Notes: generated from the sequence alone by a model not told the origin. A stretch of 64,000 nt of DNA from Ruminococcus flavefaciens (GCA_015067005.1 SVNH01000014.1:27534-91533), one strand, 5' to 3'; numbered from the stretch's first letter, positions 1 through 64,000 are shown. Made by a program: numbers and translations.

Positions 1-980
1 GGAGTTATATTCGGAATCCTTGTTATGTAAAGATGTCCTGATGAAGTATGTTCGTCTGTGTAATGCTTCAAAGTCTCAACGCCGAGCGGAACAAGTACAG
101 AATCATACTTCTCAATTATCTGCTTACGTCTTTTGAGCAAATCAGGATAACGCTTCATCTGAGCAAGTCCCATAGCGGCTGCGACATCGGTCATATTGCA
201 TTTGTACCAAGTTCCGACGATGTCATACTCCCAAGCTCCGAGCTGAGTCTTGGCAAGAGCGTCTTTGCTCTGACCGTGAAGACTGAGAAGCTGTATCCGA
301 TGATATATCTCCTCGTTATCAATTCCTTTTATTGTATTCCATGAAAGTGCGCCGCCTTCGGCGGTGGTGAAATTTTTTACTGCGTGGAAGGAGAATGAAG
401 AAAAGTCCGCAATTGAGCCAGCCATTTTTCCATGCCACTTTGCTCCGAAAGCGTGGGCTGTATCAGCACAGACAGCAATTCTTCCGATAGCTTCTTGTAT
501 CTTGTTTGAAGGCTTGAATAAGTCCTTCTTTGATTCAACGATAGCGAATATCCTGTCATAATCGCACGGGATACCTGCAAGATCAACAGGAATAACAGCC
601 TTCGTCTTTTCTGTTATCGCCTTTTCAAGCGCATCGTAATCCATTTCAAGGCTGTTAGGCTGTACGTCGACAAGTACAAGCTTTGCACCTACATGGCAGA
701 CGACAGAAGCCGATGCGGTATATGTATAGGCAGGAACGATCACTTCATCGCCTTCGCCGATACCAAGAACGCGAAGTGCCATCTCTGCACAGGCAGTTTG
801 AGAATTTAGACAAACAGCGCGGTCAACTCCGACAAACTCCGCTATCTCCCTTTCAAGCTGCTTGGTTCTCGGACCTGTTGTTATCCAACCTGAACGAAGT
901 GCATCGCATACCTCTTGTAATTCTGCTTCGCTTATGTCAGGTGGGCTAAAAGGGATTGATTTCTTCTGTGTTGAACTCAT
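1..980 (-). CDS. DegT/DnrJ/EryC1/StrS family PLP-dependent aminotransferase (C-terminus beyond the window)
   Basis: Minus-strand reading from ATG at 980: MSSTQKKSIPFSPPDISEAELQEVCDALRSGWITTGPRTKQLEREIAEFVGVDRAVCLNSQTACAEMALRVLGIGEGDEVIVPAYTYTASASVV..., typical family N-terminus. Absent from the ORF track because it is open at the window edge. Confidence 0.9.
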   Translation of the reverse strand, partial: MSSTQKKSIPFSPPDISEAELQEVCDALRSGWITTGPRTKQLEREIAEFVGVDRAVCLNSQTACAEMALRVLGIGEGDEVIVPAYTYTASASVVCHVGAKLVLVDVQPNSLEMDYDALEKAITEKTKAVIPVDLAGIPCDYDRIFAIVESKKDLFKPSNKIQEAIGRIAVCADTAHAFGAKWHGKMAGSIADFSSFSFHAVKNFTTAEGGALSWNTIKGIDNEEIYHRIQLLSLHGQSKDALAKTQLGAWEYDIVGTWYKCNMTDVAAAMGLAQMKRYPDLLKRRKQIIEKYDSVLVPLGVETLKHYTDEHTSSGHLYITRIPNIT

Positions 981-1675
981 TAACTTACATCTCCTAATTA
1001 TTATCGGCTCAGAAAAAGCTCTTATCGCCGCATTCTGAATTTATCTTTTTATTCTCCTTCATTACAAGAACAATCTTACCGTTCCTGACTGAAATCGAAT
1101 CAACAAGCCAATATTTATCAAAATTATGTTCATAATTATGTTCATACGAATATATGTCATCTTTAAACTTTAATTTCTTACCGCAGCCCTATTTGAACAG
1201 AGAAAAAGTTGCATACCTCACCAATTCAAACAAATAACACTTCCGTCAATTGTTCAAGTGGCAAAAATAAAAATAAATTTCCATATATGATACTTCATAC
1301 AAATCACGAAAAATGTAGAATGTATCTATTAGACAAGAATTCCATAAAAAATGCTACTTTTTACTGCGAGAACCTTTTTGTCATGTGCGGAAATACATCG
1401 TTCATAATACTTATTTATTCTGTCACTTTATACAATTATTTCACAATAATCAATAAACAAACAGCTTTGATTCCTATGATAAATAGAGACAGAACCACGC
1501 ACTATTAATTATAACTGTTAGTGACAAAAAAAGCAAGCGGAAAAATAGGGCAATTTATAGTTGTTATTGTTTTTTGTCGTTTTTCACAAAATCGTCACAT
1601 TGTTTACTGTCAAAATTGCACGAATAATTCTATTTGAAGTTATATTTACATTTGATATTAATATTAGTATATCGC

Positions 1676-1694
1676 TGGCAGCCAGTGGCTGCCA
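1676..1694 (+). terminator. Hairpin TGGCAGCC-AGT-GGCTGCCA upstream of crcB
   Basis: Perfect 8-bp inverted repeat with 3-nt loop; no strong T-tract. Confidence 0.4.
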
Positions 1695-1720
1695 TATCAT
1701 CTATCATCTTTTAAAAATGT

Positions 1721-1749
1721 TGTAAACGCCTTTGATTTGTGCTATAATG
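1721..1749 (+). promoter_or_regulatory. Sigma-A type promoter for crcB
   Basis: TTGTAA - 17 nt - TATAAT just upstream of the crcB start. Confidence 0.6.
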
Positions 1750-1777
1750 AGAATATCAAATCTGATGAGGTGAGTTC

Positions 1778-2152
1778 ATGACTGATTGTCTGATAGTTGC
1801 TGCCGGAGGTGCGATAGGCGCCGTTTGCAGATTTCTGGTTGGAAAGCTCCCGATAGGCAGCAGCGACGGATTTCCGATAAAAACGTTTATTGTCAATATA
1901 CTTGGCTGCTTTATGATTGGTCTTGTAGCTGCACTTGCATTGAAACAGTTTTCGGATTCTCCCAAACTGATTCTTTTCCTTAAAGCCGGCGTCTGTGGAG
2001 GCTTTACAACGTTCTCGTCATTTGCTCTTGAAACAGGCGGAATGATAGAAAAAGGTTCATATATCACAGCTGCTTCGTATATCATACTGAGTGTTGCAGT
2101 CGGCGTAGCAGCCTTGTTCGCAGCTCAGTACCTCGTTGAAAAAGCATTCTGA
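1778..2152 (+). CDS. crcB: Fluoride efflux transporter CrcB
   Basis: MTDCLIVAAGGAIGAVCRFLVGK...NILGCFMIGL...GVCGGFTTFSSFALE matches CrcB motifs. Confidence 0.92.
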   Translation: MTDCLIVAAGGAIGAVCRFLVGKLPIGSSDGFPIKTFIVNILGCFMIGLVAALALKQFSDSPKLILFLKAGVCGGFTTFSSFALETGGMIEKGSYITAASYIILSVAVGVAALFAAQYLVEKAF

Positions 2153-2167
2153 CCACAGGTGAAAAAT

Positions 2168-2605
2168 ATGAAGATTTTTATAGATGCAGACGGCTGTCCC
2201 GTAGTTGACAATGCCGTCAGGACAGCAAGGCGGTACGGACTTGAATGTACGATAATATGCGATACAGCACACTCTATCCAGCGTGAAGGTGCTGAAACAA
2301 TAATCGTTGATAAAGGCGCGGACAGCGCAGATTTCCGGCTCGTCAACCTTGTAAGTTCCGGAGATATTGCCATTACTCAGGACTACGGACTTGCAGCGAT
2401 GTGTCTGAGCAAGAGGGCAATAGTTCTCAATCAGGACGGTAAGCGCTATACCGAGGAAAACATCTCGGGACTGCTCGAATTCCGTGCAGTCTCAGCTAAG
2501 ATACGCAGAAGCGGCGGACGCACAAAGGGTATGTCCAAACGCACCGCTCAGCAGGATAAGGACTTTGAGAAGGCTCTGACAGAGCTGATAGGAGCAGGAA
2601 TATGA
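2168..2605 (+). CDS. YaiI/YqxD family protein (DUF188)
   Basis: MKIFIDADGCPVVDNAVRTARRYGLECTIICDTAH...ITQDYGLA family signature; start moved to 2168. Confidence 0.9.
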   Translation: MKIFIDADGCPVVDNAVRTARRYGLECTIICDTAHSIQREGAETIIVDKGADSADFRLVNLVSSGDIAITQDYGLAAMCLSKRAIVLNQDGKRYTEENISGLLEFRAVSAKIRRSGGRTKGMSKRTAQQDKDFEKALTELIGAGI

Positions 2606-4167
2606 AGATACTGAATTTACACGGCTTCATGGGTGAAGCAGATAACAAGAATTACAAAGCGCTTTGTGTCCTTTTTCCTGCGGAGGATATAATTTCACCA
2701 AAGCTGAATTATATTGATACTGCGCCGGATAAGATTCTTGAGCAGCTTTCGGATATGGTCGATTCTGACGATTTTATATTTGTGGGACAGAGCCTCGGAG
2801 GCTGGTATGCGGACAAATTAAGCCGCAAATTTAACTTTCCTTGTATTCTCACAAATCCCTGTTATTATCCTCATGAACTGAAGTTAATAACAGAATCAGA
2901 TATGCCTGATGAGTTTGTTGTACAATATTATGAGATGTCAGTTAATGATAAAAACGAACTTGCTTATTCATTTTGCAGCGATGGCGATACAGTAATTCCC
3001 AATAATTTTGACAACTGTAAAAAGCTCTCTTATGAGGCTATTATGGTACATGGAAGTCATAGCACAATTGAAAACATTGTCGACCATTTTTCTAAGTTAT
3101 TGGCGTTTAATTACACTGCGAACGAGGTAGCTGAATTAAAAGAAAAACGGAAAGCAGCTTTTTTACAGGAAAACCCTGAATGGTCTGATAACCGTTTCCT
3201 TGATATCATATTTAATCAGGCAATCATAGAGGCAATGAAAGCTATTTTTGATAAGGAAATGGAACAAACCGAAAGGTCGTTGGAAAAAGCGTTTTTCCCC
3301 GGCGTGACAGACAGTAACAAGGATTCTACATATGACAATGAAAAAGAAAAAATTAAGCGAACACTTAAAAAAATTGAGCAGTATAGATATTCAGAAGGAG
3401 ATAAAATCGAAAAGCTTAGCGGTGAGTTTCCTCAAAAATTTATAAGCCTGAAAAAAGAGGTCGATAAAACTAAGAGTAATTTTGAGAGTAATCATTATAA
3501 TATTTCGCGTCAGAATGTACTCGAAATCAGAACGCTTGCTAAGCTTGAAATATGCGAGAAAATACTTAAAAAACAGATATCAAGTGTGAAAAAAGTTTCA
3601 AATACAAAATTTGAAGATTTGTATATGGAGTATGACAAGCATTATTCTGAGCTGATCGATAACGTTAATAAAATAGATGTTTCTGCTAATAACTATCTTT
3701 CTGCTTTTTTCGATTTATTTAATTTTGAGGACAAGTTCTCGCTGGAGTGGATATATAGCTTTGCTGATTATGCAGTTGAGCACAAAATTGACGAAGAAAC
3801 ATTTGACAGAGGCAAATACCTGTATGCTTCACCTATTGAGACTCCAAATGGCTTATATTGCATGAATAGGTCTTTTTTTCTTAGAGATGAGTATCTTCCG
3901 CTGCTGTTGGAATGTGAGTACGATGTATCAGGATTTGGAAAGGCAATTTATGAGTATACTCTATATGTTGAACTTGTATATGGTTTAAAAAATGCGTATA
4001 TTAGCAGTGAAGCATTAGAGAAGATATCCCGGTCAGAATGGGTCGCTTTTATTAAAAGCAATTACAACTTGCTTGGTGCATTTAACAGAAATAAGGAATG
4101 GACGCCTAAAAAAATAAAAGAGGCGCGTAAAGTCTTTGATAAGTGGGGAATAAACCAGCAGACGTGA
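2602..4167 (+). CDS. YqiA/UPF0227-like alpha/beta hydrolase fused to a long coiled-coil C-terminal region
   Basis: N-terminus LNLHGFMG, nucleophile GQSLGGW, Asp in SDGDTVIP, His in VHGSHSTI; about 330 further residues are Lys/Glu-rich and unrelated to the hydrolase. Overlaps the upstream gene by 4 nt. Confidence 0.75.
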   Translation: MKILNLHGFMGEADNKNYKALCVLFPAEDIISPKLNYIDTAPDKILEQLSDMVDSDDFIFVGQSLGGWYADKLSRKFNFPCILTNPCYYPHELKLITESDMPDEFVVQYYEMSVNDKNELAYSFCSDGDTVIPNNFDNCKKLSYEAIMVHGSHSTIENIVDHFSKLLAFNYTANEVAELKEKRKAAFLQENPEWSDNRFLDIIFNQAIIEAMKAIFDKEMEQTERSLEKAFFPGVTDSNKDSTYDNEKEKIKRTLKKIEQYRYSEGDKIEKLSGEFPQKFISLKKEVDKTKSNFESNHYNISRQNVLEIRTLAKLEICEKILKKQISSVKKVSNTKFEDLYMEYDKHYSELIDNVNKIDVSANNYLSAFFDLFNFEDKFSLEWIYSFADYAVEHKIDEETFDRGKYLYASPIETPNGLYCMNRSFFLRDEYLPLLLECEYDVSGFGKAIYEYTLYVELVYGLKNAYISSEALEKISRSEWVAFIKSNYNLLGAFNRNKEWTPKKIKEARKVFDKWGINQQT

Positions 4168-4183
4168 AATTCCAAAAAAGTGC

Positions 4184-4212
4184 TTGACATTTTTGGAATA
4201 TATTGTTATAAT
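4184..4212 (+). promoter_or_regulatory. Consensus sigma-A promoter
   Basis: TTGACA (4184-4189), 17-nt spacer, TATAAT (4207-4212). Confidence 0.8.
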
Positions 4213-4218
4213 AAACGT

Positions 4219-4367
4219 AGAAAAATTGGAAGCGACATACAGCTTATAAATTATAATGTTTAACTGTAAAAATCAAAAGTTCCCGATTTTTGTTCCATGT
4301 AAAAAATGATATTATGTGATAGAATAGCCTTGAGGTGAATAAAAGCCTCAAGGCTTTTATTTTTTCC
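4219..4367 (+). ncRNA. Candidate small RNA or attenuated leader RNA
   Basis: Lies between a consensus promoter and an intrinsic terminator, with internal hairpin AAAAATC(4268-4274)/GATTTTT(4285-4291); no convincing ORF. Confidence 0.5.
4326..4367 (+). terminator. Rho-independent terminator
   Basis: AGCCTTGAGG-tgaataaaag-CCTCAAGGCT followed by TTTATTTTTT. Confidence 0.85.
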
Positions 4368-4504
4368 TTATCACACGTATGTAGTCCCTGATCAAGACTG
4401 CTATCTACCAACGACGTCACCCGGGGGCGTCATACCATTAGAAAACCACAAATCTCGCAGAGAGATACTCTCTGCATCTTTAATCAAAATCTGGAGGTAT
4501 TTTC

Positions 4505-5650
4505 ATGAAAAATTTATCCGTAAAAAAAGCAATCAAGGAAAATATGTTTACTAAGAGTGAGAACATTAACAAATTCTCCGAACCCCGTGATACTGTTCAC
4601 AAGGGATTCACTCTCGTGACAGGCACAAACAACGACATCAAGCATGATTCCGTAAAAAACATGCTCGTCGATAGCTGCAGCAAAACATCTACTATTTTTA
4701 TCGACACAAGAGAAATGCTTGACTCCAACACGATAGACCTTATATCTTCTCACCCGCTTCTTGACGGAAAGGTGAAAACGATAGACGTTTACAAGGACGG
4801 AATTCCCGTCAATTTGTTTTACGCAGATCCGGAGAAAACCGATGAAGAAAAGGTTATCGATTTATTCGATGTCTGCTCTTCAATCTACAGAAACCCGGAT
4901 CCTGACCACATGGAAATGCTTCACGAAGGTATATCTGTTTACATAGAAAACCTGGATGATTTCACAGACTGTTCCGTATATGAAAAAGCAAGAATCGAAG
5001 AAATGCAGCTACTTGAATTTCTTAGTCAGGCTGTATTATATACGACCAACGATCCGTTTCTTCACGAAGTTCATTATTCAATTGAGCATGATCTTGGCGA
5101 TTGCGGAATGATGAACAATTCGTGGGCGAACATCATCCAGTATCCGGGTCCAGCTTATTATATCAACATAAATTCCGGTTGGAGAGATAGTGCGCTTCCG
5201 ATTGCGGATATGCTCCTTGCATCACTCAGAAACGCCCGCAAGCGCAATCATGACATCCCAATTGATCTCTACGTAAACGATATTGCTGACCTTAACTTCT
5301 CAAGCACCGGCTCAATCAGAAAAATAATTAACGAAAGTGAGTGCTTGAACATAAACGTTATCGGCATATCACGCGATTATTATTCGCCTGCTACGCCGGT
5401 AGGTCAGATCATGGCTTCGGCGGAAAAGCAGTTCTTTCTCTTCCCGACAATTAAGTCAAAGGAATATGTTGATTCAGCTCTTCAGATTAGCAGCGGCGAC
5501 GAATGGCCGTTCATAGATATTCTGTACGGCGATGCTATCCTGAAGGAAATAGTCCATGATTCGCACACCGGCAAGAATGTAGCAACTGTTTGCAGAGGTA
5601 GTCTCAAAAATTATTTTAGCCTCAGAAACTACTTCGGCTTTAATGATTAA
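4505..5650 (+). CDS. HerA/VirD4-like P-loop fold protein with degenerate Walker motifs
   Basis: GFTLVTGTNNDIKHDSVKNMLVDSC in the Walker A position and PIDLYVNDIADLNFSSTGSIRKIINESECLNINVIGISRDY in the Walker B/sensor position; adjacent to a larger ATPase gene. Confidence 0.5.
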   Translation: MKNLSVKKAIKENMFTKSENINKFSEPRDTVHKGFTLVTGTNNDIKHDSVKNMLVDSCSKTSTIFIDTREMLDSNTIDLISSHPLLDGKVKTIDVYKDGIPVNLFYADPEKTDEEKVIDLFDVCSSIYRNPDPDHMEMLHEGISVYIENLDDFTDCSVYEKARIEEMQLLEFLSQAVLYTTNDPFLHEVHYSIEHDLGDCGMMNNSWANIIQYPGPAYYININSGWRDSALPIADMLLASLRNARKRNHDIPIDLYVNDIADLNFSSTGSIRKIINESECLNINVIGISRDYYSPATPVGQIMASAEKQFFLFPTIKSKEYVDSALQISSGDEWPFIDILYGDAILKEIVHDSHTGKNVATVCRGSLKNYFSLRNYFGFND

Positions 5651-5678
5651 TTTTTAAAACAATAAAGGATATGAATTG

Positions 5679-5698
5679 GCGGAGGCTTTTGCCTCCGC
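5679..5698 (+). terminator. Hairpin GCGGAGGC-tttt-GCCTCCGC between the two ATPase genes
   Basis: Perfect 8-bp stem with tetraloop; no long T-tract, so may be only a partial terminator. Confidence 0.5.
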
Positions 5699-5728
5699 TA
5701 TATTAAGTTATATGAAGGAGCGATATAT

Positions 5729-8700
5729 ATGAGATTCATAAGAAGTAAAAACGGCGATTACAGCAATCTGCCGAGAATTCCCGAAGAATCAATCCGTCAG
5801 CCGCTGACAGGCAACAGCGTCCCACAGAATGCCGTTAATTCAGTGCCTGCCACCTCTGAACAGGTTTATGCTCAAATGGGACAACAGATAGGATATCTGG
5901 ATATGTGGGCGAATAATGGCTATACTATGGATTCGTACCATTTCGCCTATGAGGTCGAGACTGAAGAAGGAGCTTTTGTACTGTTTTACGGTGAAAATGG
6001 CGTAAAATATATAGAACGGACAGTAACAAAACGAGAGCAGAACAACCTTAAAGGCGGACTGTCTCACACCAGCAAAATCAAGGACAAGCCCATTGAAATA
6101 TGCGATGCTGTTTTCTTCAAGTATGGAGAAAAATTTATGCGCGAAGATAAGCCCGACAAGCACTATTTCTATGTTTATACGTCGGACGATAATACTAACG
6201 ATCTTTCTATGGTAACTAAGGTTATCGAAAAAGGCGACTTGAATAGTCCGCAATGCAGCCTGATATTTAAACCGGAAATAGTCAGATCTGGACAGGAAAA
6301 ACTATGCAGCGCCTTCTTCCGCGCCGAGATATACCGCGTTTCCAAACGCAGTACAGAGATAATGGTACCAACTCATCCTGGTTGGCATTTTGATGAAAAA
6401 TACGGCTTTGTATTCCTGGACAGAATGAGATACAAGGAACTTCCCGAGACCGAACTGCCTCCTTTCCTTTGTAAAAGAATAGTGGGAACAACTAATAACT
6501 CAGTCAGCAGCGTATATAATAATTTGAAGCCAATGATAGGTCAGTGTTTGCAAAAGAAATTATTATGGAGCGCGAGACTGATTAGTCCACTTCTTATGCC
6601 GCTCTGGAAGCATGGCGTAGTAGTGAGAACTATAATAGCTGCAATCATTGATACTACCGACCAGATGTCAACTTCTGCCGCAATACTTAAAACTGGAGAT
6701 TTCGCTAACTTTGATTCGTTGTCGCTATACTCATCAACTGTGGATATCGACAAAGAAATAGTCGGTGCCCGCGACGGCGTTGCAACATTTATCTGTCCAC
6801 TGACAGCGGCAGAGTCAAAATATAACGCTGCTAAGGTCAATTATATCCGAGATGCAGCGATAGGCGCTAACGGAGCAGATAAGACTGCGAGGGCGCTTAT
6901 CTCGTTGATAGGTCGCTTCATTCCAGCAGACCTGCCGCCAGAATTTGTTCTTCCCATCGACTGTAAGAGAATGGCTACCGATGCAGATGATAACAAGCTT
7001 CGGAACTTCGTGTTGGAGTTCGATGCGGCGTACATATCCTATATTGAGAACCATTTCGATGTTATTGAGAGCTGGATAAGCTCCACAGCAGTGCGTTACA
7101 AGGCAGAGCCTGCTCCAGGAATCGAAAAGAATAAAGACGGCCTTTACATAGCATTGAACGCATTACAGAGTATAATGAAAGGCTGCTTCAATATTGAGCT
7201 TTTTACGGACGACGAGTTCAAGCGTGTTACCGACCTGTTCAAAGAATCCGCGACAGAAATCATCGCTCCCGACTACGTCGTCAGAGACCAGTTCATTACT
7301 GTAACAATTGATATGATAATGGAAAGACTATTCTCGTTTATGGATATAGTTTCCGCCCACAAGAACTATTCCGATGACGGACGCACATTGATCCTTGACC
7401 GAAAAAAGGGATTCCTCAACTTCAAAATTAAGTCTCTTGACAAGATAGCTGAGCGCATCCCGACCGTTAAAGACGGAGCTGAGCTTGCGGGAATACTTAA
7501 GGCTTGCAGTACTATAAAATGTACCGATAACGGCGCTCGTCAGATAACTACTCCCGAGGGACGCTCCGGATTTTACAGCGTTTATCTTTCGGAGCTTGGA
7601 GACGATATACTGCCGATAATCAGGTATATTGACAATATCGAGTTCTTTATGCTGCCGGAAGAAGTCCCTGAGAATTTCATACCGCTGGTATGGTTCAGAG
7701 GACGCTGTGCCGGTATCGTTCTTGACGGTAAAGGATTGCCGAATCCTCATATCAATATCTGCGGATTGTCGGGCATGGGCAAAAATCGAGGTGCTTACCG
7801 CAACGGTGAATGCTTCCTCCGCTTACGTTCCAAGTTCATTTTCATCAATATTAAGGGACCCATAACCGAGGATTCTCTCAAAGATATGGGTTGTCCTACT
7901 GACAAATATGACCTGTTCAATCTCAAGACTGAAGGCTTGCCGTTCGATATATTCAACGTATCGGACTTTAAAGGCAAGAACGCGAAAGTCAGCTACATAT
8001 TGAATATTATATGTGCGGCAGTTAATGGTCTCACCGATAATCAGCTCAACGAGCTTTCCGATTATGTCAACAGCATGGTTGACGATGATACGCAGAGCTT
8101 TTCCCTGCTTGAACTCTTTGAAAAATTTCCCAAGGGCAGAACAATAGCTCTTCAGAAGAAGCTCACTCCGCTGTTCAACATGATGAGAGCTTATACTCCA
8201 AAAGGCGAAAAATACAAGTATCCCTCTTTTCGTGAGTTTATTGACGACCGCAGCAGGATAACTGTTCTGTCTATTGTTCAGAGTAACGTCACGGCGTTGC
8301 GCTGCACTGTCTATGCGCTGTTGCAGTCTTTATTTGAACATCAGATTCTTGACAGCCATACCCGTGTGGTATTGTACGCTGACGAGATGCAAAAATATAC
8401 CTCAGATAGCCCATTTCAGCAGTGGTTCGCTGAAGGCAGGCAGTTTAATATTATGGCTGCTGGAATAACGCAGGAATATCGCAGCAGGGACAACGAGACA
8501 CGAAACTTCACAAGCAACGCTGCAATGGAGCTTTTCTATCCTCCGACTACCGTTTCAGCAGATAAAGTGTTCAAAGCACTGAATACGGAATTCTCAATAG
8601 AGGAGCTTTGTTCCGGAAATCTGGGAGATATTTTCTGTAAGGGATTTTTCTGGAGCAGTGTTGAGAAGCGCCATAAACCTGCTATTCTTTGCGGCAAAAA

Positions 8701-8764
8701 TGACGATGAGGATTTCTCAAAGCTGAAGATACGTCCGAAAGGCTATTACGGTAATGTTCTTTAA
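5729..8764 (+). CDS. Large HerA/FtsK-like ATPase (1011 aa), probable mobilization or replication ATPase of the element
   Basis: Late P-loop-like NICGLSGMGKN; Walker B VVLYADEMQKY; ...FQQWFAEGRQFNIMAAGITQEYRSRDN resembles VirD4/TraG/HerA C-terminal regions. N-terminal half has a GWHFDEKYGFVFL segment reminiscent of DUF927. Confidence 0.55.
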   Translation: MRFIRSKNGDYSNLPRIPEESIRQPLTGNSVPQNAVNSVPATSEQVYAQMGQQIGYLDMWANNGYTMDSYHFAYEVETEEGAFVLFYGENGVKYIERTVTKREQNNLKGGLSHTSKIKDKPIEICDAVFFKYGEKFMREDKPDKHYFYVYTSDDNTNDLSMVTKVIEKGDLNSPQCSLIFKPEIVRSGQEKLCSAFFRAEIYRVSKRSTEIMVPTHPGWHFDEKYGFVFLDRMRYKELPETELPPFLCKRIVGTTNNSVSSVYNNLKPMIGQCLQKKLLWSARLISPLLMPLWKHGVVVRTIIAAIIDTTDQMSTSAAILKTGDFANFDSLSLYSSTVDIDKEIVGARDGVATFICPLTAAESKYNAAKVNYIRDAAIGANGADKTARALISLIGRFIPADLPPEFVLPIDCKRMATDADDNKLRNFVLEFDAAYISYIENHFDVIESWISSTAVRYKAEPAPGIEKNKDGLYIALNALQSIMKGCFNIELFTDDEFKRVTDLFKESATEIIAPDYVVRDQFITVTIDMIMERLFSFMDIVSAHKNYSDDGRTLILDRKKGFLNFKIKSLDKIAERIPTVKDGAELAGILKACSTIKCTDNGARQITTPEGRSGFYSVYLSELGDDILPIIRYIDNIEFFMLPEEVPENFIPLVWFRGRCAGIVLDGKGLPNPHINICGLSGMGKNRGAYRNGECFLRLRSKFIFINIKGPITEDSLKDMGCPTDKYDLFNLKTEGLPFDIFNVSDFKGKNAKVSYILNIICAAVNGLTDNQLNELSDYVNSMVDDDTQSFSLLELFEKFPKGRTIALQKKLTPLFNMMRAYTPKGEKYKYPSFREFIDDRSRITVLSIVQSNVTALRCTVYALLQSLFEHQILDSHTRVVLYADEMQKYTSDSPFQQWFAEGRQFNIMAAGITQEYRSRDNETRNFTSNAAMELFYPPTTVSADKVFKALNTEFSIEELCSGNLGDIFCKGFFWSSVEKRHKPAILCGKNDDEDFSKLKIRPKGYYGNVL

Positions 8765-8778
8765 TATTTATTATTTAT

Positions 8779-8809
8779 GGGACTCTCACGATGAGTCCCT
8801 CTTTTTTTA
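8779..8809 (+). terminator. Rho-independent terminator of the 1011-aa ATPase gene
   Basis: GGGACTC-tcacgat-GAGTCCC followed by TCTTTTTTT. Confidence 0.85.
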
Positions 8810-8821
8810 TTACATAGTGCA

Positions 8822-8874
8822 GAACAGCTCCCCCGGCGTAAAGCCGGAGGCAAAGATGATCTTTGTAGCTGTTC
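8822..8874. ncRNA. Three-way-junction structured element (RNA or DNA)
   Basis: Closing stem GAACAGCT/AGCTGTTC (8 bp), enclosed hairpins CCGGC-gtaaa-GCCGG and CAAAGA-tga-TCTTTG. Confidence 0.45.
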
Positions 8875-8917
8875 CTCCCAAATGGTACTTAGTGTTGATA
8901 TTTGGTATTATCTGTTA

Positions 8918-9457
8918 TTAGTCCTCGTCATCATCGTCGTGAGGAACAAATTTCTGTTTACAAGTCCACTCGGTCCCGTTTTCTTTTCTGATAACAAGCT
9001 GAGTTGGCTTTCCGGTAATATCAGCCATGCGTTGCGCCAGACCGTAGTTTGTGGTGTTATCGGCGTAAAGCATCGCACCAGTCTTAACATCAGTTGGACT
9101 CATGGCAGTATGTCCATGATATTTGCAGCCGTCTCTGCTCTTTTCGTGAATACCGATACCTGCGAGATGAGTTTCCGTAAGAGGCTCGAATATTTTCTTA
9201 GTCAACTCCATTGCTATTTCAGGAGTAGGCGCAGTCGATTCGGTATATGAAGTCATATAGTGAAATACCGGCGTTTTATCCTGATTACCGCTGAACTCAG
9301 CCACAGTCTTAAACTGCCTGTAAGCGTTGTGGGAATTGTTAGGGTCTATACCGAATCCTTCCTTCAAGACCTGATCCTTACCGATTGGGTAGTTTACGAC
9401 ATTTCTCAGGCACTTATCATCGCCGTTAGTATGTAATATCAGCTTAAAAGTTTCCAT
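8918..9457 (-). CDS. Compact MOBP-like relaxase / mobilization protein
   Basis: LRNVVNYPIGKDQVLKEGFGIDP...FHYMTSYTESTAPTPEIAMELTKKIFEPL...LAGIGIHEKSRDGCKYHGHTAMSPTDVKTGAMLY: relaxase N-terminus with H...HxH triad. Confidence 0.65.
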   Translation of the reverse strand: METFKLILHTNGDDKCLRNVVNYPIGKDQVLKEGFGIDPNNSHNAYRQFKTVAEFSGNQDKTPVFHYMTSYTESTAPTPEIAMELTKKIFEPLTETHLAGIGIHEKSRDGCKYHGHTAMSPTDVKTGAMLYADNTTNYGLAQRMADITGKPTQLVIRKENGTEWTCKQKFVPHDDDDED

Positions 9458-9723
9458 AACTCCATCACCTTCTTCTGTATCTTTATCGCTTCTTCGGGCA
9501 TATCGTCTTTGAGTTCTTCGTACTTGGCGTTTGCTTTGTTCTGTAACTCAAACATAAGCTCAGGCGTGAGAGGTATCGGATAGTGCTCGATCCTGTATGC
9601 TGCAATATCAGAACGAGGGATTCCTTTCTCTTTAGCGATCTGATCCAACTCATCGAAGGTAGACTGTCTTACCTTCATCGGTAACGGTACTTTCTTGTCT
9701 TTTTGATCTTTCATGTTGACCAC
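9439..9723 (-). CDS. MobC-like / ribbon-helix-helix accessory mobilization protein
   Basis: KKVPLPMKVRQSTFDELDQIAKEKGIPRSDIAAYRIEHYP is RHH-like; overlaps the relaxase start by 19 nt. Confidence 0.6.
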   Translation of the reverse strand: MVNMKDQKDKKVPLPMKVRQSTFDELDQIAKEKGIPRSDIAAYRIEHYPIPLTPELMFELQNKANAKYEELKDDMPEEAIKIQKKVMELWKLLS

Positions 9724-9996
9724 TCCTGTGTAAGTATTATTCCGAATACGTATGATGTAGTTGAAGTTGTATCTGATATTAGTTATCTGAGAATATTACA
9801 GGTGAATCAGGTAGTTAAGACTGTTTAGATCATTTAGTAATAATATATAATATATTACAGGATATTAGTATAGAGGAAACGTATTACGGAATTACATATA
9901 TGTACTCTACGCACGCAAAAATATCCCCAGTGTATATGTCGGAGCAGAGAGAGTAAAGAACCGTTCTTTACAAAAAATATCAGAATTAATCCAAAA

Positions 9997-10085
9997 TGCA
10001 GGCAGCAAGAAAGACGGCATAGAAAAACATCAATTTTTCCGAAAAAATGATGATTTCTGAATAGACATTTTTGCGACTGCCTGCA
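9997..10085. repeat. Spaced inverted repeat upstream of mobC-like gene (oriT candidate region)
   Basis: TGCAGGCAG (9997-10005) and CTGCCTGCA (10077-10085), perfect 9-bp arms about 71 nt apart. Confidence 0.4.
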
Positions 10086-10201
10086 ATTTAGAAAAAAGCA
10101 AAAGTTTTTTGCGTATACGGATAAAATTGTCAACATCTTTTAAACCCTGTTTCAAGTATCCTTAGAGTATGATAATACTATTCGTAGAAGGATTAGCGCA
10201 T

Positions 10202-10253
10202 AAAAAACACGCCTGTACTGGTTCGCTATCAACTATCGAATCAATATAGGCGT
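10202..10253 (-). terminator. Intrinsic terminator of the DUF4143 ATPase gene
   Basis: Long hairpin ACGCCTGTACTGGTTCG...CGAATCAATATAGGCGT (one mismatch, two wobbles) followed on the minus strand by GTTTTTTA. Confidence 0.6.
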
Positions 10254-10320
10254 TTCTATATATTGCCACCCGTAATTGGACGGTGGCAGTTAAGAGTATT
10301 TTGTTTTGTAAATGATGATG

Positions 10321-11673
10321 TTATATGAACATAGCCAGATAATGCGGAAGCGTCAGCTTATTCTCGCTCTGTCCTATATTACCGCTGATCAGCTTATACG
10401 CAACAGAAGGCTCAAATTCTTCAATGAATCTGTTCAAGGATTTTGTTGCGGTATTGCCAGCTTTGACCTCAATTGGAGCGACATCGCCGTCTTTTTCAAT
10501 GACAAATTCAAGCTCGGAGTTGTCATCGGGCTTGTAGTAATGAAGCGTGTAGCCGTTTTTTATAAGAGTTTCAGCTGCTAAATTTTCATAAATACCGCCC
10601 TTTGCAGGACCTCTGAGCTTGCCATTCAGAAGAGCTTGCTTAGTTGCAAAGCCGTACATAGCCATTAGCAGTCCGGTGTCATTGATATACAGCTTGAACT
10701 CATTGTCCTTTTCATACGCTTTCAGTGGAAGGATAGGCATACTGGTATTGCAGCAGATATACGCCATATTCGCATCATGCAGCCATTGTACGCTGTCCCC
10801 GAATTTACGTGCAGTTGCCTTGCTTTCGACCTCTGAGTATTTGAATTTCTTATTCTCTCTTGCAAGCTGCCGCGGAATACTGTCGTAGCATTTTCTGACT
10901 TTGACCTTTTCTGCCCCTTTAGCGTGCTGAGATATATCATCAGCGTATGAAGTGAGTATCTTATCCTGTATTTCCTGCACTCTGCCAAAGTCCTTATTCT
11001 CCATAAAATCTGCAACGACTTCCGGCATTCCTCCGACCACAAGATACTCTCTGAGCAGTGCATCGTATTTTTCGTTCACCTCAGAAGGTATCTTTTCCCT
11101 TGATTCATAGAACCTGCGAAGATATTCGATAGTGTCGCTGTCGTAGCCATACGCCCAAAGGAACTCCTCAAAATCAAGAGAATACATCATAAGAGGCTTT
11201 TCGTAGCCGACAGGGATAGAATCCACCTCCGTGACCTCCTTATCGGCGTCCTGACCGTAAGCAAGTCCAAGCAGCGAACCAGACGCGATCACGTCAAAGC
11301 GTTCGTCCTGCGCTAAAAATTTGAGAGCAGTTCTTGCGTTGGCACACTTCTGTATCTCATCAAGAAACAAAAGCGTTTTTCCGGGTATCAGCTTAACTCC
11401 CGGAATATTTGCCGTGATCCTTTTATATATCTCCTCAGAGGAAAGCTCTCCCTCAAAAATGATTCTCAGATCATTTTGCATATAAAAGTTTATCTCAATG
11501 AAGCTCTCATATTCATTAGCGCCGAACTGCCGGACAAGATATGTCTTTCCGACCTGTCTTGCGCCTTTTATCAAGAGACATTCATAATTTTTACTGTTTT
11601 TCCACTCAAGAAGCTTGCTGTACATTTTTCTTTTGAGCATAACCATCCCTCGCTTTCGTATTAATTTTAACAT
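10321..11673 (-). CDS. AAA_14/DUF4143 family ATP-binding protein
   Basis: LLIKGARQVGKTYLVRQFG (Walker A), LLFLDEIQKC (Walker B), C-terminal LHYYKPDDNSELEFVIEKDGDVAPIEVKAG (DUF4143). True start may be 11640 (MLKRKMYSK). Confidence 0.9.
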   Translation of the reverse strand: MLKLIRKRGMVMLKRKMYSKLLEWKNSKNYECLLIKGARQVGKTYLVRQFGANEYESFIEINFYMQNDLRIIFEGELSSEEIYKRITANIPGVKLIPGKTLLFLDEIQKCANARTALKFLAQDERFDVIASGSLLGLAYGQDADKEVTEVDSIPVGYEKPLMMYSLDFEEFLWAYGYDSDTIEYLRRFYESREKIPSEVNEKYDALLREYLVVGGMPEVVADFMENKDFGRVQEIQDKILTSYADDISQHAKGAEKVKVRKCYDSIPRQLARENKKFKYSEVESKATARKFGDSVQWLHDANMAYICCNTSMPILPLKAYEKDNEFKLYINDTGLLMAMYGFATKQALLNGKLRGPAKGGIYENLAAETLIKNGYTLHYYKPDDNSELEFVIEKDGDVAPIEVKAGNTATKSLNRFIEEFEPSVAYKLISGNIGQSENKLTLPHYLAMFI

Positions 11674-11828
11674 AGTATAGGCAAAAAGTCAAGAGTTATA
11701 CATATAATAGTGTGTCACAAAAATAAAATATTGCATATTTCAGGCATATGTACACCGACGAAAAATGCATATTTTAGAGGTTAAAACAATTTCCGATTAT
11801 TTCGATTTTGCAAATATATATAATTATT

Positions 11829-11850
11829 ATGAATAATAATTATTATTCAT
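11829..11850. repeat. 22-bp perfect palindrome ATGAATAATAATTATTATTCAT
   Basis: Read directly; lies in the divergent intergenic region. Confidence 0.7.
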
Positions 11851-11969
11851 TTTCAATTGAATTTTTTTCTCCATTTTCAGCCGTTTCCGATTATTCTTCC
11901 TTTCGGTATATATATTATTTCAGTGACAAGAGCTTTTGTCGCCATTATATTACGAAAGGAGAATGAGCC

Positions 11970-12254
11970 ATGTTTCAGAATGACCGATACCTCACCTGCG
12001 GAGTGGACAGTTCCATACCATTGGAATTGCAGCTGTTCCTATGGTCGTGCGTAGACGGACTGCCCGAGCCGCGGGATCACTTGCAGATATTCGACTTAAA
12101 GCAGGTCGGGTGCCTTCAAAGCATCACACACCGCAGCGAGATGCCCGAATACCGTATGGAGTATCTGCTGCCGTCGGATAGTCCAATTACTGAGAAAATT
12201 TACGTAATCGACGACGGCACACATTCAACAATGCTGCTCAGCAGCGAATATTAG
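11970..12254 (+). CDS. DUF960-family small protein
   Basis: MFQNDRYLTCGVDSSIPLELQLFLWSCVDGL...DHLQIFDLKQVGCLQSITHRSEMPEY resembles DUF960; RBS AAAGGAGAATG. Confidence 0.65.
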   Translation: MFQNDRYLTCGVDSSIPLELQLFLWSCVDGLPEPRDHLQIFDLKQVGCLQSITHRSEMPEYRMEYLLPSDSPITEKIYVIDDGTHSTMLLSSEY

Positions 12255-12266
12255 AACGAAACTTAC

Positions 12267-12292
12267 GCCGCTCCTCTCGGGAGCGGTCTTTT
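12267..12292 (+). terminator. Hairpin/terminator between DUF960 and amidoligase genes
   Basis: CCGCTCC-tctc-g-GGAGCGG then TCTTTTT. Confidence 0.7.
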
Positions 12293-12314
12293 TATGTCTG
12301 AACGGAGGTCAAAT

Positions 12315-13421
12315 ATGGAAGAAAAGAATAACGGAAATGCGCTGTATTGCAGTCATTGCGGCGCGTTGATAGGTGAAAACGAGGACTATGAAGAAGTGCA
12401 GGGCGAGGTCGTATGTATGGATTGCGTGGAGCGGCACACTGTCAGATGCGACTCCTGCTCCGAGCTGATATTTGAAAGCGACAGCATAAGCGATGAGTAC
12501 ACCACGCTGTGCGAGCACTGCGCAGAAAATTACTATCGGAGATGCCGTGAATGCAATTGTCTAGTCCACGATGATGCAGTTTACTGGGAAAACGACAATC
12601 CGTATTGCAGCGAATGCTACCACGATATCCAGCACTCGATACACGAATACAATTACAAGCCGGAGCCGGTATTCTTTGGCGATTCTGACCGATATTTCGG
12701 AGTTGAGTTAGAAATAGACGGAGCAGGCAAAGACGATGATAACGCCAATGAACTGCTTTCTGTTGCCAACAAAAATGATACCGAGCACATCTATGTCAAG
12801 TCGGACGGTTCGTTAGATGACGGCATTGAGCTGGTCTCGTTCCCAATGTCATTAAATTACCATAAGCAATTCTGCTGGGAGGAAATAATGCGTAAAGCTA
12901 TCGCTCTCGGATACCGAAGTCATCAGACTTCGACTTGTGGACTTCATTGCCATGTGAACCGCTCCTGCTTCGGCGATACCCGCGAGGAGCAGGATTTGGT
13001 CATTTCTAGGATACTGTTCTTTGTGGAAAAACACTGGGCTGAACTGCTGAAATTCAGCCGCAGAAGCGAGTACAGCATCAATCGCTGGGCTGCACGATAC
13101 GGCTACGAACGCACCGGTAGGGACATACTTGAAAAGGCGAAAAAAGGCAATCTTGGAAGATATGCGGCGGTCAATCTGCAAAATTATGCGACAATAGAAT
13201 TTCGCCTGTTTCGCGGCACTTTGAAGTACAACACGCTCATCGCCGCACTGGAACTGGTAGACAAAATATGCGATGTTGCTCTTGATTATTCGGACGAAGA
13301 AATCGAGAAACAATCGTGGTCGGAATTCGTCGGAACGATAACGGAACCGGAGCTCATCACATACTTAAAAGAACGAAAGCTTTACGTGAACGAAGACGTT
13401 GAATCGGAGGTTGAAATGTAA
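12315..13421 (+). CDS. Amidoligase (Amidoligase_2, COOH-NH2 ligase fold) with N-terminal zinc-ribbon modules
   Basis: CxxC arrays (CSHCG...CMDC, CDSC, CEHC, CREC, CSEC), then FGVELEIDG, VKSDGSLDDGIELVSFPMS, TCGLHCHVNRS, RYAAVNLQNYATIEFRLFRGTL. Confidence 0.85.
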   Translation: MEEKNNGNALYCSHCGALIGENEDYEEVQGEVVCMDCVERHTVRCDSCSELIFESDSISDEYTTLCEHCAENYYRRCRECNCLVHDDAVYWENDNPYCSECYHDIQHSIHEYNYKPEPVFFGDSDRYFGVELEIDGAGKDDDNANELLSVANKNDTEHIYVKSDGSLDDGIELVSFPMSLNYHKQFCWEEIMRKAIALGYRSHQTSTCGLHCHVNRSCFGDTREEQDLVISRILFFVEKHWAELLKFSRRSEYSINRWAARYGYERTGRDILEKAKKGNLGRYAAVNLQNYATIEFRLFRGTLKYNTLIAALELVDKICDVALDYSDEEIEKQSWSEFVGTITEPELITYLKERKLYVNEDVESEVEM

Positions 13422-13600
13422 TGAAAACAACAGATTTAATCAAAGCGATACCGGCAGGAAGTCCCGCCGGCGAGATACTGAAAATAGCCGCGCTGATCAC
13501 CGCGACAGTCCTCATGGACAAGATCGGCGACGTGGTCAAGGAAGTCATAGACGAGGCTCAAACGCCGCTTATCGACGTTACGTACAAGGAGGAGAAATGA
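13421..13600 (+). CDS. 59-aa small protein between amidoligase and GATase
   Basis: Translated by hand: MKTTDLIKAIPAGSPAGEILKIAALITATVLMDKIGDVVKEVIDEAQTPLIDVTYKEEK*. Start overlaps upstream stop (TAATG); stop is 1 nt before the GATase ATG (TGAAATG). Confidence 0.75.
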   Translation: MKTTDLIKAIPAGSPAGEILKIAALITATVLMDKIGDVVKEVIDEAQTPLIDVTYKEEK

Positions 13601-13601
13601 A

Positions 13602-14588
13602 ATGTGCAGTTTGTTCGGTTATTTGGATTATCAAGGTATTATGCCGCATAGGCTCGCCCGTAAGCTCTGCCAATCGTTGGCTAATTCAGCCGAGGAAAGA
13701 GGGACTGACGCCTCTGGGATAAGCTATGTTAAGGACGGTGAAATCGTCATTTATAAGCGTCCTAAAGCCGCTCATAAGCTGCGATTCAATCCTCCAGAGG
13801 GTACGAGAGCAGTCATGGGACATACTCGGCTCGCAACTAAGGGAAATGAGAAGTTCAACTTTAACAACCACCCGTTTTACGGCAAAAATCCCGGTATTTC
13901 GTGGAGTCTGGCTCATAACGGCTGCCTGTACAATGACTCCGCATTGCGTAAGGAGAAGAAACTTCCCGACACCAATATCGAGACCGATTCGTACATAGCC
14001 GTCCAACTTATAGAATCGCAGCAAAAGCTGAATTTTGATTCGCTCAGATATATGGCGGAGGCGGTTCACGGCAGCTTTACTTTCAGTCTACTTGACGAGA
14101 ACAATTCGCTGTATTTCGTCAAAGGCTCGAACCCACTCTGCCTGCTGCATTTCGCGGATATTGGGCTCTATGTTTATGCGAGCACAGAGAGCATTATGAA
14201 GAACGCTCTGAAACGAGTGGGACTTCACAAGTTCGCTTTTGAACGCATTGAGGCTGACGAAGGCGATATCATAAAAATTGACCGGAACGGTAATATCACA
14301 CGCTCCCAGTTCCAGCCTGCTCCGAACTATACAAACTTTTCTAAGTTCAAGTGGTGGTACGGCGACTATGACGACTACTATTCTGCCTATGAGCAGACGC
14401 TTATCGATATGGCGCATTGCTTCGGGATCGACGAAAATGACGTGATCCTCCTCATGGACTACGGCTACACGATTGACGAGATTGAAGAGCTGATGATGGA
14501 CTCCGATGCGTTGAAGCAAGCTGTCAGCGAGATAAAGTTTACGGACGGCGAGTACCTTTACGAAAGCTGCTGCGGAGGGATATGGTGA
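13602..14588 (+). CDS. Stand-alone class II glutamine amidotransferase (Ntn hydrolase)
   Basis: MCSLFGY (N-terminal Cys), ANSAEERGTDASGISYVKDG, MGHTRLATKG, SLAHNGCLYN, NIETDSYIAVQLIE. Confidence 0.9.
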   Translation: MCSLFGYLDYQGIMPHRLARKLCQSLANSAEERGTDASGISYVKDGEIVIYKRPKAAHKLRFNPPEGTRAVMGHTRLATKGNEKFNFNNHPFYGKNPGISWSLAHNGCLYNDSALRKEKKLPDTNIETDSYIAVQLIESQQKLNFDSLRYMAEAVHGSFTFSLLDENNSLYFVKGSNPLCLLHFADIGLYVYASTESIMKNALKRVGLHKFAFERIEADEGDIIKIDRNGNITRSQFQPAPNYTNFSKFKWWYGDYDDYYSAYEQTLIDMAHCFGIDENDVILLMDYGYTIDEIEELMMDSDALKQAVSEIKFTDGEYLYESCCGGIW

Positions 14589-15160
14589 TGGGCAGAATTG
14601 GCTATATACGTGTATCGACTGAGCATCAGGAGACTGCCCGTCAGGAAGCACTGATGAAGCAGTATCAGGTCGAGCGCGTATTTGCTGAGAAGATGTCCGG
14701 AAAGAACGCCGACCGTCCCGAGCTGAAAGCTATGCTCGAATACGTTCGTGAAGGCGATACTCTGTACATCGAGAGTATCAGCAGACTTGGTCGTTCAACT
14801 CGGGATCTTCTCAATATTATAGATGTACTCCAGCGCAAGAACGTAACTCTTGTCAGCAGCAAAGAGAATATCGACACTAACACTCCACAGGGGCGATTCG
14901 TTCTGTCGATATTCGCGGCACTCTCCGAGCTTGAACGTGAACAGACATTACAGCGCCAACGCGAGGGTATTGCTATTGCGAAGTCGCAGGGTAAGTACAA
15001 AGGTCGGCAGCCTATCGAAATAGACTGGACTAAGTTCGGTCAGCTGTATGAGCAATGGCAGTCCGGTGCTATTACGGCAATATGGTTTCAAAAGGAAATG
15101 GGCCTTCGCGCCAACACCTTCTACCGCCGTCTCAGGGAGTACGAAGAAAAGTATATTTGA
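14588..15160 (+). CDS. Serine recombinase, resolvase/invertase type
   Basis: MGRIGYIRVSTEHQETARQEALM...IESISRLGRSTRDLLNIID...TPQGRFVLSIFAALSELEREQTLQRQREGI plus C-terminal HTH-like segment. Confidence 0.95.
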   Translation: MGRIGYIRVSTEHQETARQEALMKQYQVERVFAEKMSGKNADRPELKAMLEYVREGDTLYIESISRLGRSTRDLLNIIDVLQRKNVTLVSSKENIDTNTPQGRFVLSIFAALSELEREQTLQRQREGIAIAKSQGKYKGRQPIEIDWTKFGQLYEQWQSGAITAIWFQKEMGLRANTFYRRLREYEEKYI

Positions 15161-15306
15161 ATAAGAAGGAGCTGGTACAAATAATGTATCAGCTCCGCTT
15201 TTCTTGCAATAGGGTAGCGATTTTATTTGACATATTTCAAAAGCCGAAAAACAACTTGTGTGAAACAGATTTTTCGTATGTCAATAGACTATGGGCTATT
15301 GAAACA

Positions 15307-16152
15307 TCATTCGGAGAGCGCCGCCCACGCCTTGTCCACGCATTTTCTGTATTTCTCTATCTGAGAATCGCACACTATCCTGGTGCGGTTCTGCTCGTCG
15401 TATTTATAACCATACCAGAATGTCAATGTCCGCGACAGCGAGCTCATCTCCTCAAATAATTCTTTGAGGTCGGGGAAACTCAGATAATAACGGCGCAGCT
15501 TCTTGTGCTCATTTATAAAGTCGGATTTAAGCGCTTCAAGTTCCAGTTCTTTCTCGTTTTGCTCTTCTTCAGAGCGCTGAAAAGGCGAAAGATAGAGCAC
15601 GCTGCCCTTTTCATCTAAATCCGTAAAGAGCACATTGAGCTCATTGATAAGAGCCTTTAGCTCTGCAAGCTCATCTGCATTCCGAACCGGAGCAGGTACT
15701 TTCTTACTTGGTGTGGTCTTAAAATTTGCGAGTGTCTTTTCGTATTCCTTTGCAGCCGGACTCAGCACCTCGTCAACGAAAAAGTCCGCGATTTTCTCGC
15801 AAAGGTTTTCGGGAGAAATGTCCGGAATATCATCTTTGAACTTGCCGCAGAGAGTCTGAACATTCGCGGATTTCTCATCAGGTTTATTGTTTAAGTATTC
15901 ACTAAGAAATGACACTATCCCCGGTCGGTTCAAGTCATCGAGCACATCATACGCAACCGCATTGATCGGCTGACCGCTGTTGAATCCCTTGTACAAGCTC
16001 TCAGATTTGCGCTTTTCAGTTATGCACGAATCATCGTTTACAGAGCTCAGAATCAACTTCTTTGTGAAGTCAGCTTTCGTGAGCCATGCTCCTTTTATGT
16101 ACAGCTTGGCGATAAAGTCCTTGCACTCCATAAATCCCTCCAGATTATCCAA
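15307..16152 (-). CDS. Hypothetical protein of unknown family
   Basis: Long ORF with coherent alpha-helical composition (MECKDFIAKLYIKGAWLTKADFTKKL...); no family recognised. True start may be MECKDF at 16131. Confidence 0.6.
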   Translation of the reverse strand: MDNLEGFMECKDFIAKLYIKGAWLTKADFTKKLILSSVNDDSCITEKRKSESLYKGFNSGQPINAVAYDVLDDLNRPGIVSFLSEYLNNKPDEKSANVQTLCGKFKDDIPDISPENLCEKIADFFVDEVLSPAAKEYEKTLANFKTTPSKKVPAPVRNADELAELKALINELNVLFTDLDEKGSVLYLSPFQRSEEEQNEKELELEALKSDFINEHKKLRRYYLSFPDLKELFEEMSSLSRTLTFWYGYKYDEQNRTRIVCDSQIEKYRKCVDKAWAALSE

Positions 16153-16424
16153 TTATCCTACTTCGGAATTATGCTGAAAATATGTCGATAACTACATAAG
16201 CGCCAATGATTATATTGTCTCCACTTGTGCAAAAACACGTATAAAAGGACAATTGGTTAAATCCATTGATTATACTTTTTAAGCATGGTATTATTGCAAT
16301 GAAAACAAACAGCGCTGTGTTTTCTCACCCGAATATTAACTCAATTGTATTTTACATCAAAACTCGAAAACAGTCAAGCGGTACGAGCCGTGCCGCATAT
16401 AATTTCCCGAAAGGAGTTGCTGAT

Positions 16425-16682
16425 ATGGCTAATAAGAAAGAGCTCCCCTCGCTGTGGGAGCGTTCAGAATACGATATTATTTCCGAAACCGAGACAGATA
16501 CCGAGCTTGTGGCGGTATTGCGTACTCGTTACAGCGGCGCGACTATTACCTGCCGTATCCCTAAGCACACGAAAGAAGAGGAAGAAAAGCTCGCCTCTGA
16601 CGTCACCTACGCCCTCATGCAGATTGCATATACCGGTCAGGATATAAGCCGCATGAAGAACATGGAAATATTGGTGGAGTGA
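16425..16682 (+). CDS. Small hypothetical protein (85 aa)
   Basis: MANKKELPSLWERSEYDIISETETDTELVAVLRTRYSGATITCRIPKHTKEEEEKLASDVTYALMQIAY... with RBS GAAAGGAG upstream; start moved from 16266. Confidence 0.6.
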   Translation: MANKKELPSLWERSEYDIISETETDTELVAVLRTRYSGATITCRIPKHTKEEEEKLASDVTYALMQIAYTGQDISRMKNMEILVE

Positions 16683-16699
16683 CGCTACATATGACGCAG

Positions 16700-16730
16700 C
16701 CTCGGGGATTTCCCCCGAGGTTTCTTTTTT
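16700..16730 (+). terminator. Rho-independent terminator
   Basis: CCTCGGGG-atttc-CCCCGAGG followed by TTTCTTTTTT. Confidence 0.85.
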
Positions 16731-16751
16731 GCCATAATCACGAATCTTAAG

Positions 16752-18359
16752 TTATCGATCCATTGTCACTTTCTCAATTTTGCAGATGTGTTTTCGATTG
16801 CCGGCGGGAGCTGCTTTATCGTAGGTGATGCCCACAAGAATGATGTCTTTTCCGCAACCCTTGAACGAATCAGGATAACGCCTGTCTTTTATCTGATTGA
16901 CCGCAGTTTCGACATTTTTATTCCATTTCAACTCTATAACAAGAATAGGATAGTCGGAATCATATTTAGGCAGATAGACCACATCGGCGAAACCTTCCCC
17001 GGCTGCAAGCTCTTCAAACTGAACGTAATGATCGCGGTAAGAGTAGTACGCAAGCTTGATAACACTGCGCAGACTGTCTTCCTTATTATAATGCAGCGGG
17101 GCAGTTTCTTCACGATGTATTTTTTCTATCTGTGCAGCAACAGCTTCTTCATTACCATTTATTGTGTCAAAGAACAACTGCTCGCTTTCTCTCAAACGAT
17201 CAAGTGTAGCCCTGTGTTTTACCTGTTTTACAGCTTTTGAAAATTCCTTCTTGATCTCTTCATTAGGGATTCTTACGGTTTCATTTACAGAATCATACGC
17301 AAGATAACCGAGGTGAATCATAAGTGTCAGGACATCATCCTTACCACGGAATGTGGTCAAGTCATTTGCGAAACCTGTTGTGCTGACCTTAACATCAACG
17401 CCGCCGATAAGCTCAGCGATTGTCTTAGTCAAACCGTTATAGTCCTGGCTGATATATTCCAGAAGTCCTTCAGCAGCAGAAGTTTCTGTCCAGTAAGAGT
17501 CGAAATCATCATTGCTTATGGCGTTCATAACAGAATTCGGATTATATACAGATCCGACATTCTTGAAAGAATATCCGTCATACCACTTCTTCATCATATC
17601 GAAATCAGCATTTTTCTTTTCGCAGATCGACATAACCTCTTCTTCGGTAAAGCCAACATATCCTCCGAATTCCAGAGGCTTTATCATGGTATATTCTTTA
17701 AAATCGGAAATGGCGGACTGTGAACCATCCTTTTTTATTGGAAGGATACCAGTCATATATGCAGTAGCCACAACCTGATCAGTAAAATTGCCGTTTTTAA
17801 ACCATCCTCTAAGCAGGTTAAGATAGCGCTTCTGGGCTTCTGGATCATCTTTAGCTTCACGGATCATGGCGTCCCATTCATCAATAATAAAGATAAACTT
17901 CTTATTTCCTTCCTTACCAACATATTTTGTAAGTGTATTTTCTAAATCCTTATCAGCAGAAAGGGTAGGATCCAGCGCCAAAACTTCTTCTTTAACTGCG
18001 TCAGCAATCTTATCGGGGACTTCTCTTAAAGCAATCCCCTTCCGCTGTGCCAAAGATATAAAACCTATGATATCCAAATTGATTACATTATATTGATTCA
18101 GATGTTTTGTATACGAATCGCATGCCGCAATCTTCTTATCATCAAACAAACTGTGGGAATCACATGAACAGTCATAATATGCGGTAAGCATTTTAGCCGC
18201 ATAAGACTTACCAAATCGGCGAGGTCTGCTCACACAAATTAGATTCTTCTCTGCATTGATTCTTTCATTAATCAGGGAAATCAACATAGTCTTATCTATA
18301 TAATTAGATCCAGAGATTTTTTTAAATCCCGCATTGCCCGGATTAACATACATTCCCAT
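16752..18359 (-). CDS. AAA-ATPase_like / PDDEXK_9 family protein
   Basis: MYVNPGNAGFKKISGSNYIDKTMLISLINERINAEKNLICVSRPRRFGKSYAAKML; C-terminal DVVYLPKYDSDYPILVIELKWNK nuclease-like core. Confidence 0.9.
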   Translation of the reverse strand: MGMYVNPGNAGFKKISGSNYIDKTMLISLINERINAEKNLICVSRPRRFGKSYAAKMLTAYYDCSCDSHSLFDDKKIAACDSYTKHLNQYNVINLDIIGFISLAQRKGIALREVPDKIADAVKEEVLALDPTLSADKDLENTLTKYVGKEGNKKFIFIIDEWDAMIREAKDDPEAQKRYLNLLRGWFKNGNFTDQVVATAYMTGILPIKKDGSQSAISDFKEYTMIKPLEFGGYVGFTEEEVMSICEKKNADFDMMKKWYDGYSFKNVGSVYNPNSVMNAISNDDFDSYWTETSAAEGLLEYISQDYNGLTKTIAELIGGVDVKVSTTGFANDLTTFRGKDDVLTLMIHLGYLAYDSVNETVRIPNEEIKKEFSKAVKQVKHRATLDRLRESEQLFFDTINGNEEAVAAQIEKIHREETAPLHYNKEDSLRSVIKLAYYSYRDHYVQFEELAAGEGFADVVYLPKYDSDYPILVIELKWNKNVETAVNQIKDRRYPDSFKGCGKDIILVGITYDKAAPAGNRKHICKIEKVTMDR

Positions 18360-18523
18360 ACCTACACACTCCTTGGTTTCTCAGAGGCTATTTCGTGTTC
18401 TTGCATCATTTATAGTATATCAAAAAGCACGCGGCAAGTCAAGTATTGACAGTCATTTTCTGCGTCATACGCTAATTCACCGATATAATTAACAAGGGCT
18501 CCCAATGGGAGCCCTGACTTTTT

Positions 18524-20362
18524 TTATTCAACCGTAACGGATTTTGCAAGATTCCTCGGCTTGTCAACGTCAAAGCCCTTGCCTACGGAAACGTAGTAGC
18601 TAATGAGTTGGAGCGGGATAACGCTCAGACTTCCAGCAAACAGTGGCTCGATCTGCGGAACATAGCAAACGAACTCAGCTGTGTCCTCGAGGAAGTAGTT
18701 ACCGGCAGTTGTGACTGCCATAACCTTCGCGCCGCGGCTCTTGACCTCGACCATGTTGCTGATAGTTTTTTCAACGAGTTTAGTCTGCGTAACGACTGAA
18801 AGCACGATAGTTCCGTCCTCGATAAGGCTGATAGGACCGTGCTTGAGCTCGCCGGCAGCATAAGCCTCGGAATGAATGTAGCTTATCTCTTTGAGCTTGA
18901 GGCTGCCCTCCATGCCGATTGCGTAGTCGATACCGCGTCCGATAAAGAAGGAGTCGGTGATATTAACGAGCTTGTTGGAGTACCACTGGAGGCGTTCCTT
19001 GTTCTCGAGAATTTTCTCGATCTTCTCGGGAATAGTATTTATCTCAGCGAGAAGCTCGGCATAGCGCTCCGCAGTTATTTCTTCTCTTGTCTTTGCAAAC
19101 TGGAGAGCGAGGAGATAGCCTGCAACGAGCTGGCAGCTGTAAGCCTTTGTAGTAGCAACTGAAATCTCAGGACCTGCAAGCGTATAGAACACGTTATCTG
19201 CCTCTCTTGCGATAGAAGAGCCAACAACGTTCACGATACCGAGAGTTTTTACGCCGGCATCCTTAGCCATTCTGAGAGCCGCAAGAGTGTCTGCGGTCTC
19301 GCCTGACTGGCTGATAACGATAACGAGGCTGTTCTTTCTGAGAGACATATCGCGGTAGCGGAACTCAGAAGCAAGCTCCACGCGAACCTGCAAGGAAGTC
19401 AGGCTCTCGATAACGTACTGCAAGTCCATACCAACGTGGTACGCAGAACCGCAGGCAACTATGTAGATCTGATCAACAGACTTCATTTCATCATCCGTAA
19501 GGTTTACGGAATCGAAGTGAACATTGCCGTCCGCAACGACGGAGTTAATAGTATCGCGGATAACCTTGGGCTGCTCGTGAATTTCCTTGAGCATGAAGTG
19601 CTCGTAGCCGCCCTTTTCGGCAGACTCAGCGTCCCACTTTATCTCAACGAGAGGCTTCTCGATGACCTCGCTGTCGATGTTGTAGAAGGTAACAGCGCCC
19701 TTTTCGAGCTTCGCTATCTCCATATTGCCGATGTAGTAAACCTGACGGGTATATTTCAGAATAGCGGGAACATCCGAAGCAACGTAGCTCTCGCCGTCAG
19801 CGATACCGATTATCATCGGGCTGTCCTTGCGTGCGCAGTAGATTTCGCCGGGAAAGTCCTTGAACATAATACAGAGCGCATACGAACCGCGGATACGAAC
19901 CATAGCTCTTGCGATAGCGTCAGTTGGTCCGATATTGTATTTCTTGTAATAATAATCAACGAGCTTGACAGCCGCCTCAGTATCAGTCTGCGAATTGAAA
20001 GTATAGCCCTTCTTTACGAGCTTTTCCTTGATCTCTTGGAAATTCTCGATGATACCGTTGTGAACGCCGATAACGTTGCCGTCATCGGAGCTGTGAGGGT
20101 GAGCGTTTGCAGCGGAGGGCTCTCCGTGAGTAGCCCAGCGCGTATGACCAATTCCGCAAGTGCCCTTGACAGCCTTGCCTTGATTGGTCATATCAGCCAG
20201 CACCTTGAGCTTGCCTTTTTCCTTTATTACCTCGGCTTCCTTTTCGCCGTCGCGAACTGCGATACCGGCTGAGTCGTAGCCTCTATATTCGAGCTTTGAA
20301 AGTCCGTCCAAAAGTATAGGCGCTGCCTGTTTAGTTCCTGTAAATCCTACGATTCCGCACAT
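18524..20362 (-). CDS. glmS: Glutamine-fructose-6-phosphate aminotransferase (isomerizing)
   Basis: MCGIVGFTGTKQAAPILLDGLSKLEYRGYDSAGIAV...; C-terminal LAKSVTVE. Confidence 0.98.
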   Translation of the reverse strand: MCGIVGFTGTKQAAPILLDGLSKLEYRGYDSAGIAVRDGEKEAEVIKEKGKLKVLADMTNQGKAVKGTCGIGHTRWATHGEPSAANAHPHSSDDGNVIGVHNGIIENFQEIKEKLVKKGYTFNSQTDTEAAVKLVDYYYKKYNIGPTDAIARAMVRIRGSYALCIMFKDFPGEIYCARKDSPMIIGIADGESYVASDVPAILKYTRQVYYIGNMEIAKLEKGAVTFYNIDSEVIEKPLVEIKWDAESAEKGGYEHFMLKEIHEQPKVIRDTINSVVADGNVHFDSVNLTDDEMKSVDQIYIVACGSAYHVGMDLQYVIESLTSLQVRVELASEFRYRDMSLRKNSLVIVISQSGETADTLAALRMAKDAGVKTLGIVNVVGSSIAREADNVFYTLAGPEISVATTKAYSCQLVAGYLLALQFAKTREEITAERYAELLAEINTIPEKIEKILENKERLQWYSNKLVNITDSFFIGRGIDYAIGMEGSLKLKEISYIHSEAYAAGELKHGPISLIEDGTIVLSVVTQTKLVEKTISNMVEVKSRGAKVMAVTTAGNYFLEDTAEFVCYVPQIEPLFAGSLSVIPLQLISYYVSVGKGFDVDKPRNLAKSVTVE

Positions 20363-20454
20363 AATTTTTCTCCTGTATCTTTTTATAGATTATTCGTTAT
20401 TACATTCAAACCTCCCGCCGGGTTATCCGGCAGGAGGTCGATATTTATTATATA

Positions 20455-21963
20455 TTACGCCTTCTGAAGAACAGACTTGTTGAATTCTTCGGGGGTGATG
20501 AAGGTCGGCACTATCTTGTGAAGAGCCTTAATAGCGGTCTCCTCGTCGTTTTCAAGAGCTGCGTCACGAAGCGCTCTTAATTCAGTGATGAAGTTGTCCT
20601 CGTCTATCTCGATCTGCTTGCCGATGTAGATGAGCTTGTTGGAAGTCTTCTTCAGGCCCTCCTCCATCATAAGGAGCTCTTCCTTTATCTTCTCACCGGG
20701 ACGAAGTCCTGTGAAGCGGATCGGGACGTCCACATAAGGCTCCTTGCCATACATACGAATGAGGTTCTCGGCAAGAGTTACAATCTTGACAGGTTTGCCC
20801 ATATCAAGGACGAATATCTCGCCGCCGTGAGCCATTGCGGCAGCCTCCATAACAAGGCTTACAGCCTCTGGGATAGTCATAAAGTAGCGGATAATGTCGG
20901 GGTGAGTTACCGTAACAGGCTTGCCCTGCTCTATCTGCTTCTTGAATATCGGGATAACAGAGCCGTTCGAGCCGAGAACGTTTCCGAAACGTGTAGCTAC
21001 GAATTCTGTGCAGCAGTTGCCCTTCTGCTGAGCGAGATACTGAACTATCATCTCACAGCAGCGCTTGGAAGCGCCCATAGCATTGGTGGGATTGACCGCC
21101 TTATCGGTCGAGATCATAACAAACTTCTTGACCTTGTAGAACTGTGCAAGAGTAGCAACATTGAACGTACCGACAACGTTATTCTTGATAGCTTCCATCG
21201 GAGAATTCTCCATAAGCGGAACGTGCTTGTGAGCTGCCGCGTGGAAGACAACGTCCGGCCTGAAGCGTTCGAATATCTGGTTCATTCGGAAATAATCGCG
21301 AACCGAAGCGATAAGAGTCACAAGGTTCAGGGACTCGCCGTATTCCATAACGAGCTCCTGCTGTATCTCGTAGGCGTTGTTCTCATAGATATCCACTACA
21401 ATGACCTGCTTGGGTTCGTACTTGGCTATCTGACGCACAAGCTCGGAACCGATAGAACCGCCGCCGCCTGTTACCATACATACCTTGTTGTGTACGAATT
21501 CCTTGATATTCTCGTTGTTGAAGGTCACAGGGTCACGACCGAGAAGCTCCTCCGTTTTGATGTCACGAACCTGTCTAAGAAGACTGACGTCATTTCCGAG
21601 GATAAGAGTTCCGATGAAGGGGATTATCTTAAGCGGAAGCTTTGTCTCGTTGCAAAGGTCGATGATGAGTTTGCGGCGTTCCTCCGGGAGAGAAGGAATC
21701 GCAAGTATTATCTGCTCGATGCATAATTGTTTTGCTACATTGGGGATATCAGAAGAAGTACCAACGACTTTGACTCCCATTATCTCTGTATCAAGCTTCT
21801 TAGGATCGTTGTCGATAATGCAAACTGGTTCATACTTAGCTGCAAGCTTGTCCCCTTCATACGGAGACTGCTGTGCGTTCTGGATCTCGCTTATCAGCGT
21901 TTGTCCGGCAACTCCGGCTCCGATTATCATTGTTCTTTTGGCATGACTAATGACCTTGTTCAT
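20455..21963 (-). CDS. Polysaccharide biosynthesis NDP-sugar dehydratase/epimerase (CapD/PglF-like)
   Basis: VCMVTGGGGSIGSELVRQIAKYEPKQVIVVDIYENNAYEIQQEL; STDKAVNPTNAMGASKRCCE; FTGLRPGEKIKEELL. Confidence 0.92.
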   Translation of the reverse strand: MNKVISHAKRTMIIGAGVAGQTLISEIQNAQQSPYEGDKLAAKYEPVCIIDNDPKKLDTEIMGVKVVGTSSDIPNVAKQLCIEQIILAIPSLPEERRKLIIDLCNETKLPLKIIPFIGTLILGNDVSLLRQVRDIKTEELLGRDPVTFNNENIKEFVHNKVCMVTGGGGSIGSELVRQIAKYEPKQVIVVDIYENNAYEIQQELVMEYGESLNLVTLIASVRDYFRMNQIFERFRPDVVFHAAAHKHVPLMENSPMEAIKNNVVGTFNVATLAQFYKVKKFVMISTDKAVNPTNAMGASKRCCEMIVQYLAQQKGNCCTEFVATRFGNVLGSNGSVIPIFKKQIEQGKPVTVTHPDIIRYFMTIPEAVSLVMEAAAMAHGGEIFVLDMGKPVKIVTLAENLIRMYGKEPYVDVPIRFTGLRPGEKIKEELLMMEEGLKKTSNKLIYIGKQIEIDEDNFITELRALRDAALENDEETAIKALHKIVPTFITPEEFNKSVLQKA

Positions 21964-22464
21964 AGCTCCACCTCTTAAATAATGCGCGTAACATACGCTC
22001 CAAAATATACTTTCACCCTATCGCGCATACCTGTTCATCAACGTTTCCCTCTCTATCGTCGATAAAACGCGCTCTGATACTTACATTTTTTCATGTTCGT
22101 CCGCCGTATGAACAACTAATACAGCGGTCTGCTTCTATAATAAATCTCAATTAATACTATTATAATGCAACAGGTTTGCCTTTGTCAAGCCTGTACAAAA
22201 AGTAAAAGATTATTTTGTACAAACTCACAAATTCTAAAATCCGTGCAGCCGATTATTAAACTAAGTGCATATCAATATTATATATGTAAAACAGACATTT
22301 GTCAACTGTTTCAGACATGATAATACTGGAAACCTCGGTAAATATATTTCATTACGCATATTACGCATTGAGATACCAAGTTTATAATCGTACAGTTCTT
22401 TTCGCTTGCATTTTTCCATAAAATGTGATATACTATAAAAAATATAATCAGGAGGCTGAGTTAA

Positions 22465-22638
22465 ATGCCAAAGAATATATACAAGCTGAAAAAGCTCAGC
22501 TATTCTGAGTTTCTGATAAAAGCAGTCTGTGCAATTTGTGCAGGCTGCTTTGTTATTGGTGCTTGCTGCGGCGCCCGCCGAGTGGTCACGCAGCATATGC
22601 ATCATGGTATTCCATGGGCGTCATGCAGCTTAGTTTGA
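22465..22638 (+). pseudogene. Short ORF whose 3' end reads into an IS3 remnant (truncated host gene)
   Basis: Promoter TTGCAT-17-TATACT and RBS AGGAGG precede MPKNIYKLKKLSYSEFLIKAVCAICAGCFVIGACCGARR..., then it reads antisense into the transposase 3' end. Confidence 0.45.
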
Positions 22639-22798
22639 TTAGGTATCGACCAGTATTGTAGTATCTGATGTATTCTTCAATCGCTGCGACCAGATTGGCT
22701 TTATCTGTAAACTTGCAGAGATAATACATCTCAGATTTCAGGATGCCCAACCAGCCCTCCATCGGACCGTTACCAATGCATCTTCCGACACGAGACAT
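22586..22798 (-). mobile_element. IS3-family transposase (OrfB) C-terminal fragment
   Basis: MSRVGRCIGNGPMEGWLGILKSEMYYLCKFTDKANLVAAIEEYIRYYNTGRYLIKLSCMTPMEYHDAYAA is the IS3/IS150 integrase C-terminus; no upstream catalytic portion. Confidence 0.85.
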
Positions 22799-23108
22799 GC
22801 TGATTGTATATTTATATCTATCAGCATAGAGCTTCTTCTTTTTTTCCTATTGACATATCTGTGTCGAAAAAAGCTCTTTTTGGTATAATTCCGGTATAAT
22901 AAGATTTCTCAAAAAATACTAAAATTATCCAGAAAAAAGCTTGAAAATACATTTAGCGATATGTTATAATGCATATGTTGTTGATAGGCATTAGATTCAA
23001 TAGAAATATATAGATTTATTATATCATTTCTATGGTTACTAACGGTAAAAAATCTTTTGCCATAGCAACGTAACAGAAAAAAATAAGAACAACAAAAGGA
23101 GAAACAAA

Positions 23109-23546
23109 ATGCAAACTAATTCAATCACTTGCAACACAGAAAGAAATTATTTTTTTCCAGCCAAGGAAAGCACGTCTGAAAATGAGAAATATGCGAACGA
23201 TATTGAGGCATCTGTAACAAGATTTGTTCGTAAACTTGGAATACGTCCAAATCTAACAGGGTATCGGCTTCTTATAGACGCAATGATTTTTGCGGTTAAA
23301 GAACCTAAGCTGTTTTCTTCGCTGACAAAAGAAATCTATCCGGTTGTTGCGAAGAAATACGGTAAGGATGTTAGTTTTGTCGAGAGGAACATACGAAGAG
23401 CTGTTAACTCTGCATATGAATACGATCCAGAGAGAATAAAGTCTATTTTCTATTACGCTGTTGACAAGCCGTATATATCCGAAGTTATCTCGCTGGGAGT
23501 TGAGGAAATACGCTTTAGTGGCAGAAAAGTCGATTGGTTGATCTGA
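23109..23546 (+). CDS. Orphan Spo0A C-terminal (DNA-binding) domain protein
   Basis: ASVTRFVRKLGIRPNLTGYRLLIDAMIFAVKEPKLFSSLTKEIYPVVAKKYGKDVSFVERNIRRAVNSAY aligns by eye with Spo0A_C (I..IG....I.GY..L..AI.......I..LYP.IAKKF.....VERAIRHAIE.AW); no receiver domain. Confidence 0.8.
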   Translation: MQTNSITCNTERNYFFPAKESTSENEKYANDIEASVTRFVRKLGIRPNLTGYRLLIDAMIFAVKEPKLFSSLTKEIYPVVAKKYGKDVSFVERNIRRAVNSAYEYDPERIKSIFYYAVDKPYISEVISLGVEEIRFSGRKVDWLI

Positions 23547-23719
23547 AACGTTGTTATTTATTTTTAACACTGCATTAAGACTTTTCAGTTCAAAGACAAA
23601 TTGATGATAGAATTATATGTATAAATGTATTATCAGCCCCGTGACAATCCACAGGGCTGATCTTGTGAGTGCTGTTTTTTATAAGAGAGGGATTAGTATC
23701 CTATTCAGTTAATTACTAT

Positions 23720-23755
23720 AAAAATGTTGACGGATTAACATTTTTATGGTATAAT
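23720..23755 (+). promoter_or_regulatory. Promoter overlapped by an inverted-repeat operator
   Basis: AAAAATGTT-gacggatt-AACATTTTT (23720-23745) covers -35 TTGACG; 17 nt to -10 TATAAT (23750-23755). Confidence 0.6.
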
Positions 23756-23837
23756 GTCAATTGCTATCATATATACCAATGTAATAAGATTTGAATTAAC
23801 AATAGTATTACCAAATTAATAATTAAGGGGCTGTACA

Positions 23838-24296
23838 ATGGAAATCAATAAACTTAAATGCGATACAGTAGGAAGACTTCGCAGAGTTAAGAAAGATAAT
23901 GGTCTGACTATTTCACAAATCATGGATATGCTTGAAAAAAGAAACTGCTATATCTCAGAGACTACTATCAAACGACTATTTTCAGAGAATAACGATCCTT
24001 CAAGTTTTAAGTATCAAAGCACTATCGCTCCTCTGGCAGATGTGCTTCTTGACATATACAACGATGAAAGCGGTTCTGAAGACGTTTCAGCTTTAAAAGC
24101 GATGATACATGACAAAAATGAAATGATAAGTATTCTCGTAGTTAAAAATGAAGAAATACGTGCCGACTATGAAAAGCGTATTAACCATTTGCAGAAACAA
24201 ATAGCGATGCTCGAAGAACATTTATTATTCAGAGAGAAACAGATAGACAAGAAAGACGATATAATTTCTAAATTGCTTAGTAAGGTCGTTGATTGA
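23838..24296 (+). CDS. HTH-type protein with C-terminal coiled coil
   Basis: VGRLRRVKKDNGLTISQIMDMLEKRNCYISETTIKRLFSENNDPSSFKYQSTIAPLADVLL (XRE-like HTH), then heptad-rich tail. Confidence 0.7.
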   Translation: MEINKLKCDTVGRLRRVKKDNGLTISQIMDMLEKRNCYISETTIKRLFSENNDPSSFKYQSTIAPLADVLLDIYNDESGSEDVSALKAMIHDKNEMISILVVKNEEIRADYEKRINHLQKQIAMLEEHLLFREKQIDKKDDIISKLLSKVVD

Positions 24297-24307
24297 AAAA
24301 ACAATTC

Positions 24308-24332
24308 GCAAACGGGGCTCATTGAGCCCCGT
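24308..24332. terminator. Bidirectional terminator between convergent genes
   Basis: AAACGGGGCTC-att-GAGCCCCGTTT. Confidence 0.75.
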
Positions 24333-24359
24333 TTAATGATTATAGATAGCTTATTTGAG

Positions 24360-25940
24360 TCACTCTTCGACTTTCCAGTCAGCAAGTATCCTTTTCTCAG
24401 AATCGAATGAAACGCCGATCTTGTAGAGTTTTCTGCTGTCAGCAGCGAAGGGAAGCGTATAGTCCTTGTCATTTATTTGCTGCAATGCTTTTTCGGCACT
24501 TTCATCGCGTTTGAACTCGAACAGGTATATGAAATCTCTTGTCATTACACGGCAGTCAATACGACCGGAGAATGTGTGCATTTCGCAATCGGTAAATTGT
24601 CCGAGAAGCGTGAATATGAGATATATCACGGTCTGAAAGTAATGCTCGAATGGAGCTTCTGATGAGGTATAGGTTATCCGGGCAAAGATTGCTGTAAGAA
24701 AGTTCCTTATGTCATCAAGTTCGCCTTTTTCGATTCGCTCTTCAAGAGTAAAGATATCCAAACCATTTGTCTCAGACGCATCATGCACATAAGCAGGCAG
24801 AAGACTGTTAAGCATACCATACTCGACTTCTTCATTAGGAAAAGCAAGTGTATATCGGCGTAGTCTACTATTATAATCAGCAATCGTGAGATAGCCGGAC
24901 TGATACAAAAGCGGAGTCAGAGATAGGTTATCTCCGGTATAGTCCTGTAAAACATTTTCGGTGGCATATATCGTTTTATTGACAAATCTTCGTAAATCGA
25001 CCCCCTTATCACGAAGCTGCTTCACAAGAAATGTCGGAGTTCCGGATGCAAACCAGTATGAGCCGAACTCCTTGTCGCTGAAAGCATTAATAAGACCGAA
25101 CGGGTTATAGACATTCACTCCGTTGTGGTGAAAACGATAACCGTCATACTGCTTTTTCAGCATAGTCAGGCATTCTTCTTCGGTTAAGCCGTTCTTTTGC
25201 GCCATAGCAGTTATCTCAGGAGCAAAGTTCTCTCTGAGTTCAGATTCGGTAATTCCGCATATTCCGGAAAACTCTTCATTCAGTGATATATCTTTTAACT
25301 GGTTAAGATCGCTGAAAATGCTGACCTTATGGAATTTAGTCACGCCTGTTATAAACACAAAGCGAATATATTCATCGCAGCTTTTCAGGTTGCTGAAAAA
25401 GCCCTTGAATACTGCCTTGTTATGCTCCTGCATCTCAGGCTTGTCAACAAGGTCGAGCAGAGGCTTGTCATACTCATCTACAAGTATGACGCATTGCAGC
25501 CCAGTCTTCTGATTGATTTTTATAAGGAGATTTTGAAAACGTCCTCCGAGAGTTTCACTGTTATCGGTGATATCGTAAAGCTCCTCCCACTGTTTTAAGC
25601 GGTTGACAAGAACATCTTCAACAGGGGTCGTGCTATAATTCTCGCCATTGAAATCGAAGTATAGTACCGGATACTGCTTCCACGCATCTTTGTTATCTGC
25701 TTCAAGTTTTTCTATTGCCAGTCCCTTGAACAGTTCCTTCTTACCTTCCCAATAAGCTCGAAGAGTTGAAAGGAGCAGGCTTTTTCCAAAACGTCTGGGA
25801 CGGCTCAGAAAAAAAGGCGTAACTTCATGCACTAACTTGTATACATACTCAGTTTTATCAACATAAACAGCATTAAAATCTCTCAGCTTTTCAAAACTCT
25901 GTACGCCGACAGGCAATATTCTTTTTGGAGATGTATTCAT
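24360..25940 (-). CDS. AAA-ATPase_like / PDDEXK_9 family protein (second copy)
   Basis: MNTSPKRILPVGVQSFEKLRDFNAVYVDKTEYVYKLVHEVTPFFLSRPRRFGKSLLLSTLRAYWEGKKELFKGLAIEK; YLFEFKRDESAEKALQQI near the C-terminus. Confidence 0.93.
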   Translation of the reverse strand: MNTSPKRILPVGVQSFEKLRDFNAVYVDKTEYVYKLVHEVTPFFLSRPRRFGKSLLLSTLRAYWEGKKELFKGLAIEKLEADNKDAWKQYPVLYFDFNGENYSTTPVEDVLVNRLKQWEELYDITDNSETLGGRFQNLLIKINQKTGLQCVILVDEYDKPLLDLVDKPEMQEHNKAVFKGFFSNLKSCDEYIRFVFITGVTKFHKVSIFSDLNQLKDISLNEEFSGICGITESELRENFAPEITAMAQKNGLTEEECLTMLKKQYDGYRFHHNGVNVYNPFGLINAFSDKEFGSYWFASGTPTFLVKQLRDKGVDLRRFVNKTIYATENVLQDYTGDNLSLTPLLYQSGYLTIADYNSRLRRYTLAFPNEEVEYGMLNSLLPAYVHDASETNGLDIFTLEERIEKGELDDIRNFLTAIFARITYTSSEAPFEHYFQTVIYLIFTLLGQFTDCEMHTFSGRIDCRVMTRDFIYLFEFKRDESAEKALQQINDKDYTLPFAADSRKLYKIGVSFDSEKRILADWKVEE

Positions 25941-26103
25941 AATAGCCTCCCATTTTTTTGTAGTCCATACTACTTTAATTATATTATACGATAAAAACAA
26001 ACCTATTTCAAGATGTCCGAGCAATTTTTATTTAACGTACTATTATTATTGACCGCACTGAAGCATTGGCAATACAAAGTTCTGTATGCTGCCCTCCCCA
26101 TTC

Positions 26104-26723
26104 ATGTACAACATTAATATTGTAATAAACTTCAATACCCGGTTAATATAAAAAAACCTAACGCTAAACTCGCCAAGGTCATCATTTCACAACTCGGTGG
26201 TCCGGACGGTGAACTCGCAGCCTCTCTCAGATACCTCAATCAGCGCTATGCAATGCCATATGCTGAGGTGAAAGGTCTGCTTACTGATATCGGAACAGAA
26301 GAGCTTGCTCACGTTGAAATGATCTCAGCAATACTATATCAGCTGACAAAAGACCTTTCAATTGATGAAATTAAGTCCAGTGGTTTCGATACCTATTTCG
26401 TGGATCACACTACCGGTATTTACCCTATTGCAGCTTCCGGAACACCTTTTACAGCTGCTTATTTCCAATCTAAAGGAGACATCATCACAGACCTTACCGA
26501 AAATATGGCTGCCGAACAGAAAGCCCGCACGACCTATGACAATATTCTGCGTCTTGCAGACGATCCGGATGTACGTGATCCTATCCGCTTCCTTAGGCAG
26601 CGTGAAATCGTACACTTCCAGAGATTTGGCGAAGCACTCCGCATCGCACAGGATAATCTCGATTCCAAAAACTTCTACGCCTGCAATCCATCTTTTGACA
26701 AAAACTGCGGCAAACGCAGATAA
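26104..26723 (+). pseudogene. cotJC: CotJC / manganese-catalase-like protein with disrupted 5' end
   Basis: In-frame homology begins at 26127 (KLQYPVNIKKPNAKLAKVIISQLGGPDGELAASLRYLNQRYAMPYAEVKGLLTDIGTEELAHVEM...), upstream of the first in-frame ATG at 26253; in-frame TAA at 26115. Confidence 0.7.
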
Positions 26724-26729
26724 CCATAG

Positions 26730-26758
26730 CGGCGGCTCTGAAAATGAGCCGCCGTTAA
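26730..26758 (+). terminator. Hairpin CGGCGGCTC-tgaaaat-GAGCCGCCG
   Basis: 9-bp stem between cotJC and nadE. Confidence 0.7.
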
Positions 26759-26831
26759 TCTTGACAACAGCCCGGCAATGTGGTATCCTTAATATTGGAT
26801 CAAGCAATAATATTTCAGGAGGTCTGAAATC

Positions 26832-27584
26832 ATGTCATATGAATTTGATGCTAAAAAAGTTGCAGCAGAGGTCATCGAATGGGTCAGGGAGCAGTTTGCT
26901 CAGACCGCATCTCCGGAAACAAAAGCCGTAATAGGAATATCCGGCGGAAAAGACAGTTCTGTCGCAGCCGCAGTCTGCGTTAAAGCACTCGGCAAGGACA
27001 GAGTTATCGGCGTACTTATGCCACAAGGAGAGCAGTCCGATATAGCATACAGCCGTTTGCTGGTAGACACTCTCGGCATCAAGAGTTATACTATAAACAT
27101 CGGTGATACTGTTTCTGCATTCATGAATGAACTCAAAAAGCACATCGAGCCTTCAAATCAGGCTATCGTAAACACTCCGGCAAGAATACGCATGACCACA
27201 CTTTATGCTGTGGCAGCTTCGTGCGGCGGACGTGTCATAAACACCTGTAATCTCTCCGAAGACTGGGTAGGCTATTCAACAAAATACGGCGATGCTGCCG
27301 GTGATCTGTCGCCTCTTTCCGACCTTACAGTAACCGAGGTGCTCGCTGTCGGTGACGAACTCGGTCTGCCGAAGGAACTCGTACATAAAGTACCGACAGA
27401 CGGTCTCTGCGGTAAAACTGACGAAGAAAACCTCGGCTTCACATACGCTATGCTTGACACTTACATCCGCGGTCTTGACGACCTCAGCGGTCATCCGCAG
27501 ATAAAGGAAAAGATCGACCGTCTGCACAAAGCAAATCTCCATAAACTCAGACTTATGCCCAAATATGAGCAGAATAAATCATAA
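26832..27584 (+). CDS. nadE: Ammonia-dependent NAD+ synthetase
   Basis: AVIGISGGKDSSVAAAVCVKALGKDRVIGVLMPQGEQSD; NTCNLSEDWVGYSTKYGDAAGDLSPL. Confidence 0.95.
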   Translation: MSYEFDAKKVAAEVIEWVREQFAQTASPETKAVIGISGGKDSSVAAAVCVKALGKDRVIGVLMPQGEQSDIAYSRLLVDTLGIKSYTINIGDTVSAFMNELKKHIEPSNQAIVNTPARIRMTTLYAVAASCGGRVINTCNLSEDWVGYSTKYGDAAGDLSPLSDLTVTEVLAVGDELGLPKELVHKVPTDGLCGKTDEENLGFTYAMLDTYIRGLDDLSGHPQIKEKIDRLHKANLHKLRLMPKYEQNKS

Positions 27585-27593
27585 CTGCCAATA

Positions 27594-27622
27594 CACGCCG
27601 GACTTATGTCCGGCTTTTTTTC
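27594..27622 (+). terminator. Rho-independent terminator of nadE
   Basis: GCCGGAC-ttat-GTCCGGC then TTTTTTT. Confidence 0.85.
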
Positions 27623-27698
27623 TGTATCTATTTACTTTTTCTTCAAATTGGTGTATAATTGATTTGATACTTAATGATATTTTTATGAGGTGACTCAA

Positions 27699-28991
27699 AT
27701 GAGCTTTTCTCCTAAAGAGATACTGAAATTCGTTGAGCAGAACGATGTCAAATTTATAAGGCTCACGTTTTCAGACGTTTCCGGAAGCCTGAAAAACGTG
27801 GCTATCATGCCGGACGAACTCCCACGCGCTTTTGAATACGGTATCCCTTTCGATGCTTCAAGCATTAGCGGCTGCCGTGAAGATATGCTGCTCGTTCCTG
27901 ATATTTCTACGCTGTCCGTACTTCCGTGGAGACCTAAATCAGGCAGAGTTGTACGCTTCTTCTGCTCGCTCAGAAATGCCGACGGCTCTGATTACCGCGG
28001 CGATATGCGTACAGAACTCACCAATTACATAAATTCACTGCGCCTTGACGGCTATTCATGCGAAATGGGTACTAAATGCGAATTCTACCTGTTTGATCTC
28101 GACGGTCACGGTCAGCCGACCAAAACTCCTCATGATAACGGCGGCTACCTTGATGTTGCACCGCTTGACAAGTGCGAAAACGCCCGCCGTGAAATCTGTC
28201 TTTCGCTCGAAGAAATGGGAATGCACCCGAAGAGCTCCTGCCATAAACACGGTCCGGCACAGAATGAGATAGATTTCCGCGAAAGTGAGCCTGTTACCGC
28301 TGCTGACAACATGGTACACTACAAGACTGTCGTTAAATCTATCGCTGCCCAGAACGGTCTGTTTGCGTCATTCATGCCAAAGCCTCTTCCTAACGAGCAC
28401 GGCAGCGCTCTGAGCATACTTCTCAGCATCAAAAAGAATGGCGAGCAGATCTTCGGCAGTTCTACCGAGGATATGTCCCACGAAGGAAAGTGCTTTATTT
28501 CCGGTGTTCTTGAACGTATACGCGAAATAACCGCCTTCCTCAACCCGACAACAAATTCCTATAAACGCTTTGGCATAGGTTATGCCCCAAAATACGTTGA
28601 CTGGAGTTTCGAGAACCGCTCTCAGCTGATACGTATTCCGCGTACCGCCGGACTTTCTCCGCGTATTGAGCTCCGCTCTGCTGATGCCTGCTGTAATCCC
28701 TATGTGACATTCCGTCTCATACTTGCTGCCGGTATCGAAGGTATACGCGCAAATGACTGCTCTCTGCTTGAGAGCACGATGAACCACAGTAAATCCACTG
28801 ATTTTGAACCTCTCCCCCACTCTCTTGAGGAAGCCTGCAAAATTGCTCAGCAAAGCGAGTTCGTCCGCAGGAATCTTCCCGATGAGATACTCTCCGATAT
28901 TTTCGCACAGCTCGAAAAGCAGATACAGGAGTACAACCTCGCCCGTAACAAGGACGAATTCGAGGAGAACTACTACTTTAAATTTGTCTGA
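27699..28991 (+). CDS. glnA: Glutamine synthetase type I
   Basis: VKFIRLTFSDVSGSLKNVAIMPDELPRAFEYGIPFDASSISG; NPTTNSYKRFGIGYAPKYVDWSFENRSQLIRIP. Confidence 0.93.
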   Translation: MSFSPKEILKFVEQNDVKFIRLTFSDVSGSLKNVAIMPDELPRAFEYGIPFDASSISGCREDMLLVPDISTLSVLPWRPKSGRVVRFFCSLRNADGSDYRGDMRTELTNYINSLRLDGYSCEMGTKCEFYLFDLDGHGQPTKTPHDNGGYLDVAPLDKCENARREICLSLEEMGMHPKSSCHKHGPAQNEIDFRESEPVTAADNMVHYKTVVKSIAAQNGLFASFMPKPLPNEHGSALSILLSIKKNGEQIFGSSTEDMSHEGKCFISGVLERIREITAFLNPTTNSYKRFGIGYAPKYVDWSFENRSQLIRIPRTAGLSPRIELRSADACCNPYVTFRLILAAGIEGIRANDCSLLESTMNHSKSTDFEPLPHSLEEACKIAQQSEFVRRNLPDEILSDIFAQLEKQIQEYNLARNKDEFEENYYFKFV

Positions 28992-29004
28992 GGACTGATC
29001 TTCT

Positions 29005-29577
29005 ATGAACAGAGCTTTGATAGTTACTTCATCACAAGAAAGCGCCGATATGCTCCAACAGATACTCTCCGCCGAGGGCTACGGCATCATAGCTGTTGCA
29101 AGATCCGGCAGCGAGGCACGAAGGCTCGTTGTCAGCGATACCGAACCTGAACTCGTTATAATCAACTCACCGCTTTCTGACGAATTCGGTCAGGAACTTG
29201 CTGTGATGATAACAGAGAATACTTCCGCCGGAATAATACTCATCTGCCGGAATGACATTGCAGACGATATTGCAGATAAAGTCTCCGATAGCGGTGTTTG
29301 TGTAGTTCCGAAGCCGGTAAACCGGCAGCTTCTCAGCCGCTCGGTAAAGCTTATCACAGCTACACGTACACGTATGATGGGGCTGAAAAAAGAAAACGCC
29401 GATCTCCTTACCAAGATCGACGAAATGCGGCTTATCAACCGCGCTAAGTGTACCCTCATGCAGTACCTGAAATTTACTGAGCCCCAGGCACATAAGTACA
29501 TTGAAAAACAAGCTATGAATACCCGTCAGACGCGCCGTGAAGTCGCAATGAGAATACTTGCCACGTATGAACGCTGA
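29005..29577 (+). CDS. ANTAR-domain response regulator
   Basis: Receiver-like N-terminus plus ANTAR C-terminus (LLTKIDEMRLINRAKCTLMQYLKFTEPQAHKYIEKQAMNTRQTRREVAMRIL). Confidence 0.9.
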   Translation: MNRALIVTSSQESADMLQQILSAEGYGIIAVARSGSEARRLVVSDTEPELVIINSPLSDEFGQELAVMITENTSAGIILICRNDIADDIADKVSDSGVCVVPKPVNRQLLSRSVKLITATRTRMMGLKKENADLLTKIDEMRLINRAKCTLMQYLKFTEPQAHKYIEKQAMNTRQTRREVAMRILATYER

Positions 29578-29605
29578 GTGCGCTTCTGATCTATCTTACA
29601 TAAAA

Positions 29606-29627
29606 AGGACGGCAGCTGCCGTCCTTA
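29606..29627. terminator. Palindromic bidirectional terminator
   Basis: AAGGACGGCAGCTGCCGTCCTT between convergent genes. Confidence 0.7.
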
Positions 29628-29631
29628 ATTA

Positions 29632-30138
29632 TTACTTATTGTCTTTTTTGTCCTCTGCTTTTTCAGCAGCTTCTTCATCTTCTGAATCCTCGAAGTCCTC
29701 GATAGTGAGGTTATCGTAATCAAATTCAAGAAGCTCATTGCAATTAGGACAATTCATTGAACCCTCTTCGATCATGCCTTCATCAAGGAGAATCGTGTCT
29801 CCGCAGGTAGGGCAAGTAACCTCGTAGAGTTCATCATCATCGTCGTCGAAATCGTAATCATCGTCCCAGTCATCGTCGTCGCAGTTATCGCAATCGCCGT
29901 CGCACTCATCGCACTCATCATCGTAGAAGTCGTCCTCTACTGCGCCGAGATCCTCATCGAGGATGTCGCAGAGTTCTGTGAGTTCGTCGACCTGAGACTG
30001 AAGATCCTCAACATACATTACAAGCTCCTGCATGACCTCAGACATCTGAAGCAGTGCCTTGCCTTCCTTAGTAGTATTATCTACCTCAAGACCGTCAAGG
30101 AGTCCCTGTAAATAAGACATTTTTTCAGTAAGCTTCAT
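29632..30138 (-). CDS. CD1247-type N-terminal domain / zinc-ribbon protein with Asp/Cys-rich linker
   Basis: MKLTEKMSYLQGLLDGLEVDNTTKEGKALLQMSEVMQELV...; CPTCGDT...CPNCNELLEF zinc ribbon. Confidence 0.75.
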   Translation of the reverse strand: MKLTEKMSYLQGLLDGLEVDNTTKEGKALLQMSEVMQELVMYVEDLQSQVDELTELCDILDEDLGAVEDDFYDDECDECDGDCDNCDDDDWDDDYDFDDDDDELYEVTCPTCGDTILLDEGMIEEGSMNCPNCNELLEFDYDNLTIEDFEDSEDEEAAEKAEDKKDNK

Positions 30139-30171
30139 AATAAGCCCTCCTATATCCTGAACTGTCGGCAA

Positions 30172-30729
30172 TTATGCTCTTGACATATACTCGCCGGTTC
30201 TTGTATCTACCTGGATCTTCTCACCTTCATTGATGAAGAGCGGAACCTTGATCTCAGCGCCTGTTTCGAGTGTTGCAGGCTTTGTTGCGTTAGTAGCTGT
30301 ATCGCCCTTGAAGCCAGGATCTGTCTGAGTTACAACGAGTTCTACGAAGTTTGGCGGTTCAACACCGAAAACGCTTCCCTTGTATGAGAGTACCTTACAG
30401 ATCATCTCTTCCTTAACGAACTTGAAGCTGTCGCCAAGCTTGTCAGCGCTGATCGGAACCTGCTCATAGGACTCAAGATCCATGAAGTAGTAAAGGTCGC
30501 CGTCGTTGTAGCTATACTGCATATCCTTTCTCTCAACGAAAGCTGTCGGGAACTTAGCTGTCGGGTTGAAAGAAGTTTCAACAACTGAACCTGTGATAAC
30601 GTTCTTGTATTTTGTTCTTACAAAAGCAGCGCCCTTACCTGGCTTAACGTGCTGGAATTCAATAACCTGAACGACCTGTCCGTCAAGTTCAAAAGTAACG
30701 CCGTTTCTGAAATCTCCTGCTGAAATCAT
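30172..30729 (-). CDS. efp: Elongation factor P
   Basis: [47 protein letters not shown]. Confidence 0.98.
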
Positions 30730-30813
30730 TATAAATACCTCCGTATTTTTTCAATATAATATACTTTATTTTACCACATTTCAAGACTTATTGCAATACC
30801 TAAAACGTGATAA

Positions 30814-31878
30814 TTATAAAGATATAAGATTTTTTGCACATTTTGTCAGATTTTCACATCCGTTTTCAGTTAATATGACAAAATCTTCAATTCTTACTCC
30901 AAATTTGCCTGCAATATATATTCCCGGTTCAATTGTTACTACCGCACCTGCCGGCAAGGTCAGCTTATAATTCGGAGAGGCGTTCGGTTTCTCATGTATT
31001 TCAAGTCCGACTCCGTGACCGAGAGAGTGTCCGAAACATTCACCGTAGCCGTTTTCGACAATAATGCTCCTCGAAGCATTGTCAAGCGCCTCACCGGTAA
31101 TACCTGCTTCAGCCGCTTCGATACCAGCCTTCTGCGCCTCAAGGACAATACTGTATACCTTACGCATATCATCATCAGGCTCACCAACACAGATAGTCCT
31201 CGTCATATCGCTGTGATAGCCGTTCCATACTGCACCGAAGTCCATGAGCACGAATTCTCCGCGCTGTATCTTCTTGTCGGAAGGAACGCCGTGCGGCATG
31301 GAAGTATTCGTTCCGGAAAGCACTATCGTCTCAAACGAGAGATCCTCTGCGCCGTTCTCAAACATAAGCCGGTTAAGTTCAAGAGCAGTTTCACGTTCGG
31401 TCACGCCTTCCCGAATGAACGGAAGCAGCTGTTCAAAGGCAGTCTCAGCGATCTCCTGAGCTCTGCGTATACACGCTATCTCGTCTGCGTCCTTCACCAT
31501 TCTCATGTCCGCGATGGCATTGCTGAGCGCATCAGAGCTGTCTATCTCATATTCTCTCAGAAAATGCTGATATGTGTTGAGTTCCTTGACAGTCATCGTC
31601 TCGGACTCTATCGCTATCGACGCAGCCTCGTGCTTTTTAAGGAGTTCACTCAGCTGAGGATAAAGTCGCTTCATTTCGAGCACCTCAGCCTCCCTGACCG
31701 TCGCACGGGCTTTTTCGATATACCGGAAGTCTATCAGCAGATATGCCTTATCTCTGAAAGCCGCAATAACTCCTGCCGACGACTTCATCCCTGTAAAATA
31801 CCTTCGGTTGACATCAGACGTTATGAGAATGCAGTCAGCGCCGGTATAATGCTCAAATAGTCTTTCAAGTCTTGTCAA
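30814..31878 (-). CDS. Xaa-Pro aminopeptidase (M24 family)
   Basis: LMDFGAVWNGYHSDMTRTICVGEP; FGHSLGHGVGLEIHEKPNASP; probable TTG start at 31878 behind GAGGGGG. Confidence 0.93.
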   Translation of the reverse strand: MTRLERLFEHYTGADCILITSDVNRRYFTGMKSSAGVIAAFRDKAYLLIDFRYIEKARATVREAEVLEMKRLYPQLSELLKKHEAASIAIESETMTVKELNTYQHFLREYEIDSSDALSNAIADMRMVKDADEIACIRRAQEIAETAFEQLLPFIREGVTERETALELNRLMFENGAEDLSFETIVLSGTNTSMPHGVPSDKKIQRGEFVLMDFGAVWNGYHSDMTRTICVGEPDDDMRKVYSIVLEAQKAGIEAAEAGITGEALDNASRSIIVENGYGECFGHSLGHGVGLEIHEKPNASPNYKLTLPAGAVVTIEPGIYIAGKFGVRIEDFVILTENGCENLTKCAKNLISL

Positions 31879-31891
31879 AACGTGCGCCCCC

Positions 31892-32323
31892 TCAGAGCTC
31901 GGCAAGTGCCTGTACTGCAAGGTAGTAGCTTATAGCGCCGAATCCGCAGATCGTACCGCGGCAAACCTCAGAAATAACGGAATTTGCACGGAATGCGTCT
32001 CTTGCAAAGACGTTGCTGATATGCACCTCAATGACAGGTATCTTTATAGCCGCAATAGCGTCTCTGATAGCGTAGCTGTAATGTGTATATGCGCCTGCAT
32101 TGAGGATAACACCATCAAAAGATGTCCTTGCAGCGTGAAGCTTATCTATGATAGCGCCCTCATGATTGGACTGGAATATCTCGCACTGCATCCCCTGTTC
32201 TTTTGCGCGTTCAATGATATTATCGTTGAGCGTATCTATGGTCATATTTCCGTAAACTCCCGGTTCACGCTCACCGAGAAGATTGAGGTTCGGACCGTGT
32301 ATAACAAGTATTTTCTTAATCAT
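31892..32323 (-). CDS. aroQ: Type II 3-dehydroquinate dehydratase
   Basis: ILVIHGPNLNLLGEREPGVYG; VILNAGAYTHYSYAIRDAI. Confidence 0.97.
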   Translation of the reverse strand: MIKKILVIHGPNLNLLGEREPGVYGNMTIDTLNDNIIERAKEQGMQCEIFQSNHEGAIIDKLHAARTSFDGVILNAGAYTHYSYAIRDAIAAIKIPVIEVHISNVFARDAFRANSVISEVCRGTICGFGAISYYLAVQALAEL

Positions 32324-32868
32324 AAGTTCAATGCCTTTCTATCATCTAAAAATCTCTTTGGCAGAAACGGCCTTTCGAGGACCCTTTTGAATCTTATAAA
32401 GCGGTGCTTTCTGCCTTCCGGTTTTATCGGTTTCACGTATATGGACGTAACTCCCGAAAAATTTGCGCCCCATATATCAGTGAAGAGCTGGTCGCCGACA
32501 GCAGCAGTCTCATCCGGCTGAAGCTCCATTAGTGCAAGTGCTTTCGTATACCCTCTGCGAAGCGGCTTACCGCAGTCGCAGAGACATTCTATGCCAAGTC
32601 TCTCAGCAAAGCTGATAACACGTTCTCCGTGGTTATTCGAGGCTATAACAAGGCGTACACCGTGCTTTTTCATATTCTCCGTCCACTCCGCAACACCCTT
32701 AGCAGGTACAGGATCATCGTGAACAGCAAGAGTATTATCAACATCAAGGATAAGTCCGCGGATATCATGCGCCGCAAGGAATTTCGGAGATATGCTCGTT
32801 ACTCTTCTGAAGGCGAAATCCACGCCGGTTTTTGTAAGTTTATGTCTTAAACTCAAGGTTACTGTCAA
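32320..32868 (-). CDS. yqeG: YqeG family HAD IIIA-type phosphatase
   Basis: IRGLILDVDNTLAVHDDPVPAKGVAEW; AVGDQLFTDIWGANFSGV. Confidence 0.92.
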   Translation of the reverse strand: MTVTLSLRHKLTKTGVDFAFRRVTSISPKFLAAHDIRGLILDVDNTLAVHDDPVPAKGVAEWTENMKKHGVRLVIASNNHGERVISFAERLGIECLCDCGKPLRRGYTKALALMELQPDETAAVGDQLFTDIWGANFSGVTSIYVKPIKPEGRKHRFIRFKRVLERPFLPKRFLDDRKALNL

Positions 32869-32936
32869 CTCCGTTCAACAAATGAAAAAGCGAACCCGCA
32901 GGCCCGCTTTTATCAACATAAATTGTCATCGTAAGA

Positions 32937-33110
32937 TCAATACTTACGCTTACGAGCTGCCTCAGACTTCTTCTTACGCTTTACCGAAGGCTTCTCATAG
33001 TGTTCTCTCTTACGAACCTCAGCAATGACGCCATCCTTTGCACATGATCTCTTAAATCTCTTAAGAGCTGTATCCAAAGACTCGTTTTTGCCAACACGAA
33101 CTTCTGCCAC
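32937..33110 (-). CDS. rpsU: 30S ribosomal protein S21 (GTG start)
   Basis: Hand translation: [57 protein letters not shown]. Too short for the ORF track. Confidence 0.95.
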
Positions 33111-33294
33111 TTCTTTCCCTCCCTTATTCAGAGGTTGCCCGAAGCATCCTCCGGACGTCTATACTAATCACTCAAAAGAGTGTCAGTCAGCTTACAACCT
33201 GAACACAGCAGATATACTAAATGCAATAATATAATAATATTTTATCACAAGTTAACCACATTGTCAAGCATTTTTTTGACAGTTTAAAAATTCG

Positions 33295-35727
33295 TTATTT
33301 TGCAACAATATTAACAAGTTTATTTGGTACATATATCTGCTTGATGATGTTCTTTCCGTCAGTGAATTCCTTCACCTTTTCATCAGCAAGTGCCTGTGCT
33401 ATGACAGAATCCTTATCTGCATCCACTGCAACACTGAGTTTTGCTCTGAGTTTGCCATTTACCTGTACAACGACCTCAACGGTATCCTCAACAAGCTGTG
33501 ATTCATCGTATGAAGGCCACGGCTCGAATGCGATAGTATCATTGTGACCGAAAATGCTCCATATCTCTTCACCGACATGAGGTGTGATACAGGACATCAT
33601 CTTGATAAGTCCCTCAGCGTATTCCTTCGGACACTTTCCTACCTTGTAGACCTCGTTCACGAATATCATCATCTGACTGATAGCGGTATTGAACGCCAGC
33701 TTCTCGAAGTCATCAGTTACCTTCTTGACTGTCTTGTGGTATACCTTAGTGAGAGAGCCGTCATTGTCATCAGTGAGATTCTCGGTCTCAGTGAAGAAGT
33801 TCCAAACTCTCTGTACAAATCTCTTTGCGCCCTCAACACCGTTTTTGCTCCACGGCTTGCTCACCTCAAGAGGTCCCATGAACATCTCATAGAGACGAAG
33901 TGTATCAGCGCCGTAATCTCTTACGATGTCGGACGGATTTACTACGAATTCAGGGAAACGCTTACCCATTTTGATACCATTCTCACCGAGTATCATTCCC
34001 TGATGAACAAGCTTCTTGAATGGTTCTTTTGTAGGTGCAAGTCCTTTATCATAGAGGTATCTGTTCCAGATACGTGAATAAATAAGGTGACCTACTGCGT
34101 GTTCAGGTCCGCCGATATAGAGGTCAACAGGCATCCAGTGCTTGAGAAGTTCCGGATCTGCAAACTGCTTGTCGTTGTGCGGATCTATATATCTGAAATA
34201 ATACCAGCTTGAACCGGCACTTCCGGGCATTGTTGAAGTCTCACGAGTACCCTTTATGCCATTATTATCGTACTTTTTCCACTCGGTTGCATTTTCGAGC
34301 GGTGCTTTGCCGTTCTTGCCCTTATAGTCGTCAAGCTCAGGAAGAATGAGCGGAAGTTCTGAATCGTCAAGTGCATGGATAGCACCGTCCTCGCCGTGAA
34401 CTACCGGAACAGGCTCGCCCCAGTAACGCTGACGTGCGAAGATCCACTCGCGGAAGTGGTAGTTTACAGTACGCTTTGCTCTGCCCATTTTTTCGAGTTT
34501 CTGAGTGATAGCTTCCTTTGCTTCCTCAACTGTCATCCCGGTAAATTCCTCGGAGTTGATAAGCTTATAGCCCTTGCCGAGGTACTCGGTCTTTTCCATT
34601 GCAGCCTCAGAAACGTCAATGTGACTATCCTTGCCGTCGATAACCTGTATCATGTCGATATTATGAGCGACTGCATACTCAAAATCGCGCTGATCGTGGC
34701 TCGGAACTGCCATTACAGCACCTGTTCCGTAGCTTGCAAGTACAAAGTCGCCGATGAACATACGCACTTCCTTGCCGTTTACAGGATTGATGCAGGTCAC
34801 GCCCTTGAGCTCACAGCCGGACTTTGTCTTGTTGAGTTCAGTACGATCCATATCGTTCTTTTTCTTTGTTTCAGCAATATAAGCCTCGACCTCTTCACGG
34901 TTCTGGACTCTGTCGAGAAGGCTCTCTGTTACAGCGCCGTCCGGAGCGAGTACCATGAATGTGATACCATAGATAGTTTCGATGCAGGTCGTAAAGATAG
35001 AGAACTTGCCGCCGCCAACGATATCGAATTCTACCTCAACACCAGTAGACTTGCCTATCCAGTTACGCTGGATAGCCTTTGTGGACTCAGGCCAGTCGAT
35101 CTCATCAAGACCTTCGAGAAGCTTCTCTGCAAAAGCAGGCTGGTCGATCACCCACTGCTTCATGTTCTTACGAACAACAGGGAAACCGCCGCGCTCAGAC
35201 TTGCCGTCGATGACCTCATCGTTTGAAAGCACTGTACCGAGCTCCTCGCACCAGTTTACAGGCATATCTATGTACTTTGCATAGCCGTCATTGTAGAGCT
35301 GCTTGAATATCCACTGAGTCCACTTGTAGAATTCAGGATCAGAAGTAGCTATCATTTTTGACCAGTCATAGTCAAAGCCGAGTTCCTTGAGCTGCTTCGA
35401 GAATGTCTTGATATTCTCCTGTGTGAAGCCGTTCGGATGATTTCCTGTATTGACCGCATACTGCTCAGCAGGAAGTCCGAAGGAATCATAGCCCATCGGG
35501 TGCAGGACATTATATCCCTGCATACGCTTCATTCTTGATACTATATCGGTAGCTGTATATCCCTCAGGATGACCAGCGTGGAGACCTACTCCAGAAGGGT
35601 ACGGGAACATATCGAGTGCATAGAACTTAGGCTTGCTGAAGTCCCATACATCTGTTTTGAAGGTTTCGTGTTCTTCCCAGTATTTCTGCCATTTAGCCTC
35701 GATAGACTTAAAGTCGTATCTGCTCAT
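33295..35727 (-). CDS. leuS: Leucyl-tRNA synthetase
   Basis: FYALDMFPYPSGVGLHAGHPEGYTATDIVSRMKRMQGYNVLHPMGYDSFGLPAEQYA. Confidence 0.99.
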   Translation of the reverse strand: MSRYDFKSIEAKWQKYWEEHETFKTDVWDFSKPKFYALDMFPYPSGVGLHAGHPEGYTATDIVSRMKRMQGYNVLHPMGYDSFGLPAEQYAVNTGNHPNGFTQENIKTFSKQLKELGFDYDWSKMIATSDPEFYKWTQWIFKQLYNDGYAKYIDMPVNWCEELGTVLSNDEVIDGKSERGGFPVVRKNMKQWVIDQPAFAEKLLEGLDEIDWPESTKAIQRNWIGKSTGVEVEFDIVGGGKFSIFTTCIETIYGITFMVLAPDGAVTESLLDRVQNREEVEAYIAETKKKNDMDRTELNKTKSGCELKGVTCINPVNGKEVRMFIGDFVLASYGTGAVMAVPSHDQRDFEYAVAHNIDMIQVIDGKDSHIDVSEAAMEKTEYLGKGYKLINSEEFTGMTVEEAKEAITQKLEKMGRAKRTVNYHFREWIFARQRYWGEPVPVVHGEDGAIHALDDSELPLILPELDDYKGKNGKAPLENATEWKKYDNNGIKGTRETSTMPGSAGSSWYYFRYIDPHNDKQFADPELLKHWMPVDLYIGGPEHAVGHLIYSRIWNRYLYDKGLAPTKEPFKKLVHQGMILGENGIKMGKRFPEFVVNPSDIVRDYGADTLRLYEMFMGPLEVSKPWSKNGVEGAKRFVQRVWNFFTETENLTDDNDGSLTKVYHKTVKKVTDDFEKLAFNTAISQMMIFVNEVYKVGKCPKEYAEGLIKMMSCITPHVGEEIWSIFGHNDTIAFEPWPSYDESQLVEDTVEVVVQVNGKLRAKLSVAVDADKDSVIAQALADEKVKEFTDGKNIIKQIYVPNKLVNIVAK

Positions 35728-35746
35728 TTCAAATCATTCCTCCGAA

Positions 35747-36118
35747 TCATTTATTGAATAGTTCCGGTAATTCATCCCACTTGTTTGTGAAATGCTCTTT
35801 GATATCCGAATTTGTAAATATCAGCGCAGCGCAGGCAACGTCTGCGATGCCCTCTATCAGATAGATCCAGTTATCCGAGATATGTGAGATATTTGCCGGA
35901 AGGTGTATCAGTGCGATATAAACAAGATAACCTGCTGTGACGTAGTTCACATACTGCAAGCCTGTATACAGGGCTGCGGCAATGAACACACCAACGATAA
36001 TATCACCGAATCCGCCGCCGAGTATCATATTCAGGATCGCTTTAACGATGGTATAGATACCAACAGCAAGTGCAAGCTTTCTTCCGTTTTCATTATTGGT
36101 CTTCAAAGAAAGACTCAC
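35747..36118 (-). CDS. Hypothetical small membrane protein
   Basis: Several hydrophobic helices (LAVGIYTIVKAILNMILGGGFGDIIVGVFIAAALYTGLQ). Confidence 0.6.
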   Translation of the reverse strand: MSLSLKTNNENGRKLALAVGIYTIVKAILNMILGGGFGDIIVGVFIAAALYTGLQYVNYVTAGYLVYIALIHLPANISHISDNWIYLIEGIADVACAALIFTNSDIKEHFTNKWDELPELFNK

Positions 36119-36474
36119 TCCTTTGTAATAAGATGGCTTATGTCTATCTGTTCACCGTCTGCCCAAAGACCTTCAAGCTTATAGAAGTTTCTTGTATCCT
36201 TGTAGAATACGTGTACTATAATATCGCCGTAATCGAGGATTATCCATGTGTTGCCTGTATCAGCCTCACGTCTTTCGGGTTCGATGCCTTTCTGTGAAAG
36301 CTGGAATTCAACTTCATCAGCGAGTGTACGTGCATGGGTATTGCTCGTACCGTTTACAATAACGAAATAGTCAGCAAGAATAGTAAGATCCGAGATCTTC
36401 AGTGCCTGAATATCTTCTCCCCTCTTAAGATCGAGAGTTTTCACGATAAGTTCAAGTTTTTCCTGCTCTGTCAT
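36115..36474 (-). CDS. rsfS: Ribosome silencing factor
   Basis: LDLKRGEDIQALKISDLTILADYFVIVNGTSNTHARTLADEVE; WIILDYGDIIVHVF. Confidence 0.97.
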   Translation of the reverse strand: MTEQEKLELIVKTLDLKRGEDIQALKISDLTILADYFVIVNGTSNTHARTLADEVEFQLSQKGIEPERREADTGNTWIILDYGDIIVHVFYKDTRNFYKLEGLWADGEQIDISHLITKE

Positions 36475-36497
36475 ATATACACATCCTTTGCGGTTAA

Positions 36498-38006
36498 TTA
36501 TTTGTTAGGATCTCTTGGAGGTTCTGTTGCACGTTCGAGTTTATCGAGCGTTGCACCTGTATCATCATATACTCCATAAGCGTGGTCGGTATAGAGCTCA
36601 GCGATAGTCGAATCGGAAAGCAGCATCTTTCTCTGATATGGTCTGTAATACTTGTTCAGCATATCAATAGTCTCCTGCTTGTGGATAGAATAGAGTGAAT
36701 ATCCGTTACCATCAGGACCGATGTAGAGATTATCCATTGATGAGCCTTCACCGGGCACCATATTTACAAATACGTTTTCAAGCTCGATAGTTCCGGCAAA
36801 ATCACCGAGCTTTGTAAGATCGCCGACACTCATATCTGTTGCGATCCACTTGTTCTTGTATATCTCATACAGGAACTTATAGAGGTTATCCTCGCCGCCG
36901 CCTACAACACTGATGAGTTTCTTCATAGCAGCAGCCATGAAACGTCTCTGATTCTTGACACGTCCGATGTCACCTTCGAGCCAGCCGTAGCGGTAACGCA
37001 TGAACCACTCTGTCTGCTGACCGTTAAGTGTAATGTCACCGGCAGGGATGATCTTGTCGCCCTCATACATGATCTCTTCTTCAAGGTGCATCGGAATACC
37101 GCCGATGAGATCAACAATATCAACGACATCTGTACAAACGGTAGTGATATAAGCGTCTATCGGGATACCGAAGCTTTCTTCAACTGCATCAACTACTCGC
37201 TGGATAGGCGGCTGTACATCAGCTCTTCCGAGGTTATATATACTGTTTGCCTTTCCGTTAGGTGATGAGGTGTAGTAAGGCATGAACGAATCTCGCGGTA
37301 TCTGAAGGATATTCATCTTGCCGCCGCGGATATCGAACTCCATGATCCACATGATGTCGGTGTTGCACACATCTTCATCAAATCCGAGGAAGAGCACTGT
37401 GAACTGTCCCTCGATCTTCTGCGGAAGGTCAAGACCGTCATCGTAATCGATCTCAACCACTTCGGTGTTTATCTGAGGATCATGCTTCTGCTTATCAATG
37501 TTGCCCTCGATATATCCGAGGAACTGCTCATTTTTGAGGTAATAGCGCAGTGAAACATTTTTCTTTGTGCCGTCTCTCTTGTCATGGAACCAGATTATCG
37601 GCATATTCAGTATGAGAACAGCGATGATGACAAGGCTTCCTGCAACTGACAGTACCTTTATCACGAGGTCCTTCCATGAGAATGATGTATCCTCATCATC
37701 ATAGTATTCATCATCGTCATAATCGTCATAGCCGGAAGTATTTGTAACATCCTGCTGCCAGTTCTGATAACCGCCCTGCGGCATTCTCTCATAGGGATTA
37801 TCGTCCGGATCAGCTTCATGCAGTCCGTGATACTGCTGCTGCGGTATATCGTACTGCGGCGGAACAGGCGCATTGTTCTGAGAAGGATTGCTATTAATCC
37901 TCGTAAGCTTTCTGAGTGGCTTCGGACGAGGCTGTTTAGGGATATTGATGTCAATATCATTATTCATATCATTCTGATTCATTATTATCCTCTTTCTGTC
38001 ATTCAT
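36498..38006 (-). CDS. LytR-CpsA-Psr (LCP) family cell-wall ligase
   Basis: FTVLFLGFDEDVCNTDIMWIMEFDIRGGKMNILQIPRDSFMPY; RYRYGWLEGDIGRVKNQRRFM. Confidence 0.92.
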   Translation of the reverse strand: MNDRKRIIMNQNDMNNDIDINIPKQPRPKPLRKLTRINSNPSQNNAPVPPQYDIPQQQYHGLHEADPDDNPYERMPQGGYQNWQQDVTNTSGYDDYDDDEYYDDEDTSFSWKDLVIKVLSVAGSLVIIAVLILNMPIIWFHDKRDGTKKNVSLRYYLKNEQFLGYIEGNIDKQKHDPQINTEVVEIDYDDGLDLPQKIEGQFTVLFLGFDEDVCNTDIMWIMEFDIRGGKMNILQIPRDSFMPYYTSSPNGKANSIYNLGRADVQPPIQRVVDAVEESFGIPIDAYITTVCTDVVDIVDLIGGIPMHLEEEIMYEGDKIIPAGDITLNGQQTEWFMRYRYGWLEGDIGRVKNQRRFMAAAMKKLISVVGGGEDNLYKFLYEIYKNKWIATDMSVGDLTKLGDFAGTIELENVFVNMVPGEGSSMDNLYIGPDGNGYSLYSIHKQETIDMLNKYYRPYQRKMLLSDSTIAELYTDHAYGVYDDTGATLDKLERATEPPRDPNK

Positions 38007-38008
38007 GT

Positions 38009-38596
38009 TTATTTCTTTTGCAGACGGGTATAGAAATTATACCCTTCAGCCGTACATATCGGAACAAGCCCGCCTTTTTTCACGACCGATCTAATCGAAA
38101 AAGCAAACGCTTCGAGCATTGCTTCATTCAGACTTGAATAAGCAAGCTTCCGCATTCTGTCAACATCCTTGTAATCTCTTTCGGCAGATATAAGGTCGCC
38201 GAGGTAAACTATCTCTTCAAGTCTCGACATCCCTGCCCTGCCTACTGTATGGAATCTTATCGCATTGAGTATATCAATATCCTCAATCCCGAATTCCTTT
38301 TTTACGAATCCGGCACCTGCAACAGCGTGCCAGAGAGATTTTGTTTCAAGCTCTTCACGGCAGTATGTAAAACCGCTCGAAATGACAAGCTCCTTCTGCT
38401 CATCATCAGGAAGCTCCTTACATATATCATGAAGAAGTCCGGCAAAATATGCCTTATCAGGATCTTCACCGTATTTCTGCGCAAGCTTACGGCATTCCGC
38501 AGCTACATTGACCGAATGCGCGTATCTTTTTGCTGAAAGCTTTTCTTTAAGGTATTTCTTTTTATCACTTACGTCATAAAGCAAACTTGTTTTCAC
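38009..38596 (-). CDS. yqeK: HD-domain hydrolase YqeK
   Basis: YAHSVNVAAECRKLAQKYGEDPDKAYFAGLLHDICKELPD; RFHTVGRAGMSRLEEIVYLGDLISAERDY. Confidence 0.94.
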   Translation of the reverse strand: MKTSLLYDVSDKKKYLKEKLSAKRYAHSVNVAAECRKLAQKYGEDPDKAYFAGLLHDICKELPDDEQKELVISSGFTYCREELETKSLWHAVAGAGFVKKEFGIEDIDILNAIRFHTVGRAGMSRLEEIVYLGDLISAERDYKDVDRMRKLAYSSLNEAMLEAFAFSIRSVVKKGGLVPICTAEGYNFYTRLQKK

Positions 38597-39194
38597 CTCG
38601 TAAAGAATATAATCCCTTCAATCTTATATATTGTACTACATTTTTATCAAGATAGCAAGCATAATTCTCATTTTTTTCGATTTTTTTTCGTATTTCTGTT
38701 GATGAAACTTCCAGCGGCTTGGCTTTGCTAATACAAATATTGCCGAATTCACGCAGTTTATCCGCTTTTTCTTCAAGTTGAGGAAGGTCTCCTTCATTTC
38801 TTGAAACAACACATAATGTAACCTCCGAAAGGATGTCATCAAATCTGTACCATTTCTCAAAACACATGAGCATATCACTTCCGACGAGCAGAAACAGTTC
38901 AGCATCAGGGAGAATACTGCGGAAATATTTGATAGTGTAGATAGTATAGCTCACCCTGTCAGAATCAAGTTCATAGCTGCTGACTTCAAGTATAGCGTCC
39001 CCATTGCAGGCAAGCCGCAGCATTTCAAGTCTGTCACCGCCGGAAACGTACTCCGCACTTGAACGGTGCGGGGAAATCCTTGAAGGCACAAGATATACCT
39101 TTTCAAGCCCGAATTCCTCAGCGGCAGCTCTTGCAAGATGAATGTGTCCATTGTGGACCGGATTAAAGCTTCCGCCGTAAATTCCGATACGCAT
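38574..39194 (-). CDS. nadD: Nicotinate-nucleotide adenylyltransferase
   Basis: MRIGIYGGSFNPVHNGHIHLARAAAEEFGLEKVYLVPSRISPH; SSTEIRKKI. Confidence 0.97.
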   Translation of the reverse strand: MRIGIYGGSFNPVHNGHIHLARAAAEEFGLEKVYLVPSRISPHRSSAEYVSGGDRLEMLRLACNGDAILEVSSYELDSDRVSYTIYTIKYFRSILPDAELFLLVGSDMLMCFEKWYRFDDILSEVTLCVVSRNEGDLPQLEEKADKLREFGNICISKAKPLEVSSTEIRKKIEKNENYACYLDKNVVQYIRLKGLYSLRGENKFAL

Positions 39195-39206
39195 AGTTAC
39201 CTCCGA

Positions 39207-39908
39207 TCATTTCCACGGACGCTTTTTGCCGAGCCATCCCTTTGCCTCCCAGTAATCGTGATCGGTATGGCTGAAGCCCGTGCGCTGGATCATTCTCATT
39301 ATCGAAAAGAATGCCTTTGTTTTCAGTCCCGGACGCACTTTTCCGTGGCTGTGCTTTATTTTCTTTGCAAGAGCATCAGTTTTCTTTTCGAGAGACTGCT
39401 TTATCTTCGGAGAAACGTCTTTCCAGTTCACCTGATGTACAGCTTTTCCGAGTTTGTAGGTCTTAGGTATGCCCCAGAAGAAACAGCTGTCCGCCATATC
39501 TTTCATTGTGGACTTCATACCTGCACCGGCAGCTGTTGCAACTACTACCGCCTGCTTGCCGAACATCTTCTCCTCAGGGCGGTGTACCATCCAGCGCCAG
39601 CCGTAGTGGTCAAGGAAAGCCTTCATCTGTCCCGTGCAGTGATAAACGTATACAGGCGAAGTCAGGATAATGAGGTCTGAGCTGTCTATCGCCTCAGTTA
39701 TCGGACGCAGCTTTTCATAGTGCGGACACTTATCCGCTGCCACAGAAAAGCAATTCTTGCAGTTGCAGCAGAACTCGTCAAAATCATGGGGCAGGAAAAA
39801 CTCGGTGATATTTTCGGGAGAAGTGATCTTCTCCGCAAGCATACGTCCTGTGCTGTAAGTCGAGCCCTTGTGATTCGTACCACTTATTAAAACAACCTTC
39901 ATATTCAC
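39207..39908 (-). CDS. Flavodoxin-like NAD(P)H-dependent FMN reductase
   Basis: VVLISGTNHKGSTYSTGRMLAEKI; IILTSPVYVYHCTGQMKAFLDHYGWRWMVHRP. Confidence 0.88.
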   Translation of the reverse strand: MNMKVVLISGTNHKGSTYSTGRMLAEKITSPENITEFFLPHDFDEFCCNCKNCFSVAADKCPHYEKLRPITEAIDSSDLIILTSPVYVYHCTGQMKAFLDHYGWRWMVHRPEEKMFGKQAVVVATAAGAGMKSTMKDMADSCFFWGIPKTYKLGKAVHQVNWKDVSPKIKQSLEKKTDALAKKIKHSHGKVRPGLKTKAFFSIMRMIQRTGFSHTDHDYWEAKGWLGKKRPWK

Positions 39909-40207
39909 TTTGCCTTTGGGATGTTCTCGATAACAGGCTCTTTCTCGTTACGCTTGAAGAGTACGAACTTGCTTCCTATCACCTGAACAACGTCTGCGCC
40001 GGTCTGCTCAGCGACAGCATCAGCTGCTTCACGGGCAGTCCAGCCGGAATTTTCAAGAACTCTCAGCTTTATGAGTTCTCTCTTGCGGAGTGCCTCACCA
40101 ATGTCCTTGCACATAGCTTCGGTCACGCCGCCCTTGCCGACTTGAAAAATTGTCTCGTATGTTGAAGCGATACCTCTCAGGTACGCTCTCTGCTTGCTTG
40201 TAAGCAT
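39905..40207 (-). CDS. yhbY: YhbY-type CRM-domain RNA-binding protein
   Basis: MLTSKQRAYLRGIASTYETIFQVGKGGVTEAMCKDIGEALRKRELIKLRVLENS. Confidence 0.95.
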   Translation of the reverse strand: MLTSKQRAYLRGIASTYETIFQVGKGGVTEAMCKDIGEALRKRELIKLRVLENSGWTAREAADAVAEQTGADVVQVIGSKFVLFKRNEKEPVIENIPKAK

Positions 40208-40210
40208 ATC

Positions 40211-40810
40211 TCATTCACCATATCTTTCTTTGAGTAAGCGGTACAGTTCCCGCATTGCTGCACCTCTGTGGCTTATTTCATTCTTTTCATCCGCGGACAT
40301 CTCCGCCATTGTTCTGTTTCCTACCATGAACACCGGATCATAGCCGAAACCATTTGTTCCGCGCTGCTCATAGCCGATATTTCCCTCACACTTTCCGCTG
40401 ACTGTGAACAGCTGTCCGTCGGTATCAAGAAAGGCTATCGAGCATACAAATCTTGCTGTACGCTCATCGTCCGGCACATTATTCATTTCACCGAGCAGCT
40501 TTGCACATTCCTGTCCCTTTGGAGCATACCGCGCAGAGTGTACTCCCGGTCTTCCGCCGAGAGCGTCCACGCACAGACCGCTGTCATCAGCGAATACTGC
40601 CGGGCTCCCGCCTGTTTTTTCGGTAACAGCAGCACGTACCGCTCTTGCCTTTATTGCAGCATTATCTGCAAATGTTTCACCGTTTTCGTCCGGATCACAG
40701 TCTATGCCCATATCACCGAGCGAAAGGACTTCTATTCCGAGCGGCGCGACTATCTCCCGCGCCTCACGGAGTTTATTGGCATTATTCGTCGCCATTATCA
40801 GTTTCTTCAT
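40211..40810 (-). CDS. rdgB: XTP/dITP diphosphatase (RdgB/HAM1)
   Basis: MKKLIMATNNANKLREAREIVAPLGIEVLSLGDMG; VFADDSGLCVDALGGRPGVHSARYA; start moved to 40810. Confidence 0.96.
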   Translation of the reverse strand: MKKLIMATNNANKLREAREIVAPLGIEVLSLGDMGIDCDPDENGETFADNAAIKARAVRAAVTEKTGGSPAVFADDSGLCVDALGGRPGVHSARYAPKGQECAKLLGEMNNVPDDERTARFVCSIAFLDTDGQLFTVSGKCEGNIGYEQRGTNGFGYDPVFMVGNRTMAEMSADEKNEISHRGAAMRELYRLLKERYGE

Positions 40811-42239
40811 CTTCACTATCCTCGTCCTCGGACTCTGTTTCTTCCTCTTCTTCCTCATACTTCTTTCTGCCGAAGAGTCTGCTGAAGAATCCGCGCTTTT
40901 TCTTCTTCTCAGGCTGAACTTCCTCTTCCTCGGTCTCCTCTTCCGGCTCAGAAGCTTCATCGCTTTCCTCATCACCGCCGTCTAAGATGTCGGAATGCTC
41001 TTCCTGCCAGTTATCCATATAGTTCTCGTTGTATGAGTAGCCGGTCTGAGAGATAAGCTCACCGTCCTCTTCAACAGGCTCAGGAGCATCCTCTGTTTCG
41101 TTTTCTTCCTCTGCTGTTTCAGCTGCGTTCTCCTCGTAAGTCTCAGGCGCTGCGACCTCTGGCTCTTCGTTCTCAGGCTCATCTGCTTCAGCATCCTCAG
41201 TTTCAGCCTCAGCGGGATCCTCTTCCTCATAAGCCTCTTCAGCAGCTTCATCTTCCTGATACTCTGTCTCTTCTCCGGAATCCTCGCCCTCAAGTTCTGT
41301 ATCTTCTTCAGCTTCAGCTTCTTCTGTTTCAACATCGCTGAACAGAGCCTCAACGAATGTACGGCTGTCGAACGGCTGGAGATCGTCGATCTTCTCTCCG
41401 ACGCCGATAAGCTTTACAGGTATTCCGAGTTCATTCTTGATCGAGATAACGATGCCGCCCTTTGCAGTGCCGTCAAGCTTTGTGAGAACGATACCGCTTA
41501 TAGGTGCAGTCTCACTGAAAAGCTTAGCCTGATTTACGGCATTCTGACCGGTAGTCGCATCCAGCACAAGAAGCACCTCGCGCGAGCAGTCTCCTGCTTT
41601 TGAATCAATGATACGATTGATCTTTGCAAGTTCGTCCATGAGGTTTTTCTTGTTATGAAGTCTTCCTGCTGTATCAATGATAACAACGTCGCAGCCCCTT
41701 GCTTTTGCAGCTTCAAGTGCATCGTACACGACAGCGCCCGGATCTGAGCCCTCAGCGTGTTTTACTATGTCAACTCCTGCACGGTCGGTCCAGACCTGAA
41801 GCTGGTCGATAGCAGCCGCACGGAACGTATCAGCAGCAGCTACGATGACCTTTTTGCCCTCGTTCTTGAACTGGTGACAGAGCTTGCCGATAGTTGTGGT
41901 CTTGCCCGCGCCGTTTACGCCTATGACCATTATTACTGCCGGTGATACTGAAAGGTCAAGACCTGTGTCATCGCCCATTATCTCACCAATGACCTCGTGA
42001 ATGAGTTCCATTATCTCAGCCGGATCTGTTATGCCGCGCTCCTTGATCTTCTTGCGAAGGCGGTCACAGATCTCCTCGGATGTCTCAACGCCGATGTCGC
42101 TCATTATCATTGCTTCTTCGAGCGCTTCAAAGAGATCCTCATCTATCTTTGTGAATGAATTTGTTATCCTTCTGAGACTGTTTATGAAAGAGTCTCTTGT
42201 TTTACGCAGTCCAGCTGCTATCTTTGCAATAATTCCCAT
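40782..42239 (-). CDS. ftsY: Signal recognition particle receptor FtsY with long acidic C-terminal extension
   Basis: GVNGAGKTTTIGKLCHQFKNEGKKVIVAAADTFRAAAIDQL; DTAGRLHNKKNLMDEL; TKLDGTAKGG. Confidence 0.98.
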   Translation of the reverse strand: MGIIAKIAAGLRKTRDSFINSLRRITNSFTKIDEDLFEALEEAMIMSDIGVETSEEICDRLRKKIKERGITDPAEIMELIHEVIGEIMGDDTGLDLSVSPAVIMVIGVNGAGKTTTIGKLCHQFKNEGKKVIVAAADTFRAAAIDQLQVWTDRAGVDIVKHAEGSDPGAVVYDALEAAKARGCDVVIIDTAGRLHNKKNLMDELAKINRIIDSKAGDCSREVLLVLDATTGQNAVNQAKLFSETAPISGIVLTKLDGTAKGGIVISIKNELGIPVKLIGVGEKIDDLQPFDSRTFVEALFSDVETEEAEAEEDTELEGEDSGEETEYQEDEAAEEAYEEEDPAEAETEDAEADEPENEEPEVAAPETYEENAAETAEEENETEDAPEPVEEDGELISQTGYSYNENYMDNWQEEHSDILDGGDEESDEASEPEEETEEEEVQPEKKKKRGFFSRLFGRKKYEEEEEETESEDEDSEDEETDNGDE

Positions 42240-42322
42240 AAGTGCTCCTGATCCGCCGTTTCCGGCTGCTGTTATAATAATCGTTGGTGAATGTTGATTT
42301 CAGACATTTTCCTGAGAAGTCA

Positions 42323-45300
42323 TCACTGAATATCAGCAACGTCCTCCTGAAAATCGACCTGTTCCATTTTAAGCAGTTTTGAGATACCGTCCTCCTGCAT
42401 GGTAACGCCGTAGAGGACATTAGCCTCCTCCATAGCACTTCTTCTGTGCGTAACGAGTACAAACTGCGTAGTATCGGTGAAGTTTTTCAGGTACTGCGCG
42501 TATTTCCTTACGTTTACCTCATCAAGTGCCGCATCTATCTCATCGAGTATGCAGAACGGCGCAGGTCTGAGACGAAGTATCGCAAAATATATCGCAATCG
42601 CAACGAAGGACTGCTCGCCTCCCGAAAGCGATATAAGGTTCTTGATGACCTTTCCGGGCGGTGCAACGCTTATCTCGATACCTGATTCGAGTACGTTCTC
42701 CGGATCTGTGAGTATCAGTGCAGCCTTTCCGCCGCCGAAGAGTTCAACGAATATCTCCTTGAAATTGTTGTTGATTATCTCAAAGCTTTCGGCGAATATC
42801 CTGCACATTTCCGCTGTGAGGTCACTGATTATCTTTTCAAGTTCAGACTTTGAACGCTGTATATCAGCTATCTGTGCAGACATGAATTCGTATCGCTCTG
42901 ATACTTCCTTGTACTCCTCGATAGCCTCAACGTTGACATTTCCGAGCGCACGGATGTCCTTTTTGATGTCGTTGAGTTTTTTCTGTGCCTCGTTTATATC
43001 CTCAAGCTTATCAGCAAGTTCTATCGCCTCTGAGCGGTTGAGTTCATAGACCTCTCGCAGCTGATTGATAATGTGGTCGGAATCCCTGCAAACGGCTTCC
43101 CTGCGGTCTTCGAGCCTTGTAAGCTCGCCGGAGCGCTTCTCCTTTGCCTCGTTGATCTCTTTGAGTCCGTTCTGGAGTTCCTTGACAAGTCGGTTCTGCT
43201 CGGTATGCATTTCCTGATAACGCTTTATCTGTTCAAGGTAAGTGCTTGTATTGTCGCTTAGCCCTGCAAGCTTTGCTTTGAGTTCTTCTATGCTCGCCTG
43301 CTTCTCGGCTACCACTTTGTTCTGACGCGCTATCTCTTCCTCAAAACGGCGGCTGCCTGCTTTGAGTTCCTCCATGCTCTGCTCTATGCGTCCGATCTCA
43401 AGCTGCTGTGCCTGAGCATCCTTTGCAAGTTCCATACCGCGTATTTTCAGCTGTGAAAGCTTCTCGGAAAGTTCCTCACGCTGTTTCCTGAGTTTTTCGC
43501 GTGTATCCTGTCCCTGTGCGAGCTCTTCCTCAGCCTTTGCGATACGCTCATCGGTCTCGCTGAGAGCCTTTTCGGAAGCTGTTATGCTCTCCTGTTCCGA
43601 GGTTATCTTCTGCTCGGCGGAAGCTATGAGTTTTTCGGAATTCTCAGCCTGTGAATCAAGCTGTGTCACCAGTGATTCAAGGGTAGAGAGTTCCGCCTTG
43701 ATACGAACTCCGTCCGCTTCGCACTTTGCAAGTTCTTCCTTTGCGGCTTCGGTATCGAAGCGCAGCTTTTCGGATTCCGCACGAAGCTTCTCAGCGTTTA
43801 TCCTGAGCTGATCGCGCTTTTCTTCGAGAGCGGCGATCTCCGAATCAAGGTTGTCTATCTCATTCTTTCTTGTGATGATACCGCCGGACTTCTGTGCTGA
43901 GCCTCCGGTGAATGAACCTCCGGCATTGATTACCTGACCGTCGAGAGTAACTATCCTGAATTTATAGCCGTATTTCTTAGCTATGAGGGTAGCGGTGTCG
44001 ATGTCCTCAGCAATGACTATACGTCCGAGAAGTGAAGCTATGATACCGCTGAATCTCTCATCGTATGTGACTATCCTGTTCGCGTTGGCGATATAGCCCT
44101 CGCAGCTTTCAAGTCCCTGCTCACTGAGTTCCCTTCCCTTGACGGAGGTTATCGGCAGGAATGTAGCACGTCCGCCCTTCTGCTCTTTCAGGAAGCGGAT
44201 ACATCTTTTGGCAATATCCTCGTTCTCGACTATGATATTCTGCATAGCGCCGCCAAGAGCAGTCTCAACTGCAACTGCGTATTTCTGTTCAACTCCGATA
44301 TTCTGAGCGACAGTGCCGAAAATACCGCCTATTCTTCCCTGCTTCGAGGCTTTCAGTATCTGCTTTACGCTTCCGGCAAAGCCTTCCATATTATTCTCAA
44401 GATCTGTGAGTATTTTACGGCGCTGCTGTTTGTCCTTGAGTTCATAGAGCGCCCTCTCGAAGTCCTCCTTAGCCTTTTCAAAGCCTTCGCGCCTTGAGGT
44501 ATACAGCCTTTCAAGTCCGCTCAGACGGTTGCGGAGCTCGCCTGTTCTTTCGGAGTTCTTCGCCTGCTCTTCCTTCGATCTTTCGATGTTCTGAGTGTGG
44601 ACAGCAAGTTCATTCCCGAAGCTCCTGCTGTTCTCGCGCAGTTCTTCAAGACGGTGCTTTTCGTCCTCTATTGAAGCTTTGGATGATTCAATAGCAAAGC
44701 GGTATTCGCTCTGCTTTATATAGAGATTGTTTATCTCGCTGCCGGCTTTATCAACGCTGTCGCCAAGCTGATTGCTGTCCTGTTCAGCCTTTGCGAAGCT
44801 TGCCTCAGCTTCCCTGAGTTCTGCTTCAAGAGCGTTTCTCTCTCCGGCAAGTCTTTCGAGTTCCTTCTCAGCTTCTTCACGCTGTCTGATGAGTTCTTCG
44901 TGTGCAGAACCGGAGCTGTCGATACTCTTCTGCGCCGCTTCGATAGCCTCGCGGCAGTGCTTTATGTCGTTTTCAAAAACAGCGATGCCGGACTTCATCT
45001 CGGATGCTGCCTGCTCCTCTTCGAGCATTTTCCGGCGGAGTTCATCGGAGCGGATCGTGCTTTCCTGCATTTTCCGGTAGCCATCCTGTATCTTCTGCTC
45101 TTCGCGCTGGATGTCGTTTTCGATGTTCTCATATTCGCTGCGGCTGACGAGTATCTTCTCGTCGATGCCATCGAGTTTAGCTTTCAGTTCGTCGAGGCGG
45201 TGTACCCAGACCGATATTTCAAGCTGCTTCTGTTCAGCTGCAAGCTTTATGAACTTCTCTGCCTTCTGGGACTGTATTTTCAGCGGTCCTACACGTCCTT

Positions 45301-45895
45301 CGAGTTCAGCAAGGATGTCTGAAAGGCGAAGAAGATTCTCCTGAGCCGCACTAAGCTTTCGCTCTGCCTCGACCTTCTTGTACCTGAATTTGGAGATACC
45401 GGCAGCCTCCTCGAAAATATCACGGCGTTCGTTGCTCTTCGCTCCGACGATCTCTGCGATACGTCCCTGACCGATGATAGAATAGCCGTCTCTTCCGAGA
45501 CCTGTATCCATAAAGAGTTCATTTATATCTTTAAGACGGCACTGTCTGCCGTTTATCATATATTCACTGTCGCCGCTGCGGTAAAGCTTTCGCGTTACGG
45601 CGATCTCTTCGCCCATATCTGCGAGTGTCTTATCGGAATTGTCGATATTGAGCGTAACAGCAGCAAATCCCATTGGCTTTCTGGCAACAGTACCGGAAAA
45701 AATAACGTCCTCCATTTTATTGCCTCTGAGCGTCTTGGTAGACTGCTCGCCGAGTACCCAGCGAACCGAATCGCCTATATTACTTTTTCCGCTGCCGTTC
45801 GGACCTACTACTGCTGTAAGACCTTTATCGAATGTAAGGCTTATCTTGTCCGGGAATGACTTAAAGCCCTGTATTTCAAGCGATTTCAGGTACAT
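42323..45895 (-). CDS. smc: Chromosome segregation protein SMC
   Basis: MYLKSLEIQGFKSFPDKISLTFDKGLTAVVGPNGSGKSNIGDSVRWVLGEQSTKTLRGNKMEDVIFSG. Confidence 0.99.
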   Translation of the reverse strand: MYLKSLEIQGFKSFPDKISLTFDKGLTAVVGPNGSGKSNIGDSVRWVLGEQSTKTLRGNKMEDVIFSGTVARKPMGFAAVTLNIDNSDKTLADMGEEIAVTRKLYRSGDSEYMINGRQCRLKDINELFMDTGLGRDGYSIIGQGRIAEIVGAKSNERRDIFEEAAGISKFRYKKVEAERKLSAAQENLLRLSDILAELEGRVGPLKIQSQKAEKFIKLAAEQKQLEISVWVHRLDELKAKLDGIDEKILVSRSEYENIENDIQREEQKIQDGYRKMQESTIRSDELRRKMLEEEQAASEMKSGIAVFENDIKHCREAIEAAQKSIDSSGSAHEELIRQREEAEKELERLAGERNALEAELREAEASFAKAEQDSNQLGDSVDKAGSEINNLYIKQSEYRFAIESSKASIEDEKHRLEELRENSRSFGNELAVHTQNIERSKEEQAKNSERTGELRNRLSGLERLYTSRREGFEKAKEDFERALYELKDKQQRRKILTDLENNMEGFAGSVKQILKASKQGRIGGIFGTVAQNIGVEQKYAVAVETALGGAMQNIIVENEDIAKRCIRFLKEQKGGRATFLPITSVKGRELSEQGLESCEGYIANANRIVTYDERFSGIIASLLGRIVIAEDIDTATLIAKKYGYKFRIVTLDGQVINAGGSFTGGSAQKSGGIITRKNEIDNLDSEIAALEEKRDQLRINAEKLRAESEKLRFDTEAAKEELAKCEADGVRIKAELSTLESLVTQLDSQAENSEKLIASAEQKITSEQESITASEKALSETDERIAKAEEELAQGQDTREKLRKQREELSEKLSQLKIRGMELAKDAQAQQLEIGRIEQSMEELKAGSRRFEEEIARQNKVVAEKQASIEELKAKLAGLSDNTSTYLEQIKRYQEMHTEQNRLVKELQNGLKEINEAKEKRSGELTRLEDRREAVCRDSDHIINQLREVYELNRSEAIELADKLEDINEAQKKLNDIKKDIRALGNVNVEAIEEYKEVSERYEFMSAQIADIQRSKSELEKIISDLTAEMCRIFAESFEIINNNFKEIFVELFGGGKAALILTDPENVLESGIEISVAPPGKVIKNLISLSGGEQSFVAIAIYFAILRLRPAPFCILDEIDAALDEVNVRKYAQYLKNFTDTTQFVLVTHRRSAMEEANVLYGVTMQEDGISKLLKMEQVDFQEDVADIQ

Positions 45896-45899
45896 CTAT

Positions 45900-46895
45900 T
45901 CACCTCAGTTCACATTTATATATCGGGATCTCTTCTTCCCCGACTGCCTTTATGGTAATACCGCGCTCCTTGAAGTATTCACAGTTGGACTTCCTGTGTC
46001 CGAGAGCCTTGCTTATGCAGGATGTCCTTACAGCGATCGTGACCCCGCCGCCGGAAATACCGGCAGCACTTAGTTCCTGAGCGATATTTCTGCGGTATAT
46101 AATGCTTTCACAGATCTCACGGAACGCCGGATGATAGAATCCGCCGATCATATCCTTCTCAACGAACTCGCTTGCATGGAGCCCGCACTTTATTACTCTT
46201 ATGCCGCTGCCCTCGAACATAACTATCGCTGCCGAGGCTATGTCAACTGCCTTTTCAAAGCTGAACGGCACGTACTCTCCGCTTTTGAGGAGTTCTCCGA
46301 GACGGGTATTCCTCAGCACCACGACCGGATATATCCTTACAGTATCCGGATGAAGCTCCACTATTTTCGTTACTGTTTCCCACTCCTTTTCAGGAGTGCT
46401 CCTGTAAAGACCTATCATCATCTGAAGTCCGAGTTCAAAGCCGAACGCTTTTATCAGCATACAGGCTTCCTCGACCTGCTGCGAAGAATGTCCGCGCTCA
46501 TTTGCTTCAAGCACCTCGTCATCAAGCGACTGTGCCCCGAGTTCGATAGCTGTAACGCCGTGACTTTTCAGCAGTTCAAGCACCTCAATATCTATGCAGT
46601 CCGGACGTGTTGAACAGCGTATCCCCTTGAATTTGCCCTCGCCTATGAACTCGCCTGCGGCTTCAAGAAGCTCGAGCATATAATCGCGCGGAATGGCAGT
46701 AAAGCTGCCGCCGAAGAACGCTATTTCGGTATTTTCCGGAGACCTTACCTCACTCAGTGCCTTACGGCATATCTCCCTAACCTCATCGCCGTCCGGAAGA
46801 TGTACAGCACCGCTTATTGTATTCTGATCGCAGAAGCTGCATCTGTGCGGACATCCGATATGCGGTATGAATATCGAAATGTTACTGTGCTTCAT
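45900..46895 (-). CDS. Radical SAM protein (Elp3-like)
   Basis: ISIFIPHIGCPHRCSFCDQNTISG (CxxxCxxC cluster motif); start moved to MKHSN. Confidence 0.93.
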   Translation of the reverse strand: MKHSNISIFIPHIGCPHRCSFCDQNTISGAVHLPDGDEVREICRKALSEVRSPENTEIAFFGGSFTAIPRDYMLELLEAAGEFIGEGKFKGIRCSTRPDCIDIEVLELLKSHGVTAIELGAQSLDDEVLEANERGHSSQQVEEACMLIKAFGFELGLQMMIGLYRSTPEKEWETVTKIVELHPDTVRIYPVVVLRNTRLGELLKSGEYVPFSFEKAVDIASAAIVMFEGSGIRVIKCGLHASEFVEKDMIGGFYHPAFREICESIIYRRNIAQELSAAGISGGGVTIAVRTSCISKALGHRKSNCEYFKERGITIKAVGEEEIPIYKCELR

Positions 46896-47571
46896 AGCCC
46901 ATAAGCTGGAGTGCTTCCTTAGCGGCAAGCTGCTCGGCTTCCTTCTTGCTTCTGCCCTTGCCCTTGCCTATTACCTGTCCGTTGAGACACACCTCAACTA
47001 CAAAGCGCTTGTTATGATCCGGTCCTTCCTCACCGATAAGCACGTATTCCACCTTTTCCTCAGGATTCTTCTGGACTATCTCCTGAAGGACGGTCTTGAA
47101 ATCGCTGAATGCAGGCTTACCGACATGGTTGAGGTCATCCGGCATAAAACGCATGATGTGTTTTGCTGCAGGTTCCATGCCTCCATCGAGGTATATAGCA
47201 GCGATCACAGCTTCAAAAGCGTCTGCAAGTATTGACGGACGCTCTCTGCCGCCGGTATTCTCCTCACCTTTTCCGAGGAGAAGAAAATCTCCGAGATGTA
47301 TCTTCTGGGCAAAAAGATGCAGTGATTTCTCACATACGAGTGAAGCCCTCATCTTTGTGAGTTCCCCCTCAGCAACGTTCAGATTCTTATAAAGGTAATC
47401 CGATACTACTATTGAAAGAACGCTGTCGCCGAGAAATTCAAGTCTTTCATTGCTGCCGGAAAGCTGCTTTTTCTCATTCGCATAAGAGGAATGTGAAAGT
47501 GCCTGATGAAGCAGCTGCGGATCCTTGAATTTATAACCGATAATATCCTCTAATTTTTCATTATTCTCCAT
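46882..47571 (-). CDS. rnc: Ribonuclease III
   Basis: HQALSHSSYANEKKQLSGSNERLEFLGDSVLSIVVSDYLY; C-terminal dsRBD. Confidence 0.98.
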   Translation of the reverse strand: MENNEKLEDIIGYKFKDPQLLHQALSHSSYANEKKQLSGSNERLEFLGDSVLSIVVSDYLYKNLNVAEGELTKMRASLVCEKSLHLFAQKIHLGDFLLLGKGEENTGGRERPSILADAFEAVIAAIYLDGGMEPAAKHIMRFMPDDLNHVGKPAFSDFKTVLQEIVQKNPEEKVEYVLIGEEGPDHNKRFVVEVCLNGQVIGKGKGRSKKEAEQLAAKEALQLMGYEAQ

Positions 47572-47573
47572 TA

Positions 47574-48578
47574 TTATTCCTCCGAAGAGAGCGAGTGCTT
47601 TGACACGTATTTCTCGATCTCGCCGATATAGTTTCTTTCAGCACATTTTTTAGCCTGTCTCACCGCATTGAAAAATGCAGTTGCATCTGAACTTCCATGA
47701 GCCTTTATTACCGGCTTTTTAACGCCGAGAAGCACTGAGCCTCCGACCTCCTTATAGTCCATCTGCTTGCGGAATTCCTTGATCTTTCCGAGCGAGAACA
47801 ATGCGCCTATCTTTCCTTTTCCTGAGTAGAGCCACTTCATCTTCTTTGAAATGAATGAGCCCATGCCCTCATAGAGCTTCAGTGCAACATTGCCTGTGAA
47901 TCCGTCTGTTACGACAATATTCACCTCGCCCTTCGGGAGATCCCTTGCTTCGATGTTTCCTACGAAATTCACATCAGATCCACTGAGCAGCTTATAAGCC
48001 TCGATCTCAAGATCTCTGCCCTTTGTCTCCTCCGCACCGATGTTTAGAAGTGCTACCTTCGGGCGCTTTACTCCCATTACCTTTTCCATGTAAGCGCTTC
48101 CCATCACTGCGAACTGAAGCAGCATTTCCGGACGGCACTCAACATTCGCACCTGCATCCAGAAGCATGAAGCAGCCTTTTTCAGCCGGAAGCAGCGGCGA
48201 AGGAGCTACACGTTTAATGCCTTTGATACGCTTGACGATAAATGCCGAACCCATAACGAGCGCCCCTGTGCTTCCCGCACATACGAATGCGTCTCCCTTG
48301 CCTTCTGCAAGAAGGCTAAGACCGAGTGCAAGTGACGTATTCTTTCCGGAGCGTATTATATCTCTCGGTTCATCATGAATATCAAAAACATCATCTGTGT
48401 GAACTATCTTCATGCCGCTGAGACTTACTGCATTATCAGCTGCACACTTCTTTATCTTCTTTGAACTTCCTGTGAGTATGATCTCAACTCCGAGTTCCTT
48501 GACTGCTCTTGAACAGCCCCTGATTACTTCCAGAGGAGCATTGTCTCCTCCGAAAGCGTCAACAATTATCTTCGCCAT
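47574..48578 (-). CDS. plsX: Phosphate acyltransferase PlsX
   Basis: MAKIIVDAFGGDNAPLEVIRG; FVCAGSTGALVMGS; IVVTDGFTGNVALKLYEG. Confidence 0.97.
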   Translation of the reverse strand: MAKIIVDAFGGDNAPLEVIRGCSRAVKELGVEIILTGSSKKIKKCAADNAVSLSGMKIVHTDDVFDIHDEPRDIIRSGKNTSLALGLSLLAEGKGDAFVCAGSTGALVMGSAFIVKRIKGIKRVAPSPLLPAEKGCFMLLDAGANVECRPEMLLQFAVMGSAYMEKVMGVKRPKVALLNIGAEETKGRDLEIEAYKLLSGSDVNFVGNIEARDLPKGEVNIVVTDGFTGNVALKLYEGMGSFISKKMKWLYSGKGKIGALFSLGKIKEFRKQMDYKEVGGSVLLGVKKPVIKAHGSSDATAFFNAVRQAKKCAERNYIGEIEKYVSKHSLSSEE

Positions 48579-49890
48579 AGTTAATCCTTTCGAGTTCATT
48601 TTTCAGCGAATCTACGGCGCGCTGAGCGTAAGCGCCATAACGTTCCTTTTTATCCCTGATCCTTATGCCTATGTCCGGAAGTATCCCCATATTTGCTCCC
48701 ATTGGCTGGAAGCTTCCTGCATTGAACGGATCACTGATATATGCAGACAGAGCGCCTGTCATAGTATCAGCCGGAAGTCTGAGTGGTTCAAGTCCCTTTA
48801 TCTTTCTTGCAAGCGCTATACCTGCAATAAGACCGCTTGCAGCCGATTCCATATAGCCCTCAACTCCGGTCATCTGTCCGGCAAAGAAAATATCACCGTT
48901 ATCCCTCATTGAGAAGTCGCTGCACAGCAGCTGCGGACTGTTTATGAAGGTGTTCCTGTGCATAACGCCGAACCGCATGAATTCCGCGTTTTCAAGTCCG
49001 GGGATCATTGAGAATACTCTCTTCTGCTCGCCGAATTTCAGGTTGGTCTGGAATCCTACGAGGTTGAACATTGTTCCCTCACGGTTTTCGCGTCTCAGCT
49101 GAACGACTGCGTAAGGTCTTCTGCCGGTTCGCGGATCGTCTATCCCTACCGGCTTCATCGGACCGAATCTCATAGTGTCAACACCGCGGCGGGCAAGCTC
49201 CTCGATCGGCATACAGCCCTCGTAAACGCTGAACGGATGTGTTTCAAAGTCCTTCAGCTGTACCTTCTCGGCATTGATGAGTTCATTGTGGAACGCGAGG
49301 TATTCTTCCTTGTTCATCGGACAGTTTATATAGTCCGCATCACCTCTGTCGTAGCGCGAGGCAAAAAACACCTTTTCCTTATCAAGACTTTCAAATGTAA
49401 CTATCGGTGCAGCGGCATCGTAGAAGCTGAGACCTTCGCCGCAAAGCTTCTTTATTTCATCTGCAAGTGCTTCTGATGTAAGCGGTCCGGTAGCGATAAC
49501 AGTCATGCCCTCAGGTATCTCAGTAACTTCACCTTCCACGATTTCAATAAGCGGATGAGAGCGTATCTTTTCAGTAACTGCATCTGAGAATTTTTCCCTG
49601 TCGACGGCAAGTGCGCCGCCTGCTTCAACGGAGTTCGCCTTAGCGCACGGAACTGTCAGCGAGCCAAGCATTTCCATTTCATATTTAAGAAGTCCGGCAG
49701 CAGATTCAAGTCTTGCTGCTTTGAGCGAATTCGAGCATACAAGCTCAGCGAATCCGCTGTATTTATGTGCAGGAGTATATTTCTCCGGCTTCATCTCAAA
49801 GAGTCTTACATTTATGCCTTCCTGTGCGAGATGCCATGCAGCCTCGCAGCCTGCAAGACCTGCTCCGATAACATTTACGGAAGCTGTCAT
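48559..49890 (-). CDS. trmFO: Methylenetetrahydrofolate-tRNA-(uracil-5-)-methyltransferase TrmFO
   Basis: VNVIGAGLAGCEAAWHLAQEGINVRLFEMKPEKYTPAHKYSGFAELVCSNSLKA. Confidence 0.98.
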   Translation of the reverse strand: MTASVNVIGAGLAGCEAAWHLAQEGINVRLFEMKPEKYTPAHKYSGFAELVCSNSLKAARLESAAGLLKYEMEMLGSLTVPCAKANSVEAGGALAVDREKFSDAVTEKIRSHPLIEIVEGEVTEIPEGMTVIATGPLTSEALADEIKKLCGEGLSFYDAAAPIVTFESLDKEKVFFASRYDRGDADYINCPMNKEEYLAFHNELINAEKVQLKDFETHPFSVYEGCMPIEELARRGVDTMRFGPMKPVGIDDPRTGRRPYAVVQLRRENREGTMFNLVGFQTNLKFGEQKRVFSMIPGLENAEFMRFGVMHRNTFINSPQLLCSDFSMRDNGDIFFAGQMTGVEGYMESAASGLIAGIALARKIKGLEPLRLPADTMTGALSAYISDPFNAGSFQPMGANMGILPDIGIRIRDKKERYGAYAQRAVDSLKNELERINYGEDNC

Positions 49891-51968
49891 TTCTTCAACT
49901 CTCTTTCGTAGCCGCAGCCCTCGTTCTCACAAACAAGTCTGCCTGATTTTCCGCCCTTCATGAAGAGTGATTTTCCGCATTCCGGACATATTTCCTTAGT
50001 CGGAACGTTCCATGTCATGAAATTGCATTCCGGATAGCCCTCGCAGCCATAGAAGCTTCTGCCCTTCTTTGACTTTTTCAGAAGCATTTTTCTTCCGCAT
50101 CTCGGACAGCTTCCCTCAGTCTCGGTGACTATCTTCTTTGTGTTTCGGCAGTCCGGGAATCCCGGGCAGGCAAGGAATTTTCCGTACTTGCTGTACTTGA
50201 TGACCATTTTCCTGCCGCAGTTCTCGCAGACAACGTCTGTTTCCTCATCCGGGACTTTAACGCGCTTGCCGTCCATAGCCTCTTCGGCTTTTTTGAGCGT
50301 TTTTGAGAAGTCGTCGTAGAACTCATGAAGGGTGCTTACCCAGTCCTTGTTGCCATGCTCGACTTCATCGAGATTGTTTTCCATTTCCGCAGTAAATTTC
50401 GCGTCAACGATCTTCTTGAAGTGATCCTTCATAAGATCGGTGATGACCTCACCGAGATTGGTCGGCTTCAAAGCCTTTCCCTCATGCTCAACGTAGCGAC
50501 GTGCTGTGATAGTGGTGATAGTCGGAGCATAGGTACTTGGTCTGCCGATGCCGTTTTCTTCAAGAGCCTTGATAAGTGAAGCCTCTGTAAAACGCGGAGG
50601 CGGCTGTGTGAAATGCTGATTTCCGTCGATAGACTTCAGCTTGAGCTTATCATCAGCTTTGAGTTCGGGGAGCATTTTCTTGTTTTCCTCTGCCGAATCT
50701 GCCGATTCAACGTAGAGCGTCATGAATCCGTCGAACTTAACTGAATAGCCGGTAGCCCTGAATGTACAGCCGTTCACTTCGATGTCCGCTGAGACCGTAT
50801 CGAGCAGAGCGTTAGCCATCTGACTTGCTATGAAGCGCTCCCATACAAGCTTATAGAGTTTGTACTGATCGGATGTCAGGCTCTCTTTGACACGCTCCGG
50901 AGAGAGTTTCGGAGTTGAAGGACGTATCGCTTCGTGAGCGTCCTGAGCGTTATTCTTTGATTTATATGTTCTCGGTTCGGCAGGGAGATATTCCTTGCCG
51001 TAAACAGTACCGATATACTGTGCGGCAGCAGCCTTAGCCTCTTCGGATATACGCAGACTGTCGGTTCTCATGTAAGTGATGAGACCTACTGCGCCGACTC
51101 CGGTGACATCCACACCTTCATAGAGTTCCTGTGCAGCCTTCATAGTACGCTTTGCACTGAATCCAAGCTTTCTTGAAGCTTCCTGCTGAAGGGTTGAAGT
51201 TATAAAAGGCGGTGCAGGCTGTTTTCTTGTAACACGCTTCTTTACCGATCTTACGATATATTCAGCATTTTCAAGTCTTGCAAGAAGACCTTCCGAAGCC
51301 GCCTGATCCGGTATCTCAAGCTTTTTGCCGTCAACCGCAACGAGTGAAGCCTCGAATACCTTTCTTGATGAAGGTGCAGTGAATTTAGCGTCGATAGACC
51401 AGTATTCCTTCGGTACGAAGCTGCGTATCTCGTTTTCTCTGTCCACGATAAGTCTTACAGCAACGGACTGCACTCTGCCGGCGGAAAGACCTCTTTTTAC
51501 CTTCTTCCAAAGAAACGGACTAAGCTCATAGCCCACAAGTCTGTCGAGGATACGTCTTGCCTGCTGAGCGTTTACGAGATCAACGTCGATGCGGTGAGGA
51601 TTGCTCATACCGTTCTTGACGCCTGTTTTGGTGATCTCATTGAATGCAACGCGGTTATTATCGTTCATATCAAGTTTGAGCATCTGTGCTATATGCCATG
51701 AAATAGCCTCTCCCTCGCGGTCCGGGTCGGTTGCGAGGTAAACTTTCCCGCATTTTTTTGCACGTTTTTTCAGTTCCTTTATAACGTCCTCTTTGCCCTT
51801 CATATCTGTGTACTGAGGAGCAAAGTCATTCTCCTTGTCAACACCCATTTTCGACTTAGGCAAGTCTCTGATGTGTCCCATCGAAGCTATTACCTCATAA
51901 CCGGAGCCGAGGTATTTCTGTATTGTTTTCGCCTTTGCCGGCGACTCTACTATTACTAAATCAGACAT
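49887..51968 (-). CDS. topA: DNA topoisomerase I
   Basis: LVIVESPAKAKTIQKYLGSGYEVIASMGHIRDLPKSKMGVD; C-terminal zinc-ribbon repeats. Confidence 0.99.
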   Translation of the reverse strand: MSDLVIVESPAKAKTIQKYLGSGYEVIASMGHIRDLPKSKMGVDKENDFAPQYTDMKGKEDVIKELKKRAKKCGKVYLATDPDREGEAISWHIAQMLKLDMNDNNRVAFNEITKTGVKNGMSNPHRIDVDLVNAQQARRILDRLVGYELSPFLWKKVKRGLSAGRVQSVAVRLIVDRENEIRSFVPKEYWSIDAKFTAPSSRKVFEASLVAVDGKKLEIPDQAASEGLLARLENAEYIVRSVKKRVTRKQPAPPFITSTLQQEASRKLGFSAKRTMKAAQELYEGVDVTGVGAVGLITYMRTDSLRISEEAKAAAAQYIGTVYGKEYLPAEPRTYKSKNNAQDAHEAIRPSTPKLSPERVKESLTSDQYKLYKLVWERFIASQMANALLDTVSADIEVNGCTFRATGYSVKFDGFMTLYVESADSAEENKKMLPELKADDKLKLKSIDGNQHFTQPPPRFTEASLIKALEENGIGRPSTYAPTITTITARRYVEHEGKALKPTNLGEVITDLMKDHFKKIVDAKFTAEMENNLDEVEHGNKDWVSTLHEFYDDFSKTLKKAEEAMDGKRVKVPDEETDVVCENCGRKMVIKYSKYGKFLACPGFPDCRNTKKIVTETEGSCPRCGRKMLLKKSKKGRSFYGCEGYPECNFMTWNVPTKEICPECGKSLFMKGGKSGRLVCENEGCGYERELKK

Positions 51969-51980
51969 CAGCCTGTCTCC

Positions 51981-53249
51981 TTATCTGCTAATTTCAAACA
52001 TTTTTCCCGGAAGTGAATCTATTATCCCAAGTATTTCAAGTTCGGTCAGTTCTGTCATAAGTTCGCCCGCATCCATATCAAGCTTCTGTGCGATCACGTC
52101 AGCGTGGACTGCGCCATCCATCAGGAGTTCTGCGATACTCTTCTGCGTTTCGGTAAGCCCTGACAGATCGGGAACGTTCTTTTCAGGTGCGGACAGCTTT
52201 TTCGCCCTCCTGACGGGAGTAACGACAACTCCGGATATATCTCCGATACCTTTCGAGACGTTCGCTCTTGCAAGCATCTCACGCCGCACTCTCAGCTTAT
52301 CTTCATCATCAGGAACGAAACCGAATTTGCTCATAATACCGGCAGATTCTGTCCGTATCTCACTGTCACTGCTTCCGCCGATCCTGAAACAATCAAGAAC
52401 ATCCTGAGGCTCCATCAGCGGCGAAGCACCTGTCTGCAAAAGATGACAGTTTCCTGAATAGCTTTCGCTCATTATATCAGCCGGCGGCAGACAGAATACC
52501 TCCCTGCCCTGATCCAGCGACAGATTCGCCGTTATAAGCGAACCGCTCTTCAGCGAAGCCTCGAATACTATCGTAACCCTTCCGAGCGCAGCAAGTATCC
52601 TGTTTCTGAACGGAAAATGCTGCGAATGAGGCGGAGTTCCGGGCGGATATTCAGAAATGAAAACACCGCCTGTTTCAAGTATATGATCCCTGTAAGGGAA
52701 ATTAACACGCGGATAATCTACATCAACTCCGCAGCCAAGCACACAGGCAGAAGGTCTGCCCAGATCAGCAGCCGCAAGCTGTGCAGTTATGTCAGTGCCT
52801 ACGGCAAATCCGCTTATGATAGTAACACCGTAGCGGGCGAGTTCACCGCAGATATAGCTTGCGGTCCTCAGACTGTAATCCGAAGCATTTCGCGTTCCGA
52901 CAGCAGTAACTGTCCTCTTTCCGCTGATACATCTGATGTCGCCCTTGTAATATAGTACAGCCGGCGGATTGGCAATATGTCTCAGCTGAGGCGGATACAT
53001 ACTGCTTCCGTAGCTTATAACGCCTATTCCTTTATCATTACAGAAATCAAGCAGTTTTTCAGCGCTTGAAATGTCCGTTTTTCTGATATTATCCAGTTCG
53101 TTGTCTCTCAGTCTGAGATAACAGGTATCACCGGTGAGGTCGTGATAAGCCTCATCGGCAGTCTGATAGAGGTTCATAGCCTCCCAGATACGTCTGCTTC
53201 CAACTCCGAAGATCATCGAAAGCCAGAGCCAGTATTTTGTGTCGTTCAC
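51981..53249 (-). CDS. dprA: DNA processing protein DprA
   Basis: TVTAVGTRNASDYSLRTASYICGELARYGVTIISGFAVGTDITAQLAA; winged-helix-like C-terminus. Confidence 0.96.
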   Translation of the reverse strand: MNDTKYWLWLSMIFGVGSRRIWEAMNLYQTADEAYHDLTGDTCYLRLRDNELDNIRKTDISSAEKLLDFCNDKGIGVISYGSSMYPPQLRHIANPPAVLYYKGDIRCISGKRTVTAVGTRNASDYSLRTASYICGELARYGVTIISGFAVGTDITAQLAAADLGRPSACVLGCGVDVDYPRVNFPYRDHILETGGVFISEYPPGTPPHSQHFPFRNRILAALGRVTIVFEASLKSGSLITANLSLDQGREVFCLPPADIMSESYSGNCHLLQTGASPLMEPQDVLDCFRIGGSSDSEIRTESAGIMSKFGFVPDDEDKLRVRREMLARANVSKGIGDISGVVVTPVRRAKKLSAPEKNVPDLSGLTETQKSIAELLMDGAVHADVIAQKLDMDAGELMTELTELEILGIIDSLPGKMFEISR

Positions 53250-53280
53250 TTAAACCATCCCTTAAACACGAGCATATGCT

Positions 53281-54075
53281 CTACTTTCTGAGTTCCCACA
53301 TGAGTATTCCGGCAGCCATCGCAGCATTGAGCGAATTTATGCTGCCGTTCATAGGTATGATAATGCGTCTGCTGCACCTCTCCGCTGTCTCACGCGGCAG
53401 ACCGTTCCCCTCGTTTCCGATGAAAACAGCCTGTTTTCCTGTGAATACACATTCAGTAACAGGAACTGCATCGCTGTCGATGACCGCAGCAGAGGTCTGA
53501 ACGCTGTTTTCTTCAAGCATAGCAAAAAGCTTTTCCGCGTCATTTTCGATCATAATATCAGTCCTGAATACCGATCCCATAGTTGAGCGTATGACCTTAG
53601 GACTGTAAAGATCGCAGCTTCCGGATAGGATTATGCCGTCCATACCGAGAGCATCAGCGGTACGTATCACCATGCCTACATTTCCCGGATCCTGAAGTCC
53701 GAAAAGCACGACATATCTGCCGTTTTCCTTAAAATTCATCCTACGTTCAACAGGGATGCGGCATATCGCAAACACGCCCTGAGTTTTTTCGGTCGAAGCG
53801 ATTTTGTTTCCAAGTTCATTTGAAATTACGGTAGTCCGTGTATTTCTCAAATCAGCCTGAAAAAGCGTATCCCCAAACTTCTCATAAGCCTGCTTAGTAA
53901 TGATAATATGTTCAAGACCGCTGTCCTCGCGCAGAGCGTCCTCGACTATACGCAGTCCTTCCAACACGAATAAGCCGTACTCAGATCTCTCTTTTTTCGA
54001 TGAAGAAAGCTTCTGATACAGCTTGATTACAGGATTATCCTTTGAAGTTATGATATTATCCAATATATTAATCAC
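53281..54075 (-). CDS. TrmH/SpoU family RNA methyltransferase
   Basis: VVLFGLQDPGNVGMVIRTADALGMDGIILSG; AVFIGNEGNGLPRE; SLNAAMAAGILMWE. Confidence 0.95.
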   Translation of the reverse strand: MINILDNIITSKDNPVIKLYQKLSSSKKERSEYGLFVLEGLRIVEDALREDSGLEHIIITKQAYEKFGDTLFQADLRNTRTTVISNELGNKIASTEKTQGVFAICRIPVERRMNFKENGRYVVLFGLQDPGNVGMVIRTADALGMDGIILSGSCDLYSPKVIRSTMGSVFRTDIMIENDAEKLFAMLEENSVQTSAAVIDSDAVPVTECVFTGKQAVFIGNEGNGLPRETAERCSRRIIIPMNGSINSLNAAMAAGILMWELRK

Positions 54076-54129
54076 CCCCGTCGAGAGGTCAATCCAGAGG
54101 CAGACTGAGCCTGTCTCTTTTACAAGAAA

Positions 54130-54165
54130 ACACGCTCTTTAATATTAAGGAGCGTGTTTTTTGAT
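54130..54165 (-). terminator. Rho-independent terminator of the infC-rpmI-rplT operon
   Basis: Minus strand: ACACGCTCCTTaatattAAAGAGCGTGT then TTTC. Confidence 0.75.
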
Positions 54166-54171
54166 TCAGAA

Positions 54172-54525
54172 TTAAAGAGCAGCCTTAGCCTTCTCAGCGA
54201 TTGCTGTGAAACCAGCAGCATCGTTGATAGCGATCTCGGAGAGCATCTTTCTGTTAAGAGTGATGCCAGCCTTCTTGCAGCCGTTCATAAATGTAGAATA
54301 GTTGAGACCATTGAGCTTAGCAGCAGCTGAGATTCTTGTGATCCAGAGCTGTCTGAACTGTCTCTTCTTCTGCTTTCTTCCGATGTAAGCATAGTTGCCT
54401 GACTTCATTACAGCCTGCTTAGCCATCTTGAAGTGCTTGCTCTTTGCGCCGAAATATCCCTTAGCAAGCTTTAAAGTCTTATTTCTTCTCTTACGAGTCA
54501 TCATTGCACCTTTAATACGTGCCAT
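54172..54525 (-). CDS. rplT: 50S ribosomal protein L20
   Basis: [62 protein letters not shown]. Confidence 0.99.
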
Positions 54526-54584
54526 AGTCTTATACCTCCAGAATAAAAATTACGGTTGATGTTCAGGCGGAAACCGCCAACAGA

Positions 54585-54788
54585 TTAAAGATAAGGAACG
54601 AGCTTCTTGATTGTAGGTGCATTTGTGCAGTCAGCAACACCTGCGTTACGAGCAATTCTCTTACGCTTTGTATCCTTCTGAGTAAGTCTGTGTCTCTTGT
54701 TGGTGTGCTGGTATTTAACCTTACCGCTTCCTGTAATCTTAAAACGCTTCTTAGCGCCTGAGTGAGTTTTAACCTTAACCTTTGCCAT
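54585..54788 (-). CDS. rpmI: 50S ribosomal protein L35
   Basis: [44 protein letters not shown]. Confidence 0.98.
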
Positions 54789-54801
54789 TTTATGATCCTC
54801 C

Positions 54802-55320
54802 TTACTTGGCAGCCTTAGGTGAAACGAACATAACTATGCTGCGTCCCTCCATTTTGGCTGGCTTTTCAACAGTGCCGACAGCCGAAACTGCTTCTTTGAA
54901 TCGATCCAGCAGCTCGTTTCCGAGTTCCGGATGGGCGATTGCTCTTTTGCGGAATCTTACCGAGACCTTTAGCTTATCACCGCTTTGCAGGAATTTAACA
55001 GCCTGATTGACTTTAGTTTCAAAATCGTGGGTATCTATCATTGAGAACATTCTGATCTCCTTAATAGAAACGACCTTCTGATTTTTTCTTGCTTCTTTCT
55101 CACGTTTTGCCTGCTCGAAGCAATACTTTCCATAGTCCATTATGCGGCATACGGGCGGTGTTGCCTGCGGAGCGATCTTAACGAGGTCAAGTTCCTGATC
55201 AAAAGCGATCTGCTGAGCCTCTTTGGCGGATAATACGCCGAGTTTGTTTCCGTCAGCGTCGATTACGAGAACTTCCTTGTCTCTTATCTCTTCGTTGATC
55301 TGCAGTTCCTGTTTGCTAAT
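54802..55320 (-). CDS. infC: Translation initiation factor IF-3, probable ATT start
   Basis: (I)[78 protein letters not shown] is 8 nt upstream of ATT. Confidence 0.95.
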
Positions 55321-55337
55321 CGTCAAGCACCTCCAAC

Positions 55338-55450
55338 TAATAAAATAAAAACAAAAATGAGTGCAGATAACATATGCACTCACCAATACACTAACAGCAG
55401 CCGGGACTGTCCGTTCCGGAACCATTTCATATTGACCGTTTAAGCGAAGC
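55338..55450 (-). promoter_or_regulatory. infC/L20-type leader with intrinsic terminator
   Basis: Minus strand hairpin GAGTGCA-tatgttatc-TGCACTC (55359-55381) followed by ATTTTTGTTTTTATTTT, located in the infC 5' UTR. Confidence 0.65.
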
Positions 55451-55555
55451 CTTACGGTGAGAACGCATAGTTCTGCTTTGTTTACCTTAATATATTACAA
55501 CATATTTCCATGTTTGTCAATAGCGGGCTGAATTTTTGTCGATATGCACAACTAT

Positions 55556-56179
55556 TCAGTCAAATACGCTTTTGATTTTATCCCAAAGAGCGAATCTGAC
55601 ACGGTATTTTGCAGGCTTACGCAGGACATCAAGCTCGCGGTCCGTGAAAAACTCCTCTTCTTTCTCTTTGTCATCCACGACTGTGCAGGCAGCCGGTATA
55701 CACAGGGGCGGATACATGACGCACCACCAGTTATGTCCCTTCGCTTCCCCTATCGTGATACGCAGAGCGCGGTATTCACCGGCAGGCATGGTAATATCGC
55801 CATAGGTGCGCTCGTCAAAGACGACATCTGTCACCTCCGCTCTTACGCTGTCCGAACAGCCCTGTGAACGCAGCGTATCGGCGGCTATTTTCTCTATTTC
55901 GGGAAGCTTTGCCTGTACAGCTGATTCAGCCTCCGAAAGATCAGAAGCATCTGCGAACAGCTCATCACTGCGGGCAAGAAGTGCATCGCGGACGGTTAGC
56001 TTCAGACGCTGATCCTCTTCCGTATCAGAATTGGCTATTATATGCAATCTTAACACACTTCCGCGCAGTTTGTCAAGTCTCCTGCCGTCGCCTATAAAAG
56101 ATCCGATGTTAGAAATAAGTAATGTAAGGATAAGTCCAGCCGGAAGAATAATATGCGAATAATGTTTCAAATTTATCAC
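55556..56179 (-). CDS. spoIIR: Stage II sporulation protein R
   Basis: LRGSVLRLHIIANSDTEEDQRLKLTVRDALLARSDELF; RITIGEAKGHNWWCVMYPPLCIP. Confidence 0.93.
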   Translation of the reverse strand: MINLKHYSHIILPAGLILTLLISNIGSFIGDGRRLDKLRGSVLRLHIIANSDTEEDQRLKLTVRDALLARSDELFADASDLSEAESAVQAKLPEIEKIAADTLRSQGCSDSVRAEVTDVVFDERTYGDITMPAGEYRALRITIGEAKGHNWWCVMYPPLCIPAACTVVDDKEKEEEFFTDRELDVLRKPAKYRVRFALWDKIKSVFD

Positions 56180-56401
56180 CTCTGCAATAATTATTGGAAA
56201 GTTTTTCAGATAATATACAAGCAGTATTTTTATTTGCTGATTTACGCTTACATTTTTCGCATCAGATCATATTTATTCATATATTATTCATATTGTGTCC
56301 GATATGTATATCATATGACATGAATTTTATGAATTGTTCCAAAAATAACGTGAATACGTATTTTTTTCGATTTTTCGCTTTATTTTTTTAAGTGGTTATG
56401 C

Positions 56402-56407
56402 TATAAT
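56402..56407 (+). promoter_or_regulatory. Extended -10 element (TGCTATAAT) upstream of the giant surface protein
   Basis: ATGCTATAAT about 100 nt upstream of the ATG. Confidence 0.5.
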
Positions 56408-56506
56408 ACTAATAAGTATAAAAAGTGAAGACAATGCACATATTGTCTCTCATTCAGACGCTTAATCACAACATCAGCGAAAAATCAAGAAAGGGAATTT
56501 ATTATC

Positions 56507-59500
56507 ATGGAGAAAAAATCATGGGGAAAACGATTCCTTGGTTCTGCTTCGGCGGCTGTAATGGCTGTCACAAGCTTCATGCCCGGACTTTCTATACGCG
56601 CGGGTGCCGACGACATCGGTTCGGACGGTCTGCCAAATATGAAAGTCCCCTATGAGGAATCAATATGGTACAGGGGAAATCCTCTCGGCGTTGCCGGAGA
56701 TTTCCACGTTGTCGCTTTCGACAGCTTCACAGATAATAACCACGTCAACGGTAACGTTGCAACCCCGCATCTCATCATCGGCGAAAATGGTGTCGGACCT
56801 TCTCCGAACCAGTACGTCGGCAGACTTGTAAACGTCGTTTCAGATGAGATCGAAACAAAAAACCAGAAGAATGAATTCATAATGAATATGCTGCCGGATC
56901 TGGTTATGCCGGCAGATTATGAGCTTTATTCTTCAACCGGCAAAAAACTCAAGTACCCTACGGATGCTGCAAATATGATCATATATAAGGGTTCTAAGGA
57001 TTCCGGCGCTGAAAGCTTCAACTTCGGCGTTCAGAACGAAATAAGAAAAGAGCCTTACAATGTTGATTCCTATTTCGCGCATTTCTCAGACACCTTTATG
57101 GATTTCGATGCCATAAAGCAGGAGTATAAGAACAAATCCGCTGAATTTGCAGCAAAGGAAAACAACGTCGATTTTGAATTCCAGAACGACAGTGAATACT
57201 ACCACAAGCTTACTATCAATCTTAGCGATTCAGGCGAGAATGTCTATAATCTCAGTATTGATGATTTCATTCAGCCTAACGCTGAAATCAACCCTAAAAC
57301 AGGCGAAAGTATTGAATTCGGTGAGATCGAGATCAATAACATCAACGCCGTAAAACAGGAATTCAACGATTACAAGGGTAATCCGGTAAGCGGCTTTACC
57401 TACGCTGATGACCAGTATCTCATCCTCAATATCAACCTCGAAGGTCACTCCGCTGCATCATTCGCCCCTTCAAAGGTTACTTACAATACCAAGCACGGCG
57501 AAAAGATCGAGTTTGGCGGTGAGGATACACTTTACGTTGGTACAAACGTTATCATGAACTTCTATAACGGAAGCAAATCAGGCGATACTCACCTTGCTCT
57601 TAACCAGAATATCCTCGCTTCTGTAATCGCTCCTGATACCGATCTGCACCTCTATGCTTCAAACGGTACCTTCATCGGCGATACAGTAACAACTGAACGC
57701 GAAACTCATATGGCATTCTTCCTTGAGCCTATGAGCGATACCAGCAAAACATCAGTAACAGCCAATAAGATATGGAACGATGATAAAGATCATTCCGCTG
57801 ATTCTGTTGAGATCGAACTCTACCGTGCTATAAAGGCTGATATTGAACCGGAAGATCTTCCTGAACTCGCAGAACAGGCTAAAACAGAGTGGGAAAGCAA
57901 CAAGCAGGCTGAGGAAAGCAGATTCGCTGTTGAAAGCGCTGCTCTCATAAATGCTTACGAATCCAAGCTGGACTGGAATAATATACCGCCGGATACAATG
58001 TTCAAATTCATTGATGCGAACGATTACGAAAAAGGCGTAACTTATCCAAGTCCGGATCACGTTCTTCAGAGAACTAAGGGTTCAGACGAGAATCCTTTTA
58101 TAAGCATAACAAATGTCGGAAGTTCATCCGGACGTATGCTCTCTTCAACTCTTGACGAAGGCGAATACAGATTCGTTTCAGAAACCTACAACTACATTAC
58201 AAACACAAGCACAAAAAATGACATCTTCTCGTTCAGAGTGTCCGACGGCGCTGTCATCCAGATAGACGACTTTTCAGCAGTTCAGCCGAAATATTCAGCT
58301 CCTCGTGTTGAACTCATCGACACTCAGGTACTTAACGAAGATAACAGCTGGACCTACAAATGGCCTGAACTCCAGAGATTCAACAGTGACAACTTCGTTA
58401 CATACTACTACATTCATGAGAAGAATGTTCCGGACGGCTACGCAGTATCATATAACGGAAATGGTACTACCAGCCTTAATCCTATAATTCAGGTAATCAA
58501 CGATAAGCTTCCTGAAACAACATCATCGACAACAACAACAACAACTACTACTACTACAACTACTACAACAACAACTACTACGACAACTGTTGCCATAGTA
58601 AATATCGACAAGCGCGATCTCGACACCGGAGACGAAGTTCCGGGTGCTACACTCAGACTTACCGGCGTTGACAAGGATAACAAGACAATCAACTTCACAA
58701 AGGGCGTACTCGAAACCGCTTCTTCCGATCAGGTTGTCAAGGACAGCGGCGAATACCTCGAATGGAAGTCCGGCGACAGTCCTTCAACAGTTACTCTCAC
58801 AGACGGTACTTACACCCTCGAGGAAGTAACACCTCCGGACGGTTACCAGACTGCTACAAATATCACATTCACAGTTGAAAACGGCAAGGTCGTTACAGTT
58901 AATGATGTAACAACTGATTCCAACGACATCACAATGCTCGACGCTAAGATTCCTCCGGCTAAGGTAAGCATCGACAAGCGCGATCTCGACACCGGCGATG
59001 AAGTTCCGGGCGCAACACTCAGACTTACAGGTGTTGACAAGGACAACAAAACTATCAACTTCACAAAGGGCGTTCTCGAGACTGCATCCTCTGACCAGAT
59101 CGTCAAGGACAGCGGCGAATACCTCGAATGGAAGTCCGGTGACAAGCCTTCAACGGTTACTCTCGCAGACGGTACTTACACCCTCGAAGAGATTACACCT
59201 CCGGACGGCTACCAGACTACAACCAACATCACATTCACAGTTGAAAACGGCAAGGTCGTTACAGTTAATGACGTAACAACTGATTCCAACGACATCACAA
59301 TGCGCGATGAGAAGATACCGCCCGCTAAGGTAAGCATCGACAAGCGCGATCTCGACACCGGCGATGAAGTTCCGGGCGCAACACTCAGACTTACTGGTGT
59401 TGACAAAGACAATAAGGCAATCACATTCACAAAGGGCGTACTCGAAACCGCTTCTGCTGACCAGATCGTCAAGGACAGCGGCAAATACCTCGAATGGAAG

Positions 59501-62500
59501 TCCGGTGACAGTCCTTCAACAGTTACTCTCACAGACGGCACTTACACTCTCGAGGAAGTAACACCTCCGGACGGCTACCAGACTACCACAAACATCACAT
59601 TCACAGTCAAGGACGGCAAGGTAACATCAGTTGACAACGTAACTACCAATTCCAACGACATCACAATGCTTGACGCTAAGATTCCGCCAGCTAAGGTAAG
59701 CATCGACAAGCGCGATCTCGACACCGGCGATGAAGTTCCGGGTGCTACACTCAGACTGACCGGCGTTGACAAAGACAATAAGGCAATCACATTTACTAAG
59801 GGTGTTCTCGAAACTGCTTCCTCCGACCAGGTTGTCAAGGACAGCGGCGAATACCTCGAATGGAAGTCCGGCGACAAACCTTCAACGGTTACTCTCACAG
59901 ACGGCACATATACTCTTGAAGAAGTAACTCCTCCGGACGGTTACCAGACTGCTACGAACATTAAGTTCACGGTTGAAAATGGTAAAGTCGTTTCAATCGA
60001 CGAGATCGTTTCGGATTCAAACGACGTAACTATGCGTGATGAGAAGATACCTCCGGCTAAGGTGAGCATCGACAAGCGCGATCTCGACACCGGTGATGAA
60101 GTTCCGGGTGCTACACTCAGACTTACTGGTGTTGACAAAGACAATAAGGCAATCACATTTACTAAGGGTGTTCTCGAGACTGCATCCTCTGACCAGATCG
60201 TCAAGGACAGCGGCGACTACCTCGAGTGGAAGTCCGGCGACAAGCCTTCAACAGTTACTCTCACAGACGGTACTTACACCCTCGAAGAGATTACTCCTCC
60301 GGACGGTTACCAGACTGCTACGAACATCAAGTTCACAGTTGAAAATGGTAAAGTCGTTTCGATCGACGAGATCGTTTCGGATTCAAATGACGTAACTATG
60401 CGCGATGAGAAGATCCCGCCTGCAAAGGTGAGCATCGACAAGCGTGACCTCGACACCGGCGATGAAGTTCCGGGTGCTACACTCAGACTTACCGGCGTTG
60501 ACAAGGACAACAAGGCAATCACATTTACTAAGGGTGTTCTCGAAACCGCTTCTGCTGACCAGGTTGTCAAGGACAGCGGCGAATACCTCGAATGGAAGTC
60601 CGGTGACAGTCCTTCAACAGTTACTCTCACAGATGGTACTTACACCCTCGAGGAAGTAACTCCTCCGGACGGCTACCAGACGGCAACCAACATCACATTC
60701 ACAGTCAAGGACGGCAAGGTAGTTACAGTTAATGACGTAACAACAGATTCCAACGACATCACAATGCTCGACGCAAAGATCCCACCTGCAAAGGTAAGCA
60801 TCGACAAGCGTGATCTCGACACCGGCGATGAAGTTCCGGGTGCTACACTCAGACTTACTGGTGTTGACAGCGATAACAAGGCAATCGAATTTACTAAGGG
60901 CGTACTCGAAACAGCTTCTTCCGACCAGATCGTCAAGGACAGCGGTGAATACCTCGAGTGGAAGTCCGGCGACAAGCCTTCAACAGTTACTCTCACAGAC
61001 GGCACATATACTCTTGAAGAAGTAACTCCTCCGGACGGTTACCAGACTGCTACGAACATCACATTCACAGTTGAAAACGGCAAGGTCGTTTCAATCGACG
61101 AGATCGTTTCGGATTCAAATGACGTAACAATGCTTGACGCAAAGATACCGCCTGCAAAGGTGAGCATCGACAAGCGCGATCTTGACACCGGCGACGAAGT
61201 TCCGGGTGCTACACTCAGACTCACCGGCGTTGACAAGGACAACAAGGCAATCACATTTACTAAGGGTGTTCTCGAAACCGCTTCTGCTGACCAGGTTGTC
61301 AAGGACAGCGGCGAATACCTCGAATGGAAGTCCGGTGACAAGCCTTCAACAGTTACTCTCACAGACGGTACATACACCCTCGAAGAGATTACACCTCCGG
61401 ACGGCTACCAGACTACAACCAACATCACATTCACAGTTGAGAACGGTAAGGTAGTTACAGTTAATGACGTAACAACCGATTCCAACGACATCACAATGCT
61501 CGATGCAAAGATCCCACCTGCAAAGGTGAGCATCGACAAGCGCGATCTCGACACCGGCGATGAAGTTCCGGGTGCTACACTCAGACTCACCGGAGTTGAC
61601 AAAGACAACAAGGCAATAACATTCACAAAGGGCGTACTCGAAACTGCATCCTCTGACCAGATCGTCAAGGACAGCGGTGACTACCTCGAATGGAAGTCCG
61701 GCGACAAGCCTTCAACGGTTACTCTCACAGACGGTACATATACCCTTGAAGAAGTAACCCCTCCGGACGGCTATCAGACTACAACAAACATCACATTCAC
61801 AGTCAAGGACGGCAAGGTAGTTACAGTTAATGACGTAACAACCGATTCCAACGACATCACAATGCTCGATGCTAAAATACCTCCTGCTAAGGTAAGCATC
61901 GACAAGCGCGATCTCGACACCGGCGATGAAGTTCCGGGTGCTACACTCAGACTTACCGGCGTTGACAAGGACAACAAGGCTATCACATTTACAAAGGGCG
62001 TACTCGAAACTGCTTCCTCTGACCAGATCGTCAAGGACAGCGGAGAATACCTCGAGTGGAAGTCCGGCGACAAGCCTTCAACAGTTACTCTTGAGGGCGG
62101 TACATATACCCTCGAAGAAGTAACTCCTCCGGACGGCTACCAGACTACAACAAATATCACATTCACAGTTGAAAACGGCAAGGTAACATCAGTTGACAAT
62201 GTAACGACTGATTCCAACGACATCACAATGCTTGACGCTAAGATACCACCAGCTAAGGTGAGCATCGACAAGCGTGATCTCGACACCGGCGACGAAGTTC
62301 CGGGTGCTACACTCAGACTCACCGGCGTTGACAAGGACAACAAGGCAATCACATTTACTAAGGGTGTTCTCGAAACTGCTTCTGCTGACCAGGTTGTCAA
62401 GGACAGCGGTGAATACCTCGAATGGAAGTCCGGCGACAAGCCTTCAACGGTTACTCTCACAGACGGTACTTACACCCTCGAAGAGATTACTCCTCCGGAC

Positions 62501-64000
62501 GGCTACCAGACTGCTACGAACATCAAGTTCACAGTTGAAAATGGTAAGGTCGTTTCGATCGACGAGATTGAGTCGGATTCAAATGACGTAACTATGCGCG
62601 ATGAGAAGATTCCGCCTGCAAAGGTGAGCATCGACAAGCGTGACCTCGACACCGGCGATGAAGTTCCGGGTGCTACACTCAGACTTACAGGTGTTGACAG
62701 CGACAACAAGGCAATCGAATTTACTAAGGGCGTACTCGAAACAGCTTCCTCCGATCAGATCGTCAAGGACAGCGGCGAATACCTCGAATGGAAGTCCGGT
62801 GACAAGCCTTCAACAGTTACTCTCGCAGACGGCACTTACACTCTCGAGGAAGTAACACCTCCGGACGGCTACCAGACTACCACAAACATCACATTCACAG
62901 TCAAGGACGGCAAGGTAACATCAGTTGACAACGTAACTACCAATTCCAACGACATCACAATGCTTGACGCTAAGATTCCGCCAGCTAAGGTAAGCATCGA
63001 CAAGCGCGATCTCGACACCGGCGATGAAGTTCCGGGTGCTACACTCAGACTGACCGGCGTTGACAAGGACAATAAGGCAATCACATTTACTAAGGGTGTT
63101 CTCGAGACTGCATCCTCTGACCAGATCGTCAAGGACAGCGGCGAATACCTCGAGTGGAAGTCCGGCGACAAGCCTTCAACAGTTACTCTCGCAGACGGTA
63201 CTTACACTCTCGAAGAGGTAACACCTCCGGACGGCTACCAGACTGCTACGAACATCAAGTTCACAGTTGAAAACGGTAAGGTAGTTTCGATTGACGAGAT
63301 CGAATCAGATTCAAATGACTTAACAATGCTCGATGCAAAGATCCCACCTGCAAAGGTAAGCATCAACAAGCGTGATCTCGACACCGGCGACGAAGTTCCG
63401 GGTGCTACACTCAGACTTACTGGTGTTGATAAGGACAACAAGGCAATCGAATTTACTAAGGGTGTTCTCGAAACTGCTTCTTCTGACCAGATCGTCAAGG
63501 ACAGCGGCGAATACCTCGAATGGAAGTCCGGTGACAAGCCTTCAACAGTTACTCTCACAGACGGTACTTACACCCTCGAAGAAGTAACACCTCCGGACGG
63601 CTACCAGACTACAACAAACATCACTTTCACAGTCAAGGACGGCAAAGTTATCTCAGTTAATGACGTAACAACCGATTCCAACGACATCACAATGCTCGAT
63701 GCAAAGATCCCACCTGCAAAGGTAAGCATCGACAAGCGTGATCTCGACACCGGCGACGAAGTTCCGGGTGCTACACTCAGACTTACCGGCGTTGATAAGG
63801 ATAACAAGGCAATCACATTTACTAAGGGCGTACTCGAAACCGCTTCCTCCGATCAGGTGATAAAGGACAGCGGCAGCTACCTCGAATGGAAGTCCGGTGA
63901 CAAGCCTTCAACTGTTACTCTCGCAGACGGTACTTACACCCTCGAAGAAGTAACACCTCCGGACGGCTACCAGACTACAACAAACATCACTTTCACAGTC
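56507..64000 (+). CDS. Giant secreted CnaB/SpaA-like repeat surface protein (3' end beyond window)
   Basis: ATG at 56507; open to the window end (2498 codons). Signal peptide MEKKSWGKRFLGSASAAVMAVTSFMPGLSIRAGA; CnaB signatures (VTANKIWNDD, GATLRL, YTLEEVTPPDGY); poly-Thr linker. Not in the ORF track because it has no stop in the window. Confidence 0.93.
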   Translation, partial: MEKKSWGKRFLGSASAAVMAVTSFMPGLSIRAGADDIGSDGLPNMKVPYEESIWYRGNPLGVAGDFHVVAFDSFTDNNHVNGNVATPHLIIGENGVGPSPNQYVGRLVNVVSDEIETKNQKNEFIMNMLPDLVMPADYELYSSTGKKLKYPTDAANMIIYKGSKDSGAESFNFGVQNEIRKEPYNVDSYFAHFSDTFMDFDAIKQEYKNKSAEFAAKENNVDFEFQNDSEYYHKLTINLSDSGENVYNLSIDDFIQPNAEINPKTGESIEFGEIEINNINAVKQEFNDYKGNPVSGFTYADDQYLILNINLEGHSAASFAPSKVTYNTKHGEKIEFGGEDTLYVGTNVIMNFYNGSKSGDTHLALNQNILASVIAPDTDLHLYASNGTFIGDTVTTERETHMAFFLEPMSDTSKTSVTANKIWNDDKDHSADSVEIELYRAIKADIEPEDLPELAEQAKTEWESNKQAEESRFAVESAALINAYESKLDWNNIPPDTMFKFIDANDYEKGVTYPSPDHVLQRTKGSDENPFISITNVGSSSGRMLSSTLDEGEYRFVSETYNYITNTSTKNDIFSFRVSDGAVIQIDDFSAVQPKYSAPRVELIDTQVLNEDNSWTYKWPELQRFNSDNFVTYYYIHEKNVPDGYAVSYNGNGTTSLNPIIQVINDKLPETTSSTTTTTTTTTTTTTTTTTTTTVAIVNIDKRDLDTGDEVPGATLRLTGVDKDNKTINFTKGVLETASSDQVVKDSGEYLEWKSGDSPSTVTLTDGTYTLEEVTPPDGYQTATNITFTVENGKVVTVNDVTTDSNDITMLDAKIPPAKVSIDKRDLDTGDEVPGATLRLTGVDKDNKTINFTKGVLETASSDQIVKDSGEYLEWKSGDKPSTVTLADGTYTLEEITPPDGYQTTTNITFTVENGKVVTVNDVTTDSNDITMRDEKIPPAKVSIDKRDLDTGDEVPGATLRLTGVDKDNKAITFTKGVLETASADQIVKDSGKYLEWKSGDSPSTVTLTDGTYTLEEVTPPDGYQTTTNITFTVKDGKVTSVDNVTTNSNDITMLDAKIPPAKVSIDKRDLDTGDEVPGATLRLTGVDKDNKAITFTKGVLETASSDQVVKDSGEYLEWKSGDKPSTVTLTDGTYTLEEVTPPDGYQTATNIKFTVENGKVVSIDEIVSDSNDVTMRDEKIPPAKVSIDKRDLDTGDEVPGATLRLTGVDKDNKAITFTKGVLETASSDQIVKDSGDYLEWKSGDKPSTVTLTDGTYTLEEITPPDGYQTATNIKFTVENGKVVSIDEIVSDSNDVTMRDEKIPPAKVSIDKRDLDTGDEVPGATLRLTGVDKDNKAITFTKGVLETASADQVVKDSGEYLEWKSGDSPSTVTLTDGTYTLEEVTPPDGYQTATNITFTVKDGKVVTVNDVTTDSNDITMLDAKIPPAKVSIDKRDLDTGDEVPGATLRLTGVDSDNKAIEFTKGVLETASSDQIVKDSGEYLEWKSGDKPSTVTLTDGTYTLEEVTPPDGYQTATNITFTVENGKVVSIDEIVSDSNDVTMLDAKIPPAKVSIDKRDLDTGDEVPGATLRLTGVDKDNKAITFTKGVLETASADQVVKDSGEYLEWKSGDKPSTVTLTDGTYTLEEITPPDGYQTTTNITFTVENGKVVTVNDVTTDSNDITMLDAKIPPAKVSIDKRDLDTGDEVPGATLRLTGVDKDNKAITFTKGVLETASSDQIVKDSGDYLEWKSGDKPSTVTLTDGTYTLEEVTPPDGYQTTTNITFTVKDGKVVTVNDVTTDSNDITMLDAKIPPAKVSIDKRDLDTGDEVPGATLRLTGVDKDNKAITFTKGVLETASSDQIVKDSGEYLEWKSGDKPSTVTLEGGTYTLEEVTPPDGYQTTTNITFTVENGKVTSVDNVTTDSNDITMLDAKIPPAKVSIDKRDLDTGDEVPGATLRLTGVDKDNKAITFTKGVLETASADQVVKDSGEYLEWKSGDKPSTVTLTDGTYTLEEITPPDGYQTATNIKFTVENGKVVSIDEIESDSNDVTMRDEKIPPAKVSIDKRDLDTGDEVPGATLRLTGVDSDNKAIEFTKGVLETASSDQIVKDSGEYLEWKSGDKPSTVTLADGTYTLEEVTPPDGYQTTTNITFTVKDGKVTSVDNVTTNSNDITMLDAKIPPAKVSIDKRDLDTGDEVPGATLRLTGVDKDNKAITFTKGVLETASSDQIVKDSGEYLEWKSGDKPSTVTLADGTYTLEEVTPPDGYQTATNIKFTVENGKVVSIDEIESDSNDLTMLDAKIPPAKVSINKRDLDTGDEVPGATLRLTGVDKDNKAIEFTKGVLETASSDQIVKDSGEYLEWKSGDKPSTVTLTDGTYTLEEVTPPDGYQTTTNITFTVKDGKVISVNDVTTDSNDITMLDAKIPPAKVSIDKRDLDTGDEVPGATLRLTGVDKDNKAITFTKGVLETASSDQVIKDSGSYLEWKSGDKPSTVTLADGTYTLEEVTPPDGYQTTTNITFTV
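58531..58590 (+). repeat. (ACN)20 tract encoding a 20-Thr linker
   Basis: ACA/ACT/ACG codons only, directly preceding the CnaB array. Confidence 0.9.
58604..64000 (+). repeat. Tandem array of 366-bp (122-aa) CnaB repeats, 14 complete plus one partial
   Basis: The ATCGACAAGCG(C/T)GA motif (ATCAACAAG in unit 14) recurs at 58604, 58970, 59336, 59702, 60068, 60434, 60800, 61166, 61532, 61898, 62264, 62630, 62996, 63362, 63728: exact 366-bp period, no indels. Confidence 0.97.

Follow-up and report, generated by a model that had tools for sequence, protein, structure and literature searches.

An amidoligase gene and a class II glutaminase (GATase) gene belong to a functional unit of the order DUF960-amidoligase-(peptide)-glutaminase, carried by a mobile element of Ruminococcus flavefaciens. 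Our reading, held with moderate confidence, is that the two enzymes together form one glutamine-dependent amidating ligase, each as a subunit. The window referred to below is the whole stretch of DNA that was analysed (64,000 nucleotides).

Layout of the gene cluster

Five genes were confirmed in the window, in the 5' to 3' order DUF960, amidoligase, 59-aa peptide, class II glutaminase and serine resolvase, all closely spaced or overlapping (Table 1). The preliminary description had placed DUF960 upstream of the amidoligase and had read the junctions as translationally coupled; the position and the junction sequences were reproduced: TAATG joins amidoligase and peptide, TGAAATG joins peptide and GATase, and the GATase stop overlaps the resolvase start at 14582-14588. 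A mechanical reading of the amidoligase frame gave 12294-13421; the start at 12315 is better, being preceded by a GGAGG ribosome-binding site and conserved in relatives. The ATPase gene at 10321-11673 (minus strand), between the MobC-like gene and DUF960, matched the PADLOC candidate defence family PDC-S01 (E 6e-149), and most relatives were without such a gene at the corresponding position. Two further element proteins, of 1011 aa (5729-8764) and 381 aa (4505-5650), gave no Pfam or NCBIfam match; "conjugation ATPase-like" is only a working name for them.

Table 1. Positions of the module, its parts and its neighbours within the window.
Feature	Position	Strand	Support
Relaxase, divergent	8918-9457	-	PF03432, E 3.8e-8
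MobC-like gene, divergent	9439-9723	-	mobilisation context
AT-rich region, kept between paralogues	11788..11969	+	blastn among own-genome copies begins at 11788
Weak sigma-70-like match	11923-11951	+	promoter scan no better than shuffles
DUF960 gene, 94 aa	11970..12254	+	PF06124, E 1.1e-26
Covarying hairpin with T-rich tail	12267..12287	+	covariation, terminator scan
Amidoligase gene, 368 aa	12315..13421	+	PF12224, E 1e-6
Three LIM-like zinc ribbons of amidoligase	residues 12-101 = 12348-12617	+	invariant Cys, model
Predicted GS-like COOH-NH2 ligase core of amidoligase	about 12681-13373	+	
Hydrophobic peptide, 59 aa, variable slot	13421..13600	+	no Pfam match
Predicted stand-alone class II glutaminase, 328 aa	13602..14588	+	PF13522, E 4e-12
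Predicted Ntn glutaminase domain of GATase	residues 1-240 = 13602-14321	+	AF2 model
Predicted C-terminal helical bundle of GATase	residues 262-316 = 14385-14549	+	AF2 model
Serine resolvase/invertase	14582..15160	+	PF00239, E 1e-42
Terminator-like hairpin closing the cluster	15168..15196	+	terminator scan

The preliminary description had mentioned neither the hairpin, T-rich at its tail, that lies between DUF960 and the ligase nor the terminator-like hairpin after the resolvase. For the first of these, stems of at least 8 pairs were present in 91% of 58 related loci versus 12% of dinucleotide shuffles, with two main stem types across these loci. In an alignment of 33 hairpin sequences 96% of the cells paired, and 34 cells had changed on both sides compared to a shuffled mean of 11.6; compensatory changes were seen at three fully exchanged pairs, and the covariation signal was lost when the partner position was slid. 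The changes mostly split into the two stem types and therefore represent few evolutionary events. The T-rich tail suggests that the hairpin is probably a leaky terminator or attenuator.

The two enzymes

The amidoligase matched PF12224 at 29.3 bits (curated cut-off, 22), and residues E131, E133, D164, E172, H211, N287 and E295 were invariant among 60 sequences. Its AlphaFold model (pLDDT 90.2) matched glutamine synthetases (GlnA), YbdK, GmaS, PafA and Dop, and the N-terminus of the model matched LIM proteins; the TM-scores of the ligase matches were modest (about 0.35-0.4), so that they place the ligase in a fold superfamily without specifying its activity. The N-terminal zinc ribbons proposed earlier are real, in that 12 ribbon cysteines were invariant among 16 sequences and the model shows a LIM fold; the Pfam matches to the LIM-like ribbons were below cut-off. 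As modelled, the amidoligase is a GS-fold ligase with LIM ribbons that agrees with Amidoligase_2 in profile and in fold, and ATP-dependent amide-bond formation is what these would predict.

The window GATase retains M1-C2, R76, H105-N106-G107 and D129, and its motifs coincide, by alignment, with those of the GlmS encoded in the same window. Among 70 GATase sequences M1, C2, H74, R76, H105, N106 and G107 were invariant, D129 being unscored as invariant in that set. In the AlphaFold model (pLDDT 89.7) a disordered linker connects the glutaminase domain to a helical bundle at the C-terminus, and the model's best PDB matches were PurF and GlmS/GFAT; PurF and GlmS are ammonia-channelling enzymes. 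The preliminary description had held that the protein carries neither a synthase nor an isomerase domain, and residues 241-328 indeed comprise the linker and the small helical bundle; since there is no acceptor domain, the acceptor site has to come from a partner. Sequence and model together point to a predicted GlmS/PurF-type class II (Ntn) glutaminase with an intact Cys, Arg, Asn-Gly and Asp signature, and to a stand-alone glutaminase subunit rather than a complete amidotransferase. It shares the Ntn class II fold and signature residues with the glutaminase domains of GlmS, PurF and AsnB; unlike these, it stands alone and carries a C-terminal helical bundle of its own.

The simplest reading is that the GATase supplies ammonia to the GS-like ligase. 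The GATase would hydrolyse glutamine at its N-terminal cysteine, releasing ammonia; the ligase would activate a carboxylate with ATP and join the ammonia to it as an amide; and the LIM ribbons would dock a macromolecular substrate or partner. Separate ligase and glutaminase subunits, as proposed here, are also the arrangement of MurT-GatD, which amidates peptidoglycan. MurT is Mur-ligase-like and GatD is a class I GATase, with folds unrelated to those of the amidoligase and class II GATase.

Conservation of the pair and turnover of its neighbours

The host genome (2.79 Mb, 28 contigs) has four ligase-GATase copies, every one paired. GATase matches (E <= 1e-20) were found in 17 of 36 sampled Ruminococcus genomes and in 1 of 24 sampled from the rest of the order, with up to eight in a single sampled genome; the source records of the relatives are mostly Ruminococcus, notably R. 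flavefaciens, and largely of rumen or gut origin. Locus anatomy was counted over 80 GATase-anchored loci, a locus being "with room" for a given neighbour when it had enough flanking sequence. The preliminary description had made its reading depend on conservation of the pairing, and the pairing holds in other genomes: in all Ruminococcus-type loci with room (73/73) the ligase lay directly 5' of the GATase, and order-wide the GATase adjoined the ligase in every ligase locus with room. DUF960 was kept as first member in 60/62 loci with room (Oscillospirales elements), and relaxase/MobC genes lay divergent upstream in 33/43. Chance pairing was considered and rejected, because of the four paralogues and the gene order kept across the genus, and because the pairing was also conserved when a search started from only one of the genes.

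The pairing also extends to phages. The ligase alone served as query against viral contigs, and a GATase was counted if it lay on the ligase's strand at a distance of no more than 2.5 kb; by this measure a class II GATase was the neighbour in 40 of 55 contigs. The profile built from the Ruminococcus order alone found 15 of the 55, missing most of the distant phage GATases; the count of 40 uses a profile (A5) that itself includes many of these, which were recognised by motif reading, sub-threshold Pfam matches and profile-profile comparison. These have the same start and motifs, with Pfam matches from sub-threshold to weak, and the profile-profile comparison supports them (97.3%, E 2e-11). Four of the other 15 contigs end within 400 bases past the ligase, three form a fragmentary group whose relatives do show the GATase, and eight belong to one C. 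difficile-type lineage. The pair was present in Marvin-type mycobacteriophages and a Mycobacteroides abscessus plasmid, a group in which some GATases have additional zinc motifs. No ligase-GATase gene fusion was found in the viral loci searched; in one viral contig (L147) a RadC-like gene (5497-5937) lies between the two genes. The C. difficile plasmid/phage-type lineage (L153-L158, L160, L169, L219) has amidoligase, DUF1653 and nucleotidyltransferase genes, without a GATase.

The functional unit was delimited by distance correlations, mean distances and neighbour counts, all of which differ for the resolvase. Distance rank correlations were 0.63 for DUF960-ligase, 0.59 for DUF960-GATase and 0.54 for ligase-GATase, compared to -0.10 to 0.21 for the window-type resolvase and 0.08 to 0.09 for the relaxase, each against the module proteins. 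The window-type resolvase had a mean protein distance of 0.12 versus about 0.31 for the enzymes, and was about 90% identical between loci where the enzymes share 60-70%. A serine recombinase lay within 1.6 kb downstream in 42 of 72 loci with room, 26 of them with the window's type (RES) and 16 with the RES2 type; the latter correlated with the GATase at 0.59, from 9-12 loci, too few to weigh. The resolvase was considered as a fourth functional member, a place that it loses through its lack of co-evolution and its frequent absence or replacement; it is a recently shared neighbour outside the unit. The DUF960 protein gave a weak match to PDB 2r41. In a mosaic cassette (L055, 7122-9676) the ligase and DUF960 are 66% and 77% identical to those of the window and the GATase only 42%; subunits are therefore exchangeable between lineages.

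The preliminary description had looked to the 59-aa peptide as a possible substrate, a role which the occupancy of its slot does not bear out. Slot peptides are about 47-65 aa long; they belong to several families that do not resemble one another, all with a hydrophobic stretch in the middle, and a peptide in the slot is almost confined to the window's genus. The slot stood empty in 15/73 loci, as it did in the majority of phage pairs and of the order's remaining genera. At one locus (L049) DUF960 is downstream rather than upstream, and a DUF4314 gene (about 7826-8052) fills the slot. That the peptide is the ligase's substrate, as a RiPP-like or tag-like protein, would agree with the overlapping genes, the one fixed site between two enzymes, and purifying selection (dN/dS 0.17-0.36 between the window peptide and three relatives, 0.09-0.36 over all pairs measured). 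We regard it as very improbable: no acceptor residue common to all peptide families was found, a DUF4314 gene is able to take the place of the peptide, and a RiPP precursor should be always present with a conserved modifiable core. Since the slot is empty in some loci and its occupants are dissimilar, the peptide is unlikely to be an obligatory substrate; it is accessory, as DUF960 would also be in the proposed mechanism, and may serve, for example, in localisation.

Chemistry, target and meaning

Amidoligase-GATase neighbours are already known from phages (PMC3890496, PMC5498523, PMC10580990), and the Ruminococcus version of the pairing has its own extra parts. The podovirus "peptidoglycan modification cassette" of RIO-1, LUZ24, tf, phiEco32 and PSA-HP1 (PMC5498523, PMC3890496) likewise has an Amidoligase_2 and a class II GATase a few genes apart on a mobile genome; it also has a second GS-like ligase, an ATP-grasp protein and reportedly a gamma-glutamyl cyclotransferase (GGCT), whereas the shared Ruminococcus core is without these and adds DUF960, the variable peptide and the hairpin. 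Among 20 extracted loci no further family was shared at the module position, neither a second GS-like ligase nor ATP-grasp nor GGCT. The pairs of OM43 phages and Marvin-type mycobacteriophages (PMC10580990) resemble the module in having two genes, zinc motifs and homologous folds; they differ in lacking DUF960 and peptide and in belonging to phages, not a mobilisable element, and the Marvin GATase has extra C-terminal CxxC zinc motifs. No prior description of a module with DUF960, peptide slot and covarying hairpin on mobilisable elements was found in the open-licence literature.

A sister arrangement bears on the chemistry. Most of the distant Amidoligase_2 genes in the phylum sample were without zinc ribbons, and in about 15 of about 20 loci read among the zinc-less Bacillota elements (L249-L272) the neighbour was GGCT-like with a YGSN signature; Pfam GGACT was confirmed in the three such neighbours tested. 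Reported amidoligase-GGCT pairs in Tn6164 and in prophages (PMC3485107, PMC11318856) belong with those of the Bacillota conjugative elements. Like the module, these place an Amidoligase_2 beside an enzyme of glutamine or gamma-glutamyl chemistry on mobile elements; unlike it, the ligases of the examined Bacillota loci have no zinc ribbons and the partner is GGCT rather than a glutaminase. This split between zinc-ribbon/GATase and zinc-less/GGCT loci was also without prior description in the open-licence literature.

The main rival to the amidating ligase is a gamma-glutamylation cycle, in which the ligase would form an amide bond between glutamate or another acid and an amine on a metabolite or target. 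The GATase-like protein would then be a gamma-glutamyl amidohydrolase that takes the adduct off or edits it, the part that GGCT would play in the sister systems. Within the same family, the amidoligases without zinc ribbons pair with GGCT, which provides no ammonia, and thus gamma-glutamyl chemistry may be a shared theme; YbdK and GmaS, a gamma-glutamylmethylamide synthetase, are among the GS-family matches of the ligase, podovirus cassettes are reported with both partner types, and the podovirus cassette paper puts GATase and GGCT on the degradation side. Some class II GATase-like proteins (DUG3) break down gamma-glutamyl compounds and do not supply ammonia, which also argues against an amidating ligase, as do the lack of a ligase-GATase fusion in the viral loci searched, the moderate, not tight, ligase-GATase co-evolution coefficient and the one lineage having an amidoligase without any GATase. 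We nonetheless think the cycle rather unlikely: the GATase keeps a glutaminase signature, its best structural matches are not gamma-glutamyl hydrolases, and GGCT is not among the shared neighbour families where the GATase is present.

The target of an amidating ligase is the least certain part of the proposal. The element probably modifies a host or envelope target, which would favour its own establishment or exclude competing elements. One doubtful but possible target is peptidoglycan: a carboxylate of its stem peptides or precursors would be modified, keeping out rival phages or conjugative elements. Being a statement about the target, this reading overlaps with both the amidation and the gamma-glutamylation chemistry, and the likelihoods that we attach to them are not exclusive. 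Cell-wall modification with superinfection exclusion has been hypothesised for phage amidoligase/GATase cassettes, the module adjoins mobilisation genes of mobile elements, and the hydrophobic central helix of the peptides could bring the enzymes near the membrane. Set against this, the octanol scale rates the helices as no more than marginally membrane-like, the phage homologues come from varied hosts, making a single common wall target doubtful, and the open-licence literature yielded no experimental support for exclusion. The host, moreover, encodes MurT and several Asn-synthase homologues, so that ordinary wall amidation by the module would be redundant.

A restriction- or defence-type role, as a candidate anti-phage or counter-defence module, appears improbable. 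It would suit the location on a mobile element, and in SCC elements DUF960 also adjoins a ccr recombinase and a gene of the uracil-DNA glycosylase inhibitor family; no protein of the module had a PADLOC match. Slightly less improbable, and put forward as speculation, is that the module represents a new class of post-translational or envelope modifier of mobile elements: a LIM-guided, glutamine-driven amidating enzyme for which interchangeable small hydrophobic peptides, from the gene slot between its two subunits, would set the target or location, with the attenuator uncoupling DUF960.

Phages and conjugative elements widely carry Amidoligase_2 enzymes, for which no tested function was found in the open-licence literature. 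The near-obligate pairing of zinc-ribbon ligases with a glutaminase, versus that of zinc-less ligases with GGCT, leads to a chemical prediction, namely amidation by the former and gamma-glutamylation by the latter. Because rumen Ruminococcus genomes have several copies, the module is probably important to the elements that carry it. The mobile elements of rumen Ruminococcus thus carry a strictly paired module that probably adds an amide from glutamine to a target.
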